From Calditrichota bacterium (GTDB lineage: Bacteria > Zhuqueibacterota > Zhuqueibacteria > Thermofontimicrobiales > Thermofontimicrobiaceae): a stretch of 51,826 nucleotides of DNA. A program made the translations under genes and the position numbers. Position 1 is the first letter of the stretch, and the number at the start of each line of letters is the position of its first letter. This document shows, piece by piece, positions 1-51,826 of this stretch. The notes below the pieces were generated by a model. The model saw only the letters and a list, made by a program, of their open reading frames with translations. It did no database searches and had not been told where the DNA came from. The stretch lies in assembly GCA_013152715.1 (NCBI GenBank), contig JAADFU010000184.1, forward strand, positions 1 to 51,826, in the 5' to 3' direction.

Positions 1-33
1 AATTGATATTCCAGATTTAATTTTTGAAAAATA

Positions 34-405
34 GTAACTATTCAGCCTCGAAGCCGCCAAGGCTCTAATGTTTAATTATTTAGAAAAAAATAATTTTTGG
101 GGAACTGCTTTGAATAAAACTGTGTTTTGAACAAGCGCCATGTTCATTCAGAGGTTGCACTCAGTCAATTTGTCCAAAACAAATGCGTGGTGATTGTTTG
201 AATCCGAGAATCATATCGTTTTAAAAAGTCTGACGTAAAAGTGTTTCTAACTTTTGCCTAAACAATATTGCCATCTCAATTTTCGAAAACACTGGCAATA
301 GATTCTTTCAATATTTTAACATTCTCTTACGTGAGAATGTAGTTTGTGTTAATTTGTTACTAATTTAAACCTGGAATCTTCGAGCCTTTGTAGCTGAATA
401 GTTAC
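34..405. repeat. Spacer flanked by inverted repeats
   Basis: The 444 bases before the first gene hold no convincing ORF. A 13-base arm GTAACTATTCAGC at 34-46 is repeated inverted at 393-405, and the neighbouring CTCGAAG (47-53) also has an inverted copy at 378-384. The 20-base left arm (34-53) recurs with one mismatch at 11356-11375. Inside lies an 8-bp hairpin, ACATTCTC (319-326) with GAGAATGT (333-340), loop TTACGT, which could be an operator or an RNA stem. This looks like a short non-coding repeat unit rather than a transposon, because no transposase is present. Confidence 0.6.
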
Positions 406-444
406 GAAAAACAATTTCAAGAATCTCTACAAAAAAAGGCGCTC

Positions 445-3048
445 ATGTCCGAACTGATATTTGAAACAATTAATCAAAAATTTGAATCAGCGGCGATCTT
501 CAGCTTCGACTGGCTCCCGACGCGGGAACAGTACGTCAGCGGGAATATCGAGCCGATTGACGTTGTTCGTGAGATCGCTGCGCTGATGAAAAATAACAGC
601 GCGCCGTTCGTCATCATTTTCGGCGCGTCCGGCAGCGGGAAAACGCGCGCTATTTACGAATTTGCTCACACGCAGAAGAAGAACTCCTGCTATTTCGCCA
701 ATTGGAACGACGATGCAATCGATGCTGTCGAACTGAGTGAGTCGTTCCAGCGGCTGCCATCAGCGAAAAAATTCATCATCCTCGACGATGTGCATTTGAA
801 TCCGCGCAAAGCTGTTCAGTTCTGTTTACGCGTTGTTAGCGCAAAAGTGAAATTCATTCTTTTGACGAGATATTTGCAAGACCTGACTGACGTGCTGAAA
901 GAATTCCGCGTGGAAAGTTACCGCACGTTTGAATTGAATTCCCTGGAAAATATTGGCGAACTTTTGACGGTCAAAAACGCGGATTACCTCAACGTGGAAA
1001 TCAAACAGCGGCTGCTACAAATTGCCAACAAAAACCCGCAGATCCTTGCCCTGGCGCACGAGTTCATTCAGTTTAAAATAAAAGAAAACAATGCGTTTGA
1101 CGTCTTAAAATTTTTATCTAAAATTTCGGATTCCGCCGATTTGTTGCAGGCAATTTATCGGGACATTTACGAGCAATTTGGCGCTCCGGGCATCGAGTTC
1201 ATTGCGCGCTCGGTGATGTTGCAGGGCATTCATCGCAGCCATCCGTTTTGTAAAAAGACCTTTCGCTCGTATGTCAAATTGAGAAATTTGCGCTATTTTT
1301 ACGTGACCAACGACATCATTCATTTCAGGCCTGAATTGTTGGGTGAATTCATTGCCCAGAATTTTTATTTTCCGATGGGGGAGATTAATCCCGCCTTTCA
1401 CGAACTCGTTGCTTCATCCGAACCCAATGAGTTGATGACCATTCTCTCACTGTTGCTGTTATTTTACAAAAAATTTCGCGCGAACACTTTCAAGACCGCC
1501 GCTGCCCTCATTTTAGCGAGCGCCGGCATCAAGTCGATTAGCAATACTGAAACTGCCAAGCTGTGCATCCGTTTTTACCACGGATTTCGTGATGCGCAAT
1601 TGATAAAAAATACGGTTCCTAATTTACTGGAGTTGAAACTGCACGCTTCGGAGCCGGAATTGTTCAATCAGGTAGCTATTTTTTACGCGGAGATCGGCGC
1701 TCACGAGAGCGCGGCGCGCAATTGGGAAAAATTGCTGGAACTCGCGCGCGAGAAGGAATTGCCGGGCTGGGTCACCGTGGCGTACAGCAATCTGGGATTG
1801 GTTTATCAAAAATTGCAGGATTGGGACAATTCTCTGGAATGCTATCGTTTGGCGCACGAACGATTTCAGTCCACTGGGGCAATTGCCGCTTCGATACAGA
1901 GCCTGATTAACATGGCGCAAGTTTTTCAGCAAAAAGGAGACGCGGAAAAAGCGATTGACCATTTCAAAAATGCCGTCCGCGAATCAGAGCGCACCAAAAA
2001 TCACCAGCGAACGGCAAATCTCTACCTTACGTTAGCTAATTTTTACAAAAAACAAAATCAGCAGAACGAGGCGATTATTCATCTGCAATCGGCGCGTTCA
2101 TTTTTCAATAAAGCAAACGACCCCCAGGGCTCAGCGCGCGTGTGCGGACATCTGGGGATGATTTTCAAAGCCAGACGCGATCTTGAAGCAGCGAATGAAT
2201 ATTTCAAAAAAGCCATTGAAGAAGCGCAAAAAGCAAATGATATAAAAACAGCCGCTCAAAGTTACAACAACCTGGCGCTGGTCTATCAACAGCAAAGGGA
2301 AACGGAGGCAGCCGTTGAGGCATACCAACAGGCAGCGGAAAAATTTCGTCAGATTGACGATTTGCAAAGTTTATTTTTAACCCAGATAAATTTGGCTCAA
2401 ATCCTCGAAGCAGGGAACAAAGGGGAAGAAGCTCTCGCGTATTACAAAAAAGCGTTGGGCATTCAGGAGCAGTTAGGAGATCAGAAACTGTTAGCTGACA
2501 ATTATTTTCATATTGCAGAACTCCACTTGCAACTGAAAGATTGGCAGCAAGCAATAATTGCCTACGAAAAAGGACTGGAATATCCGGAGCCGGAAAATGA
2601 CCGGTTCGCTGCAAAAATTTATGCAAACATGGCTTTCGCCTATCAGCAAATTAATCTGCAAGGCCGAGCGATACAATTTTACGAAGAGGCGCTGACAAAA
2701 ATGACGGAATCGGATGACCTAGAACTCATTGCCAAGACGAAAAGCCAGTTGGCGATGTCGCTATTTGCCAATCAGAATTTCGGCGCTGCCATTTCCTTGC
2801 TGATGGAGGTGCTTTTCTATTATTTGCATCAACAGCGCGAACAAAATGTTCGAGAAATTATTGCTGCTTTTGATCAAATTCAAAATTCCATGAAAAAATC
2901 AGAGTTTAATGAATTGTCAGACGGCGAAATGAATCGTGTGCTCAAAACGGGAATTGTGTGGCATGAGCGAACAATTTTGCCTACCGCTGATACGAAAAAG
3001 ATTGTTGAACAATTCAAACAGAGGCGGGAAAAACGCGGTGAGAAATAG
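445..3048 (+). CDS. P-loop ATPase with C-terminal TPR repeats
   Basis: An 867-residue protein. A Walker A motif GASGSGKT lies at residues 60-67 and a Walker B-like FIILDD at about 110-115, followed by a helical region. From about residue 400 to 780 there is a long run of TPR units of the tetratricopeptide/Tol-Pal type (for example AYSNLGLVYQKLQDWDNSLECY). This architecture resembles STAND-type signalling ATPases, in which the TPR array senses a ligand or partner; that role is inference. No signal peptide is present, so it should be cytoplasmic. It stands alone on the plus strand after a repeat-rich spacer, and its ribosome-binding site is weak. It could also be an NTPase scaffold unrelated to signalling. 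Confidence 0.75.
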   Translation: MSELIFETINQKFESAAIFSFDWLPTREQYVSGNIEPIDVVREIAALMKNNSAPFVIIFGASGSGKTRAIYEFAHTQKKNSCYFANWNDDAIDAVELSESFQRLPSAKKFIILDDVHLNPRKAVQFCLRVVSAKVKFILLTRYLQDLTDVLKEFRVESYRTFELNSLENIGELLTVKNADYLNVEIKQRLLQIANKNPQILALAHEFIQFKIKENNAFDVLKFLSKISDSADLLQAIYRDIYEQFGAPGIEFIARSVMLQGIHRSHPFCKKTFRSYVKLRNLRYFYVTNDIIHFRPELLGEFIAQNFYFPMGEINPAFHELVASSEPNELMTILSLLLLFYKKFRANTFKTAAALILASAGIKSISNTETAKLCIRFYHGFRDAQLIKNTVPNLLELKLHASEPELFNQVAIFYAEIGAHESAARNWEKLLELAREKELPGWVTVAYSNLGLVYQKLQDWDNSLECYRLAHERFQSTGAIAASIQSLINMAQVFQQKGDAEKAIDHFKNAVRESERTKNHQRTANLYLTLANFYKKQNQQNEAIIHLQSARSFFNKANDPQGSARVCGHLGMIFKARRDLEAANEYFKKAIEEAQKANDIKTAAQSYNNLALVYQQQRETEAAVEAYQQAAEKFRQIDDLQSLFLTQINLAQILEAGNKGEEALAYYKKALGIQEQLGDQKLLADNYFHIAELHLQLKDWQQAIIAYEKGLEYPEPENDRFAAKIYANMAFAYQQINLQGRAIQFYEEALTKMTESDDLELIAKTKSQLAMSLFANQNFGAAISLLMEVLFYYLHQQREQNVREIIAAFDQIQNSMKKSEFNELSDGEMNRVLKTGIVWHERTILPTADTKKIVEQFKQRREKRGEK

Positions 3049-3118
3049 CGAAACTCATAAATCAGTTTTTTTGAACAAATTTTAAGATCCAATTTGCACG
3101 CGGATGCCCACGGATTTG

Positions 3119-3161
3119 GCTGATTTTCAGGGAGTGATTTGAAAAATCCCTGAAAATCAGC
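3119..3161. repeat. 15-bp perfect hairpin between convergent genes
   Basis: GCTGATTTTCAGGGA (3119-3133) is perfectly complementary to 3147-3161, with a 13-base loop. A second small stem, TGCGCC/GGCGCA with a GAA loop, follows at 3176-3190. The hairpin sits in the 194-base gap between the convergent ATPase and alpha-galactosidase genes, so it may end transcription from one or both sides, although there is no classical T-run. The preceding wording (GCACGCGGATG...CACGGATTTG) resembles an intergenic sequence type I recall from many bacterial genomes. Confidence 0.6.
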
Positions 3162-3242
3162 TTAATCAGAGCAAATGCGCCGAAGGCGCAGTCACCTGCG
3201 GCGCGTCCGCCTTACAAAATATTCGGCTATCTGATTATTTCA

Positions 3243-5297
3243 TTAATCTTGCTTTGGAAACATTCTCACCAAAACCACTCCGTGCACCGGCACTTCACCG
3301 GAAAATTTCCCTTCAAAAACGCCGAGGTCTTTTTGCCGCCAGAGATCGCGGACTTTCCATTTGCCGGAAATTTTCAGGTCTTCCCATTTGGCGGTAACTT
3401 CTTTTTTGCCGCGGAAATCGCGATTGAATAAACCGACAGCCAGCGAGCCATCTTCCATTTTCCTGGCGTAAACAGGGAAGTTTTCATCGGAATTCACTTG
3501 CACCGCCTGATCGCCCAGCGGATCCTGATTCACTTCGATCACTTCATCATTTGTCAGCAAATTCAAAGTAAAATCGTCCAATTGCGCCAGATCGCAGCCT
3601 AAAAGAAGCGGGGCGCTGAGCAAACACCAGAGGCTGATGTGGGTGTATTGTTCGTCCGGGCTCAGACGCGTCGGGTGCAGATTGTCGCTCCAGCCAACTT
3701 TTCCGACGACGAGCATGTCCGGATCGTTCCAGTGACCGTGTCCGGCGTAGGGCGTCCAACGGTGTTGATTAAAACCGATTCCTGCCATGCTGCCCCAACT
3801 GTCGGTGATGTCGCCTGTGGTGCGCCAGGCATTAGCTAATCGGGCGTAAAATGGTGCATTTTCAAAAACAGCACTATTGGAGAGAGAAAACACAATATCT
3901 CTGCCGCAAGTCCGCAAAAGGGAAGACATGATTCCCACATTTTGCACGTCAATGGGATTCCAATCGTATTTTAAATAGTCAAATCCCCATTCTGCCCATT
4001 GTTGGACATCTCCCCAGAGAAAGGAATATTTTCCGAAGGTGTAATCGTTACGGATATTTTTTCGCTCTTTGTGACGCATGTCTTCGTTGTGCTCGCCGGA
4101 TTTAATCCAACCATAAGTGCCGTCCGGATTATCGCACGAACCGCCAATGTGTCCGGCGTATGTGCCGCGCCAGGGCGTGGAATAAATCCCGACTTTCAAA
4201 CCCAGGGCGTGAATCTCACTAATCATTTTTTTGATGTCCGGAAATTTGCGGTTACCCATGATGGCATTGTATTTTCCGCCGCGAATTCCCTGCCAGCCGT
4301 CGTCGATGTTGATGTAAGTCCAGCCGTGATTAATCAGACCTTTTTTCGCCATGGCTCTGGCTGACGAAACAACTTTTTCCTGACTGACTGTTGGTCCCCA
4401 GCAATTCCAGGAATTCCATCCCATGGGCGGCGTGAGCGCTATTTTTTCGCCGACAACAATGCGAAAATCGCGTTTGGCCTCACCGAACTTGTTTTTCGCT
4501 TTCAGCGTGATGTGATAAGTTTGAAATTCGCGGCTCTGAATGGTTCCGGTGATGCGTCCTGTTTCGGCGTCGATCTGCAATCCGGCGGGCAAATTTTCCG
4601 CAGAAAAAGTCATTGGTCTTTCTCCGGTGGCAGGCACCGTGAACAGAAACGGCGTCCCCGGACGAACGCCAAAAATTTTTGCTCCGTTGATTCTCGGCTC
4701 TTTCCCCGGTTTGGGCGTTAAAATGTAAGGTTCCATGGACACAATTCTCCCAATTTTTGGGTTCCCTTTTTTCATCCTAATTTTTGCTTCGAGCCAGTCC
4801 GCGTGATCGTAGTTGATGTTATCGTCCGTCTGGGAGACTTGCAGAAAAAATTTGTTCACGCCGGACAAGTCGGCCTCGACTTTTTTTGCCGGATCGCCGC
4901 CGCGCATGACGCCGCTGCGATACAACTCGGTGTCATCGCCTAAAAGGATGAATTCAACTGTTCCGCGATCTTTCACTTCATCATCGACGCCGACCATGGC
5001 AGAAAATCGTTCACCGTTTCCGTTCAACTCCAGCAAATAGAGCGAGTTGGCATGTGTCCCCACGCCGCGGGAGTAAACTTTTCCGGCGACGGAAAGCGGA
5101 TTTTTGTCAACAGATAAGTTCTTTTGCGGATAGCCCCAGTCCTGGTTCATGGTTGACAAATCCAATTCGTCGAGGTAGAAGATTTTAGTTTGCGCCATCG
5201 ATGTGGAAAATGCGCCTCCGACAATGAGCATAACAAGAGATAAGAAAACGATGAGTTTTTGACTCATTTCAAAAAAATCCGATTGCATCTTCGTCAT
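3243..5297 (-). CDS. Secreted GH27-family alpha-galactosidase with NPCBM domain
   Basis: Likely hydrolyses terminal alpha-galactosides outside the cytoplasm. Order of parts in 684 residues: signal peptide (about 1-36, ending near STSMAQ), an NPCBM carbohydrate-binding module (about 37-172, with YSRGVGTHA and later NYDHADWLEA), a putative Ig domain (about 205-285), then the GH27 barrel opening with PPMGWNSWNCWG. The nucleophile region reads YLKYDWNP and the acid/base region TGDITDSW; GHWNDPDML is also typical. A C-terminal beta-sandwich closes the protein. The start is chosen because AGGAG lies just upstream of 5297. The gene begins 26 bases after purC, so the two are probably co-transcribed, an unusual pairing. 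Confidence 0.9.
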   Translation of the reverse strand: MTKMQSDFFEMSQKLIVFLSLVMLIVGGAFSTSMAQTKIFYLDELDLSTMNQDWGYPQKNLSVDKNPLSVAGKVYSRGVGTHANSLYLLELNGNGERFSAMVGVDDEVKDRGTVEFILLGDDTELYRSGVMRGGDPAKKVEADLSGVNKFFLQVSQTDDNINYDHADWLEAKIRMKKGNPKIGRIVSMEPYILTPKPGKEPRINGAKIFGVRPGTPFLFTVPATGERPMTFSAENLPAGLQIDAETGRITGTIQSREFQTYHITLKAKNKFGEAKRDFRIVVGEKIALTPPMGWNSWNCWGPTVSQEKVVSSARAMAKKGLINHGWTYINIDDGWQGIRGGKYNAIMGNRKFPDIKKMISEIHALGLKVGIYSTPWRGTYAGHIGGSCDNPDGTYGWIKSGEHNEDMRHKERKNIRNDYTFGKYSFLWGDVQQWAEWGFDYLKYDWNPIDVQNVGIMSSLLRTCGRDIVFSLSNSAVFENAPFYARLANAWRTTGDITDSWGSMAGIGFNQHRWTPYAGHGHWNDPDMLVVGKVGWSDNLHPTRLSPDEQYTHISLWCLLSAPLLLGCDLAQLDDFTLNLLTNDEVIEVNQDPLGDQAVQVNSDENFPVYARKMEDGSLAVGLFNRDFRGKKEVTAKWEDLKISGKWKVRDLWRQKDLGVFEGKFSGEVPVHGVVLVRMFPKQD

Positions 5298-5323
5298 GGT
5301 TGGCTCCTATTTTTTGATCGTTC

Positions 5324-6211
5324 TCACTTTTTCCATTTTTCAACGAGTTCGGCGACCAGTCCGTATTTTTGCTCCACTTCGCTAAGTTCCTCGCCCTGGC
5401 GAAAGGCTTCTTTGCTCAATTCCTGCCAATTTTCATCGCGCAGGCGCCAGCTATCGTTGTCAATCACGTCCGCGATGAGAACCTCGCCTTTTTTCGTCCT
5501 GCCAAATTCAATCTTCATGTCGATGAGCCGGTAGCGACAGGTTTCCCACCATGCTTTTTCCAGAGAGAGGAAAGTTTTTCTCAGTGTGTCTTTCATGAAA
5601 GAAATTTCCGAAAGATTATTCACGACTTCCACGGCGGCAATTTCGCGTTTCAAGTCGCTCGCCGGATCAGAGGGCTGCTTTTTCGGATGCAATAATTTCC
5701 ATTTCAGAGAATTCGGATTTTCGATCAGCGGGTCTTCTTCGCCCTTTTTTGCATCCAAGCCTTCAACCACAACTTTTTCGGCGTGATTGATTAATTTCCC
5801 TTGTGTCGTTTTCAGAAAAAATTCAATTTTCAAGTCGTCAAATCGAAACGGTTTTTCATCCCCCCGGCGTGCAAATTCCGGATGCCTTTTGAGAAAACTG
5901 CCCACGGCGTAACGCCGGGCGACAACTTCCAACGGAATCATTTCGCAAACCGGCGCCAAAAATTCCGTGTCGGAAATTTGTTCTACGTACGCCACGGGAA
6001 TTCCTTTCCGTTGCAGCAACTCAAACACGCGGCAGGTCGTCGCTGTCGCGTAACGTGCTTTCATCTCGAATCGTTTGGTGAATTCCGGATTGTCAAAAGC
6101 AGTGATGTCTTTTTTATTTTCAATAATGATCAAATTGGGATTTTCTTTGACGCTCCAGATTTTTTTCGTTTTGCCCTCAACGAGCAATTTGTCTTTGGAA
6201 AATTTTTTCAT
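5324..6211 (-). CDS. purC: SAICAR synthetase (purine biosynthesis)
   Basis: Catalyses ATP-dependent condensation of CAIR with aspartate to SAICAR in purine synthesis. The N-terminus carries EGKTKKIW, and the core has PLEVVARRYAVGSFLKR and the conserved DVIDNDSWRL near the C-terminus. I place the start at 6211 (MKKFSKDK), because AGGAG lies six bases upstream; an upstream TTG at 6229 would overlap the preceding stop. At 295 residues it belongs to the longer form of the family rather than the roughly 240-residue E. coli type. It lies between the zinc-ribbon gene and the alpha-galactosidase, apparently in one transcript. Confidence 0.95.
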   Translation of the reverse strand: MKKFSKDKLLVEGKTKKIWSVKENPNLIIIENKKDITAFDNPEFTKRFEMKARYATATTCRVFELLQRKGIPVAYVEQISDTEFLAPVCEMIPLEVVARRYAVGSFLKRHPEFARRGDEKPFRFDDLKIEFFLKTTQGKLINHAEKVVVEGLDAKKGEEDPLIENPNSLKWKLLHPKKQPSDPASDLKREIAAVEVVNNLSEISFMKDTLRKTFLSLEKAWWETCRYRLIDMKIEFGRTKKGEVLIADVIDNDSWRLRDENWQELSKEAFRQGEELSEVEQKYGLVAELVEKWKK

Positions 6212-6225
6212 CAATTTCTCCTGCA

Positions 6226-6711
6226 TCAAAGATCATACAAATTCTCATCGCGTCGAATTTTTTTCTTTTGTCCGGCTAATTTTTTGTGGCTCTGCAGCAA
6301 AAACATATCGTCCACATCCAGTTCGTCGCCGAATTCTTCTTCCAACTTGTCCGGGTCTTCGCCCTGTTCCATGCGCTGCATTGCTTCTTCCAATTTCGGG
6401 CCCAATTTGAGCCCGGCTTCTTTGGCTAATTTTCTCATGAAATTTGCCGCCTGCCGCGGATCGTCTTCATCGATTTTGTCCGCTTCCCTCGCTAACATCT
6501 GCATCGCCCGCTCCATCCTGGACTCGTCAATCGGCAGATCGAAATCGTCTTCTTCTTTCTCGCCCGAAATGGTCGCAAATACAGACGCCACGCGTTCCAA
6601 CTGTGGATTGCTACATTTGGGACAGGCAGGAATTTTTTCTGTGTTAATTGTCCGGGAAAAAAATTGGTAGATGACATTACATTTTCCACAATAAAATTCA
6701 TAAATCGGCAT
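6226..6711 (-). CDS. FmdB-type zinc ribbon protein
   Basis: A 161-residue protein whose first 45 residues form the FmdB-family zinc ribbon: MPIYEFYCGKC, then CPKCSNP, giving two CxxC pairs for one zinc ion. The remaining part is acidic and helical, ending in a basic stretch. FmdB proteins are called putative regulators from their genetic linkage to formamidase genes; their molecular role is not settled. It is the first gene of the minus-strand run with purC and the alpha-galactosidase, and has a good promoter upstream. Confidence 0.85.
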   Translation of the reverse strand: MPIYEFYCGKCNVIYQFFSRTINTEKIPACPKCSNPQLERVASVFATISGEKEEDDFDLPIDESRMERAMQMLAREADKIDEDDPRQAANFMRKLAKEAGLKLGPKLEEAMQRMEQGEDPDKLEEEFGDELDVDDMFLLQSHKKLAGQKKKIRRDENLYDL

Positions 6712-6782
6712 CTTTCACCTCTCCTGTTTCGGCTATCACGTTTTTCTTCAAATCCAACGATTCCTGTAACCGAGCTTCTCCA

Positions 6783-6810
6783 AATTTAAAAATTTTTATC
6801 AAAATGTCAA
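6783..6810 (-). promoter_or_regulatory. Sigma70-type promoter for the fmdB-like/purC/GH27 run
   Basis: On the minus strand TTGACA (6805-6810) is followed after 16 bases by TAAATT (6783-6788). This lies about 70 bases upstream of the zinc-ribbon start. The match is by eye. Confidence 0.55.
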
Positions 6811-6907
6811 GCGATAAGCATTATTTTTTGGAAAGTTAACAAATTCCTTGATTTTTACCCATTTCTTTTTAATTTATAGTAACTCTCTGCTCATCGTATT
6901 TTGATAT

Positions 6908-7071
6908 GAATGACCAGTTGAAAATTTTTTAGTAAAATAGCAATAAAAAACAATAAAAGCCTTACGGCTTAATTCCGAAATTGGATTGGAGTTAAGGCGT
7001 CAGCCTTTTAAAAACAATCGATTTTAAAAACAATCGATTAGCGTCTTATCTTCAATTTTAACTGGTCATTC
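6908..7071. repeat. Intergenic unit with 12-bp inverted ends and a tandem 16-mer
   Basis: The roughly 400-base gap between the divergent zinc-ribbon and RidA genes holds GAATGACCAGTT (6908-6919) and its exact inverse AACTGGTCATTC (7060-7071). Between them, a unit beginning TTTTAAAAACAATCGA occurs twice in tandem with a 16-base period (7006-7039), and there are short GC stems around GCCTTACGGCTTAA. No ORF is credible. It resembles a MITE-like or palindromic intergenic repeat; only this one copy is seen in the window. Confidence 0.55.
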
Positions 7072-7077
7072 GCATTT

Positions 7078-7105
7078 TTGATAAAAATGATTGAAAAATT
7101 ATAAA
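7078..7105 (+). promoter_or_regulatory. Candidate promoter for ridA
   Basis: TTGATA (7078-7083), 16 bases, TATAAA (7100-7105). Transcription would start near 7112, which supports the downstream ATG at 7126 as the real start of RidA. Confidence 0.45.
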
Positions 7106-7125
7106 TTACAATGAGAGGAATCGAC

Positions 7126-7614
7126 ATGACCGTTGAAGAAAAATTAAAAACGATGGGGCTCTCTTTGCCGGCGACGCCAAAGCCTGTGGCTGCTTACATT
7201 CCGGCGATTTTGTCGGGAGATGTGGTGTACACTTCCGGACAAATTCCCATTTCCGGCGGAAAAATACAATTTACCGGAAAAGTCGGGAAAGAAGTGACCA
7301 AAGAACAAGCTTACGAAGCGGCGAAACTTTGTGCATTGAACGCCCTGGCAGCCATCAAAGGCGTGATCGGCGATCTGGAGAAAATCGAGCAGGTCGTCAA
7401 GGTTGTCGGGTTTGTCGCCAGCGCGGAAGGTTTCACGGAACAGCCCGCGGTCGTCAATGGCGCGTCCGAATTTCTGGGCGAACTTTTAGGCGAAAAAGGC
7501 GTCCACGCCCGCAGCGCGGTTGGTGTGGCTGAACTGCCACTCAACGTTCCTGTGGAATTAGAAATGATTGTCAAAATTAAAACTCCAACCGATGAAATTG
7601 TGTCAGTTCATTAA
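7126..7614 (+). CDS. ridA: RidA family enamine/imine deaminase
   Basis: A YjgF/YER057c/UK114-type protein of 162 residues, slightly longer than the usual 130. Members hydrolyse reactive enamine/imine intermediates released by PLP enzymes such as threonine deaminase, which is also encoded in this window at 41539. Recognisable segments are VYTSGQIPI, a conserved central KVVGFVAS, and the C-terminal HARSAVGVAELPLNVPVELEMI containing the Arg that binds the substrate carboxylate in this family. I start at 7126 because GAGAGG sits seven bases before it, rather than at the in-frame ATG at 7111. Confidence 0.92.
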   Translation: MTVEEKLKTMGLSLPATPKPVAAYIPAILSGDVVYTSGQIPISGGKIQFTGKVGKEVTKEQAYEAAKLCALNALAAIKGVIGDLEKIEQVVKVVGFVASAEGFTEQPAVVNGASEFLGELLGEKGVHARSAVGVAELPLNVPVELEMIVKIKTPTDEIVSVH

Positions 7615-7632
7615 TCAAAAAAGGCATTACAA

Positions 7633-8700
7633 ATGGGAAAAAATAAAACAGCGGTGAACAGACGCCATTTTTTAGCTTCAATGGGAGCGGCTGCCGCTGG
7701 CGCAGCAGCAATTCCGACAATTTTGCGCAGCGAGTCAAGCAGAAAAATTATCAAACCGCCTCGTTTGAAAAAAGGCGATACTGTGGGATTAATTGCGCCG
7801 GCGAGCTGTGTTTTTGAGCCGGCGACGATTCGCGAAGGCATTGAAACGCTGCAATCGCTGGGTTTTAAAGTGCAAACCGGAAAACACATCGCGGAAAAAT
7901 ACGGCTATCTGGCGGGTACGGACGAACAGCGCGTTTCCGATCTCCACGACATGTTTCGCGATGATTCCGTGAAAGCGATTTTTGCCCTGCGCGGCGGTTA
8001 CGGCAGCATGCGTCTGCTCGATTTGATTGATTACCAGTTGATTCGTTCCCATCCGAAAATTTTGATGGGATACAGCGACATCACGTCTCTTTGTCTGGGA
8101 ATTTATGCAAAAACAGGGCTGGTGACGTTTCATGGTCCTGTGGCGATTTCCAGTTTTTCCGAATACACGCAGCGCTATTTTTATCAAAGCGTTCAATCCA
8201 CGGCAGCCATCGGCGAAGTGGAACTGCCCGAGCCGGATAATCCGCTCAGACCGACAGCGCATCTGGCGACTATTCGCAGCGGGAAGGCCACAGGCAGACT
8301 CGTCGGAGGTAATTTGACGCTGTTGACGGCGCTGCTGGGAACGCCATACGAGCCGGATTTCCGAGAAGCTATTTTATTTCTGGAAGAAACCGGCGAGGAG
8401 CCTTACGACATCGATCGCATGCTCACGCAATTGTTGCTCTCGGGAAAATTGGATCGGGTCAATGGCATTATTTTCGATCTCTGTCCCGATTGCGCGCCGC
8501 GGGATTACAAACCGGCTTTTCCGACAAATTTGAGCGTGGAAGAAGTTCTGCAAGACCGGCTGGGACATTTGAAGTGTCCGGCGCTTTTCGGCTTGAAAGT
8601 CGGACATGAGGCGGATAAGCCAACGATGCCGTTAGGCGTTCAGGTCACGCTGGATGCGGACAAAAAAATATTTTCTTTTGATGAAGGAGCTGTGATTTAG
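7633..8700 (+). CDS. Tat-exported LD-carboxypeptidase (peptidase S66)
   Basis: Likely trims the terminal D-alanine from murein tetrapeptides during peptidoglycan recycling or remodelling. The N-terminus has NRRHFLA (R10-R11) and a hydrophobic AAAAGAAAIPTIL stretch, a typical twin-arginine signal. The mature part shows LKKGDTVGLIAPAS, the nucleophile Ser in LMGYSDIT, the Glu in LEETGEEPYDIDRML, and the catalytic His in LKVGHEADKPTMPLGV, so the Ser-Glu-His triad of family S66 appears complete. Most characterised members are cytoplasmic, so Tat export is notable. The 18-base gap to ridA suggests co-transcription. Confidence 0.9.
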   Translation: MGKNKTAVNRRHFLASMGAAAAGAAAIPTILRSESSRKIIKPPRLKKGDTVGLIAPASCVFEPATIREGIETLQSLGFKVQTGKHIAEKYGYLAGTDEQRVSDLHDMFRDDSVKAIFALRGGYGSMRLLDLIDYQLIRSHPKILMGYSDITSLCLGIYAKTGLVTFHGPVAISSFSEYTQRYFYQSVQSTAAIGEVELPEPDNPLRPTAHLATIRSGKATGRLVGGNLTLLTALLGTPYEPDFREAILFLEETGEEPYDIDRMLTQLLLSGKLDRVNGIIFDLCPDCAPRDYKPAFPTNLSVEEVLQDRLGHLKCPALFGLKVGHEADKPTMPLGVQVTLDADKKIFSFDEGAVI

Positions 8701-8756
8701 CTGGCTTAAAATAAAGCCGCCGATGGCGCACGTTTGATTTGCTAACAAAGTTTTAC

Positions 8757-8785
8757 TTGCTTTCTAAAATAATTTTTTGTACTTT
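8757..8785 (+). promoter_or_regulatory. Candidate promoter for the prenyl synthase/PTS run
   Basis: TTGCTT (8757-8762), 17 bases, TACTTT (8780-8785), about 55 bases before the GTG start of the prenyl synthase gene. The TTGCTT box with preceding AC is shared with several other promoters of this window. Confidence 0.5.
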
Positions 8786-8840
8786 TTATTTTATAATTTT
8801 TAAAATTTAAGATAGTTAAATTGCAATTACCTGAGGCGGT

Positions 8841-9812
8841 GTGAACGATTTTAAGCAAAGATTTGCCAATTATCGAAATCTGATAAATCAGCAATTGGAG
8901 AAAGTCGCCCGAAAAAAATTGCCGGTATCTTTTTACGAGCCGGTGCGCTATGTTTTGCAAACTGAGGGCAAAAGAATCCGTCCCATTTTGTTGATTTTGG
9001 CGTGCGAAGCCGCCGGCGGGCACGTCGAAGATTGTCTGGATGCGGCCATTGCGGTTGAACTGTTGCACAATTTTACTCTTGTGCACGACGACATCATGGA
9101 CCAGGACGATCTCCGCCGCGGCAAAGAAACCGTGCACAAAAAATGGGACGAAGCCACCGCCATTCTCACGGGAGACGGTTTGGTCGCCTTGTCTTATTTG
9201 CATTTGTTGCTGACAAAATCCGAGCGAATTCAACAGATCGCCCGCATTTTCACCGAGGGTATTATTGATTTATGCGAAGGCCAGGCGTTAGACAAGGAAT
9301 TCGAAAATCAAAACCACATTTCCGTCGAGCAATATCTGGAAATGATCGAAAAAAAAACAGCGCGTCTGCTCATGCTGTGCACGGAAATCGGCGGCGAAAT
9401 TGCCGGTGCGAGGGGGGAGCAAATTTCAGATTTGCGCGAATATGCCCGGCAGTTGGGTTTGGCGTTTCAAATTCAGGACGATGTTCTGGACATGGAAATC
9501 ACTTCCGGCAAAACTTTTGGCAGCGACATTCGGCAAAAGAAGAAAACATTGCTTTATGTCCATGCGTTGAATAATGCAGATGACAAGATTAAACAAAAAT
9601 TTCTAAAAATTTACCAAAAAAAACAAATCGACTCAGAAGACATTCAACAAGTTCGATCAATCTTTGAATCGACAGGTACGTTAAAATTTGCCCACGAAGA
9701 AGTAAAATCAAGAATTTTGCAAGCTGAGCGCCATGTAAATAATTTGCCCGAAAATCAGGCTCAGCGAGATTTGAAACAATTGCTCACTTACATTTTAAAC
9801 CGAAAATCATGA
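8841..9812 (+). CDS. Trans-isoprenyl diphosphate synthase
   Basis: Condenses isopentenyl diphosphate with an allylic diphosphate to make a longer prenyl diphosphate. The first aspartate-rich motif is VHDDIMDQDDLRRG and the second is QIQDDVLDMEI; EGKRIRPILL is also typical. The 323-residue length fits geranylgeranyl or longer-chain synthases, but chain length cannot be read here. The start is GTG with GAGGCGG upstream. Its stop overlaps the ATG of the PTS EIIC gene by four bases, so it is translationally coupled to the PTS, an odd partnership. Confidence 0.9.
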   Translation: MNDFKQRFANYRNLINQQLEKVARKKLPVSFYEPVRYVLQTEGKRIRPILLILACEAAGGHVEDCLDAAIAVELLHNFTLVHDDIMDQDDLRRGKETVHKKWDEATAILTGDGLVALSYLHLLLTKSERIQQIARIFTEGIIDLCEGQALDKEFENQNHISVEQYLEMIEKKTARLLMLCTEIGGEIAGARGEQISDLREYARQLGLAFQIQDDVLDMEITSGKTFGSDIRQKKKTLLYVHALNNADDKIKQKFLKIYQKKQIDSEDIQQVRSIFESTGTLKFAHEEVKSRILQAERHVNNLPENQAQRDLKQLLTYILNRKS

Positions 9813-10513
9813 TGGAAACAGTACTGATTTTTGCAATTGTGAGTATTCTTGGCGGGATTGCTGCAGTTGACGCAGTTCCGGCGTTTCAGTTTATGATAAA
9901 CCGCCCCATCGTAATATGCTCTTTGACGGGCGCTATTTTCGGCATGACCGAAGTCGGCGTCACTTTCGGCATATTATTCGAATTGCCGTGGTTGATTGAC
10001 ATGCCGTTGGGCGGGAAGCACGGTTCGGAAAATAGTCTGGGAGCCGTCGTCGCCGCCGGATTAGCCATCGTTTTTTTTCGCCAAAAATTGAATCAGGATA
10101 ATATTATTATCATTATCAATTTTTTGTTTGGCATGGGAATTGCTAAAATCGGCGCTAATTTTATTGAGTTTGTTCGACAAAAAAATTTATCCCTGGTGCA
10201 AAAAGCGGATTTGGCGATACAACGGGGCGAATTTTCACAGATTACTGTTTTGAATTTAACGGGAGCGGCGCACTCGTTCGTGATGGGCCTCGCACTCACG
10301 GCAGCGGGACTGATCAGTGGATATTTGGTGCTTCCCGTCATTATCAAATTCATTCATCCAAATTTTAACGACGCCTTTGGCATGGCAAAATTTGGCATTT
10401 TGGGCGTGGGTTTTGGCAGCGTACTGACGCTATTTTTGACAAACAAAGAGACAAAGCGCTGCTACTTGGTCCCGACGTTTATCGGCGTGGGGCTCTGGCT
10501 TTTGTTTTTTTGA
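9809..10513 (+). CDS. PTS mannose/sorbose-family EIIC membrane component
   Basis: A 234-residue hydrophobic protein of the mannose-fructose-sorbose PTS family EIIC, which forms part of the sugar channel with EIID. Family features visible are GGIAAVDAVPAFQFMINRPI near the N-terminus, the conserved FGILFELPWLIDMPLGG, and several later transmembrane helices. It is shorter than E. coli ManY (about 266). It overlaps the prenyl synthase gene by four bases and is followed by EIID. The cytoplasmic EIIA and EIIB partners are not in the window. Confidence 0.88.
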   Translation: MMETVLIFAIVSILGGIAAVDAVPAFQFMINRPIVICSLTGAIFGMTEVGVTFGILFELPWLIDMPLGGKHGSENSLGAVVAAGLAIVFFRQKLNQDNIIIIINFLFGMGIAKIGANFIEFVRQKNLSLVQKADLAIQRGEFSQITVLNLTGAAHSFVMGLALTAAGLISGYLVLPVIIKFIHPNFNDAFGMAKFGILGVGFGSVLTLFLTNKETKRCYLVPTFIGVGLWLLFF

Positions 10514-10562
10514 TAAATTCAAATTTTATTAAATTGCTTATGACAAACAAACAGAAGAAATC

Positions 10563-11321
10563 ATGGCGCGAATAAGAAAAAGAGACCTGGCGCGCGTTTT
10601 TTTGCGATCTTTTTTTGTCCAAGCGGCGTTTAATTACGAGCGCATGTTGGGGCTGGGATTTTGTTTCGCGTTGCTGCCGATTGCCAGGAGATTGTTCAAA
10701 AGCCCGGAGAAATTTGCCAATTTCATGGAAAGGCATCTGGATTTTTTCAATTCGCATCCTTTTTTCGTCACCTATGCGCTGGGCGCTGTGGCAAATCTCG
10801 AACAGCAGGCCATTCTCAAAAGATGGGATAGTTTGCGGCCCATCGGCGTATTCAAAAAGCGCGTCATCGGGCCTCTCGGCGCCATCGGGGACACACTTTT
10901 CTGGAAATACTATCTGCCCATGAGCGCGCTTATCGGCGTGACAGTGGCATGGCTTTTCGGAATCGCGGGAGCGTTCATTTTTTTGATTGTTTTTAATACA
11001 GCCCATCTTTACATTCGCATTCGCGGCCTCGTCAAAGGTTTTGTCAAGGGATTCGATATTATCAGAGATTTATCTCTGCGCGGCACAAAAAAGTATTTTC
11101 AAATCACCGCCCAGATTTTTTCGGCGTTAGCCGGCGCAGCGACGGTAGCGGTTTTATTTTCGCTGCACAAAACGCCGCACCAAGTGGTCGAGGCGATAAT
11201 TTTTTCAGCGTCGTTGATTTTTTGCTATTTTCTTGCTCGTCAAAAAAAATTATCAGTCGATTTTATTTTGATTATTGTGGTGATCAGTTCGATCATCATT
11301 GGGTTGATTACTATTGGTTAG
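10563..11321 (+). CDS. PTS mannose/sorbose-family EIID component
   Basis: EIID partner of the preceding EIIC; the two build the membrane translocator of mannose-family PTS systems. Recognisable parts are LARVFLRSFFVQAAFNYERM at the N-terminus, the central FFNSHPFFVTYALGAVANLE, and the conserved LGAIGDTLFWKYYLP, followed by C-terminal hydrophobic helices. At 252 residues it is a little short for the family (about 275-285). It starts 49 bases after EIIC with only a weak ribosome-binding site. Confidence 0.9.
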   Translation: MARIRKRDLARVFLRSFFVQAAFNYERMLGLGFCFALLPIARRLFKSPEKFANFMERHLDFFNSHPFFVTYALGAVANLEQQAILKRWDSLRPIGVFKKRVIGPLGAIGDTLFWKYYLPMSALIGVTVAWLFGIAGAFIFLIVFNTAHLYIRIRGLVKGFVKGFDIIRDLSLRGTKKYFQITAQIFSALAGAATVAVLFSLHKTPHQVVEAIIFSASLIFCYFLARQKKLSVDFILIIVVISSIIIGLITIG

Positions 11322-11334
11322 CTATGTAAAAACA

Positions 11335-11375
11335 TTGCATTCTTTTATTTTCAAAGTAATTATTCAGCCTCGAAG
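11335..11375 (+). promoter_or_regulatory. Spacer before HPr: weak promoter and dispersed 20-mer
   Basis: In the 134-base gap between EIID and HPr, TTGCAT (11335-11340) lies 16 bases before TAATTA (11357-11362), a possible internal promoter. Overlapping it, 11356-11375 matches the repeat arm at 34-53 in 19 of 20 positions. Confidence 0.35.
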
Positions 11376-11455
11376 TTTCCAAGATTCATAAGGACAAAAA
11401 AGATAATTGTTTAAAATTTGATAAATTAATTTTGCTATCTACAGAGAAAACAAAG

Positions 11456-11722
11456 ATGATCAAACGGAAAGTCACTGTTAAAAATAAAGAAGGTCTGCAC
11501 GCGCGTCCGGCAACGCAACTTGTAAAAATTGCGTCGAAGTTCAAATCAGAAGTAGCGCTGGCGAAAAACGGTCTGGAAGTTAACGGGAAATCCATCATGG
11601 GAGTCATGACTCTGGCGGCGGCTTTAGGGACCGAATTAACGTTGCAGGTCCACGGGCCTGACGAAGAAAAGGCGCTGGCGGAATTAATCGATTTATTTGA
11701 GAGAAAATTTGATGAAGAGTAG
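11456..11722 (+). CDS. ptsH: HPr phosphocarrier protein with regulatory Ser46
   Basis: Relays phosphate from enzyme I to EIIA. With the start at 11456 (MIKRKVTV) the protein is 88 residues, and the active site GLHARPAT puts the phosphorylated histidine at residue 15. VNGKSIMGVM places a serine at residue 46, the site that HPr kinase/phosphorylase modifies in bacteria possessing that enzyme. An in-frame TTG at 11432 would add eight residues and spoil this numbering, so I reject it. It is directly followed by enzyme I, two bases on. Confidence 0.95.
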   Translation: MIKRKVTVKNKEGLHARPATQLVKIASKFKSEVALAKNGLEVNGKSIMGVMTLAAALGTELTLQVHGPDEEKALAELIDLFERKFDEE

Positions 11723-11724
11723 AA

Positions 11725-13494
11725 ATGACACCCACAAGTAAAAAACGAAAAAATATTCAAATAAAAGGGATTGCAGCGTCTGCGGGTATTGCCATCGGGG
11801 TGGTTTACAAGCTATCCGGCGATGTCATTAAGGTCGAGGAACGTGACATTCCGCCAGAGGAAGTGGATCGGGAGATCAAAAAATTCGACAGAGCCATCGA
11901 TTTGACGCGGCAGGAATTGCATGAAATTCAAAAACAAGCTCGCGACAAAATTGACAAAGACGCCAGCGAAATTTTTGACGCCCATCAAATGTTGCTTGAC
12001 GATCAAGTTATCATCAAAGAAACAAAGTTGCAAATTGCCAATCAATTGAAAAACGCCGATTTTGTTTATCATCAATTGATGAAAAAATACCAGGATTCGC
12101 TGGAAAATGCTGACGATGAATTTTTCATGGGCAGAGTCGCCGACATCAAGGACGTTAAACGGAGACTGATTCGAAACATTCAGGGAAAAAAACCCGTTTC
12201 CTTTAAAAGTCTGGTGAAAAAATCCGTCATCGTGGCGCGCGACCTGACTCCGTCCGAGACGGTCATGCTGGACAAAAATAAAGTTCTGGCGTTCGCTACA
12301 GACAAAGGCGGCAAAAATTCTCACGCGGCAATCATGGCGCGGTCGATGGAGATCCCTTCGGTCGTCGGCGCGCAAAATATTTCCGAGTTAGTGCAGACAG
12401 GCGATCTGGTCATCCTTGACGGTAACAACGGAGACATCATCATCAATCCGTCAAAGCGGATTTTGGACAAATATGTTTACTTGAGAACCGAATACGATGA
12501 ATTAACAAAAAGCCTGTCCGCTTTTCGGAATTTGCCTTCCCGAACTCTCGACGGAAAAGATGTGGAGCTGTCGGCGAACCTGGATTTTGCCGACGAAATT
12601 AAATCGGTCATCAATTATGGCGCTCAGGGTGTCGGACTTTTTCGTACTGAATACATTTATCTTACGCGCGACCAGCTTCCTTCCGAGGAAGAAGAATTTG
12701 CCGAGTATTGTCGCATTACAGAAAGCATTTATCCGCACCCGGTGATCATCCGAACGCTGGATATTGGCGGCGACAAAAACCCGCGTTATCTTTCATTTCC
12801 GGAAGAAGATAACCCGGCGCTCGGCAGCCGCGGCATTCGTTTCAGTCTGGATCATCGGAAAATTTTGAAGTCTCAATTGACAGCCATTCTCCGCGCCAGC
12901 GCAAAAGGCAATGTAAAAATCCTTTTGCCAATGATTTCATGCCACGAAGAAATAAGCCACGCCAGAGCGCTTATCGATCAGGTGAAAGGAGATTTGCGCT
13001 CAAAAAAAATTCCCTACGATCCGAATATCGAAATTGGAATTATGATCGAAACACCTTCTGCGGCTTTGATGGCTGACGTTTTAGCCGAAGATGTCGATTT
13101 TTTGAGTATTGGCACCAATGATTTGATACAATACACGCTGGCAGTCGATCGCGGCAATATCAAAGTCGCCCATCTTTACAAACGAATGCCTCTCGCGGTG
13201 CTGCGTTTGATTCGAGACGTGATCATTGCCGGACATCGCAAGGGTGTGTGGGTCGGTATTTGCGGCGAAATGGCGGCGGATCCTCTCGCTATTCTTGTGC
13301 TGCTCGGACTTGATATCGACGAACTCAGCGTGAGCCCGCCGATGTTGCCGGAGGTGAAAAAAATCATCCGCTTGGTCACTTTTAAAGATGCGGAACAGAT
13401 TGCTGAAAAAGCATTGCAAATGAAGACATCCGATCAAATTGAAACTTATTTGAAAAATGTGTATCGAACAAGATATCGAATGAAAGTAATTTAA
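11725..13494 (+). CDS. ptsI: PTS enzyme I (phosphoenolpyruvate-protein phosphotransferase)
   Basis: Takes phosphate from PEP and passes it to HPr. The phosphohistidine domain carries GGKNSHAAIMARS with His200 as the phosphorylated residue; the PEP-binding barrel shows LFRTEYIYL, RTLDIGGDK, GSRGIRFSL, FLSIGTNDLIQYTLAVDR and the C-terminal GICGEMAADP with the catalytic Cys. The 589 residues include a short N-terminal extension relative to E. coli (575). It is two bases from HPr and overlaps the next gene by one base (TAATG). Confidence 0.96.
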   Translation: MTPTSKKRKNIQIKGIAASAGIAIGVVYKLSGDVIKVEERDIPPEEVDREIKKFDRAIDLTRQELHEIQKQARDKIDKDASEIFDAHQMLLDDQVIIKETKLQIANQLKNADFVYHQLMKKYQDSLENADDEFFMGRVADIKDVKRRLIRNIQGKKPVSFKSLVKKSVIVARDLTPSETVMLDKNKVLAFATDKGGKNSHAAIMARSMEIPSVVGAQNISELVQTGDLVILDGNNGDIIINPSKRILDKYVYLRTEYDELTKSLSAFRNLPSRTLDGKDVELSANLDFADEIKSVINYGAQGVGLFRTEYIYLTRDQLPSEEEEFAEYCRITESIYPHPVIIRTLDIGGDKNPRYLSFPEEDNPALGSRGIRFSLDHRKILKSQLTAILRASAKGNVKILLPMISCHEEISHARALIDQVKGDLRSKKIPYDPNIEIGIMIETPSAALMADVLAEDVDFLSIGTNDLIQYTLAVDRGNIKVAHLYKRMPLAVLRLIRDVIIAGHRKGVWVGICGEMAADPLAILVLLGLDIDELSVSPPMLPEVKKIIRLVTFKDAEQIAEKALQMKTSDQIETYLKNVYRTRYRMKVI

Positions 13495-14567
13495 TGAAAA
13501 CGGAGCTGAAAATGATGGGAACGGATCAGATCGAAACTATTGACAAAAGCAACATGGTGAAATTGCTGCGCGAATTTCCCAGACAATTTAATCAAGCCAT
13601 GGAAATCGGCAACAATGCAAACATTTCGCTGGCCGCTGAAAAAATAAAAAATATTTTATTCGTCGGCATGGGCGGATCCGCCATCGGCGGCGATGTCATC
13701 ATTAGCTGCGTCGGGGATCAGTTGCGCGTGCCCGCGCAGGTGAACCGAAATTATGTTTTGCCAAATTTTGTTAATGAAAATACGTTGGTGGTTGTTTTCA
13801 GTTTCTCAGGCAACACCGAAGAGTCGCTGAGCTGTTTCAGCGAGGCGCTCAATCGGAAAGCGCAAATTGTTTGCGTGACTTCGGGGGGAAAATTAAAACA
13901 ACACGCCGGGGAGAATAAAATTCCGGTCATCACGATTCCCGGTGGCATGCCGCCGCGCTGTGCCCTGGGATATTTGAGCGTTCCGGCGCTGTTGCTGCTT
14001 TCGCGCAACGAGCTGGTCAGTGTGGAAAAAGAAGATTTTCAAGAAACACTTGCATTGTTGAAAGAATTGGCGGAAAAATATTCGCCTCAGTCCGCTGAAA
14101 ATCTGGCCATGCGGACCGCGGAGCAACTCGCCGGAAAAATTCCCGTAATTTACAGCAGCAATGACATGCTCAATTCAGTTGCCCTGCGCTGGAAATGTCA
14201 GTTCTCGGAAAATGCCAAACAATTGGCTTTTGCCAATGTTTTTCCGGAATTGAATCACAACGAAATTGTCGGTTGGGATCAACTGCCGGAGTTGCTGCGT
14301 AAATTTCAGATAATTTATCTCAAAGACGCGCAAGACAACCCGCGAAATGCAGCGCGCATGTCGATCACAAAAGAGATTTTGGAACAAGTCACTAATTCCG
14401 TTCTTTCGTTCCAAACTCTGGGTAAGTCGCGTCTGGCGCGGCTGTTTTCGCTCATTTATCTCGGCGACATGACGAGTTTTTATCTTGCCATTCGCAACAA
14501 AGTAGATCCGACTCCGATTGAGAAAATCCAGATTCTCAAAGACAAATTAAGTCAAATCAAAAATTAA
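13494..14567 (+). CDS. Bifunctional phosphoglucose/phosphomannose isomerase
   Basis: Contains paired SIS sugar-isomerase domains: VGMGGSAIGGDVI and VVVFSFSGNTEESLSCF in the first half, then GMPPRCALGYL, and a C-terminal half with ELNHNEIVGW. This combination marks the bifunctional glucose-6-phosphate/mannose-6-phosphate isomerase family (about 350 residues; here 357). Its stop-start overlap with enzyme I suggests it processes the sugar phosphate delivered by the linked PTS into fructose 6-phosphate, which is inference. An internal ATG at 13512 is also possible as start. Confidence 0.88.
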   Translation: MKTELKMMGTDQIETIDKSNMVKLLREFPRQFNQAMEIGNNANISLAAEKIKNILFVGMGGSAIGGDVIISCVGDQLRVPAQVNRNYVLPNFVNENTLVVVFSFSGNTEESLSCFSEALNRKAQIVCVTSGGKLKQHAGENKIPVITIPGGMPPRCALGYLSVPALLLLSRNELVSVEKEDFQETLALLKELAEKYSPQSAENLAMRTAEQLAGKIPVIYSSNDMLNSVALRWKCQFSENAKQLAFANVFPELNHNEIVGWDQLPELLRKFQIIYLKDAQDNPRNAARMSITKEILEQVTNSVLSFQTLGKSRLARLFSLIYLGDMTSFYLAIRNKVDPTPIEKIQILKDKLSQIKN

Positions 14568-14659
14568 GCAATTCTGAGCAAAAGAATTTTTTGTCGCGAC
14601 AGGGAATAGTTACATTTTTTTTATTAAAAATTTTGCTCGAATTGCGCAATTAATTGGTA

Positions 14660-14687
14660 TTGAACAAAATCATAATGTTGATAAAAT
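14660..14687 (+). promoter_or_regulatory. Candidate promoter for metK
   Basis: TTGAAC (14660-14665), 16 bases, TAAAAT (14682-14687), about 30 bases before the metK start. No SAM riboswitch-like fold was seen in the 151-base spacer. Confidence 0.4.
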
Positions 14688-14718
14688 TTTTTAAATGACA
14701 TATTTTTAGGAGAGAAAG

Positions 14719-15852
14719 ATGAAATCATTTTTGTTCACATCAGAATCAGTGACGGAAGGTCATCCCGATAAGATGGCCGATCAGATTTCCGATGCGGTAC
14801 TGGATTCGATTTTTGAAAAAGACCCGAACGGCAGAGTTGCTTGCGAGACATTTGTTACCACCGGTCTTGCTATTGTCGGCGGAGAAATTACCACGAACAC
14901 TTACGTTGATATTCCCACGCTGGTGCGGGAAGTCATTCGAGACATTGGCTACATCGACGCTTCGTTTGGCTACGACGCCGATACGGTAGGAATTCTTTCT
15001 ACAATTGACCACCAATCTCCGGACATCGCCATGGGCGTGGATAAAGACGGCGCCGGCGATCAGGGAATGATGTTCGGATTTGCTTGTGATGAAACAGAAA
15101 ATCTTATGCCGCTTCCCATTGAATTGGCGCATAAATTGACACGTCGGCTGGCGGAAGTGCGCAAGAAAAATATTTTGCCGTTTCTGCGCCCGGACGGAAA
15201 ATCTCAGGTCACAATCGAGTACGTCGACGGAGCACCGAAATGGGTACACACAGTGGTTATTTCCTCGCAACACAGCCCGGACGTGAAACTTGTCGATCTG
15301 CGCAAAGAAATCATCGACCACGTCATCAAGCCCGTTTTGCCGAAAGAGATGGTGAATGATCACGAAATTGTGATTCACATTAATCCCACGGGAAGATTTG
15401 TGATTGGCGGACCTCAGGGAGACGCCGGATTAACGGGAAGAAAAATTATCGTCGATACTTACGGCGGCTACGCGCCTCACGGCGGTGGCGCTTTTTCCGG
15501 GAAAGATCCGACAAAAGTGGATCGTTCCGCTTCTTATGCCTCCCGTTACGTGGCGAAAAATATCGTTGCTGCCGGACTGGCGAAAAAATGTACTATTCAG
15601 ATCGCTTACGCCATCGGCGTGGCGGAGCCGGTCTCCGTGATGGTTGATACTCATGGTACCGGGACAATGGCGGAGAAAGAGATTGAAGCTCGAATCAAAA
15701 AACACGTGGATTTGACGCCGCGGGGAATAATTGAAAAATTGGATCTTCGCAAACCGATCTACCGTGCCACCGCAGCGTACGGCCATTTTGGTCGTCAGGA
15801 AAAAACATTTACCTGGGAGAAAACAGATCTGGTGGACGTAATGGCTGGTTAA
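14719..15852 (+). CDS. metK: S-adenosylmethionine synthetase
   Basis: Makes SAM from methionine and ATP. Signature segments are [20 protein letters not shown] at the N-terminus, [12 protein letters not shown] (ATP/phosphate loop), [13 protein letters not shown], and [16 protein letters not shown]. At 377 residues it is the normal length. A strong AGGAG lies eight bases before the ATG. It is followed by ahcY, so formation of SAM and removal of its product S-adenosylhomocysteine are encoded side by side, though with a 154-base gap. Confidence 0.97.
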
Positions 15853-15967
15853 TTCCTGGTTTCGAGTTTTGCTTGCGCGTCTCTATTTTTGCATTTTTTT
15901 TGTTGTCATTTGTCAAATAAAGATTCTCAGGCGATTTTTGAACGACACCTAAAACTTTGAACTTTAA

Positions 15968-17266
<1,299 letters not shown>

Positions 17267-17278
17267 TTTCGTCATTAC

Positions 17279-17316
17279 GCTGCTCCGCCTCTTTAATGGG
17301 ACGGAGCAGCTTTTTT
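17279..17316 (+). terminator. Intrinsic terminator after ahcY
   Basis: GCTGCTCCG (17279-17287) pairs perfectly with CGGAGCAGC (17302-17310) and is followed by six T residues. Confidence 0.9.
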
Positions 17317-17330
17317 AGAAGGAGTTCATC

Positions 17331-17858
17331 ATGCGAAAATTAGCGCTTCTTTTTTTGCTCCTGCTGGCGGTCACATTTTGCCAGAAGAAAAAAGAAAACA
17401 TGGAATCCGGCGCCGTCAATCAACAGGAACAAGGCCAACTTTCCGACTCAACCACGCTGACGATAAAACCAACTCCCATCAATTACGATTCCATGTTTGT
17501 CGTTTTAACTCAAATTGTTCAATCCATTCGCGAAAACCCCAATGATGTTCAACTGCGGCGAAATTTGGTGAATGCCGGCTATGACACAACGTGGGAAACG
17601 ATCATGGCCGTGGGAATGAGCGAGCCGCTGGATAGCTCCAAAACGGACGCTATCGCGACGAGAATGGCGGAGCAGGCGGCAAAAGCGGACGCTTATCGTT
17701 GGTGCGCTTACATCAAGCGCTGGGCAAAAAATCCGGATTTTAACAATTTTGGACAAATCCAGGCGAATTTCAGCGGCGGCAGAATCGTCAAAACAGAACG
17801 GCTGCCAGAGAATCGCGTCGCTGTGATGTTGGAACTTAAGAGCGATTTGATTCAATAA
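17331..17858 (+). CDS. Putative small lipoprotein, unknown function
   Basis: A 175-residue protein with a good AAGGAG ribosome-binding site just inside the end of the ahcY terminator region. The N-terminus MRKLALLFLLLLAVTFC is a lipoprotein-like signal, but the residue before the Cys is Phe, so the lipobox is imperfect. After a Gln/Ser/Thr-rich linker comes a helical region (TRMAEQAAKADAYRWCAYIKRW) and a beta-rich end (SGGRIVKTERLPENRVAVML) that vaguely resembles LPP20-type lipoproteins. I do not recognise a family with confidence. Confidence 0.7.
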   Translation: MRKLALLFLLLLAVTFCQKKKENMESGAVNQQEQGQLSDSTTLTIKPTPINYDSMFVVLTQIVQSIRENPNDVQLRRNLVNAGYDTTWETIMAVGMSEPLDSSKTDAIATRMAEQAAKADAYRWCAYIKRWAKNPDFNNFGQIQANFSGGRIVKTERLPENRVAVMLELKSDLIQ

Positions 17859-17903
17859 AGATGCCCTTGCCTAAAGCGCAGTCAAATTTTTGCACTAATA
17901 TCA

Positions 17904-18890
17904 ATGAATGAATCGAACTCACAATCTCAGCCGCTGCTCGTTTGCGAAAATGTCAAAAAATATTTTCCGCTGCGCAGCGGGCTGTTGGCAAAATCGAAAA
18001 ATTACGCGCGCGCCGTGGACGGCGTGAGTTTCACGTTGAATCATTCCGAAACACTCGGGCTGGTGGGCGAGTCGGGCTGCGGAAAATCGACGCTGGCGAG
18101 GACCTTGCTGCGATTGATTCCGCCGACGGACGGCAGAGCGCTTTTCGAAGGCACAGATATTTTTTCGCTCAATGAAAAGCAATTTCGACCGCTTCGTCGC
18201 CATATCCAGATTATTTTCCAGGACCCGCTTGCTTCGCTTAATCCCAGAATGAACGTGGAAAACATCGTCGGCGAGGCAGTCAGTTATCACGGCATCGCGC
18301 GCGGCAGAGAAAAAAAAGAGCTCGTGGCAAATTTGCTGGAAAAAGTCGGATTGCGCCCTGAACAGGCAAAACGCTATCCTCATGAATTTAGCGGAGGGCA
18401 GAGACAGCGGATCGGCGTCGCGCGCGCCCTCGCCATGAATCCGAAACTGATCATTGCCGACGAACCTGTTTCCGCACTGGATGTCTCGGTGCAGGCGCAG
18501 GTGATCAATTTGCTCATTGATTTGCAGAAAGAATTTTCTCTCTCATATTTGTTCATTTCGCACGACCTTCGCGTTGTGGAACACGTTGCGGATCGCGTTG
18601 CTGTCATGTATCTGGGACAAATCGTGGAATTGGGCTGGGCTGACCAAATTTACAATTCTCCCTGGCATCCGTACACCGTAGCCATGCTGGAAGCCATGCC
18701 CAGGACCGATCCCAATCAAAAGAAAGCAGGCAAGTCGCTCACCGGCGACATTCCGTCTCCCGTTCAAATCCCGGCCGGTTGCCGTTTTCATCCGCGATGT
18801 CCTAAAAAATTTTCTCAGTGCACGCAATTGTCGCCTGACCTAAAAATGGTAAAAAAAGGCCATTGGGTGAGATGTCATTTGTATGATTGA
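17904..18890 (+). CDS. Oligopeptide/dipeptide ABC transporter ATPase (OppF/DppF type)
   Basis: An ABC ATPase of 328 residues. Walker A GESGCGKS, Q-loop IFQDPLASLNPRM, signature SGGQRQRIGVARALA, Walker B LIIADEPVSALD, and H-loop SHDLRVV are all present. The C-terminal oligopeptide-transporter extension with GCRFHPRCPKKFSQC has the conserved cysteines that in this family hold an iron-sulfur or metal site. It stands alone: no permease, second ATPase or binding protein is adjacent, so its partners must be elsewhere. The start has no clear ribosome-binding site. Confidence 0.92.
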   Translation: MNESNSQSQPLLVCENVKKYFPLRSGLLAKSKNYARAVDGVSFTLNHSETLGLVGESGCGKSTLARTLLRLIPPTDGRALFEGTDIFSLNEKQFRPLRRHIQIIFQDPLASLNPRMNVENIVGEAVSYHGIARGREKKELVANLLEKVGLRPEQAKRYPHEFSGGQRQRIGVARALAMNPKLIIADEPVSALDVSVQAQVINLLIDLQKEFSLSYLFISHDLRVVEHVADRVAVMYLGQIVELGWADQIYNSPWHPYTVAMLEAMPRTDPNQKKAGKSLTGDIPSPVQIPAGCRFHPRCPKKFSQCTQLSPDLKMVKKGHWVRCHLYD

Positions 18891-19024
18891 AATTTTCTTT
18901 TGTTTAAAATTTGAAACTTTAGTCAAATAGCAACGTTGTATTTTAGATATTTTTAATTGATGGGTCTGCCATTCGAGCCAGCCTCGTAAAGGCTGCTGGT
19001 GAAAATTTTGCACGGATTCAAATT

Positions 19025-19816
19025 GTGAACGAAAAAGAAACGGCGATCACCGCTGCCATTGCTGCCGGAAATTTAGTGAAAAACGCCATTGGCACCATCG
19101 GTAGCGCGGATGTTGAAAATAAAAATCCGTTCGATTACGTAACTGTAATTGACAAAAAATCAGAACAACTGATTATCAAGCTCATCTCGGATCAATTTCC
19201 TGATCACGAAATTTACGCTGAAGAATCCGTTAAATCCATCGCGCAAAACGCGCCCAGATGGATCATTGACCCGTTGGACGGCACAACAAATTTCATTCAC
19301 GGCTATCCCAACAGCGCCATTTCAATTGCTCTGGAGAAAAAAGGCGAAATCGTTTTAGGCGTAATTTACGATCCGTTCCGCGATGAGTTATTTCACGCGG
19401 AAAAAGGAAAAGGCAGCTTTTTGAATGATAAAAGGATTTCCGTATCGCACCGCGATAAGTTGTCGGAATGTCTGATTGCGACGGGATTTCCCTTCAAAAA
19501 TAGAAATTTTTTAACGCTATACTGGGAAGCGCTGGCGGAAATATTCATGCGCGTCAGCGGAATCAGACGAACGGGTTCCGCAGCGCTTGATCTGGCGCAT
19601 CTGGCGTGCGGCAGATTCGACGGCTTTTGGGAACTAAAACTGAGTCCGTGGGATATCGCGGCGGGATCATTACTCATCGAAGAAGCCGGGGGACAGATTG
19701 GCGACTTTGAAGGTGGGAAAAAACACGTCTGGAGCGGCGATGTCGTGGCTTCCAACGGCCATATTCACGACTTTTTACTGAAAAAAATTCAAAATATTTT
19801 TTCATGCAATCCTTGA
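19025..19816 (+). CDS. Inositol monophosphatase family phosphatase
   Basis: A Mg-dependent phosphatase of the IMPase/SuhB/FBPase superfamily. Motifs are YAEESVKS (first metal Glu), WIIDPLDGTTNFIHGYP (the DPxDGT metal loop) and SPWDIAAGSLLIEEAGG (third metal Asp). The 263 residues match IMPases, so inositol 1-phosphate is the default substrate, but fructose-1,6-bisphosphatase or NADP phosphatase activity cannot be excluded. The start is GTG at 19025 with weak upstream signal. A small 6-bp hairpin (CAGCCT/AGGCTG, 18979-18995) precedes it. Confidence 0.9.
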   Translation: MNEKETAITAAIAAGNLVKNAIGTIGSADVENKNPFDYVTVIDKKSEQLIIKLISDQFPDHEIYAEESVKSIAQNAPRWIIDPLDGTTNFIHGYPNSAISIALEKKGEIVLGVIYDPFRDELFHAEKGKGSFLNDKRISVSHRDKLSECLIATGFPFKNRNFLTLYWEALAEIFMRVSGIRRTGSAALDLAHLACGRFDGFWELKLSPWDIAAGSLLIEEAGGQIGDFEGGKKHVWSGDVVASNGHIHDFLLKKIQNIFSCNP

Positions 19817-19879
19817 TGCGACATGCCAAAATCAATCAAAATGTTAAATAAATTTAATGTCTCCAAACATTCTTTTTAC

Positions 19880-19908
19880 TTGACTTCAAGATCATTAGTG
19901 ATTATATT
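19880..19908 (+). promoter_or_regulatory. Distal sigma70-type promoter upstream of the M23 peptidase
   Basis: TTGACT (19880-19885), exactly 17 bases, TATATT (19903-19908). It would yield a 5' leader of about 225 bases before the peptidase gene, or a separate short RNA ending before the second promoter at 20010. The 324-base spacer holds no ORF that I credit. Confidence 0.6.
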
Positions 19909-20009
19909 ATGTAACATAAGATTATTTTTAAGATTAGGAATCGGCTCACCTATAATTATCTGTATTTAGGGTAGTTAGTACTAGCTTTTACAAAAATTTA
20001 ATTTTTTAC

Positions 20010-20038
20010 TTGACAAACCCAAATTATTTTTGTATATT
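20010..20038 (+). promoter_or_regulatory. Consensus promoter for the M23 peptidase
   Basis: TTGACA (20010-20015), 17 bases, TATATT (20033-20038), close to the ideal sigma70 promoter, about 100 bases before the start codon. Confidence 0.7.
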
Positions 20039-20140
20039 TTTTGTTGCAAAATATCAACTTACCATTAGTTTCCCTGCCAATTTTATAGTGTTGCACACAC
20101 TAATTTGTGGGTCGGAAGGAATCAAAACGAGGAAGTGGGC

Positions 20141-21064
20141 ATGCGTGATAAAAAGATCAAGCTGATTTTCTTTTCTTTGCGTGATTCGAAAGTCAAAGAT
20201 TACGCATTAGACGGAAAAAAGCTGTTGTTCATCTCATTGCTGGCAATAGTTTTTTTGGTGCTTGCGGTAGGTGCCGGCATCAAATATTTTACTGGCTGGC
20301 TCGATGACACTAAAGTTGAATCACTCGAGCAAGCGAATGCCAGTCTGATGAAACAGCTAGGAAAAATACGCGACAACATTCAGGAGGTAAAGCACCAAAT
20401 CCGCGTATGGGAACAGCGAGATGATGAAATGCGGCTTATGGCGGGGTTGGATACACTGAGCCAGGATGTTCGCATGGCGGGCGTTGGCGGTCCTGAAATC
20501 GCCTACTCCGAGGAGTTTGATCTATTGCCTCATCCGATAAAAAATGAAGTGGTTGAAACTTCCGAATTAATCGATCAGCTCAAACGACAACTGCAATTGC
20601 TAACGGAAAGCCGCAAAGCAATAGACGAAGCCTTGAAAAACAGAAGCGACGAAATCAGCCACATCCCCACCATTAAACCAGTGCGCAGAGGTAGATTAAC
20701 CGCCCGATTTGGCTATCGGATCGATCCCTTCACCGGAGCGCGCGCCAAACACATGGGCATTGATCTCGGTGCGCCGGAAGGGACGCCGATTTTCGCTCCC
20801 GCAGACGGTGTCGTTATTAAAGTGGTAAAGACATACAAGCCGCATAAAAGCTACGGCAGATATGTCGTCATTGACCACGGCAATGGCTACCGCACTGTGT
20901 ACGGTCACATGCACAGCGTCAAAGTTCGCATGGGTCAAAAAGTCAAACGATGGGACGTTATCGGCACAGTGGGGCAGACCGGCCGCGCCACGGGGCCTCA
21001 TCTCCATTACGAAGTCATTGCTTACGGCAAAAAAATGAATCCGCTCAATTATATTTACGAATAA
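20141..21064 (+). CDS. Membrane-anchored M23/LytM-domain murein peptidase
   Basis: A 307-residue envelope protein. A single transmembrane helix (about 28-50) is followed by a coiled coil (about 60-190) and a C-terminal LytM domain. Zinc ligands visible are His204 and Asp208 (KHMGIDLG) and the HxH pair His287/His289 (GPHLHYE), with VIDHGNGYRTVYGHM between them, so the metal site looks intact. This layout is like MepM or coiled-coil activator proteins that cut peptide cross-links. The start at 20141 follows GAGGAAG; an in-frame TTG at 20105 lacks support. A terminator lies downstream. Confidence 0.92.
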   Translation: MRDKKIKLIFFSLRDSKVKDYALDGKKLLFISLLAIVFLVLAVGAGIKYFTGWLDDTKVESLEQANASLMKQLGKIRDNIQEVKHQIRVWEQRDDEMRLMAGLDTLSQDVRMAGVGGPEIAYSEEFDLLPHPIKNEVVETSELIDQLKRQLQLLTESRKAIDEALKNRSDEISHIPTIKPVRRGRLTARFGYRIDPFTGARAKHMGIDLGAPEGTPIFAPADGVVIKVVKTYKPHKSYGRYVVIDHGNGYRTVYGHMHSVKVRMGQKVKRWDVIGTVGQTGRATGPHLHYEVIAYGKKMNPLNYIYE

Positions 21065-21185
21065 AATTTGACCGGAAAAATTTTCTCTGCATAAAGCGAC
21101 AAGCAAGTGAAAATGAAAAATTGACAATGTAAGAGAACAATTAAACTTTTGCCCAAAAAACGAAGATTTAACTGATAATACTATA

Positions 21186-21212
21186 AAGCTCTCAGTGCGA
21201 GGGCTTTTTTTT
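21186..21212 (+). terminator. Intrinsic terminator after the M23 peptidase
   Basis: AAGCTCTC (21186-21193) pairs with GAGGGCTT (21199-21206), one G-T wobble, loop of five, followed by a run of T to 21212. The rest of the 313-base spacer up to 21378 shows nothing I recognise. Confidence 0.85.
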
Positions 21213-21377
21213 ATGAAATCTGCGCACAGCCACGGCACAAAATTTGTAACTTCATTTACTATCGGCAATGATCAATTTTGCTCATCATCCCCAAAAAGAT
21301 TTTTCAGCAAAATAATCCGGTTGTCAATATATATTATTGATCACGTGGCAAAAGAAAATTAAATTTTGGGGGGCGTT

Positions 21378-21632
21378 ATGGCGTCAATCTTACCCTGCCC
21401 GATATGCGGCGAATATCAATTTTATCAGTCTCAAACCAGAAATATTTTTGAAAAACTACGCAACAAATATCTCTTTCAAAACGCGTACAGATGTCATCAG
21501 TGCGGATATCGGACATGGATTCAAATGCCTATTGGGCTACCTCGCCTTAAAAAGCGGCATCTCGCCATATTTGCTGTCATTCTGTTGCTGAGTTTTCTCA
21601 TTTCGCACATGCTTATTTCAGTCGGCTTATGA
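21378..21632 (+). CDS. Small zinc-ribbon membrane protein, copy 1
   Basis: An 84-residue protein with CPICGEYQF and CHQCGYRTW, two CxxC pairs about 35 residues apart, followed by a basic linker and one hydrophobic helix near the C-terminus (HLAIFAVILLLSFLISHML). It should sit in the inner membrane with a cytoplasmic zinc ribbon. I start at 21378 because GGGGGG lies just upstream; an in-frame TTG at 21366 overlaps that signal. The gene at 21895 is a clear paralogue. Function unknown. Confidence 0.72.
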   Translation: MASILPCPICGEYQFYQSQTRNIFEKLRNKYLFQNAYRCHQCGYRTWIQMPIGLPRLKKRHLAIFAVILLLSFLISHMLISVGL

Positions 21633-21738
21633 TAAGGCGATTCAGTCAAATTTTGCGATCCATGAAAATATAGCTGCCATATCGAATCAGATACAGACCG
21701 CTCAACGACAAACAATTCATTCATCTGCTATTTTGTTA

Positions 21739-21767
21739 TTGCATTGCCTGCCATTTTTTATTATATT
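21739..21767 (+). promoter_or_regulatory. Promoter for zinc-ribbon copy 2
   Basis: TTGCAT (21739-21744), exactly 17 bases, TATATT (21762-21767). It gives copy 2 its own transcript with a leader of about 120 bases. Confidence 0.6.
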
Positions 21768-21894
21768 TAATGCAGAATAAAATCCGTCGCACGGCTGAAT
21801 TCATTTGACTGGACAGAGACTTTGATTGAATATGGGCGATATCCAGCCGTTTTCAATTCTTTTAAATCCCCACAAGTAAAGATGGAGATGCTAC

Positions 21895-22149
21895 ATGCCT
21901 TCAATGTTAGCTTGCCCGGAATGCGGCAAATATCAATTCCATAAATCACATACAAAAAACTCCTACGAAAGATTTCGTAAGTTCTTTTTTCGACAGAGAC
22001 CATACCGATGTCACAGTTGCGGCTATCGGGGTTGGGTCTCACAAAGTGTATTGAAACCCAAAAAAACGCTAAAAGATTGGCTAATTTATGTAGTTGTTTT
22101 GATCGTTGCCATTTTGGTGAGTTTATTTCTGAAAAACTTCTTGCTCTGA
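21895..22149 (+). CDS. Small zinc-ribbon membrane protein, copy 2
   Basis: An 84-residue paralogue of the protein at 21378: CPECGKYQFHKSHTKNSYERFRK, then RPYRCHSCGYRGW, a basic linker, and a C-terminal helix (WLIYVVVLIVAILVSLFL). Shared features are the position of both CxxC pairs, a KYQF/EYQF element, an aromatic-rich RPYRCH/NAYRCH element, and the single membrane span. The two copies differ enough to be an old duplication. The downstream 341-base spacer (22150-22490) holds a promoter but no further gene. Confidence 0.75.
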   Translation: MPSMLACPECGKYQFHKSHTKNSYERFRKFFFRQRPYRCHSCGYRGWVSQSVLKPKKTLKDWLIYVVVLIVAILVSLFLKNFLL

Positions 22150-22387
22150 AAGCTATTTGAATTTCATTTCTGTCATTTAAATTTCACGCTTTATATTTTG
22201 TGTTTTTTTAAAAAAAATGACAACTAAAGGAAGATATTTTTATGTTATAACTAACTGTTATTATTACTTGTTATCTGGAAAAAATCCATGTTTTGGGGTA
22301 TTGCTTTCAATAATTCATTGGGCTGAAGTTGTCCGACTTAGAATTCTCCATAATTTATCATAAAATATTGCAAAACAATAATAATAC

Positions 22388-22415
22388 TTGCTTTTTTATA
22401 ATTTTTGTTTATATT
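22388..22415 (+). promoter_or_regulatory. Candidate promoter for the beta-propeller protein
   Basis: TTGCTT (22388-22393), 16 bases, TATATT (22410-22415), about 75 bases before the start codon. Confidence 0.5.
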
Positions 22416-22490
22416 TATTCTATGTAATTCTTTGCAAAAAATAAATGTTACCAGAAATGTAACCCCCAAAAAATAAAAAGCAGATTCGTC

Positions 22491-25355
22491 ATGAAAAAAA
22501 GATATCTAAATTTAACGTTAACGCTTCTTTTCATTTTCTCGATTTCCCTTTGGGGGCAAACGAGAACGTGGAAGGATGGGACGCCCTTTTTTGTGCACAT
22601 TGATTCTTTGGAGAACGCACAGATCGGTTCGACCGTAACTTTAAATCCGCTGTACGGATCTTCTTCCCAGCCTGCTGGTTTTCAATTCAGTCTTTCCGGA
22701 CAGGATTGGCTTTGGCCCAGCAAAATAAAAGTGGAATCAGCCGAAGACATTGACGCTCGGCTTTTCCTTGGTTCTGAACTTTATCTGGTCACTGACGGCG
22801 CCGGCAAGCAGGTTCTGGAGATCAATCCCACGACAGGGTCGCTCATCTGGGAATTTTCAGGCGAGAGCGTGAATGATCCGCGTTATTTGGCATTTCCCGT
22901 CGATGCTTGCAGTTATACTGAAATGGAAGGCACAGATAACGTTCGCAAAGTATTAATCACCGATCAGGGGCGGCACCGTGTTATTAAAGTAATCCAGGCG
23001 ACCAAAGATATTCAATGGAGCTACGGCCACGCTGATGTTGAAGGCACTGCTGCGGGTTATCTGTCGAGTCCGGCAGACGCCGTACCGATGCCTGATTCCG
23101 GGAAAATTTTCATCTGCGACAAAGGAAATAATCGTGTTATTTTGGTGAACGAGGCAGACAGCACGATAGAATGGAAATATAACAGCGGTTTGAACAACCC
23201 GGTGGACATTGACTACAGCGAAGCGCAAAACGCTGTGCTCATTACCGATCAGAGCAATCATCGCGTTATTCTTGTCAGTCTGGACACAAACGGCATTATT
23301 TGGAGCTTTGGCACATCGAATGGAACGCCGGACTCACTTTCAAAAGGACTTAACCTTCCCGCCGATGCCGACTTTCTTGACAATGGAAATATCTTGATCG
23401 CCGACGCCGGAAATCATCGACTCATCGAAGTCAATAATGCTGGCCAGGTCGTTTGGGAATTCGGCAAAAGATTTGACAATTTAAAGGACGCTGACCGACT
23501 TCCGGACAACAAACATTTAATTGTGGACGGTAATTTACCAGAACGAATTGGATACGCGACATCAGAGTTTGTCTCTGATCCCCGCGACATTGGCAAAGAA
23601 GTGAGTTTTACAAATTTGATCTGGAACGCGGATACGATGGCAACTGTGACATCTGTGAAGCTGCAGCTACGTTCGGCTAATACGCTGGGAGATCTGGAAT
23701 CCGCCCCCTGGCATGGACCCAGCGAGGCGGATAGTTTTTACGTCTCGCCTTCGACAGCCATCAATTCGGCGCACAACGGACACCGTTTTTATCAATTCAA
23801 AGCAAAACTCATCACGCAGAATCCGTTGTACACGCCGACATTGAACGATGTAATCTTAAATTATTTCTACTACGATGTAAACACCACAGGAAGGATCACA
23901 ACCACCGTCATACAAGATTCTGCTGATAATATCATTACTCGCTGGAGCAAACTCATTTTTAAAACGGTTCTACCGGAAAATACGGCAAATCGTAACAAAG
24001 TAGAATTGAAAATTACTATTAAGGACGCGTATAGCCATTCACCTATTCGAAGCTTTACGGCGAGCAACGTTGATACATCGAATGAAGAGGCCCTTTCCAA
24101 TGTTGTCCAGCTCGAGAAAAAACAAGCCATCTATTTGCAAGCGACATTCAAAACCAATAATAGCTCAGTCTCGCCGGCATTGGATTCCTGGCAATTGGAA
24201 TGGGAATCTACGTCTTCTTCTCCCTCGGAAATTCAATTTGTCGACCCGAATTTTCAGCCGGTCACCAGTTATCGTTTTTCCGATAGAATACAACCGGGGC
24301 AACCGTATATTGATCGAGTCACGGTTCTGCTGAATGACGCCAATTTAGAGCAAGTATCGGATTTGATTTCCGTGCGCATCAATTCTTTGCTCAGCCACGA
24401 CAGCGAAGAGATCACCTTGAACAGGCAGACAAACGGCGGCTTTTTGCTGCAACCGAGCATCCCCGGCATTATTCTGAGTATCGGAGTTCCCGCTACCGAT
24501 AACGGTTTCCTTGAAGTTTTTGATCGGGACACGCTTGTTGTCAACTATACCGATCCTACTAATTCTGACGATCAAAGTGGGGACTCGGTGCTTGTTATTG
24601 AGGACAAAAGCGGCGTCATTACATTTTTAAACCAGTACTTCGCGCCGATAGATACGGCGACGGTAGGCGATACGATCTTTGTCCGCATTACCGGCGAAAA
24701 TGACAGGAATATTTCATTCGCTCAGGATACAATTTATGCCACTGTGTTTGACTATAAAACAAGCGATCAGGAAAAAATCACCCTCGTTGAACAGCCTGAC
24801 TCGCTGAATGTTTATTTCACAGGCAATTTTTTGTCAACAAGGGGGTTGCCAATTATTTTGAAAAATGTTCGTACCACCGACGACGGCAACATCCAAACCA
24901 TTTCCGGCAGCCAGATCGGAATCGAATATCTGGACACAATTTCTGACGTCCCTATTTTAGAAGTCGCTACCGGCAGCGCTGCGCCCGATACGCTCTGGAA
25001 TTACAATAGCTCTGCGCTGGAATTTGATTTTGCTCCTCAGCCGTATCGCCCCAAAGACGGCGACGCCCTGCGGATCCGCATTGTCAGTTCCATTGGCACT
25101 CTTGCGATTGACAAAATTGAAATTTTCACTCTGTCAGGCGCAAAGATCAGAGAGATTTTAAGCGGCCAACTTTCGTTTTATTACAACTACCCGATTCCAA
25201 AGCACCAGTATGGGCTTGCTGATAACTGGTGGAATCTCAAAAATGCTAACGGCGATCTGGTGAGCAGCGGCACCTATTTTGTGAAAGTATCCGGTCATAT
25301 TGTAGAATCCGGCGCGCGTCTCAGCTCGATTCGGAAATTAGTGGTCATTCGATGA
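22491..25355 (+). CDS. Secreted beta-propeller protein with FlgD-Ig-like C-terminus
   Basis: A 954-residue exported protein with a signal peptide ending near SLWGQ. Residues of about 85-330 contain NHL/PQQ-like propeller blades, such as VLITDQGRHRVIKV, IFICDKGNNRVILV, VLITDQSNHRVILV and ILIADAGNHRLIEV, each followed by a W-x-(Y/F) strand. A long beta-rich middle follows. The end (KIEIFTLSGAKI ... WWNLKNANGDLVSSGTYFVKV) matches the FlgD-Ig-like domain common at the C-terminus of surface proteins in FCB-group bacteria. It precedes the PorV-OmpA-AMIN gene by 30 bases, suggesting one operon and a shared surface role. Confidence 0.8.
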   Translation: MKKRYLNLTLTLLFIFSISLWGQTRTWKDGTPFFVHIDSLENAQIGSTVTLNPLYGSSSQPAGFQFSLSGQDWLWPSKIKVESAEDIDARLFLGSELYLVTDGAGKQVLEINPTTGSLIWEFSGESVNDPRYLAFPVDACSYTEMEGTDNVRKVLITDQGRHRVIKVIQATKDIQWSYGHADVEGTAAGYLSSPADAVPMPDSGKIFICDKGNNRVILVNEADSTIEWKYNSGLNNPVDIDYSEAQNAVLITDQSNHRVILVSLDTNGIIWSFGTSNGTPDSLSKGLNLPADADFLDNGNILIADAGNHRLIEVNNAGQVVWEFGKRFDNLKDADRLPDNKHLIVDGNLPERIGYATSEFVSDPRDIGKEVSFTNLIWNADTMATVTSVKLQLRSANTLGDLESAPWHGPSEADSFYVSPSTAINSAHNGHRFYQFKAKLITQNPLYTPTLNDVILNYFYYDVNTTGRITTTVIQDSADNIITRWSKLIFKTVLPENTANRNKVELKITIKDAYSHSPIRSFTASNVDTSNEEALSNVVQLEKKQAIYLQATFKTNNSSVSPALDSWQLEWESTSSSPSEIQFVDPNFQPVTSYRFSDRIQPGQPYIDRVTVLLNDANLEQVSDLISVRINSLLSHDSEEITLNRQTNGGFLLQPSIPGIILSIGVPATDNGFLEVFDRDTLVVNYTDPTNSDDQSGDSVLVIEDKSGVITFLNQYFAPIDTATVGDTIFVRITGENDRNISFAQDTIYATVFDYKTSDQEKITLVEQPDSLNVYFTGNFLSTRGLPIILKNVRTTDDGNIQTISGSQIGIEYLDTISDVPILEVATGSAAPDTLWNYNSSALEFDFAPQPYRPKDGDALRIRIVSSIGTLAIDKIEIFTLSGAKIREILSGQLSFYYNYPIPKHQYGLADNWWNLKNANGDLVSSGTYFVKVSGHIVESGARLSSIRKLVVIR

Positions 25356-25385
25356 TAAAATTTTTAGCAAAAAACGGATATAGCC

Positions 25386-27254
25386 ATGAATGAAAATAGA
25401 AAGTCACTCAAATTCTCTGTCTATCTGCCGATATTAGTGTTCAGTCTCATTTTTCTTTATCATTCTCTACTGTTTGCTCAGAGCAGCTCAGGGATAGGCA
25501 AATACGGCGCTTCATTTTTGCAAATCAATTCTTCGGCCAGGCAAGTCGCCTTAGGAGGCGCGTTTACCGGCCTGGCTGACGACGTCAATTTAATGCGTTT
25601 TAACGTCGGCGGCTTGGGTATGCTCAAAAAAACCACGCTCGGATTGAATTACCACAAGTGGATTGGCGACACTCAGCAAGGGTCGATGGGAATAGCCATG
25701 CCGCTGGGATTCGCCGTAGTCGGCGTCGATATTATTTATTTCAATGAGGGCGAAATCACCGAACTTAACAACAATTTCGATCCCACCGGCGCTATTTTGA
25801 ACAGTACTGATGTCGCCATGAGTTTTGGCGGAGGTTTTCGCAAACGGATTCTCGGCATGGAGGCCTCTTTTGGCGGCGCCGCGAAAGTTATTCGACAAAA
25901 TTTGGCGGAACACTCAGCCACCGCTCTGGGCATGGATTTGGGGGTTCTGCTGAAAAAGGGGCGATTTTCTTACGGCGCGTCTCTTCAAAATTTTTCCATC
26001 ACCAAATTAAAATTCCTCGAAAAAGAATTTTCTTTACCAGAAACCTATCGCGGTGGAATCGGATTTAACACAAAATTGGGAAAAAATTTAAAAATCAATC
26101 TGGCGACAGATGTTGCTTGGTTAGCAAGCCAAAAAATCCGCATTTATAGCGGCGGCGAAGTTATCATCGGTGATATTATCGCGCTGCGCGGCGGATACAA
26201 ATTTCACAATTTTGAGGTCAATCGCTGGGCAGCAGGGATGGGTCTTTACATCCCGATGAAATGGCTTAACGGGTCCAAAGTGAGAATTGATTATTCTTAC
26301 TCTCCGCTTGATTTGCTCGGCGGTTCAACGCATCGCTTTTCCATGCTTTTTGAATTTCGCAGTCTGGGACCTGAATTAGGAGTGGATCAGACAAGAATAT
26401 CTGAGATGACCGCCGAGCTTCAACAGCAACTTGATGCGGCGAAAAAAGCTCGTTTGGAAACGGAAAAAGCCGAACAACAGGCAAAAGAAGTGGCCAGATT
26501 GATGGCGGATCGATTGAATCAAGTGCAGCAGATCGCCAAAGAGAGTAAAGGCAAAATCGAAGTTCACACACAAACTCCGACCGACAGCGTTTGGGTGACC
26601 ATGCGGATTAATTTCGATTTTGACAGGGCAAACATTCGTCCTGATGAATTTGAAACCATGCATCGCATCGGAAAAATTCTTAACACCTACCCTGGCACGA
26701 AAGTTCATATTTCCGGACACACCGACTTCATCGGCACCGAAGAATATAACATACGACTGTCTCATCGTCGCGTGGATAGCGTGATGGTTTTTCTGAACAA
26801 AAAAGAGGGTGTGGATTTCGATAGATTTTATTATCCCATCGGTTACGGCAAAGAGAAACCAATTGCAGACAACAATACGCGCGAAGGCCGCTTCAAAAAC
26901 AGGCGCGTCGATTTCGTCATTTACACCACAGACAACGCCCTTCCTGTGCCGGAAGGTTCCGCGATAAAATCTGTTGAAATGAGAGACGATTCCACTGTTC
27001 AAATCATTTGCAATGGGAAGGTAAAATTTGAACACAAATTCATGACCAACCCGGACCGCATCGTGATCGATTTTCCGAAAATTTTCCTTTTGTCAACAAA
27101 AGCCACTTTCGCTTTCAATAACGATATTTTCCTTCGCGCCCGTGTGGGATATCATCCTGACGAAAAATTTTCGCGAATAGTGCTGGATTTGAAATCGCCA
27201 ATTAAATATGACATCGCCACAAAAGACAATATCGTTTATATTCGCGCTAGATAG
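25386..27254 (+). CDS. PorV-like outer-membrane barrel fused to OmpA and AMIN domains
   Basis: A 622-residue fusion. After a signal peptide (about 1-32) comes a PorV/UPF0164-type beta-barrel, recognised by KYGASFLQINSSARQVALGG and later GGYKFHNFE. A short coiled coil (about 335-390) leads to an OmpA peptidoglycan-binding domain with FDFDRANIRPDEF, VHISGHTDFIGTEEYN and GRFKNRRVDF. The last roughly 100 residues (VEMRDDSTVQIIC ... DRIVIDF ... SRIVLDL) look like an AMIN domain, which also targets the wall. It likely ties the outer membrane to peptidoglycan and may partner the secreted propeller protein upstream. A strong terminator follows. Confidence 0.82.
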   Translation: MNENRKSLKFSVYLPILVFSLIFLYHSLLFAQSSSGIGKYGASFLQINSSARQVALGGAFTGLADDVNLMRFNVGGLGMLKKTTLGLNYHKWIGDTQQGSMGIAMPLGFAVVGVDIIYFNEGEITELNNNFDPTGAILNSTDVAMSFGGGFRKRILGMEASFGGAAKVIRQNLAEHSATALGMDLGVLLKKGRFSYGASLQNFSITKLKFLEKEFSLPETYRGGIGFNTKLGKNLKINLATDVAWLASQKIRIYSGGEVIIGDIIALRGGYKFHNFEVNRWAAGMGLYIPMKWLNGSKVRIDYSYSPLDLLGGSTHRFSMLFEFRSLGPELGVDQTRISEMTAELQQQLDAAKKARLETEKAEQQAKEVARLMADRLNQVQQIAKESKGKIEVHTQTPTDSVWVTMRINFDFDRANIRPDEFETMHRIGKILNTYPGTKVHISGHTDFIGTEEYNIRLSHRRVDSVMVFLNKKEGVDFDRFYYPIGYGKEKPIADNNTREGRFKNRRVDFVIYTTDNALPVPEGSAIKSVEMRDDSTVQIICNGKVKFEHKFMTNPDRIVIDFPKIFLLSTKATFAFNNDIFLRARVGYHPDEKFSRIVLDLKSPIKYDIATKDNIVYIRAR

Positions 27255-27280
27255 TCATGAGACAGCTCATTTTCTTTTCG

Positions 27281-27320
27281 AAAAGCCCTTGTGAAAATGA
27301 AGAAGCACAAGGGCTTTTTT
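27281..27320 (+). terminator. Intrinsic terminator after the PorV-OmpA-AMIN gene
   Basis: AAAAGCCCTTGTG (27281-27293) pairs over 13 bp with its inverse at 27306-27318, ending in a T-run. The rest of the 354-base spacer to trxA contains CTCTGCGTCTTTGCGGTGAA (about 27429-27450), a sequence type I recall as recurring between genes of unrelated bacteria, and the trxA promoter. Confidence 0.9.
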
Positions 27321-27528
27321 GAATTCATATCCGTCAATAACCAACTATTCACAGCACAGCAAGCTGCCTAATTTCACTGCAAAAGTGCAAAGTGTGCCGA
27401 GGAAAAAACTCATTGTTAAGCTTCACGTTCTCTGCGTCTTTGCGGTGAAAAAAAATTTGCAAAAAAACGCGGTGTGTCTTTTTTGCTATAGGTTTGAAAA
27501 ATTTGTTCAAATTTTTTAAAAAAATTCC

Positions 27529-27557
27529 TTGCAATTTTGCAACAATCTGATTATCTT
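27529..27557 (+). promoter_or_regulatory. Candidate promoter for trxA
   Basis: TTGCAA (27529-27534), 17 bases, TATCTT (27552-27557), about 50 bases upstream of trxA. Confidence 0.5.
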
Positions 27558-27608
27558 TATTGGCTAAAAAAATTAAATGAATAACTATTAGCAATCAGAG
27601 GAAGAATA

Positions 27609-27935
27609 ATGAGCGAACTGGTGACAATTACCACGGAAAATTTTGAAGACGAAGTATTGAAATCCGACGTGCCTGTACTGATCGATTTTTGGGCTGTTTG
27701 GTGCGCCCCTTGCAAACTCATTGCCCCGATAGTAGAGGACATGGCGAAAGAATTCGCAGGAAAACTGAAAGCCGGCAAATGCGATGTCGACAGCAATCAG
27801 GCGATTGCTTCGCAGTACGGCATCCGTAGCATTCCCACTGTGCTGATTTTCAAAGACGGTGAAGTCAAAGAACAAATTATCGGCGCTGTTCCCAAACATC
27901 ATATCGCTGAAAAAGTAAAGGCTGTTTTGTCATAA
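27609..27935 (+). CDS. trxA: Thioredoxin
   Basis: A 108-residue thioredoxin that reduces disulfides, including those of ribonucleotide reductase and methionine sulfoxide reductases (an MsrB-MsrA gene lies at 50704). The active site is W31-C-A-P-C35; the usual middle residue is Gly, and Ala is a known natural variant. The cis-Pro region IRSIPTVLIFKDG and C-terminal helix are normal. AGAGGAAG gives a good ribosome-binding site. It has its own promoter and is followed at once by the promoter of the tryptophan leader. Confidence 0.95.
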   Translation: MSELVTITTENFEDEVLKSDVPVLIDFWAVWCAPCKLIAPIVEDMAKEFAGKLKAGKCDVDSNQAIASQYGIRSIPTVLIFKDGEVKEQIIGAVPKHHIAEKVKAVLS

Positions 27936-27961
27936 AAAAATCAAAAAAACGAATTTTTCGC

Positions 27962-27990
27962 TTGCATTTTTCAGCTATGCGTATTATATT
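27962..27990 (+). promoter_or_regulatory. Promoter of the tryptophan-attenuated transcript
   Basis: TTGCAT (27962-27967), exactly 17 bases, TATATT (27985-27990). Transcription should begin near 27997, only about 20 bases before the leader ORF and just before its GGGAAA ribosome-binding site (28005-28010). Confidence 0.7.
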
Positions 27991-28016
27991 ATAAAAAATT
28001 ATATGGGAAATTAATC

Positions 28017-28121
28017 GTGAATAAAATCATCGTCTCAAATATGAACTTCGCTTTGACAACCGATAGTAATTGGTGGTGGTGGCGTACGTCCATATTTGGG
28101 GAGGATTTATTGACGACTTAA
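28017..28121 (+). CDS. Tryptophan leader peptide (four consecutive Trp codons)
   Basis: A 34-codon ORF with GTG start, GGGAAA seven bases upstream, and TAA at 28119-28121. Codons 19-22 (28071-28082) are TGG TGG TGG TGG, within SNWWWWRTS. Runs of Trp codons in a short ORF ahead of a terminator are the hallmark of ribosome-mediated tryptophan attenuation. When charged tRNA-Trp is scarce, a ribosome would stall here and leave the bases from 28098 onward free. An internal ATG at 28041 would give 26 codons with the same Trp run but has no ribosome-binding site. The peptide itself probably has no function. Confidence 0.9.
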   Translation: MNKIIVSNMNFALTTDSNWWWWRTSIFGEDLLTT

Positions 28122-28185
28122 TTTCAACGATAACAATATGAGAAAAATAAATTCAACCCACTTTTATGAAGGTGGGTTTTTTTTT
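28098..28185 (+). promoter_or_regulatory. Tryptophan attenuator: antiterminator and terminator
   Basis: Two exclusive pairings are visible. Antiterminator: GGGGAGGATTTATT (28098-28111) pairs with AATAAATTCAACCC (28146-28159), 12 of 14 positions including one G-T, plus T28097 with A28160. Terminator: AACCCACTTT (28155-28164) pairs with 28169-28178 over 10 bp with one wobble, then nine T residues. They share 28155-28160. A ribosome stalled on the Trp codons leaves 28098-28111 open, so the antiterminator forms; a ribosome reaching the stop codon covers that segment, so the terminator forms. A strong pause hairpin between the Trp codons and 28098-28111 is not evident. Confidence 0.85.
28155..28185 (+). 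terminator. Attenuator terminator hairpin
   Basis: Ten-base-pair stem (28155-28164 with 28169-28178), loop TATG, followed by T through 28185. It lies ahead of, not behind, the serine-kinase-like gene, so it acts as a conditional stop. Confidence 0.9.
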
Positions 28186-28204
28186 GCCTAAATTCGGAGG
28201 GAAA

Positions 28205-29059
28205 GTGAACACATTGAACGACCAACAGCTAAAGATCGGAGAATTGCCGAAACTGCAAATTATGCCAATCGCGAATATTACTTTTCACGAAGAGCCGGAT
28301 GAAGAGCGTTCCGGAAAACTCATTGAGTATTTGCGCAAAGAGAATAAACTGAAAAATCCTCCTGTCGTCGCTACTTACGGTAAAAATAATCATTACATTT
28401 TATTAGACGGAGCGAATCGAATTACCGCACTGCGTCGATTGCAAATTCCCGATGTTCTGGCGCAAGTGATTGACCTGTTCGATGAGGGGCTTATTTTTCT
28501 TCATTGGCGTCACGCTGTGGAACATTTTTCCAAACGGGAATTTGTGGACAAACTCCGGCAAATCCCTTCAATTAAAATCAATCGAATGGCGGCTGGTACG
28601 CTGCAGTCGAATGAAAATGGGGACTTGCTTTGCCAGATTCTGTTTGGAGACGGCAGCCTTTACGCAGTGCGCGCTCACTCGGATTTATTCCAAAGAGTCG
28701 AAGATTTGAAACAAATCACCGCACTCTACAAAGGCTCCTATTACATGGATCGCGTCAGCTACACCAATCTGCAGCATCTGAAACACAACTATCCTGATTT
28801 TTGTGCGCTTGTCGTTTTCCGGGAATTCACCAAAGAGGAATTGGTCCAGCTAACGGAAAAGAAAATTCTGATTCCCAGCGGCATTACGCGAGTCATCTTG
28901 CCTAAGCGCGCTCTGCGCGTCAACGCGCCATTGGATATTCTAAGATTCGACGTTTCTATTGACCAAAAAAATCATTGGCTGCAGAAGCGCATCAATGAAC
29001 AAATTTCAGACAAATCCATTCGATTTTATCATGAACCAACATTTTTATTTGATGAATAA
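28205..29059 (+). CDS. ParB-fold protein, SbnI/SerK-like free serine kinase (putative)
   Basis: A 284-residue protein with the ParB/sulfiredoxin-like fold of SbnI and SerK, which phosphorylate free L-serine to O-phospho-L-serine. The N-terminal ITFHEEPDEER holds His28-Glu29, and YILLDGANRITALRRL holds Asp68-Gly69. From memory these match the catalytic Glu and Asp regions (E20 and D58) of SbnI. Later ILIPSGITRVILPKRALRVN also fits that family. The start is GTG at 28205 with GGAGG four bases upstream; an in-frame ATG at 28166 lies in the terminator loop and is not credible. It is placed directly behind the Trp attenuator and 40 bases before trpB2. A DNA-binding ParB role is the main alternative but unlikely. 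Confidence 0.75.
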   Translation: MNTLNDQQLKIGELPKLQIMPIANITFHEEPDEERSGKLIEYLRKENKLKNPPVVATYGKNNHYILLDGANRITALRRLQIPDVLAQVIDLFDEGLIFLHWRHAVEHFSKREFVDKLRQIPSIKINRMAAGTLQSNENGDLLCQILFGDGSLYAVRAHSDLFQRVEDLKQITALYKGSYYMDRVSYTNLQHLKHNYPDFCALVVFREFTKEELVQLTEKKILIPSGITRVILPKRALRVNAPLDILRFDVSIDQKNHWLQKRINEQISDKSIRFYHEPTFLFDE

Positions 29060-29099
29060 ATCATCAACCTGACCTACTAATTTAAATGAGGAGTAAGCG

Positions 29100-30464
29100 A
29101 TGAAACAGACAAAAATTTTCCTATCGGAAAATGAAATGCCAAAACAGTGGTACAACATTCTTTCGGACTTGCCCAAGCCAATGCCGCCCGTGTTGCATCC
29201 GGCGACTCATAAGCCCATCGGGCCCGACGACCTGGCGCCTCTGTTCCCAATGGAAATCATCAAGCAGGAAGTCAGCACCGAACGATGGATCGATATTCCG
29301 GAGCAAGTGCGGGATATTTATCGTCTCTGGAGACCGTCTCCGCTCTTTCGCGCGCGTCGGCTCGAAAAAGCGCTCGATACGCCGGCAAAAATCTATTTCA
29401 AGTATGAGGGAGTCAGCCCTGCCGGGAGCCACAAACCCAACACGGCGATTGCTCAGGCCTATTACAATAAGCAGGAAGGCGTCAAACGGATCACGACAGA
29501 AACCGGCGCCGGACAGTGGGGTAGCGCGCTGAGTCTCGCTTGTAATTTTTTTGATATTGAATGCAAAGTCTATATGGTGAAAGTGAGCTACGATCAGAAA
29601 CCGTACCGCAAGTCGATGATTCGCGCCTGGGGCGCCACTATTGTCCCCAGTCCAAGCCCGGATACCAACGCCGGAAGAAGCGTTCTGGAAAGATATCCGG
29701 ACTCGCCGGGAAGTTTGGGAATCGCCATCAGCGAAGCCGTGGAAGATGCGGCGACGCGGGACGACACGAAATATTCGCTGGGAAGCGTGTTAAATCACGT
29801 GCTGCTGCACCAAACAGTGATCGGTCTGGAAGCGAAAAAACAGATGGAAATTGCCGGAGATTACCCGGATGTGATCGTCGGCTGCGTCGGCGGCGGCAGC
29901 AATTTCGGCGGAATCGTCTTGCCCTTTATCAAAGATAAATTGGAAGGAAAAAAATTGCGTGCCATCGCCGTCGAACCGGCTTCCTGTCCGACTTTGACTC
30001 GCGGCCCCTATGCCTACGATTTTGGCGATGAAGCACAAATGACGCCGATGCTGGCGATGTATACGCTGGGACACGATTTTGTGCCTCCGCCAATTCACGC
30101 TGGCGGTTTGCGCTATCATGGAATGGCACCGATTATTAGCCATCTCGTCCGCGAAAAATATGTGGAAGCTGTCGCTTACAAACAATTGGAAATTTTCCAA
30201 TCAGGCGTGCTTTTCAGCCGCGCGGAAGGAATAATTCCAGCGCCAGAGTCCACTCACGCCATTCATGCAACAATTGTCGAAGCGCTGAAGGCAAAAGAAG
30301 CGGGCGTTCCGGTAACCATTCTGTTCAATCTCAGCGGTCACGGACATTTTGACATGGCTTCCTACGACGCCTATTTCGACGGAAAACTACCAGACCACGC
30401 GCTTCCCGAAGACGAAATTAAAAAAGCGCTGGAAGTGACCAAAAATTATCCGCAAATCGACTAA
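29100..30464 (+). CDS. trpB2: Tryptophan synthase beta chain, TrpB2 type
   Basis: A PLP enzyme that joins indole to a serine-derived aminoacrylate to make tryptophan. At 454 residues, with the long N-terminal part ([21 protein letters not shown]), it is the TrpB2 class rather than TrpB1 (about 400). The PLP lysine is Lys112 in [21 protein letters not shown] is the catalytic Glu loop and [10 protein letters not shown] binds the cofactor phosphate. No trpA or other trp gene is adjacent. TrpB2 enzymes have been reported to prefer O-phospho-L-serine, which fits the gene upstream. GAGGAG precedes the ATG, and a strong terminator ends the operon. Confidence 0.93.
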
Positions 30465-30470
30465 TCTGGT

Positions 30471-30511
30471 TCCCCGGAGCACTTTCTCGTCTGCGGCTCC
30501 GGGGAGTTTTT
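30471..30511 (+). terminator. Intrinsic terminator after trpB2
   Basis: TCCCCGGAGC (30471-30480) pairs with GCTCCGGGGA (30496-30505), then G and five T residues. It closes the two-gene attenuated operon. Confidence 0.92.
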
Positions 30512-30544
30512 CCTCAAAAAAAAAATCGACTATTGAAATAATAT

Positions 30545-30573
30545 TTGATTCATTCATTTTTTTTTCTTAAATT
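30545..30573 (+). promoter_or_regulatory. Candidate promoter for the exonuclease gene
   Basis: TTGATT (30545-30550), 17 bases, TAAATT (30568-30573), about 50 bases before the chosen ATG at 30623. It makes an upstream start at 30545 impossible on the same transcript. Confidence 0.5.
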
Positions 30574-30622
30574 CAGGCAAATCAAAAATAATATCATTTC
30601 AATAGTAAAAACGGAATTTCTC

Positions 30623-31423
30623 ATGAGGCTTGATCTCAAGCGACCGTTAGTCTTTTTCGATCTGGAAACCACCGGATTGGATACGAGTAGCGCGCGCATC
30701 GTCGAAATTGCCATTTTGAAATTATTTCCTGACGGGTCGCAGGATACTTTTCTCACGCTTGTCGATCCGGAAATTCCCATTCCCGCCAGCGCGACGCAGA
30801 TTCACGGCATCAATAATTTTGACGTCATGGACAAACCTCCATTTCGTGAAATTGCCAGGGACGTTTATGAAATAATCAAAGACAGCGACCTTGCCGGCTA
30901 CAATCTCACCAATTACGACATTCCGATTTTGATCAATGAATTCAGGCGGGCGGGAATTGACTATTCCACGGAAAATGTGAATGTCGTGGATGTGCTGACG
31001 ATTTTCCGGCGCAAAGAACGCCGCGATTTGAGTGCTGCTTACCGTTTTTATTGCCACAAAGAATTAGAAGACGCGCACAGCGCGCTAAAGGACGCGCAGG
31101 CGACATTTGAGATTTTAAAAGCGCAGACTGAAAAATATGACGATCTGCCGCAGACAGCGGAAGACCTTCATAGTTTTTGCAATCAACGGAACGATCGTTT
31201 TGTCGATCCTGACAGAAAATTTTATTGGGATAACGGCATCGCCTGCTTTAATTTCGGAAAGTACCGTGGGAAACCGCTGGAAAAAATTGTGGCTTCAAAT
31301 CCCGACTATTTGCAGTGGATGCTGAATCAGGATTTTTCTGAGCCCACTCGCCAAATCATCAGATCAGCGCTCAAAGGAAAATTTCCCGTTCAAAAAAATG
31401 AATCTGCTGAAAACGGTGATTGA
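30623..31423 (+). CDS. DnaQ-like 3'-5' exonuclease (DEDDh)
   Basis: A 266-residue exonuclease of the DnaQ/RNase T superfamily. Metal-binding acidic residues are in FFDLETTGLD (Asp, Glu), AGYNLTNYDIPIL (Asp) and EDAHSALKDAQAT (His and Asp), giving a complete DEDDh set. The C-terminal 60 residues (FNFGKYRGKPLEKI ... YLQWML) form a separate small domain often attached to such exonucleases. I start at 30623 (MRLDLKRPLVFF), since the longer frame would begin inside the promoter. It lies six bases before mutY, so a joint role in DNA maintenance is likely. Confidence 0.9.
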   Translation: MRLDLKRPLVFFDLETTGLDTSSARIVEIAILKLFPDGSQDTFLTLVDPEIPIPASATQIHGINNFDVMDKPPFREIARDVYEIIKDSDLAGYNLTNYDIPILINEFRRAGIDYSTENVNVVDVLTIFRRKERRDLSAAYRFYCHKELEDAHSALKDAQATFEILKAQTEKYDDLPQTAEDLHSFCNQRNDRFVDPDRKFYWDNGIACFNFGKYRGKPLEKIVASNPDYLQWMLNQDFSEPTRQIIRSALKGKFPVQKNESAENGD

Positions 31424-31429
31424 TCACAA

Positions 31430-32512
31430 ATGACAAACCAGCAACGCGCACAGTTCCGCCGCCGTTTATTGCAATGGTACAAGAAGAATCGCCGTTTACT
31501 TCCCTGGCGAAAGACGAGCGATTTTTACTCGATCTGGGTTTCGGAAGTCATGCTCCAACAAACCCAGGTCGTCAAAGTCATCGACTACTACCAGAGATTT
31601 TTGGAGCAGTTTCCGAATGTCAAAACGCTCGCGGAAGCGGAGCTCGAAAAAACGCTCCGCCTTTGGCAGGGACTCGGCTACTATGCCCGGGCGCGCAATT
31701 TGCACCGGGCGGCGCAAATTTTGCTGGATGAATACGACGGTCGCGCGCCGAATAGTGTGAGTGATTTCAAAAAATTGCCCGGCGTTGGCGAATACATCGC
31801 CGCTGCTGTTTACAGTCTGGCGAAAGGTACGCCGCTTCCCGCTATCGACGGCAATGTCAAACGCGTCTTCGCCAGAATTTTTGAGATTGCGGAACCAATG
31901 ACTAACAGCGCCGGAGAGCGCGCCGTCAATCAGGCAGTGCGGTTAGTTTTTGACGATCGCTGCCCCGGCGAATTCAATCAGGCGATGATAGAATTGGGCG
32001 CGCTGATCTGCAAACCGCGAAATCCGCGCTGCGACGACTGCCCGCTCAGTCCATTTTGCGCGTCTTTTGCCAATTCAACGCAACAAGATTTTCCCCGAAA
32101 AAAGAATAAGAATCCGATACCCGAACGTCGTCTCGCCGTTGGTGTAATTTTAAACGAGGGAAAATTTCTGCTCGTGAGGCGAAATCCATTCGGACTGCTC
32201 GGCGGTTTCTGGGAATTTCCCGGCGGAAAAATCGAAGCCGCAGAAACGGCAGCCGATGCGTGCGCGCGACAAATTCAGGCAAAATGCGGAATTGCGGTCA
32301 CCGTGGGGGAAAATATCGGTGTCGTCAAACATTCCTATTCTCATTTCAAAATCGTCGTTCAAATTTTTCTCTGCCAGCCTGTCGTTGCGAAACTGGTGCT
32401 TCGCGATCACGATGATTTTGTCTGGGTAAATTTTGTAGAAAGCCGAGAATTGCCCATCCACGGCGCTCATCTGAAAATAATTGAAATTTTGAAAAAAGAG
32501 GAATTGAAATAA
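31430..32512 (+). CDS. mutY: A/G-specific adenine DNA glycosylase
   Basis: Removes adenine mispaired with 8-oxoguanine. The N-terminal catalytic region has LPWRKTSDFYSIWVSEVMLQQTQV with the catalytic Glu, then the helix-hairpin-helix LPGVGEYIAAAV and the catalytic Asp in AIDGNVKRV. The iron-sulfur loop CKPRNPRCDDCPLSPFC follows the C-x6-C-x2-C-x5-C spacing exactly. A C-terminal NUDIX-like domain (GGFWEFPGGKIEAAE) recognises 8-oxoguanine. The 360 residues are full length. It sits between the exonuclease and a MazG-like gene. Confidence 0.95.
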   Translation: MTNQQRAQFRRRLLQWYKKNRRLLPWRKTSDFYSIWVSEVMLQQTQVVKVIDYYQRFLEQFPNVKTLAEAELEKTLRLWQGLGYYARARNLHRAAQILLDEYDGRAPNSVSDFKKLPGVGEYIAAAVYSLAKGTPLPAIDGNVKRVFARIFEIAEPMTNSAGERAVNQAVRLVFDDRCPGEFNQAMIELGALICKPRNPRCDDCPLSPFCASFANSTQQDFPRKKNKNPIPERRLAVGVILNEGKFLLVRRNPFGLLGGFWEFPGGKIEAAETAADACARQIQAKCGIAVTVGENIGVVKHSYSHFKIVVQIFLCQPVVAKLVLRDHDDFVWVNFVESRELPIHGAHLKIIEILKKEELK

Positions 32513-32528
32513 TTTCAGAAAGGAAAAA

Positions 32529-32864
32529 ATGGAAGAAATTACTCTCCGCCAATGTCAAAATATTGTCGATGATTGGATTCAAACCGTAGGAGTGAAATAT
32601 TTTTCGGAATTGACAAATCTCGCTCAATTAGTGGAAGAAGTCGGCGAAGTTGCGCGGATTATCTCCCGCACTTACGGGGATCAGAGTTTCAAAGACAGCG
32701 ATCAGGGCAAAGATTTGGCAGAGGAGCTAACAGACGTGTTTTTTGTGCTCGTCTGTCTTGCCAATCAGACGGGCATCGATTTGACGGAAGCCTTTCAGAA
32801 AGGAATGGAAAAGAGAACCCGTCGCGATTTTTCCAGACATCGGAATAATGAGAAATTGAAATAA
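32529..32864 (+). CDS. MazG-like nucleotide pyrophosphohydrolase
   Basis: A 111-residue all-alpha NTP pyrophosphatase of the MazG superfamily. The metal-binding pattern is LVEEVGEVAR (ExxE) followed by DLAEELTDVFFVL (ExxD). Family members hydrolyse noncanonical or excess NTPs to NMP and pyrophosphate. The gene is 16 bases after mutY, with AGAAAGGA upstream, which suggests a shared role in avoiding or repairing oxidised bases. It ends at a 13-bp hairpin. Confidence 0.88.
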   Translation: MEEITLRQCQNIVDDWIQTVGVKYFSELTNLAQLVEEVGEVARIISRTYGDQSFKDSDQGKDLAEELTDVFFVLVCLANQTGIDLTEAFQKGMEKRTRRDFSRHRNNEKLK

Positions 32865-32896
32865 GGAACCAGATTTTTTAAAGAAATCTGGTTCCT
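32864..32896. terminator. 13-bp hairpin between convergent mazG-like and pepD genes
   Basis: AGGAACCAGATTT (32864-32876) and its perfect inverse (32884-32896), loop of seven. It fills most of the 46-base gap between convergent genes and probably stops transcription in both directions, although neither side has a long T-run. Confidence 0.65.
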
Positions 32897-32910
32897 GGCA
32901 AGCGAAAAAA

Positions 32911-34377
32911 TTAAGCAAAAATTTCCTTCATCTCTTTCAGCAATTGCGCCATGAAATCCCACACCAGGCCAATTGATTCGACATGAATTTTTTCGTCCGG
33001 CGAATGCGGGTATTTGATGGTCGGGCCGATGGAGATCATATCCATTCCCGGATATTTGTCGCCAATGATGCCGCACTCCAATCCCGCGTGAATGACTTCC
33101 ACGATCGGTTTTTTGTTAAACATGCGTTCGTACAATTCAGCGCTTTTTTTCAGCAACTTGGAATCCATATTTGGCGGCCAGGGCGGATAACCATCGCCGC
33201 TCTTGGCTTGTCCGCCTCCCAATCGTGCAATCGCTTCGATTCTGTAGGTCAATGCGTCCAATCGCGACACAATCGAGCTGCGTTGGCTGGTCAAAGTTTT
33301 GACTTCGCCATTTTCAATACTGACATTGGCAAGATTGTTGGAAGTTTCTACTAAATCCTCGATGTCGGTGGACATCGCAGCGACGCCGTGAGGAACCGCG
33401 TAAACGTAGTTGATTATTTTTTTTGTGCCGTCTGCGGTCGCGATTTTGTTAAAAGTGGCGTTGTTTTCTTTGATGCTGATAGTCAAGTCGGGATCTGTAT
33501 TTTTGTATTCTTTTTTCAGCGTGGCTTCCATGTCAGAAATGACAGACTCTACTTTTTTCAGTTCCGCTTCCGGGAAGAATACCACTGATTCAGAATCGCG
33601 GGGAATCGCGTTGTGAGCGCTGCCGCCGACGTAATCGGCAATTCTCAAGTCCACGCCGGATTTGACTATCTTATCCATGACGCGGCACAATACTTTAATA
33701 GCGTTGGCCTTTTCCATTGCAATATCGATTCCGGAATGGCCTCCCTTCATGCCGCCGGCGATAATTTTAAATTGCTTGTAGTTTGCCGGCGTTGATTCTG
33801 TCTCAAATGGCACAGACGCCGTCGTGTTGATTCCTCCGGCACAGCCAACGGTAAAAACGCCTTCGTCTTCAGAATCAACGTTAATCAGGATTCTTCCCTC
33901 CAGGAATCCTGGCTGCAATTCATTGGCGCCCGTCAAACCGGTTTCTTCGTCAACTGTAAACAATAGTTCTAACGGCGGATGTTCCATTTCTTTGTCCGTC
34001 GCTATTGCCATCGCCATCGCCAAAGCGATTCCGTTGTCCGCTCCTAAAGTAGTTCCGTCCGCAGTCAGCCACTCTCCTTCATAAACCAGCTTGATGGGAT
34101 CTTTTGTAAAATCATGTGTGGATTCCGGCGTTTTTTCACATACCATATCCATGTGCCCCTGAAGTATGACGACAGGAGAATTTTCATAGCCGGGAGTCCC
34201 TGGCGCTTTAATGAGTATGTTGTTCACTTTGTCGGTTTTTACCTCAAATCCGTGTTCCTTCGCCCAATCTTTGAGCCAGTTGGCAATTTTTTCTTCGTGC
34301 TTGGAACAGCGAGGAATTTGCGTGATTTTCTCAAACCACTTCAAAACTTCTCGGGTCTTTGCGTGGGCAATTTCCAT
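32911..34377 (-). CDS. pepD: Xaa-His dipeptidase (aminoacyl-histidine dipeptidase, M20C)
   Basis: A cytosolic zinc dipeptidase of 488 residues, the usual size. Metal-binding elements are VILQGHMDMVCE (His, Asp), TLGADNGIALA (bridging Asp), and LFTVDEETGLTGA (catalytic Glu pair); ILINVDSEDEG and the C-terminal HAGLECGII complete the pattern. It cleaves dipeptides with C-terminal His and other short peptides. It has its own promoter upstream and converges on the MazG-like gene. Confidence 0.95.
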   Translation of the reverse strand: MEIAHAKTREVLKWFEKITQIPRCSKHEEKIANWLKDWAKEHGFEVKTDKVNNILIKAPGTPGYENSPVVILQGHMDMVCEKTPESTHDFTKDPIKLVYEGEWLTADGTTLGADNGIALAMAMAIATDKEMEHPPLELLFTVDEETGLTGANELQPGFLEGRILINVDSEDEGVFTVGCAGGINTTASVPFETESTPANYKQFKIIAGGMKGGHSGIDIAMEKANAIKVLCRVMDKIVKSGVDLRIADYVGGSAHNAIPRDSESVVFFPEAELKKVESVISDMEATLKKEYKNTDPDLTISIKENNATFNKIATADGTKKIINYVYAVPHGVAAMSTDIEDLVETSNNLANVSIENGEVKTLTSQRSSIVSRLDALTYRIEAIARLGGGQAKSGDGYPPWPPNMDSKLLKKSAELYERMFNKKPIVEVIHAGLECGIIGDKYPGMDMISIGPTIKYPHSPDEKIHVESIGLVWDFMAQLLKEMKEIFA

Positions 34378-34469
34378 AAATTTCTCCTCATTTTAATTTT
34401 AAAACGCACAGTATGTTAAAAAAATCAAATCAAACAAACAAATCCAATTTTGTCATGGAATTGAACTTG

Positions 34470-34498
34470 AATATAATAAAAAAATTGTTCAGTGTCAA
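34470..34498 (-). promoter_or_regulatory. Consensus promoter for pepD
   Basis: On the minus strand TTGACA (34493-34498), 17 bases, TATATT (34470-34475), about 90 bases upstream of pepD. Confidence 0.7.
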
Positions 34499-34540
34499 AC
34501 ATAAAATACAAATTTTAGCCGTTACCCGAAAATTGCCTTC

Positions 34541-35452
34541 TTAGATAGAATTGATTTCTTCAAAAATCTTTTTGGAAATCTGGCCTATTAATTCTTGCGC
34601 TTGAACATGATTCTTGATGCCTTTGGTCATCACGACCAAAATGTAAGGATGCTCCGGCGTTAAATAGACAATCGCCGCATCGTGATCTATGCCGGTGATC
34701 CAGCCGGTTTTGTGCGCGACGCGAATTGTGGAAGGCAAATAGCGCGGAATTTTATCTTTGAATCGCTGGTCGACAAGAATGGCAATCATTTCGTCACACG
34801 CCTCAGGCGAGACGACTTCTTTCAGCGCAATTTTTTTCATGATTAAATACATATCGTAAGCATCGGTCGTGTTATTTAATCCGGCGCGAAACGCTTCGAG
34901 GTCTTCTACTCCGCGTAGCACCTGAATATTTTTCGCGCCGATGGAATGCATGGTTGCTGATACATTTTCAGCGCCCACCAGATCGATGAGCAAATTTGTG
35001 GCGAAATTGCTGCTCACCGTGATCATTTGATAGACCAAATCCCGGATGGTCATCTTTTTATTCAGATGTCGATAAACAATATCATCGCTGTCGTCGATCT
35101 CGCTGAGCGAAAATTTGCTGCCATCGACAATGGATCTGAATTCATTCTTCACTTCAATGGAATCGGTCAAGCGAAGACGTCCTTCCTGCGCTTGCTTGAA
35201 AACTTCAATCATCACCGGCGTTTTCATGGTGCTCGCGGCGTGCATTTGCACTTTTTCGTTAATGAACAAACTTGCCCCGCTCGGTAAATCTTCAAAAGCG
35301 ACGGCGACTGTTGCCTGCGGAAAATCTGCGCACAAACGCTCGATTTCCTGTTTTAATTTTTCCGTATCCAATGTTTTTTTGGCGCAACCAGATAACATGA
35401 AAACTATCCCTGTCAATAAAATTAGCGGTATTTTTTTCCAAAAATGTTTCAT
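34541..35452 (-). CDS. Class A beta-lactamase-like serine hydrolase lipoprotein
   Basis: A 303-residue protein with a perfect lipobox LSGC (Cys23), so it should be membrane anchored. Active-site elements of class A beta-lactamases are present: S74-T-M-K77, an S-S-N in place of the common SDN, the omega-loop RGVED with a Glu in the expected place, and HKTGWITG as the KTG box. It could hydrolyse beta-lactams or be a related DD-peptidase-like enzyme; sequence alone does not decide. It has its own promoter and no regulator gene nearby. Confidence 0.85.
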   Translation of the reverse strand: MKHFWKKIPLILLTGIVFMLSGCAKKTLDTEKLKQEIERLCADFPQATVAVAFEDLPSGASLFINEKVQMHAASTMKTPVMIEVFKQAQEGRLRLTDSIEVKNEFRSIVDGSKFSLSEIDDSDDIVYRHLNKKMTIRDLVYQMITVSSNFATNLLIDLVGAENVSATMHSIGAKNIQVLRGVEDLEAFRAGLNNTTDAYDMYLIMKKIALKEVVSPEACDEMIAILVDQRFKDKIPRYLPSTIRVAHKTGWITGIDHDAAIVYLTPEHPYILVVMTKGIKNHVQAQELIGQISKKIFEEINSI

Positions 35453-35490
35453 TCCCGATCTCCTGCAGGCTCATTTTAATTACCGCCCTT

Positions 35491-35519
35491 ATAATAGCGA
35501 AACAATTCATTAAAATCAA
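35491..35519 (-). promoter_or_regulatory. Promoter for the beta-lactamase-like gene
   Basis: On the minus strand TTGATT (35514-35519), 17 bases, TATTAT (35491-35496), about 40 bases before the start. The rest of the 356-base divergent spacer (35453-35808) shows no ORF; TTGACG at 35768-35773 may belong to a weak promoter of the HAD gene. Confidence 0.6.
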
Positions 35520-35808
35520 GTTTTTTCATGGTGTTATTCAAATTTTATAAAATTTCTCTTGATTTTTTAATTTCAATTAATTAACTTTAGGCGCTAATGA
35601 ATTTCCCGCTAATTCAAATTTTATCATACATAAATTCCTGCACAAATCTGACAAAGTAGGAAAGCGACGACGTAGCGATTTGTGATGTGAAAAAAATATT
35701 TTGTTTGTCAGAAATCTAAAATAAATTCCTCCCCGATGGTTTTTTTAATACAATTTGAAATAGAAGTTTGACGCGATATTGTATTCGCCCTGAAATTATT
35801 TTGAAGCT

Positions 35809-36504
35809 ATGGTTATTGAAAATTTAAAGGGAGTCATTTTCGATGTCCACAAAACGCTCGTTGATGATTCCGGATTTCCCAGAGATCGAATTTGGCGACT
35901 CATTGAAAAATCGGGCGTGACGGTCAATCGAGAGCTTTATTTTGAGCTCTATGATAAGATTACCAGACAACTTTTCAATTGGCCCGAGATAAATCCCTTT
36001 GTCAAGGTTCGCGAAATTCACCGAAGGAGATTGCAGCAAATTTACCGCCACTTCAACGTTGACCGCAACATTGAAAATGATCTGAATTTTCTGTGGGAAT
36101 CTTTGGCGGCGTGTCAGTTTTACCCTGAGGTTCCCGAGGTTTTGCACAAACTATCCGGAAAATTCAAATTAGCGCTGCTCTCCAACGCTGACGCTGATGA
36201 TCCGCTGCTTGAAATAGTTCGCCGCTGCGGAGTAAAATTTGATGCGATCGTCACTTCCGAGCAGGCAAAATGTTATAAGCCAGATCGAAAAATTTATGAG
36301 CTGACGCTGAAGAAATTGGCGCTTTCGCCTGCAGAAGCCATCATGGTTGGTGATTCGCCGGCGCCAGATATTGGCGGGGCAAAAAATGTTGGTATACGCG
36401 CCATCTGGATAAATCGACACGGAAAAATTTTTAACGAATATTTGCCAAAGCCAGATTGGGAAATTCAAAGTTTATCGGCAATTTTTGAAGTATTGAATCT
36501 ATAA
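35809..36504 (+). CDS. HAD-superfamily hydrolase with altered first motif
   Basis: A 231-residue haloacid-dehalogenase-type phosphatase. Motif I reads IFDVHKTLVDD, with nucleophile Asp12 but His14 where the usual acid/base Asp stands. Motif II is LLSNADADD, motif III the Lys in CYKPDRK, and motif IV MVGDSPAPDIGGAKN. The cap is inserted between motifs I and II. Because the second Asp is replaced, it may be a dehalogenase-like or weakly active phosphatase. Substrate unknown. It is followed 30 bases on by a hypothetical gene. Confidence 0.85.
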   Translation: MVIENLKGVIFDVHKTLVDDSGFPRDRIWRLIEKSGVTVNRELYFELYDKITRQLFNWPEINPFVKVREIHRRRLQQIYRHFNVDRNIENDLNFLWESLAACQFYPEVPEVLHKLSGKFKLALLSNADADDPLLEIVRRCGVKFDAIVTSEQAKCYKPDRKIYELTLKKLALSPAEAIMVGDSPAPDIGGAKNVGIRAIWINRHGKIFNEYLPKPDWEIQSLSAIFEVLNL

Positions 36505-36512
36505 CCATATTT

Positions 36513-37079
36513 CAACTATTCAGGGAGCAATGCAATGAAAGATGAAATTAGCGCGGCCGCGGACCCTGTTCTGACTTTGAATAAAGAAATTCCGGGCTAT
36601 TCCGGCTATCAGAACAGGAATGATCTCGACAATAGCGACAATCAATTACGTCGCTATTTGAGCGACAAATTGCGTCTCGCGACTTCCCAATTCAATGAAA
36701 AAAAAGATCAGCTTCTGTCTTCGGGCCGGGAGAATTACCGGGAAATGATTAGCAATATTCTCCAGAGCATGGACGCGGTCGCTGAATCGCTAAAAAATCC
36801 CTGTTATTGCAGCCAAGGGAAAATAGCGAACAATCGCCTGACGCAACAGCAAATCGATCAATTGCACGACCACGACAGCAAACTGGTGGAACAGATGCTG
36901 ATTTTGGAAGACGAGTTTACGCATTTGCCCGACCAATTTGCAGAACATGAGTTGCCCGATCTGTTGGCTCATATCTATGACTTGATTGACGGCTTCAACC
37001 AATCTTTGACAGAGCGGGAATTCATATTTCTGGGTCAGGAAGATGAGGCTTGATCTATTTTGTCCGCACTGAATAGTTG
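36513..37079. repeat. 11-bp inverted repeat flanking a hypothetical gene
   Basis: CAACTATTCAG (36513-36523) and its exact inverse CTGAATAGTTG (37069-37079) bracket the gene at 36535. The core AACTATTCAG is the same as in the repeat arms at 34-46 and 393-405. Confidence 0.5.
36535..37053 (+). CDS. Helical protein of unknown function
   Basis: A 172-residue soluble protein, predicted mostly alpha-helical, without signal peptide or membrane segment. An early segment GYSGYQNRNDLDNSDNQLRR and a following amphipathic helix recall small helical proteins I cannot name with certainty. A Cys-Tyr-Cys lies near residue 85, and the C-terminal half is acidic (DQFAEHELPDLLAHIYDLIDG). AGGGAG gives a good ribosome-binding site. 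It is flanked by short inverted repeats. Confidence 0.7.
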   Translation: MKDEISAAADPVLTLNKEIPGYSGYQNRNDLDNSDNQLRRYLSDKLRLATSQFNEKKDQLLSSGRENYREMISNILQSMDAVAESLKNPCYCSQGKIANNRLTQQQIDQLHDHDSKLVEQMLILEDEFTHLPDQFAEHELPDLLAHIYDLIDGFNQSLTEREFIFLGQEDEA

Positions 37080-37248
37080 ATTTTTTTGTTCGGCGGATGA
37101 CTTGCCCGGTCATTCGCTTCATTTTATCGGGAAAACGGAGTTTAAAAATTTGAGTCTCATTTCTTTTTAAGGGTGATTTTTCCGGCTGTAATCAAAAAAT
37201 CAAGTTTATTTTTCAAAATAATAATCATGTAAATTTGAGGAAATTTCC

Positions 37249-37662
37249 ATGAAAGCAAAAACCGAGTACCTGTGGTTTAATACATCGAAAAAAAGAGAGT
37301 ACATTAACATCACCGGAGAAGTCGAACGTGTCGTTCGGGAAAGCGGGATCAAGGAAGGTATGGTTTTGGTTTCCGCCATGCACATCACCGCCGGCGTTTA
37401 CGTCAACGACGCCGAGTCCGGATTGATTCAGGATATTGAGGAATGGCTTCAAAAGCTGGCGCCTGAAGGCCCTGACTATCGCCATCACCGCACCGGTGAG
37501 GTCAACGGCGACGCGCATTTGAAAAATCTCCTCATCGGGCATGAAGTCATCGTTCCTATCACTGACGGTGATTTGGATTTGGGTCCCTGGCAGCAGATTT
37601 ACTACGCCGAATTTGACGGCAGAAGACGAAAAAGACTCATCATCAAGGCGATTGGCGAATAA
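37249..37662 (+). CDS. YjbQ/UPF0047 family protein
   Basis: A 137-residue protein of the YjbQ family, sometimes annotated as a secondary thiamine-phosphate synthase because some members show weak activity of that kind. Typical segments are [16 protein letters not shown], the metal-binding [22 protein letters not shown], and [21 protein letters not shown]. The true function is unsettled. GAGGAAA precedes the ATG. It is 11 bases before nadE and probably co-transcribed. Confidence 0.9.
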
Positions 37663-37673
37663 AGGAAAAATCG

Positions 37674-39431
37674 ATGGATTCACATGGAACGCTGCGCATT
37701 GCCCTGGCGCAAATTAATGTCATTGTCGGCGATTTGGCTGGCAATGTGGAAAAAATAATAAATTATATTCATCAAGCAAAAAAACAACAGGCGGACATCG
37801 TCGCCTTTCCGGAGCTCACAATTCCCGGATACCCGCCGGAAGATTTACTTTTGCGGCCACAGTTTGTCGCTGACAATCACGCGGCGATGGAACAGGTCGT
37901 TTCCGCCTGTGACAGCGTCGTCGCCATTGTCGGATTCGCAGACCAACAGCAAAACGGACTTTTCAACGGCGCCGCTGTCGTCCAAAATCGAGAAATTAAA
38001 GGCATCTACCACAAAATCCATCTTCCCAATTATGGCGTTTTCGATGAAAAAAGATATTTTAAACAAGGAAAAAAACCGCTAATTTTCACTGTGAATAATA
38101 TTTCAGTGGGACTCAGCGTGTGCGAAGATCTCTGGATTCCGGACAGCGTGATCGACAGTCAGGCGCTTTGGGGCGACTGTCTCGTCGGGATCAATATTTC
38201 TGCTTCGCCATTCTGTTCCGGCAAAATTGAAGAGCGGGAAGCTCTGGTCATTGATCGCGCGCGTAAAAATCGTATTTTTATGTGTTACGTCAATCTCATC
38301 GGTGGTCAGGATGAGTTAGTGTTCGACGGCTCCAGCCTTGTCGTTGACGATGGGGGTAAAATTGTTTCTCGCTGCCGCCAATTCGCCGAAGATCTTGTTC
38401 TGGTTGATATTGATGTGGCAACGATCAGACAAAATAGATCACAAGACCAGATATTTCAGCAGCGCCAGGCGTCTTTCCCGCAGAAATTCAAATTTGAAAA
38501 AATTCAGTTAAAAAAATCCATTGCACAATTCCCCAAAAATCCGATTGAGAAGTCGCAGCATTCGTCCCTCACTCAGATTGAAGAAATCTACCATGCCTTG
38601 GTGCTTGGTACGCGAGATTATGTCCGCAAAAACGGCTTCAAAAAAGTTGTTTTAGGATTGAGCGGCGGCATCGATTCGGCGCTGACCGCCGCCGTCGCAG
38701 CGGATGCGTTAGGCGCTGAAAATGTCGTCGGCATCGCCATGCCGTCGCAGTTTTCTTCAGATTCCAGTCTGGAAGACGCTCGACAACTGGCGCAGAATTT
38801 GGGGATTGAATACAAAATAGTCCCTATCAAAAATACATTCGATCAATATTTGCAAATGTTGAAACCGCAATTTTCCGATCTTCCCTATGACGTCACCGAG
38901 GAGAATATTCAAGCGCGAATTCGCGGCAATATCGTCATGGCGCTCTCCAACAAATTTGGCTGGTTGGCGCTGACCACGGGCAACAAAAGCGAACTCAGCG
39001 TTGGCTATTGCACGCTCTACGGCGACATGGTCGGCGGATTCGCCGTGATCAAAGACGTCCCCAAAATGATGGTTTATCAACTCGCGCGATATTTGAACGA
39101 GAATCGCGACCATGAAATTATTCCGGAAAATACGATCACGAAGCCGCCGTCAGCGGAATTGCGCCCCGACCAGAAAGATTCTGACAGTCTCCCGCCTTAC
39201 GAAATTCTTGATCCGATTTTGCAGGCTTATGTAGAACAAAATTTATCCATCAAGGAAATCATTGACATGGGATTTGATTCTGACATTGTTCGCCGCGTCG
39301 TACGCATGGTTGACCGCGCGGAATATAAACGACGCCAGGCGCCTCCGGGAATAAAAATCACGCCGCGCGCTTTCGGAAAGGATAGGCGGATGCCAATTAC
39401 CAATCATTATCATCATTCTTCTGACAATTAG
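37674..39431 (+). CDS. nadE: Glutamine-dependent NAD+ synthetase
   Basis: Amidates nicotinic acid adenine dinucleotide to NAD, using ammonia released from glutamine. The N-terminal nitrilase-type glutaminase domain shows the Glu in AFPELTIPGYPPEDLL, the Lys in YHKIHLPNYGVFDE, and the Cys in GLSVCEDLWIP. The C-terminal synthetase carries the PP-loop LGLSGGIDSALTAAV and LTTGNKSELSVGYCTLYGDM. At 585 residues it is the full two-domain form. AAAGGA lies upstream of the ATG. Confidence 0.95.
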   Translation: MDSHGTLRIALAQINVIVGDLAGNVEKIINYIHQAKKQQADIVAFPELTIPGYPPEDLLLRPQFVADNHAAMEQVVSACDSVVAIVGFADQQQNGLFNGAAVVQNREIKGIYHKIHLPNYGVFDEKRYFKQGKKPLIFTVNNISVGLSVCEDLWIPDSVIDSQALWGDCLVGINISASPFCSGKIEEREALVIDRARKNRIFMCYVNLIGGQDELVFDGSSLVVDDGGKIVSRCRQFAEDLVLVDIDVATIRQNRSQDQIFQQRQASFPQKFKFEKIQLKKSIAQFPKNPIEKSQHSSLTQIEEIYHALVLGTRDYVRKNGFKKVVLGLSGGIDSALTAAVAADALGAENVVGIAMPSQFSSDSSLEDARQLAQNLGIEYKIVPIKNTFDQYLQMLKPQFSDLPYDVTEENIQARIRGNIVMALSNKFGWLALTTGNKSELSVGYCTLYGDMVGGFAVIKDVPKMMVYQLARYLNENRDHEIIPENTITKPPSAELRPDQKDSDSLPPYEILDPILQAYVEQNLSIKEIIDMGFDSDIVRRVVRMVDRAEYKRRQAPPGIKITPRAFGKDRRMPITNHYHHSSDN

Positions 39432-39540
39432 CGGCTTTGAACATGTTAAGCTCGTTGAATTTTTTGTTAAACAAAAGGACGCGCGGAATCCTGTTGAAAG
39501 CTCTGATCGCGTAGTAAAATATGTCGATTAAAAATTTTAC

Positions 39541-39568
39541 TTGCATATTTCATTTTTTTTATTAAACT
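39541..39568 (+). promoter_or_regulatory. Candidate promoter for the acyl-activating enzyme
   Basis: TTGCAT (39541-39546), 16 bases, TAAACT (39563-39568), about 55 bases before the start at 39624. Confidence 0.45.
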
Positions 39569-39623
39569 ATAAAAATGAATGTCATTCATTTTTGGAAAAA
39601 TAGTTCAATAACAGGAGGAAAAA

Positions 39624-41159
39624 ATGGTTCTTCACCATGAGTTTATTAAAACAGCTAAGAAATACGGCAAGAAAGTCGCGATCTCCGATAAAACTACCAA
39701 TCGGGAGGTCACATACTCCAGGGCGCTCATCGCCGCTCTCATTCTGGCAAAAAAAATCGGGAAATACAAAGAAGGCTACATTGGCATCATGATCCCTACT
39801 TCGGCGGGCGCCATGCTTTCCATTTTAGGCACGTTGATGGCGGGCAGGGTGCCGGTCATGATAAATTATTCGACTGGCGCTTCCGATAACTGCGAATATG
39901 CCCAGGACAAATGCGGTTTCAAAACGATCATTACCTCCAGAGGATTGCTAGAGAAATTAGGCTGCAGATTGGTCAAGGGCATGGTTTTCATCGAAGATAT
40001 CATGGAACAAATCACTACAGGCCAGAAGTTAGCCGCTGCGTTGAAATCAAAAATGCCCGCCGCGGCAATCATCAAATCTCTGCCCAAAGTAAACCCGGAC
40101 GATAACGCGACAATTCTTTTCACCAGCGGAAGCGAGAAAGATCCCAAGGCGGTTCAGTTGACGCACAGAAATTTTTACTCCAACATTCAGGATATTCTTC
40201 AAGTCTTCAAATTAACGCCAGACGACACTATTATGTCCATTTTACCGCTATTTCACGTCTTCGGACACAACGTGAATTTCTGGCTACCACTTACCGTTGG
40301 CATGAAAGCAGTTACTGTCGCCAATCCGTTGGAATACAAATCAGTTCCAAAATATATGAAAGAAGAACAAACCACCATGGTCGCCGCCACGCCGATATTT
40401 TTGACCGGCTATCTGCGTGAATCAAGTCCGGGAGATTTCGACAGTCTTCGCATCATTATCGCCGGCGCGGATAAAGTGCCTAATTCTTTGCGTGAAGGAT
40501 TTTTGAAGAAACACAACAAAGTTCTACTTGAAGGTTACGGCGCCACAGAAACAAGTCCGGTTGTCTCCGCCAATTCCCCAGAACATAATCGTCCGGGTAG
40601 TATTGGGAAAGTTTTTCCCAGTGTGCAGGTGAAAATTACTGATGTGGACACCGGCGAGGAATTGCCTCCTGGTAAAGAAGGCAAAATACTGGTGAAAGGC
40701 GATCTTATCATGAAAGGCTATCTGGACGATTTAGAGGAAACTTCTCTGCACATTCGTGACGGCTGGTACGATACCGGCGACATGGGATTAATAGACGAAG
40801 ACGGGTATTTGTGGCACAAAGGCCGACTCAAACGTTTCGTCAAAATCGGCGGTGAAATGGTCTCCCTGGTGCGCACTGAGATCGAGTTGGAACGCCTGCT
40901 TCCCGACGACGTCGATTGCTGCATCGTTGATGTGCCGGATTCCTTGAAAGGCTCTAAAATTGTCGCGGCTGTTACCCAACCCCTCAATGAGAAAGAAATT
41001 GTGTCGAAACTTTCGCAAAAATTGCCGCCGATAGCCATGCCGCGCAAATTCGTTGTGATTGAAGAAATGCCCAAAATGGGCACTGGCAAAATAGATTTTC
41101 GCACGATCGGACGTATCGTGCGGCGAAAACTACAAGCGGAAAATAATTCTGAAGCATAG
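39624..41159 (+). CDS. AMP-forming acyl-CoA/acyl-ACP synthetase
   Basis: An adenylate-forming enzyme of 511 residues that activates a carboxylic acid, probably a fatty acid. Motifs include LFTSGSEKDPKAVQLTHRN (phosphate-binding loop), EGYGATETSPVVS, and GWYDTGDMGLIDEDGYLWHKGRLKR; the catalytic Lys is in PKMGTGKIDFR. The sequence looks closest to the acyl-ACP synthetase half of Aas-like proteins, but no acyltransferase domain is present. AGGAGG precedes the ATG and a clean terminator follows, so it is a single-gene unit. Confidence 0.9.
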   Translation: MVLHHEFIKTAKKYGKKVAISDKTTNREVTYSRALIAALILAKKIGKYKEGYIGIMIPTSAGAMLSILGTLMAGRVPVMINYSTGASDNCEYAQDKCGFKTIITSRGLLEKLGCRLVKGMVFIEDIMEQITTGQKLAAALKSKMPAAAIIKSLPKVNPDDNATILFTSGSEKDPKAVQLTHRNFYSNIQDILQVFKLTPDDTIMSILPLFHVFGHNVNFWLPLTVGMKAVTVANPLEYKSVPKYMKEEQTTMVAATPIFLTGYLRESSPGDFDSLRIIIAGADKVPNSLREGFLKKHNKVLLEGYGATETSPVVSANSPEHNRPGSIGKVFPSVQVKITDVDTGEELPPGKEGKILVKGDLIMKGYLDDLEETSLHIRDGWYDTGDMGLIDEDGYLWHKGRLKRFVKIGGEMVSLVRTEIELERLLPDDVDCCIVDVPDSLKGSKIVAAVTQPLNEKEIVSKLSQKLPPIAMPRKFVVIEEMPKMGTGKIDFRTIGRIVRRKLQAENNSEA

Positions 41160-41179
41160 CATTAGCAGAAAAATTCAAG

Positions 41180-41215
41180 GAGCGGGACTTTTCGACAATT
41201 TCCCGCTCTTTTTTT
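41180..41215 (+). terminator. Intrinsic terminator after the acyl-activating gene
   Basis: GAGCGGGA (41180-41187) pairs with TCCCGCTC (41201-41208), followed by seven T. The rest of the 379-base spacer up to 41539 contains degenerate GAGAGACACAAAA and CTCTGCGG...CTCTGC segments (about 41319-41398) and a promoter, but no gene. Confidence 0.9.
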
Positions 41216-41436
41216 ATTTTACCGATTTTGAAAAAATCTTAATTGCAATGAGCCTCTATTCGTTCCTGCAAAATTTTGTGTCTTTTGTTCAAAAAGAAAG
41301 AGCGCTTTTTCAGCCAGAGAGACACAAAAACATGAAAACCGAGTCCAATAAAAGATTTTTGAAAATTTTCGGTGGTCTCTGCGGCTTTCTCTGCTTGCTG
41401 ACAATCACAGAAAATTCAATTTGTCGCAAAATTAAC

Positions 41437-41465
41437 TTGACATTTTAGAATATATTTTATATTAT
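41437..41465 (+). promoter_or_regulatory. Promoter for the threonine deaminase gene
   Basis: TTGACA (41437-41442), 17 bases, TATTAT (41460-41465), about 75 bases before the start. No leader peptide rich in branched-chain codons was found. Confidence 0.6.
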
Positions 41466-41538
41466 CATAAGCACGCGCCATCCTGATTTTGAAATAGACC
41501 TGAAAAATTTTTGACGATAAAAAAGGCCGATAGAACCT

Positions 41539-42504
41539 ATGCTCATGTATTCGGAAACAACCGTCAAATCCAAATCTGCCCTGCGGAGAATCAAAAAATA
41601 TATCCGCCACACGCCCCTCGATGAATTCAAAGAATTGTCGCAACAAACCTTCAACAAAATATTTTTGAAATTGGAAAATTGGCAAGAAACCGGCTCGTTC
41701 AAAGTGCGCGGCGCATTGAATCGTATGCTAACTCTCAGCGAAAAAGAAAAATCCGATGGAGTGATTACTGCTTCCGCCGGGAATCACGGTTTGGGCGTAG
41801 CGTACGCCAGCGAATTATTGGGCATAAAGGCGCGGATTGTGGCGCCGGTTTCCGCCGCTCCCACAAAAATTCAAATGCTGCACAATTTCGGCGTCGAAGT
41901 TGTGCAGGCGGGTCGTGATTACGACGAATCCGAAGATGTAGCACATCGCATCGAAAATGACTGTCAGCTCACTTTTGTGCACGCTTTTGAAGATCCCTAC
42001 ATTATCGCCGGTCAGGGAACTATCGCGCTGGAAATTTTGGAATCGCTGCCGGAGGCAGACATGATCGTCGTCCCCGTCGGCGGAGGCGGACTCATTTCGG
42101 GAGTTGCCATCGCGGCGAAACAAATTAAGTCTAACATTAAAATTATCGGCGTGCAAAGCGAAGCGTCGCCGGCAATGTACCGCGCCTGGAAATCTAATCA
42201 GGCAATCGAATCTCCGATCAGGGAAACCGTCGCGGATGGCCTCGCCGGCAGACTGGTCAGTCCGACCATGCTGGCAACGGTTCAGAAGTACGTCGATGAT
42301 TTTGTCCTTGTTTCGGAGGAAGAAATCGTCGACGCCATGCTTTATTTGCTGGAGACAAAACACATTCTCGTCGAAGGCGCCGCTGCCGTCGGCATCGCTG
42401 CTGTCAAAAACAGACACCTTTCAGGGGAAAACGAAAACATTGCCATCGTTATTTCCGGGAGAAATATTGATTTGAAAATTGTAAAAAAAATTTTGCGGAC
42501 GTAA
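41539..42504 (+). CDS. Threonine ammonia-lyase (short, catabolic type) or serine racemase-like
   Basis: A fold-type II PLP enzyme of 321 residues that deaminates threonine (and often serine) to the 2-oxoacid. The PLP lysine is in GSFKVRGALNRM, the substrate loop is TASAGNHGLGVAYA, and the phosphate-binding loop is VPVGGGGLISGVA. There is no C-terminal ACT domain, so feedback control by isoleucine is not expected; this fits TdcB-like enzymes or serine/threonine dehydratase-racemases. RidA (7126) would clear its reactive imine product. Confidence 0.9.
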   Translation: MLMYSETTVKSKSALRRIKKYIRHTPLDEFKELSQQTFNKIFLKLENWQETGSFKVRGALNRMLTLSEKEKSDGVITASAGNHGLGVAYASELLGIKARIVAPVSAAPTKIQMLHNFGVEVVQAGRDYDESEDVAHRIENDCQLTFVHAFEDPYIIAGQGTIALEILESLPEADMIVVPVGGGGLISGVAIAAKQIKSNIKIIGVQSEASPAMYRAWKSNQAIESPIRETVADGLAGRLVSPTMLATVQKYVDDFVLVSEEEIVDAMLYLLETKHILVEGAAAVGIAAVKNRHLSGENENIAIVISGRNIDLKIVKKILRT

Positions 42505-42520
42505 TTTCTGAGGCTGGCGT

Positions 42521-42557
42521 TCGCTCATTGACCGGATTGAGCGAGCAGGTGTTTTTT
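42521..42557 (+). terminator. Probable terminator after threonine deaminase
   Basis: TCGCTCA (42521-42527) pairs with TGAGCGA (42538-42544), and a run of six T follows seven bases later (42552-42557). It sits between convergent genes. The offset T-run makes it less certain. Confidence 0.5.
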
Positions 42558-42562
42558 GCGCG

Positions 42563-43231
42563 TCATTTTTGGAATAAAATTTTTCCTTCCTGCATTTGAA
42601 AAACCTGACTTTTTCCCGAAACAATCTTGTCGCCAAAACCGGTCAAAGAGAGCAACAATTTCAAAAACCCGCCTTTGAAGCGTTTTTCCTGCTCTTTTGA
42701 ATCATCTAAATTTTTCAAGTCTAAATTCTTCGCGCTGCCGGAGAGCCAATTTTTTATTTCCTGATAATTCTCCATGGAAAGAGGCCGCAAAATCGCTTTC
42801 ACGGTGACAAAATATTTCTTCTTCGCTGAAATTTTTTTCTGCGGAAGCAAACCCATGTCGCTCATCTCGGTGCACAATCGCTGAACTTTTTCCGGAGAAG
42901 GGGTCAGCCGCCGCTCCTCGGGGCTCAGAACGACGAATTTCTTTTCCCAATTATCAAAATAGACTTTAATGCGCCGGGACTGGCCGGCGATTAAACTATT
43001 GACCCAGCGGCTCTTGCGCTCCCACAATTGAATTTCGTACTGAAAAGTACTGGTCAGTCCGCGGCGTAGCCCCTGCATGGTTTTGTCGTCAAAAATTCCC
43101 TGGGTGTGAAAGCTGACGACAAGATTTCCTTCTTTGACGCCGATGGAATCAATGAACACTTTTTTTTCATCAGCGAGCAAAAAAGAAGTCAAAAAGGTCA
43201 ACCAGAGAATTAGCAAATAAATTTTTTTCAT
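42563..43231 (-). CDS. DUF4390 family exported protein
   Basis: A 222-residue protein with an N-terminal signal (MKKIYLLILWLTFLTSFLLA). The body matches the DUF4390 pattern: an IDS.GVKEGNLVVSF strand, GLRRGLTSTFQYEIQLWE, and KVYFDNWEKKFVV. Members are small envelope proteins of unknown role. It is the last gene of the minus-strand run with prmA, the barrel and the TPR protein, with an 82-base gap after prmA. Confidence 0.8.
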   Translation of the reverse strand: MKKIYLLILWLTFLTSFLLADEKKVFIDSIGVKEGNLVVSFHTQGIFDDKTMQGLRRGLTSTFQYEIQLWERKSRWVNSLIAGQSRRIKVYFDNWEKKFVVLSPEERRLTPSPEKVQRLCTEMSDMGLLPQKKISAKKKYFVTVKAILRPLSMENYQEIKNWLSGSAKNLDLKNLDDSKEQEKRFKGGFLKLLLSLTGFGDKIVSGKSQVFQMQEGKILFQK

Positions 43232-43313
43232 TCAACGTGCCCTGTGCCGTCATGCCTGAAAAATTTCACTTCAGAATTTTGGCTTTCGCAAAAATAATTT
43301 CTCATGGAAAATT

Positions 43314-44186
43314 TCAATTTCTGCCCGCCGTTATTCCGATCCACTCTTCTTTTGTCGCTTCATCCCGTGAGCGTAAAGCTGTCGGCGATAGCGAAAATAA
43401 AAATTGATCCCGCTCTTCGACCAATATGCCGGAAAAGATGACCAGCCCGTCAGGAGAAAGGTTGCCTTCGATATCGAGAAGCATCTTTTCCAGCGCGGTG
43501 CGATCGATATTTGCTAACATGAGATCAAATTTTTTCGGTGACAGAGAGAGGCGATCGCTGCAAAAAAAGTAAATCCGCTCGCCGACGCCGTTGTTCGCGG
43601 CATTCTTGCGCGCCGTTTGCACGGCAACGGGATCGCGGTCAAAGGCAAAAATTTTTCCGGAAAAAAGCTTTGCCGCTGCGATCGACAAAATACCGGTTCC
43701 GGCGCCGATGTCGAGAATACGTTTGAAATCCCGCTTTTGTTTCAGCATTATTTCCAGAATGAGCTGAGTAGTTTCGTGCGTGCCCGTGCCAAACGCCATC
43801 TGCGGATCTATTTCAATGGTGATCTTATCCGCCGCAGCAACTTTTTCTTCCCAACTTGGCTTGATCAAAATTTTCCCGCCGATTTCGACGGACTTGTACC
43901 CTTTTTTCCATTCCGCATTCCAGTCGCGATCAGCAAAAACACGGACTTTCATTTTTTCGATTTGGATTTTGAAACCAAGCTTTCCCAATTCCCGCAAATA
44001 ACGGTCAAATTTCTCCGCCTTTGACTGACGCCAATCCTTGTCCGAAAAATAACCGTGCAAAATCCCTTTTTCCGTGTGGCAGCCGGCGCTGCCCAACTCA
44101 AACAGGAAATTCGCGATCGACTCTTCCGATTGCTCGTCGACCGGCAGGGAGATTTTCACCCAACGATTTTTCTCTGAGGACTTCAT
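43314..44186 (-). CDS. prmA: Ribosomal protein L11 methyltransferase
   Basis: A SAM-dependent methyltransferase of 290 residues that trimethylates ribosomal protein L11. The PrmA-specific IDPQMAFGTGTHETTQLILE precedes motif I (ILDIGAGTGILSIAAAKL), and motif IV is LMLANID. The N-terminal roughly 120 residues form the small L11-binding domain. The ribosome-binding site is GGAAGAG, and the gene starts 15 bases after the barrel gene's stop, so it is likely co-transcribed with envelope genes, which is probably incidental. Confidence 0.92.
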   Translation of the reverse strand: MKSSEKNRWVKISLPVDEQSEESIANFLFELGSAGCHTEKGILHGYFSDKDWRQSKAEKFDRYLRELGKLGFKIQIEKMKVRVFADRDWNAEWKKGYKSVEIGGKILIKPSWEEKVAAADKITIEIDPQMAFGTGTHETTQLILEIMLKQKRDFKRILDIGAGTGILSIAAAKLFSGKIFAFDRDPVAVQTARKNAANNGVGERIYFFCSDRLSLSPKKFDLMLANIDRTALEKMLLDIEGNLSPDGLVIFSGILVEERDQFLFSLSPTALRSRDEATKEEWIGITAGRN

Positions 44187-44201
44187 TTGCTCTTCCCGAC
44201 T

Positions 44202-45845
44202 TTACCATTCAGCGCGAACGCCGGCGAGCAGAGAAACGCCGCGCTCCGGGAAATTCTGCCAGATTTCAACCGCTTGATTCAACAAATTGGTCCCTTGCAG
44301 AAACAGGCGGTATTGTGAGAAAATTCTCTTTTCCAATTTCGCCGACAACCACAGAAAAGAAGGAAGTTTTTCATTTCTCTGTACTGCCGTGAAACGGCTT
44401 CCGACCCAGTTCATTCCCAGGTCAAAACGCCAGCTCCGGGCAAATTGCCATTCCAGCGACAACGGTAAGCTGAAATTTTCCGTGTAGGGCAAGTGCGCAT
44501 CAGCGGCACGGAGAGAATCGTCGCCGATGGAATAGAACGTTGCCATGAATTTTCCGTCAAGCCGGATGTTCGGCGCCAAATCCCATGCCGCTGCCAGCGA
44601 AAATTTTGTCACTGTTGTTGACTCCAGCCGATTCAGACCGAACAAGCCCGTTTGCGGGCTTTGCGTCCAATAAACATCATTCTTTGTCTTTTCAATTTTC
44701 AAATCAGCGCGCAAATCCAGATTTTCCGCGGGCAAATATTCAAAAGACGCGCCCAATTGCAGGTCTTTTTCCATCGGCTGCAAATTCGCGGAAAAATCAA
44801 GGTAGGGATTTGCCTGAAACCAGCGATCGAACGCAATGGGCGCAATCTCGCGTTTGGCAAAAATTTTTCCGCCAAAATTTTCCAGCGGCGTAAAAATCAA
44901 TTCCAATTCCGGCGAAAATTTTGTCCGCGATTGCAATTCACTGACTTCGACATCCTGATAAAAAGCACTAACTTTCACGCGCAGAAAATGCAGCGGAGCA
45001 AAGCCAATTCCTAATTTCCCTTCAAAAATACTCTGTTGTTGATTTTCGCCAAAACTGTTGTGCTGATAATCGCTACTGACACTCAGAAGTGTTGCATTGA
45101 TTTTTTTGCTGTAATCAAAATTAAATCCGAACCAGCGATCTTTCTGGCTGACTTTTGCGGAATCGGCATCCTCAAAATGGTTTCCGCGATAGAAAATGCG
45201 CCCATTCAGCGCGTGGCCTTTTTCATTTAAATAATTGACAAAAAAATCAGTCTGCAGTTGCTGAACATCGCGTGTCGCGGCGTTGGATTGCCGCGCTTGA
45301 AACAGACCATAGTCACGTACATTTCCGTCCAGGGAGAGCGCTGCGGACAAATTTTCCGTCACGCTCCTGCTTACATCAGCAGCGATGACAGTGCGCTGAA
45401 ATTGGCTGTTTTCAAATTGTCCGCCAATACGCCGAAACTGACCAGCCGCGCGAAAATTCACCAGCCGCGTCTGCTGTGACCATGTCCCCGCAAAATTGGC
45501 GTCCTGAAAGCGTCCCCAGTGCAGCAAAAGCGATTTTCTGGCATCTTTTGTGTTCTCTGAACGGGAAAAAACCGATTTGTTAGCAGCAAACTCAATCACC
45601 GGAGATAGCGACGCCACTTTTGCCGGCAGAAGGGAGATTTCGGATGAAAAAGTTTTTTTGTTTTTTTTGACGATTCGCCTGCTCTTGTTCTGACCATAAA
45701 TGATTTCGTCTGGCAATTGCAGCCGCGCCGATTTTTTCTGCTGCTTTTTCAGCGAATCGCTCGCGGATCGCGTTTGCCCGAGCAGCAAGTTCGTCATGGC
45801 CAGGACAACAAAAATTCCAAAAATAAAAATTCTGATCTGTCTCAT
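44202..45845 (-). CDS. Outer-membrane beta-barrel protein (TonB-receptor-like barrel, no plug)
   Basis: A 547-residue exported protein, signal peptide ending near LLLGQ. The body is a series of amphipathic strands of alternating hydrophobic residues, ending with FLQGTNLLNQAVEIWQNFPERGVSLLAGVRAEW; the terminal aromatic residue and NLLN...W pattern resemble the last strands of TonB-dependent receptors. No plug domain or TonB box is seen, and 547 residues are too few for a full receptor. It begins on the base next to the stop codon of the 1002-residue TPR protein, so the two are surely coupled. Confidence 0.75.
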   Translation of the reverse strand: MRQIRIFIFGIFVVLAMTNLLLGQTRSASDSLKKQQKKSARLQLPDEIIYGQNKSRRIVKKNKKTFSSEISLLPAKVASLSPVIEFAANKSVFSRSENTKDARKSLLLHWGRFQDANFAGTWSQQTRLVNFRAAGQFRRIGGQFENSQFQRTVIAADVSRSVTENLSAALSLDGNVRDYGLFQARQSNAATRDVQQLQTDFFVNYLNEKGHALNGRIFYRGNHFEDADSAKVSQKDRWFGFNFDYSKKINATLLSVSSDYQHNSFGENQQQSIFEGKLGIGFAPLHFLRVKVSAFYQDVEVSELQSRTKFSPELELIFTPLENFGGKIFAKREIAPIAFDRWFQANPYLDFSANLQPMEKDLQLGASFEYLPAENLDLRADLKIEKTKNDVYWTQSPQTGLFGLNRLESTTVTKFSLAAAWDLAPNIRLDGKFMATFYSIGDDSLRAADAHLPYTENFSLPLSLEWQFARSWRFDLGMNWVGSRFTAVQRNEKLPSFLWLSAKLEKRIFSQYRLFLQGTNLLNQAVEIWQNFPERGVSLLAGVRAEW

Positions 45846-48800
45846 CTATTTTCCGGCTATTTCATTTAATCGTAGTTGTGCTTTTTTACGGAATTCTTCA
45901 TCCTGATATTTGTCGATCAACGTTCGATAGAGCTGGCGCGCTTCGGCGTATTGTTTGACCACTTCATTTGCCAGCGCCGCCTGATAGATGCCGCGCACGA
46001 CCCAGTCCGTCGCCGTGCCGTAAAGATATTTTACTTTCAAATATTCAACAATTGCCTGCTGATAATTGCCGTCTTGAAAGTAGCTCTCGCCGATGAAGTA
46101 CTGGGCTTCCGCCGCCAAATTCGGAAACGGACAATTCAGAACTTTTGCCAGTATTTTTCGACTATGCTCATCTTTGCCGGTTTTCATTTCCATTTTTGCC
46201 AATTCGATCTGCGCGCGAAAACTGGTTTCCGTGCCGGGAAATTTTTCAATTACCGTCTCAAATTCTTTCTGTGCGGTCAGCAAATCGCCCTGTTTGAGCC
46301 GACAAAATCCGATTTGCACTCGCGCGCGCGCCGCAGCTTCGCTCCCCCGGTAATTTTGGATTAATTCCTGATAATTCTGCACTGCTTGTTCGTATTTTTG
46401 ATCCCGTTGCAAAATTTTCCCAATTGTCAGCAGCGCACTCTTTGAAAAATCATTCGCCGGGTTCATCTCAAATTGTCGCTGGTAAGATTGAATCGCTTTT
46501 TGTTTTTCATCCATTTTCAAATAACATTCGCCGATCCAGTACCACGCCGACTGCGCCGATTTTGATTGCGGGTAATTTTTCGCCAATTGTTGAAAAGCGC
46601 TATTCGCTTCGCTGTAATTTTTTAGATTGAACAGTAACTCCCCCTTGCGAAAAATGAGATCCGGCGCCCAGTCCGCATCGGGAAATTTTTTCAAATAGGA
46701 ATCCACCAGCGATAACGCCTCGGAAGTTCTGCCCTGCTGAATCATCGCCCATTGCATTCCGCTCAAAGCTTCGTCCAGCAAACCGCTGTCCGGATATTTG
46801 TCGATGATTTCCTGATATTTTGTAATGGCGTCCACGTAATCGCCGAGGTTGTAATAGCAATCCGCTTTGGCGTAAATCGCTTTTGCCAAAAATTTGCTCG
46901 ACGGAAAATCCGTGACCACGCGGTCAAATTCCCGCAGCGCCTGTCGGTAATCACCGGACTGAAAATAGGCTTTTCCGGTCATGAACTGCGCTTCCGCCGC
47001 CAGACTGGCGTTGCGGTACCAGCGGGTGACTTTGCGAAATTCGCTTACGCTGGAGGTAAAATTTGACAGATGAAAATAGCTTTGGCCTATTTGAAATTGC
47101 GCTTCTGCCTTGACTTCAGGATCAACCGCCAGCCTGATTACGCGGCGGTATCTTTTGATGGCTTGGGTGTATTTTTTCAAATTAAACAGAGCATCTCCGC
47201 TGCGCAGCAAGGCGTCGGCTTTGACCGCAGCATCGCGGGACATTTCCGCAGCGCGATCAAAATTTTTCACTGCGGAAGCAAAATTTTCCAGACGAAATTG
47301 ACACCAGCCAAGACCGTAATAGCTTTCCGCCAGACGATGTGATTCAAGGAATTGTGTCACAACCTGCTGGTAAAATTTCTCCGCTTGCGCCCATTGCTCT
47401 AAACCGAAATACGCCTCTGCCAGTCCAAAGATCGCCTCATCGAGCGATTTGTAATTCGGATATTCCTCTAATAGTTGATTAAAAGTATCAATGGCGTGCT
47501 GAAAATTTTTCCCTTTTAAAAATGTCCAGCCCAATTTTTCCAGAGCAAGCGGCGCAGTTTTGTGAGATGCAAATTTGCTAATCGTCTCGCGGTACGCCTT
47601 TTCCGCTTCAGCAAGTTTGCCTTGGGCGCGATAAGTTTCGCCAATCATAAATGACGCCTCCGGCGCAATATCGTCGCCGGGAAATTTGTCAACTATTTGT
47701 CCGAAATATTGCTGCGCCGGCGGGAAATTGTTTTCTGTGAAATCAATTTTTCCCAACTCGTAAAGCGCCGCCGGAATTATTTTGTGGCTACCGTACTTTT
47801 CGACCAATCGCAAAAATGTCTGTTTCGCTTGCTGGTTTTGGTTTAGTTTTTCGTAACAGCGTCCTTTCTGAAACATGGCGGTCGGCGCAAGTTCGCTGTT
47901 CGGAACGCGCTGGAGCATGGCGTCGAATTGAGCAATAGCGTCGACGTATTTTTCCTGCGCCATGTAAACCCAGCCGATGCCGTAGTAACAGTCATCAGTC
48001 AACTCGGGAGCCAGATTTTTTCTGATAATTCGCCGATATTGATCGATTGCCTGCTGATATTTTTTTTGCCGAAAATAGATTTCCGCCAGTTGAAACTCAC
48101 CCTGACCGCGATATTTGTAATCCGGATATTTTTCGATGGCGGCTTTAATCAGTTTTTCCGCCAGTGCATCGTCGTTTGCTTTTTTCGCTGAAAATCCGGC
48201 CCGATAGAGAGCCGCCGCAACCAGCGGACTTTTGGGATAGCGGGACAGTAGTCGGCGATAGGAATTTACAGCGTCTGAGTAGCGCTTTTTTCCTTCCTGA
48301 ATGTAGGAAATGGAATACTGGGCGTAATCGGCAAACTGTCCCTCGGGAAAAAGATTGAGCATCTCATGGTAATGCCGCAGCGCTTCATCCGTTTGCCCCA
48401 GCCGAAACTCGCTTTCCGCCAGCCAGTAATAGCCGTCCTGCAGTTGCTTCCCCTCAGCGGATTCGCTGATGAATTTGCCGAGGAGTTGCTTTGCCTTGCG
48501 GAAATCTCCGCTGTGGAAATAAGCCTCGCCGTAACGCAGTCGAATGAGCGAACGATATTTGACAGCAGCGTCGCTTTGCAGCAATTTTTCGTAAAAAGAA
48601 ATCGCTTTTTTGTATTTTTTCAATTGAAAATATGATTCAGCGAGGTAATACGTCGCTGGCGTCGTCAGTTCGCTTTTCGGATATTTTGCCAGAAATGAAG
48701 CAAACTGATCCGCAGCCAATTTGTACAGACCGTCGTCATAAATGCCCTTTGCCGTGCGAAAAGACTGAGTCTCAGAAGACGGTGATCGTTGCGCCAGCCC

Positions 48801-48854
48801 GGCAACGGCGAAAAGGAGCAAAATGGTCGCTATCAGATAAACATGCCTTCCCAT
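45846..48854 (-). CDS. Exported 1002-residue TPR-repeat protein
   Basis: A large TPR protein with a signal peptide (ending near VAGLAQ). Virtually the whole length is made of TPR units of the Tol-Pal/YbgF/BamD style, such as YYLAESYFQLKKYKKAISFYEKLLQ and YPKSELTTPATYYLAESYF, roughly 25 copies. It probably lies in the periplasm as a scaffold. Its stop codon abuts the start of the barrel gene, suggesting that the two work together at the outer membrane; secretion or assembly roles are possible but not shown. AGGGA precedes the ATG. Confidence 0.85.
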   Translation of the reverse strand: MGRHVYLIATILLLFAVAGLAQRSPSSETQSFRTAKGIYDDGLYKLAADQFASFLAKYPKSELTTPATYYLAESYFQLKKYKKAISFYEKLLQSDAAVKYRSLIRLRYGEAYFHSGDFRKAKQLLGKFISESAEGKQLQDGYYWLAESEFRLGQTDEALRHYHEMLNLFPEGQFADYAQYSISYIQEGKKRYSDAVNSYRRLLSRYPKSPLVAAALYRAGFSAKKANDDALAEKLIKAAIEKYPDYKYRGQGEFQLAEIYFRQKKYQQAIDQYRRIIRKNLAPELTDDCYYGIGWVYMAQEKYVDAIAQFDAMLQRVPNSELAPTAMFQKGRCYEKLNQNQQAKQTFLRLVEKYGSHKIIPAALYELGKIDFTENNFPPAQQYFGQIVDKFPGDDIAPEASFMIGETYRAQGKLAEAEKAYRETISKFASHKTAPLALEKLGWTFLKGKNFQHAIDTFNQLLEEYPNYKSLDEAIFGLAEAYFGLEQWAQAEKFYQQVVTQFLESHRLAESYYGLGWCQFRLENFASAVKNFDRAAEMSRDAAVKADALLRSGDALFNLKKYTQAIKRYRRVIRLAVDPEVKAEAQFQIGQSYFHLSNFTSSVSEFRKVTRWYRNASLAAEAQFMTGKAYFQSGDYRQALREFDRVVTDFPSSKFLAKAIYAKADCYYNLGDYVDAITKYQEIIDKYPDSGLLDEALSGMQWAMIQQGRTSEALSLVDSYLKKFPDADWAPDLIFRKGELLFNLKNYSEANSAFQQLAKNYPQSKSAQSAWYWIGECYLKMDEKQKAIQSYQRQFEMNPANDFSKSALLTIGKILQRDQKYEQAVQNYQELIQNYRGSEAAARARVQIGFCRLKQGDLLTAQKEFETVIEKFPGTETSFRAQIELAKMEMKTGKDEHSRKILAKVLNCPFPNLAAEAQYFIGESYFQDGNYQQAIVEYLKVKYLYGTATDWVVRGIYQAALANEVVKQYAEARQLYRTLIDKYQDEEFRKKAQLRLNEIAGK

Positions 48855-49014
48855 CGACGTCCCTAATTTTAATGAAATTCTGTTTTGTTGTTATACGAAC
48901 TCATTGCAAAAAATTTCCTTTGCATTGTCAGGAAAACATTTCCGGTAGTCAGCAACGCATAATATTGTATTTGAATGTCAAAATTAAAATTTCATTATTG
49001 AAGAAATTCTCCAA

Positions 49015-49974
49015 TCACTTTTTAGCGGCAAGCTCCTGCGGCTGTTTTTTATGACGCGCTTTTTCTTCTTTTGCATTTTCAAAATAATTTTCTCCGACAA
49101 TGACTTTCAGCGCGCCCGGCAACAGAGAAACTTCAATGTGGCGATCGCCTTCAAAAACCTCTCCGTCCAGCGTGTACGGTCCCGGCGTCTCGCGATAAAT
49201 GTCAAAATGAGTCGAGCGATAAATTTGATAGACCGGTGTTTTTTCGATTTTTCCGGTGAAAAGCGTCGGCAAATAGAAAAGCGTGGTGGCTAAATTCACA
49301 TCGCTGATAATCGCCAGATCGAGCAATCCGTCATCCGGACGGGCGCCCGGCGCAATGATGGCGTTGTTGCCGTACTGATTTGTATTAGCCGCCGCAACGA
49401 TCAAAGCTCGCGTGCGAATTTTTTTTCCCTCATATTTTATCTCAAAAAGAGGCGCGTGATAGCGGAAAAATTCCTGGACGCTGAAAACGTAGTACGGAGC
49501 GGGACCGCGCACTTTTGTGTCTTCAAATCGCTTGCCGACGATGGCGTCGAATCCAAGACCTGCCGTGACAAAAAAATATCTGTCCCCCACTTTTCCGGCG
49601 TCAATGGTATGAACGCTTCCGCGAGTCACCAGTTGAAGCGCCTTGCGAAAAAATAGGGGTACGGACAAAGATCTCGCTAATCCGTTTCCTGATCCCAAAG
49701 GCACAAGCGCCAAAACGGTATCTGTGTTCACTAATCCTGTGGCAGATTCATTGACTGTGCCGTCGCCGCCTATGGCAACGACAATGTCGTAATTCTTTTC
49801 CGCCGCGTCTTTAGAAAGCTCAATGGCGTGACCTTTGTATTCCGTCATCCAGAAATCATACTCGCATAAATTCGGCGGAAAATAATGGTCAATCAGCCGT
49901 AAAATGAGCCCCTTGGGGTGAATTATGCCCGATCGCGGATTGTAAATAAATCTGATTTTTTTGCCGTGTCCCAT
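49015..49974 (-). CDS. Diacylglycerol/sphingosine kinase-like lipid kinase
   Basis: A 319-residue kinase of the DagK/YegS/LCB5 family. The nucleotide-binding elements are RFIYNPRSGI, IVVAIGGDGTVNESATGL and LVPLGSGNGLARSL, and the C-terminal beta-sandwich shows LDLAIISDV and YTLDGEVFEGDRHIEV. It probably phosphorylates diacylglycerol or another membrane lipid. It lies 64 bases after the VanZ-like gene on the same strand, perhaps in one transcript. Confidence 0.92.
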   Translation of the reverse strand: MGHGKKIRFIYNPRSGIIHPKGLILRLIDHYFPPNLCEYDFWMTEYKGHAIELSKDAAEKNYDIVVAIGGDGTVNESATGLVNTDTVLALVPLGSGNGLARSLSVPLFFRKALQLVTRGSVHTIDAGKVGDRYFFVTAGLGFDAIVGKRFEDTKVRGPAPYYVFSVQEFFRYHAPLFEIKYEGKKIRTRALIVAAANTNQYGNNAIIAPGARPDDGLLDLAIISDVNLATTLFYLPTLFTGKIEKTPVYQIYRSTHFDIYRETPGPYTLDGEVFEGDRHIEVSLLPGALKVIVGENYFENAKEEKARHKKQPQELAAKK

Positions 49975-50038
49975 TTTTCGTTAGACTCCGTGAATGTTCA
50001 ATCCGTTTCCTTTTTTTTTGAAATACTGCCAGCCATCT

Positions 50039-50461
50039 TCATTTTTTTCGCCAGAAAACAACGAGCTCAAAAGTCAGCACAGCCATCAAAGCGCCTACTC
50101 CGCTGGCAACAATATCCCAGAAGTCAAATACTTTGCTCGCATTGAAAAAAGGTCTCAGTTCTTCGGCGGCTAATAAAATGAAAACCAAACCCGCACTCGA
50201 GTAAATGATAGCTCTGCCCTTGCTTAATTTTCGCGCCAACGCGCCGCCAATCGGGAAAAGACTGACAACGTAAGCGGCGATAAAATTCGGAAAGCACCCT
50301 AACAAAATCCCGATAAAGGGGACATTTCTGAAAAGGGGCCTTAAATATTCTTTATTGAACGAAACCGAGCCAAAAAGCAGCGCCAGCAAAAGGAGATTGA
50401 TTATTAAGTATTTTTTTCTGTATTTCAAGTTAGATTTTTCCTCAAGATAAGAGGCTGCCAT
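50039..50461 (-). CDS. VanZ-like membrane protein
   Basis: A 140-residue integral membrane protein with about four helices. The C-terminal ELRPFFNASKVFDFWDIVASGVGALMA matches the conserved end of VanZ-like proteins, where an acidic pair (E and D) is embedded in the helices. Function of the family is not known beyond mild teicoplanin resistance for VanZ itself. Followed by the lipid kinase gene. Confidence 0.8.
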   Translation of the reverse strand: MAASYLEEKSNLKYRKKYLIINLLLLALLFGSVSFNKEYLRPLFRNVPFIGILLGCFPNFIAAYVVSLFPIGGALARKLSKGRAIIYSSAGLVFILLAAEELRPFFNASKVFDFWDIVASGVGALMAVLTFELVVFWRKK

Positions 50462-50703
50462 TTTCTAATTCCATTGCGTGCATTTTCTGGGATTCAAAAA
50501 ATTGACCGGGAAATTTGGTCGTAGTATTTATTCCTAAAGTACTGATGTTCAGGGCAAAAGTCAAGAGAATTTTATCGGCGTCTGAGTAAATTTTTTTGAA
50601 CTTTTGCCAACTGTCCATGTTGAAATAAGAAATGAAAAAATGTGAATCATTGCCGCGAATACTCGCTCTAATAAATAAAAAACGAATCATGGAGGCTTTG
50701 TCC

Positions 50704-51660
50704 ATGAAAAAGAAAAAAATTTTTCAGTTTATGCATATCGCCAGTTTGATCATTTTTTTGAGTGCGACATTTTACCCGTTTCGTTTTCAAGGTCAGGACA
50801 AAAAAATGGAATACAATTCTCTCACATCGGAGGAAAGACGCGTCATCGTCAACAAAGGCACGGAAGCGCCGTTTACCGGAAAATATTATCAGTTCAGCGA
50901 AAAAGGGACCTACGTGTGCAAACGCTGTAACGCGCCGCTGTATCGTTCGGACAATAAATTCGACGCCGGCTGCGGTTGGCCCAGTTTTGACGATGAAATT
51001 CCCGGTGCTGTGAAACGTCAACTTGATGCGGACGGCATTCGTACGGAAATTCTCTGCGCCAATTGCGGCGCTCATTTGGGACACGTCTTTTTGGGCGAAG
51101 GTTTTACTGCGAAAAATGTGCGCCACTGCGTGAATTCCATTTCGCTCAATTTCATCCCGGCGGCTAAAAAAATTGACCCCCAAAAAGCCTACTTCGCCGG
51201 CGGCTGCTTTTGGGGCGTGGAATATTTATTTCAACAATTGTCAGGAATTATTTCTACTCGTGTCGGTTACATGGGAGGTCACAAAGCAGAGCCGACTTAC
51301 GATGACGTGTGTCGAGGAATGACGGGACACGCCGAGACGGTTGAAGTCATATTTGACCCGCAAAAAATTTCCTATGAAGAAGTAGCAAAATATTTCTTCG
51401 AGATTCATGACCCAACGCAAGTCAATCATCAGGGTCCTGATTATGGCGAGCAATACCGATCGGTAATTTTTTACGCAGACGATAGTCAGAAAAAGGTCGC
51501 TGAAAAATTGATTAAACTTCTGGAGAAGAAGGGCTACAAAATAGCGACGCAGGTCGAAAAAGCGGGCTATTTCTGGGAAGCGGAAAGATATCATCAGGAT
51601 TATTACAACAAAAAAGGCACGCTGCCGTATTGCCATTTTTTCCAAAAAAGATTTGACTGA
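50704..51660 (+). CDS. msrBA: Exported bifunctional methionine sulfoxide reductase MsrB-MsrA
   Basis: Repairs both epimers of methionine sulfoxide. With the start at 50704 (ATGGAGGC upstream is the ribosome-binding site) the 318-residue protein begins with a signal-like helix (FQFMHIASLIIFLSATFYPF). MsrB comes first: CKRCNAPL and CANCGAHLG bind zinc, and RHCVNSISL holds the catalytic Cys. MsrA follows: YFAGGCFWGVEY with the catalytic Cys, then GYMGGHKAEPTY and HAETVEV. The order B then A is less common than A then B. Export implies repair of envelope proteins, needing an outside electron donor. Confidence 0.93.
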   Translation: MKKKKIFQFMHIASLIIFLSATFYPFRFQGQDKKMEYNSLTSEERRVIVNKGTEAPFTGKYYQFSEKGTYVCKRCNAPLYRSDNKFDAGCGWPSFDDEIPGAVKRQLDADGIRTEILCANCGAHLGHVFLGEGFTAKNVRHCVNSISLNFIPAAKKIDPQKAYFAGGCFWGVEYLFQQLSGIISTRVGYMGGHKAEPTYDDVCRGMTGHAETVEVIFDPQKISYEEVAKYFFEIHDPTQVNHQGPDYGEQYRSVIFYADDSQKKVAEKLIKLLEKKGYKIATQVEKAGYFWEAERYHQDYYNKKGTLPYCHFFQKRFD

Positions 51661-51705
51661 GCGGAATCTTTCATTTTCACCATTTCTGCTTTTGCTATTT
51701 TCCCA

Positions 51706-51734
51706 TTGCTTTAATACTAAATTTTTAATATATT
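51706..51734 (+). promoter_or_regulatory. Promoter for the final, truncated gene
   Basis: TTGCTT (51706-51711), 17 bases, TATATT (51729-51734), about 50 bases before the ATG at 51786. Confidence 0.6.
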
Positions 51735-51785
51735 TCATTCCTAAATATTGAAAATTAAAATCAAAAAATAAATTCGGAGACACAA

Positions 51786-51826
51786 ATGGGACAGACGATT
51801 ATTGAAAAAATAATTTCTGCGCACAG
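51786..51826 (+). CDS. Aconitase/3-isopropylmalate dehydratase large subunit, N-terminus only
   Basis: The window ends 13 codons and two bases into this gene. MGQTIIEKIISAH is the characteristic beginning of LeuC, homoaconitase and bacterial aconitase proteins, which bind a 4Fe-4S cluster. GGAG seven bases upstream supports the start. Which of the three enzymes it is cannot be told from so short a fragment. Confidence 0.6.
   Translation, partial: MGQTIIEKIISAH

Follow-up and report, generated by a model that had tools for sequence, protein, structure and literature searches.

Can a run of four Trp codons in a short ORF, located upstream of two genes which do not make up a trp operon, be the sensor of a tryptophan attenuator, and what would such a switch control? 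We addressed this question for a locus in the window (the whole stretch of DNA that was analysed, 51,826 nucleotides), for which a preliminary description had proposed ribosome-mediated Trp attenuation of a different gene set in an apparently FCB-type bacterium. The host assignment fits, as the nearest named genomes are those of candidate division KSB1. Taken as a whole, the likely explanation is a ribosome-mediated Trp attenuator resembling that of E. coli trpL, which would switch on a serK-trpB2 salvage operon under tryptophan scarcity.

The leader and its controlled genes in the window

The elements of the locus are as follows:
27962-27990, + strand: sigma-70-type promoter, read directly (TTGCAT 27962-27967, 17-nt spacer, TATATT 27985-27990)
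28014-28047, + strand: segment 1, the 5' part of the leader ORF, which can pair with segment 2 (28087-28117)
28017-28121, + strand: leader peptide ORF of 34 codons including WWWW (GTG 28017, TAA 28119-28121), peptide VNKIIVSNMNFALTTDSNWWWWRTSIFGEDLLTT
28071-28082, + strand: four regulatory Trp codons (four times TGG)
28097-28111, + strand: segment 2, antiterminator 5' arm, starting 14 nt past the last Trp codon (+13 with one unpaired base) and showing covariation
28146-28160, + strand: segment 3, antiterminator 3' arm, sharing 28155-28160 with the 5' stem of the terminator
28155-28178, + strand: intrinsic terminator hairpin (segments 3:4), 10 bp, -11.8 kcal/mol
28177-28185, + strand: terminator T run, nine T
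28205-29059, + strand: serK-like gene, free serine kinase homologue of 284 aa (GTG start, GGAGGG upstream)
29100-30464, + strand: trpB2, stand-alone tryptophan synthase beta type 2 (TIGR01415, 674 bits vs a cut-off of 518.85)

The promoter, the leader ORF with its consecutive Trp codons, and the antiterminator with an overlapping nine-T terminator are all present where the preliminary description had put them, with the antiterminator arms refined to 28097-28111 and 28146-28160. In the window alone the promoter is not above chance; TTGACA/T-17-TATATT occurs at the same position and with the same spacing in six relatives (L005, L006, L008, L010, L013 and L015). The antiterminator consists of TGGG (28097-28100) paired with CCCA (28157-28160) and of GGATTTATT (28103-28111) paired with AATAAATTC (28146-28154), and this 2:3 duplex stands out from composition shuffles (z -4.0, p 0.003). 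A possible competing 1:2 helix (28014-28047 with 28087-28117, dG -23.2) has a shuffle p of 0.023 in the window and is comparable in most relatives (single p values 0.03-0.15), but is absent in L006 and less well supported than the other helices. In the window antiterminator, just the TGGG:CCCA pairing competes with the terminator (4 bp; p 0.28 alone), whereas the overlap amounts to 6-10 bp in most relatives, and in the minimum free energy fold of the window leader the terminator coexists with a partial 2:3 helix. With just 4 bp of overlap, antitermination in the window would have to be kinetic, as it is thought to be in E. coli.

The hairpin at 28155-28178 is the sole terminator-like site between 27900 and 30650, and a scan of the 51.8-kb window for a short ORF with WW or WxWxW followed by a hairpin and T run returned this site alone. 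Genome-wide there are 20 TGGTGGTGG sites, and among these the scan for WWW plus a hairpin gave one other short-ORF candidate, a weak one in L180; the leader itself occurs once in the genome. Rfam gave no match on the leader at gathering score, with RF00513 (Trp_leader) reaching 20.8 bits against a cut-off of 41; in a low-score search an unrelated sRNA family outranked RF00513 by E-value, probably due to the terminator.

Conservation and covariation of the leader

The Trp run, both alternative helices and their spacing are conserved in relatives, and neither the Trp run nor both pairings were seen to be lost in close relatives. Within the class, the leader was found upstream of all 12 serK-trpB2 operons which were readable, i.e. 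with complete upstream DNA: nine are Trp-only (W4, W4, W4, WLWW, WWW, W5, WRWWW, WFWPWWW and WRWWWW, with 3-5 Trp codons in a short run) and three are mixed Trp/Phe/Tyr. The contigs of L007 and L009 begin inside the leader, with just the terminator visible, and that of L015 in G011 stops within serK, its trpB2 being assumed. The leader peptides diverge except in the Trp run. A Trp leader also precedes 12/19 trpB2 genes without serK.

Structure was assessed in 12 aligned leaders, in which the terminator is paired in 92.5% of cells vs 37-53% when slid (0/500 shuffles) and shows compensatory changes, while for the antiterminator the paired fraction is 78% vs 35-49% when slid, with covariation matched in 3/500 shuffles. 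Arm, terminator and competing arm covary: columns 39, 108 and 126 change together from T-A-T to C-G-C; in three leaders column 108, which is common to both helices, has G in place of A, and C replaces T in each of its partners. For the wider set of 23 leaders we relied on per-sequence duplex tests, and dropped pair counts from the MAFFT alignment as the arm was misregistered between groups. The arm is complementary to the 5' stem of the terminator beyond shuffles (Fisher p 2e-18, for sequences which are not independent), the T run is present in 23/23, and the arm starts 5-15 nt past the last Trp codon, overlapping or directly preceding the stop codon in most leaders. This agrees with the proposed geometry, in which a stalled ribosome frees the arm and a ribosome at the stop codon covers it. 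For the attenuator, the comparison among relatives carries far more weight than the statistics of any one sequence, and judged from these sequence data it is in all likelihood real.

Outside the class, the leader precedes serK-trpB2 at L069, L070, L072 and L073, in MAGs labelled Gemmatimonadota (two), Zixibacteria and Acidimicrobiia, labels which were taken over from the deposited records and could be in error, while no leader was found before serK at L067, L068, L071 and L074. Upstream of serK in L068 and L070, two Zixibacteria MAGs, there is a near-identical hairpin GGGTGGGAATACCTGAAA...GGTGTTCCCGCC with a T run, with a WWW leader in L070 and none seen in L068. There was no such leader at most distant SerK homologues without a detected adjacent trpB2, and it was not found in three genomes with a distant SerK and no adjacent trpB2. 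At L016, L017 and L018 the distant serK directly follows a ferritin/rubrerythrin-like gene, again without adjacent trpB2, and possibly makes a different use of O-phosphoserine.

Leaders with other codons were also observed. G012, G017 and G022 were considered as leaderless operons and rejected, as a Trp/Phe/Tyr leader precedes the chorismate mutase gene in each. Such WFWYWYY-type leaders (L187:7045-7191, with L186 and L191) precede chorismate mutase-serK-trpB2, and the leader codons track gene content. In KSB1-class genomes, de novo trp operons (L134, L135, L136, L137, L138, L141, L144 and L145) have Trp leader peptides and terminators of their own, with a hairpin sequence that differs from that of the trpB2 leaders; a simple 2:3 duplex test failed to reach significance for most of them, and antiterminators are not claimed. 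Mixed aromatic leaders (WFWYWYYY and FWFWYWYYYY, at L142:3907 and L143:12937, minus strand) are located directly before trpE-trpG-trpD, which suggests that these operons respond to Trp, Phe and Tyr alike.

Products of the controlled genes

The 284-aa product of the first gene has weak matches to SbnI (57.4 bits, cut-off 350) and archaeal SerK (42.1 bits, cut-off 380) in NCBIfam, both below cut-off yet covering most of its length, and on sequence it is classed as a SerK/SbnI homologue, not as an equivalog. The predicted structure (pLDDT 83) has SbnI/SerK free serine kinases as its top nine PDB matches (target-normalised TM 0.73-0.79), whereas the next matches, ParB-type proteins and sulfiredoxin, align over just a portion of the protein (query-normalised TM at most 0.26). 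Glu29 is invariant in 15 homologues and aligns with SbnI Glu20, which we take to be the catalytic glutamate; the DGxNR motif is likewise invariant. SerK and SbnI produce O-phosphoserine (PMC5120207, PMC12704722), and the homologue probably makes O-phospho-L-serine.

The trpB2 product also scores well above the cut-off of NF009057 (764 bits vs 366), has 6hul (TrpB2) as its best PDB match, and keeps the catalytic motifs (GSHKx among them). TrpB2 was reported to be O-phosphoserine-dependent by Busch 2014, as cited in PMC11917138, and on this ground the pairing of serK with trpB2 is chemically sensible; the enzyme encoded here probably condenses O-phosphoserine and indole to tryptophan. Many genomes with trpB2 have no serK, and therefore SerK-made phosphoserine is not obligatory for TrpB2. 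The claim that a different gene set is controlled thus holds in so far as this is not a trp operon, but trpB2 is a tryptophan synthase, preceded by a serine kinase homologue, and the operon still looks tryptophan-forming.

Tryptophan metabolism of the host

Of the genes of a canonical trp operon (trpE/G/D/C/F/B1/A), TrpE, TrpD, TrpC/IGPS, TrpA and TrpB1 were searched for and not found in the source genome (G000, a draft, 97.9% complete), the best candidate for TrpD being a 39-bit paralogue; the same genes were missing in nine further serK genomes, also drafts. Without TrpE, TrpD, TrpC, TrpA and TrpB1, indole must be salvaged, either from outside or via the cell's own tryptophanase-like enzyme. 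Trp pathway genes are found in addition to serK-trpB2 in G005, G013 and G018, while G023 has TrpE, TrpD and TrpC, and salvage therefore cannot be the sole context of serK-trpB2.

A tryptophanase-family gene is present in 12/14 genomes, and in G000, a genome without Trp biosynthesis, it is located at L192:2731-4104 (G000:C18). Its residues FDTTR, RSCEIGG and LRHFTA resemble tryptophanase over tyrosine phenol-lyase at three positions, which presumably separate the two enzymes, while whole-sequence scores are nearer to tyrosine phenol-lyase overall and are not decisive. With this tryptophanase-like gene in G000, the indole could be internal or external.

Proposed mechanism and alternative explanations

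When tryptophan is plentiful, the ribosome would translate through the whole Trp run, reach the stop codon and cover the arm at 28097-28111, upon which the terminator at 28155-28178 would form and transcription end. When charged tRNA-Trp is scarce, the ribosome would stall at 28071-28082 and leave the arm free to pair with 28146-28160, and formation of this antiterminator would delay the terminator and allow RNA polymerase to enter serK-trpB2. If the leader is untranslated, segment 1 could hold the arm and the terminator would form. The SerK homologue would then supply O-phospho-L-serine, which TrpB2 would combine with indole to give tryptophan, and we regard this salvage reading as reasonably probable. 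There may be an even chance that the arrangement goes further, with Trp attenuation setting the direction of a Trp-indole cycle through two-enzyme salvage in cells without de novo Trp synthesis but with tryptophanase, and extending class-wide to stand-alone trpB2, which would give the enzyme a defined in vivo role.

The leader stop codon (28119) lies 84 nt upstream of serK and the serK ribosome site is near the hairpin, and the switch might therefore act on translation or on Rho-dependent termination instead of the intrinsic terminator, but the nine-T hairpin after the leader, the compensatory stem changes and the T run in all 23 aligned leaders speak against this, as does the serK Shine-Dalgarno sequence (28196-28201), which lies outside both alternative helices; such a mechanism is very unlikely. 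We see practically no chance that the Trp-rich ORF arose by coincidence and that the conserved hairpins merely terminate, close to the promoter and in the ordinary way, the upstream trxA gene, the end of which is just 26 nt ahead of the promoter: relatives already contradict this, as trxA is missing upstream in several of them and leader, arm and terminator are still there, and the Trp run is ahead of the hairpin every time, at a fixed 5-15 nt from the arm.

With the attenuator taken as real, the alternatives concern what it controls. The pair could mainly make a product other than tryptophan, e.g. cysteine or another beta-substituted alanine from O-phosphoserine, with the Trp codons as a general sensor of amino acid starvation, and Thermococcus SerK does serve cysteine synthesis (PMC5120207) while the functions of some TrpB2 enzymes are unknown (PMC1854888). 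This is unlikely given that Trp codons are sensed in every serK-trpB2 or lone-trpB2 lineage where the leader was found, that they shift to Trp/Phe/Tyr in precisely those operons which include chorismate mutase, and that the same class places Trp leaders on de novo trp operons. Leader codons normally match the product of the genes they control, and this also argues for tryptophan. Similarly, SerK could be a regulator and not an enzyme, as has also been proposed for SbnI (which would be bifunctional): NCBIfam has "transcriptional regulator" in its name for SbnI, and relatives with the ParB fold bind nucleotides and DNA (PMC12704722). The catalytic Glu and DGxNR motif are nevertheless invariant, the fold is far closer to free serine kinases than to DNA-binding ParB proteins, and the partner enzyme class consumes the product of the kinase, and a regulatory SerK is thus equally improbable. 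We retain the Trp attenuator of a probably tryptophan-forming serK-trpB2 operon as our explanation.

Comparison with known systems

Leader-peptide attenuation was described as shown for Proteobacteria and Actinobacteria in a 2010 survey, which extends it to Firmicutes (PMC2965389), and KSB1 and its neighbours would now join the groups with this classical form of regulation. This kind of attenuator is familiar, but what it controls, the host group and the implied salvage route appear to be undocumented in the papers searched; the open-access literature searched held no account of a Trp auxotroph that combines a serine kinase with TrpB2, with prior notice in subscription papers being possible. 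Stand-alone TrpB2 has been puzzling: Pyrococcus horikoshii keeps it without other trp genes, with a selective function described as unidentified (PMC1854888). A class-wide Trp attenuator before trpB2 is regulatory evidence for tryptophan as the TrpB2 product, and the serK neighbour offers a source of the unusual donor O-phosphoserine.

The window leader shares with E. coli trpL (RF00513) the Trp codons in a short leader ORF, the mutually exclusive 2:3 and 3:4 helices, with a possible 1:2 helix, and the U-tailed terminator. The energies are also similar in scale, at -12.6 vs -15.6 for 2:3 and -17.2 vs -20.3 with the terminator, the E. coli leader sequence serving as a yardstick. The E. coli leader controls trpEDCBA with two Trp codons, whereas that in the window would control serK-trpB2 with four; its Trp run lies between segments 1 and 2, some 55 nt from the start of the ORF, and its 2-3 spacer is longer. 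In Chlamydia trachomatis, the trpRBA operon likewise retains tryptophan synthase for indole salvage without de novo synthesis, with expression tied to Trp supply, but it encodes TrpB1-TrpA, uses serine as donor, and is regulated by TrpR and YtgR, reportedly without TrpL-type attenuation (PMC7755916). Thermococcus SerK and Staphylococcus SbnI have the same fold, catalytic Glu and DGxxR motif as the window homologue at 14-20% identity, and feed cysteine or siderophore synthesis, whereas the homologue described here is paired with TrpB2. Finally, the archaeal TrpB2 enzymes (Sulfolobus 6HUL, 4QYS, 6HTE) belong to the same sequence family and to the O-phosphoserine-dependent class, but unlike these, trpB2 in the window would share its transcript with the gene of a serine kinase homologue and be subject to attenuation.
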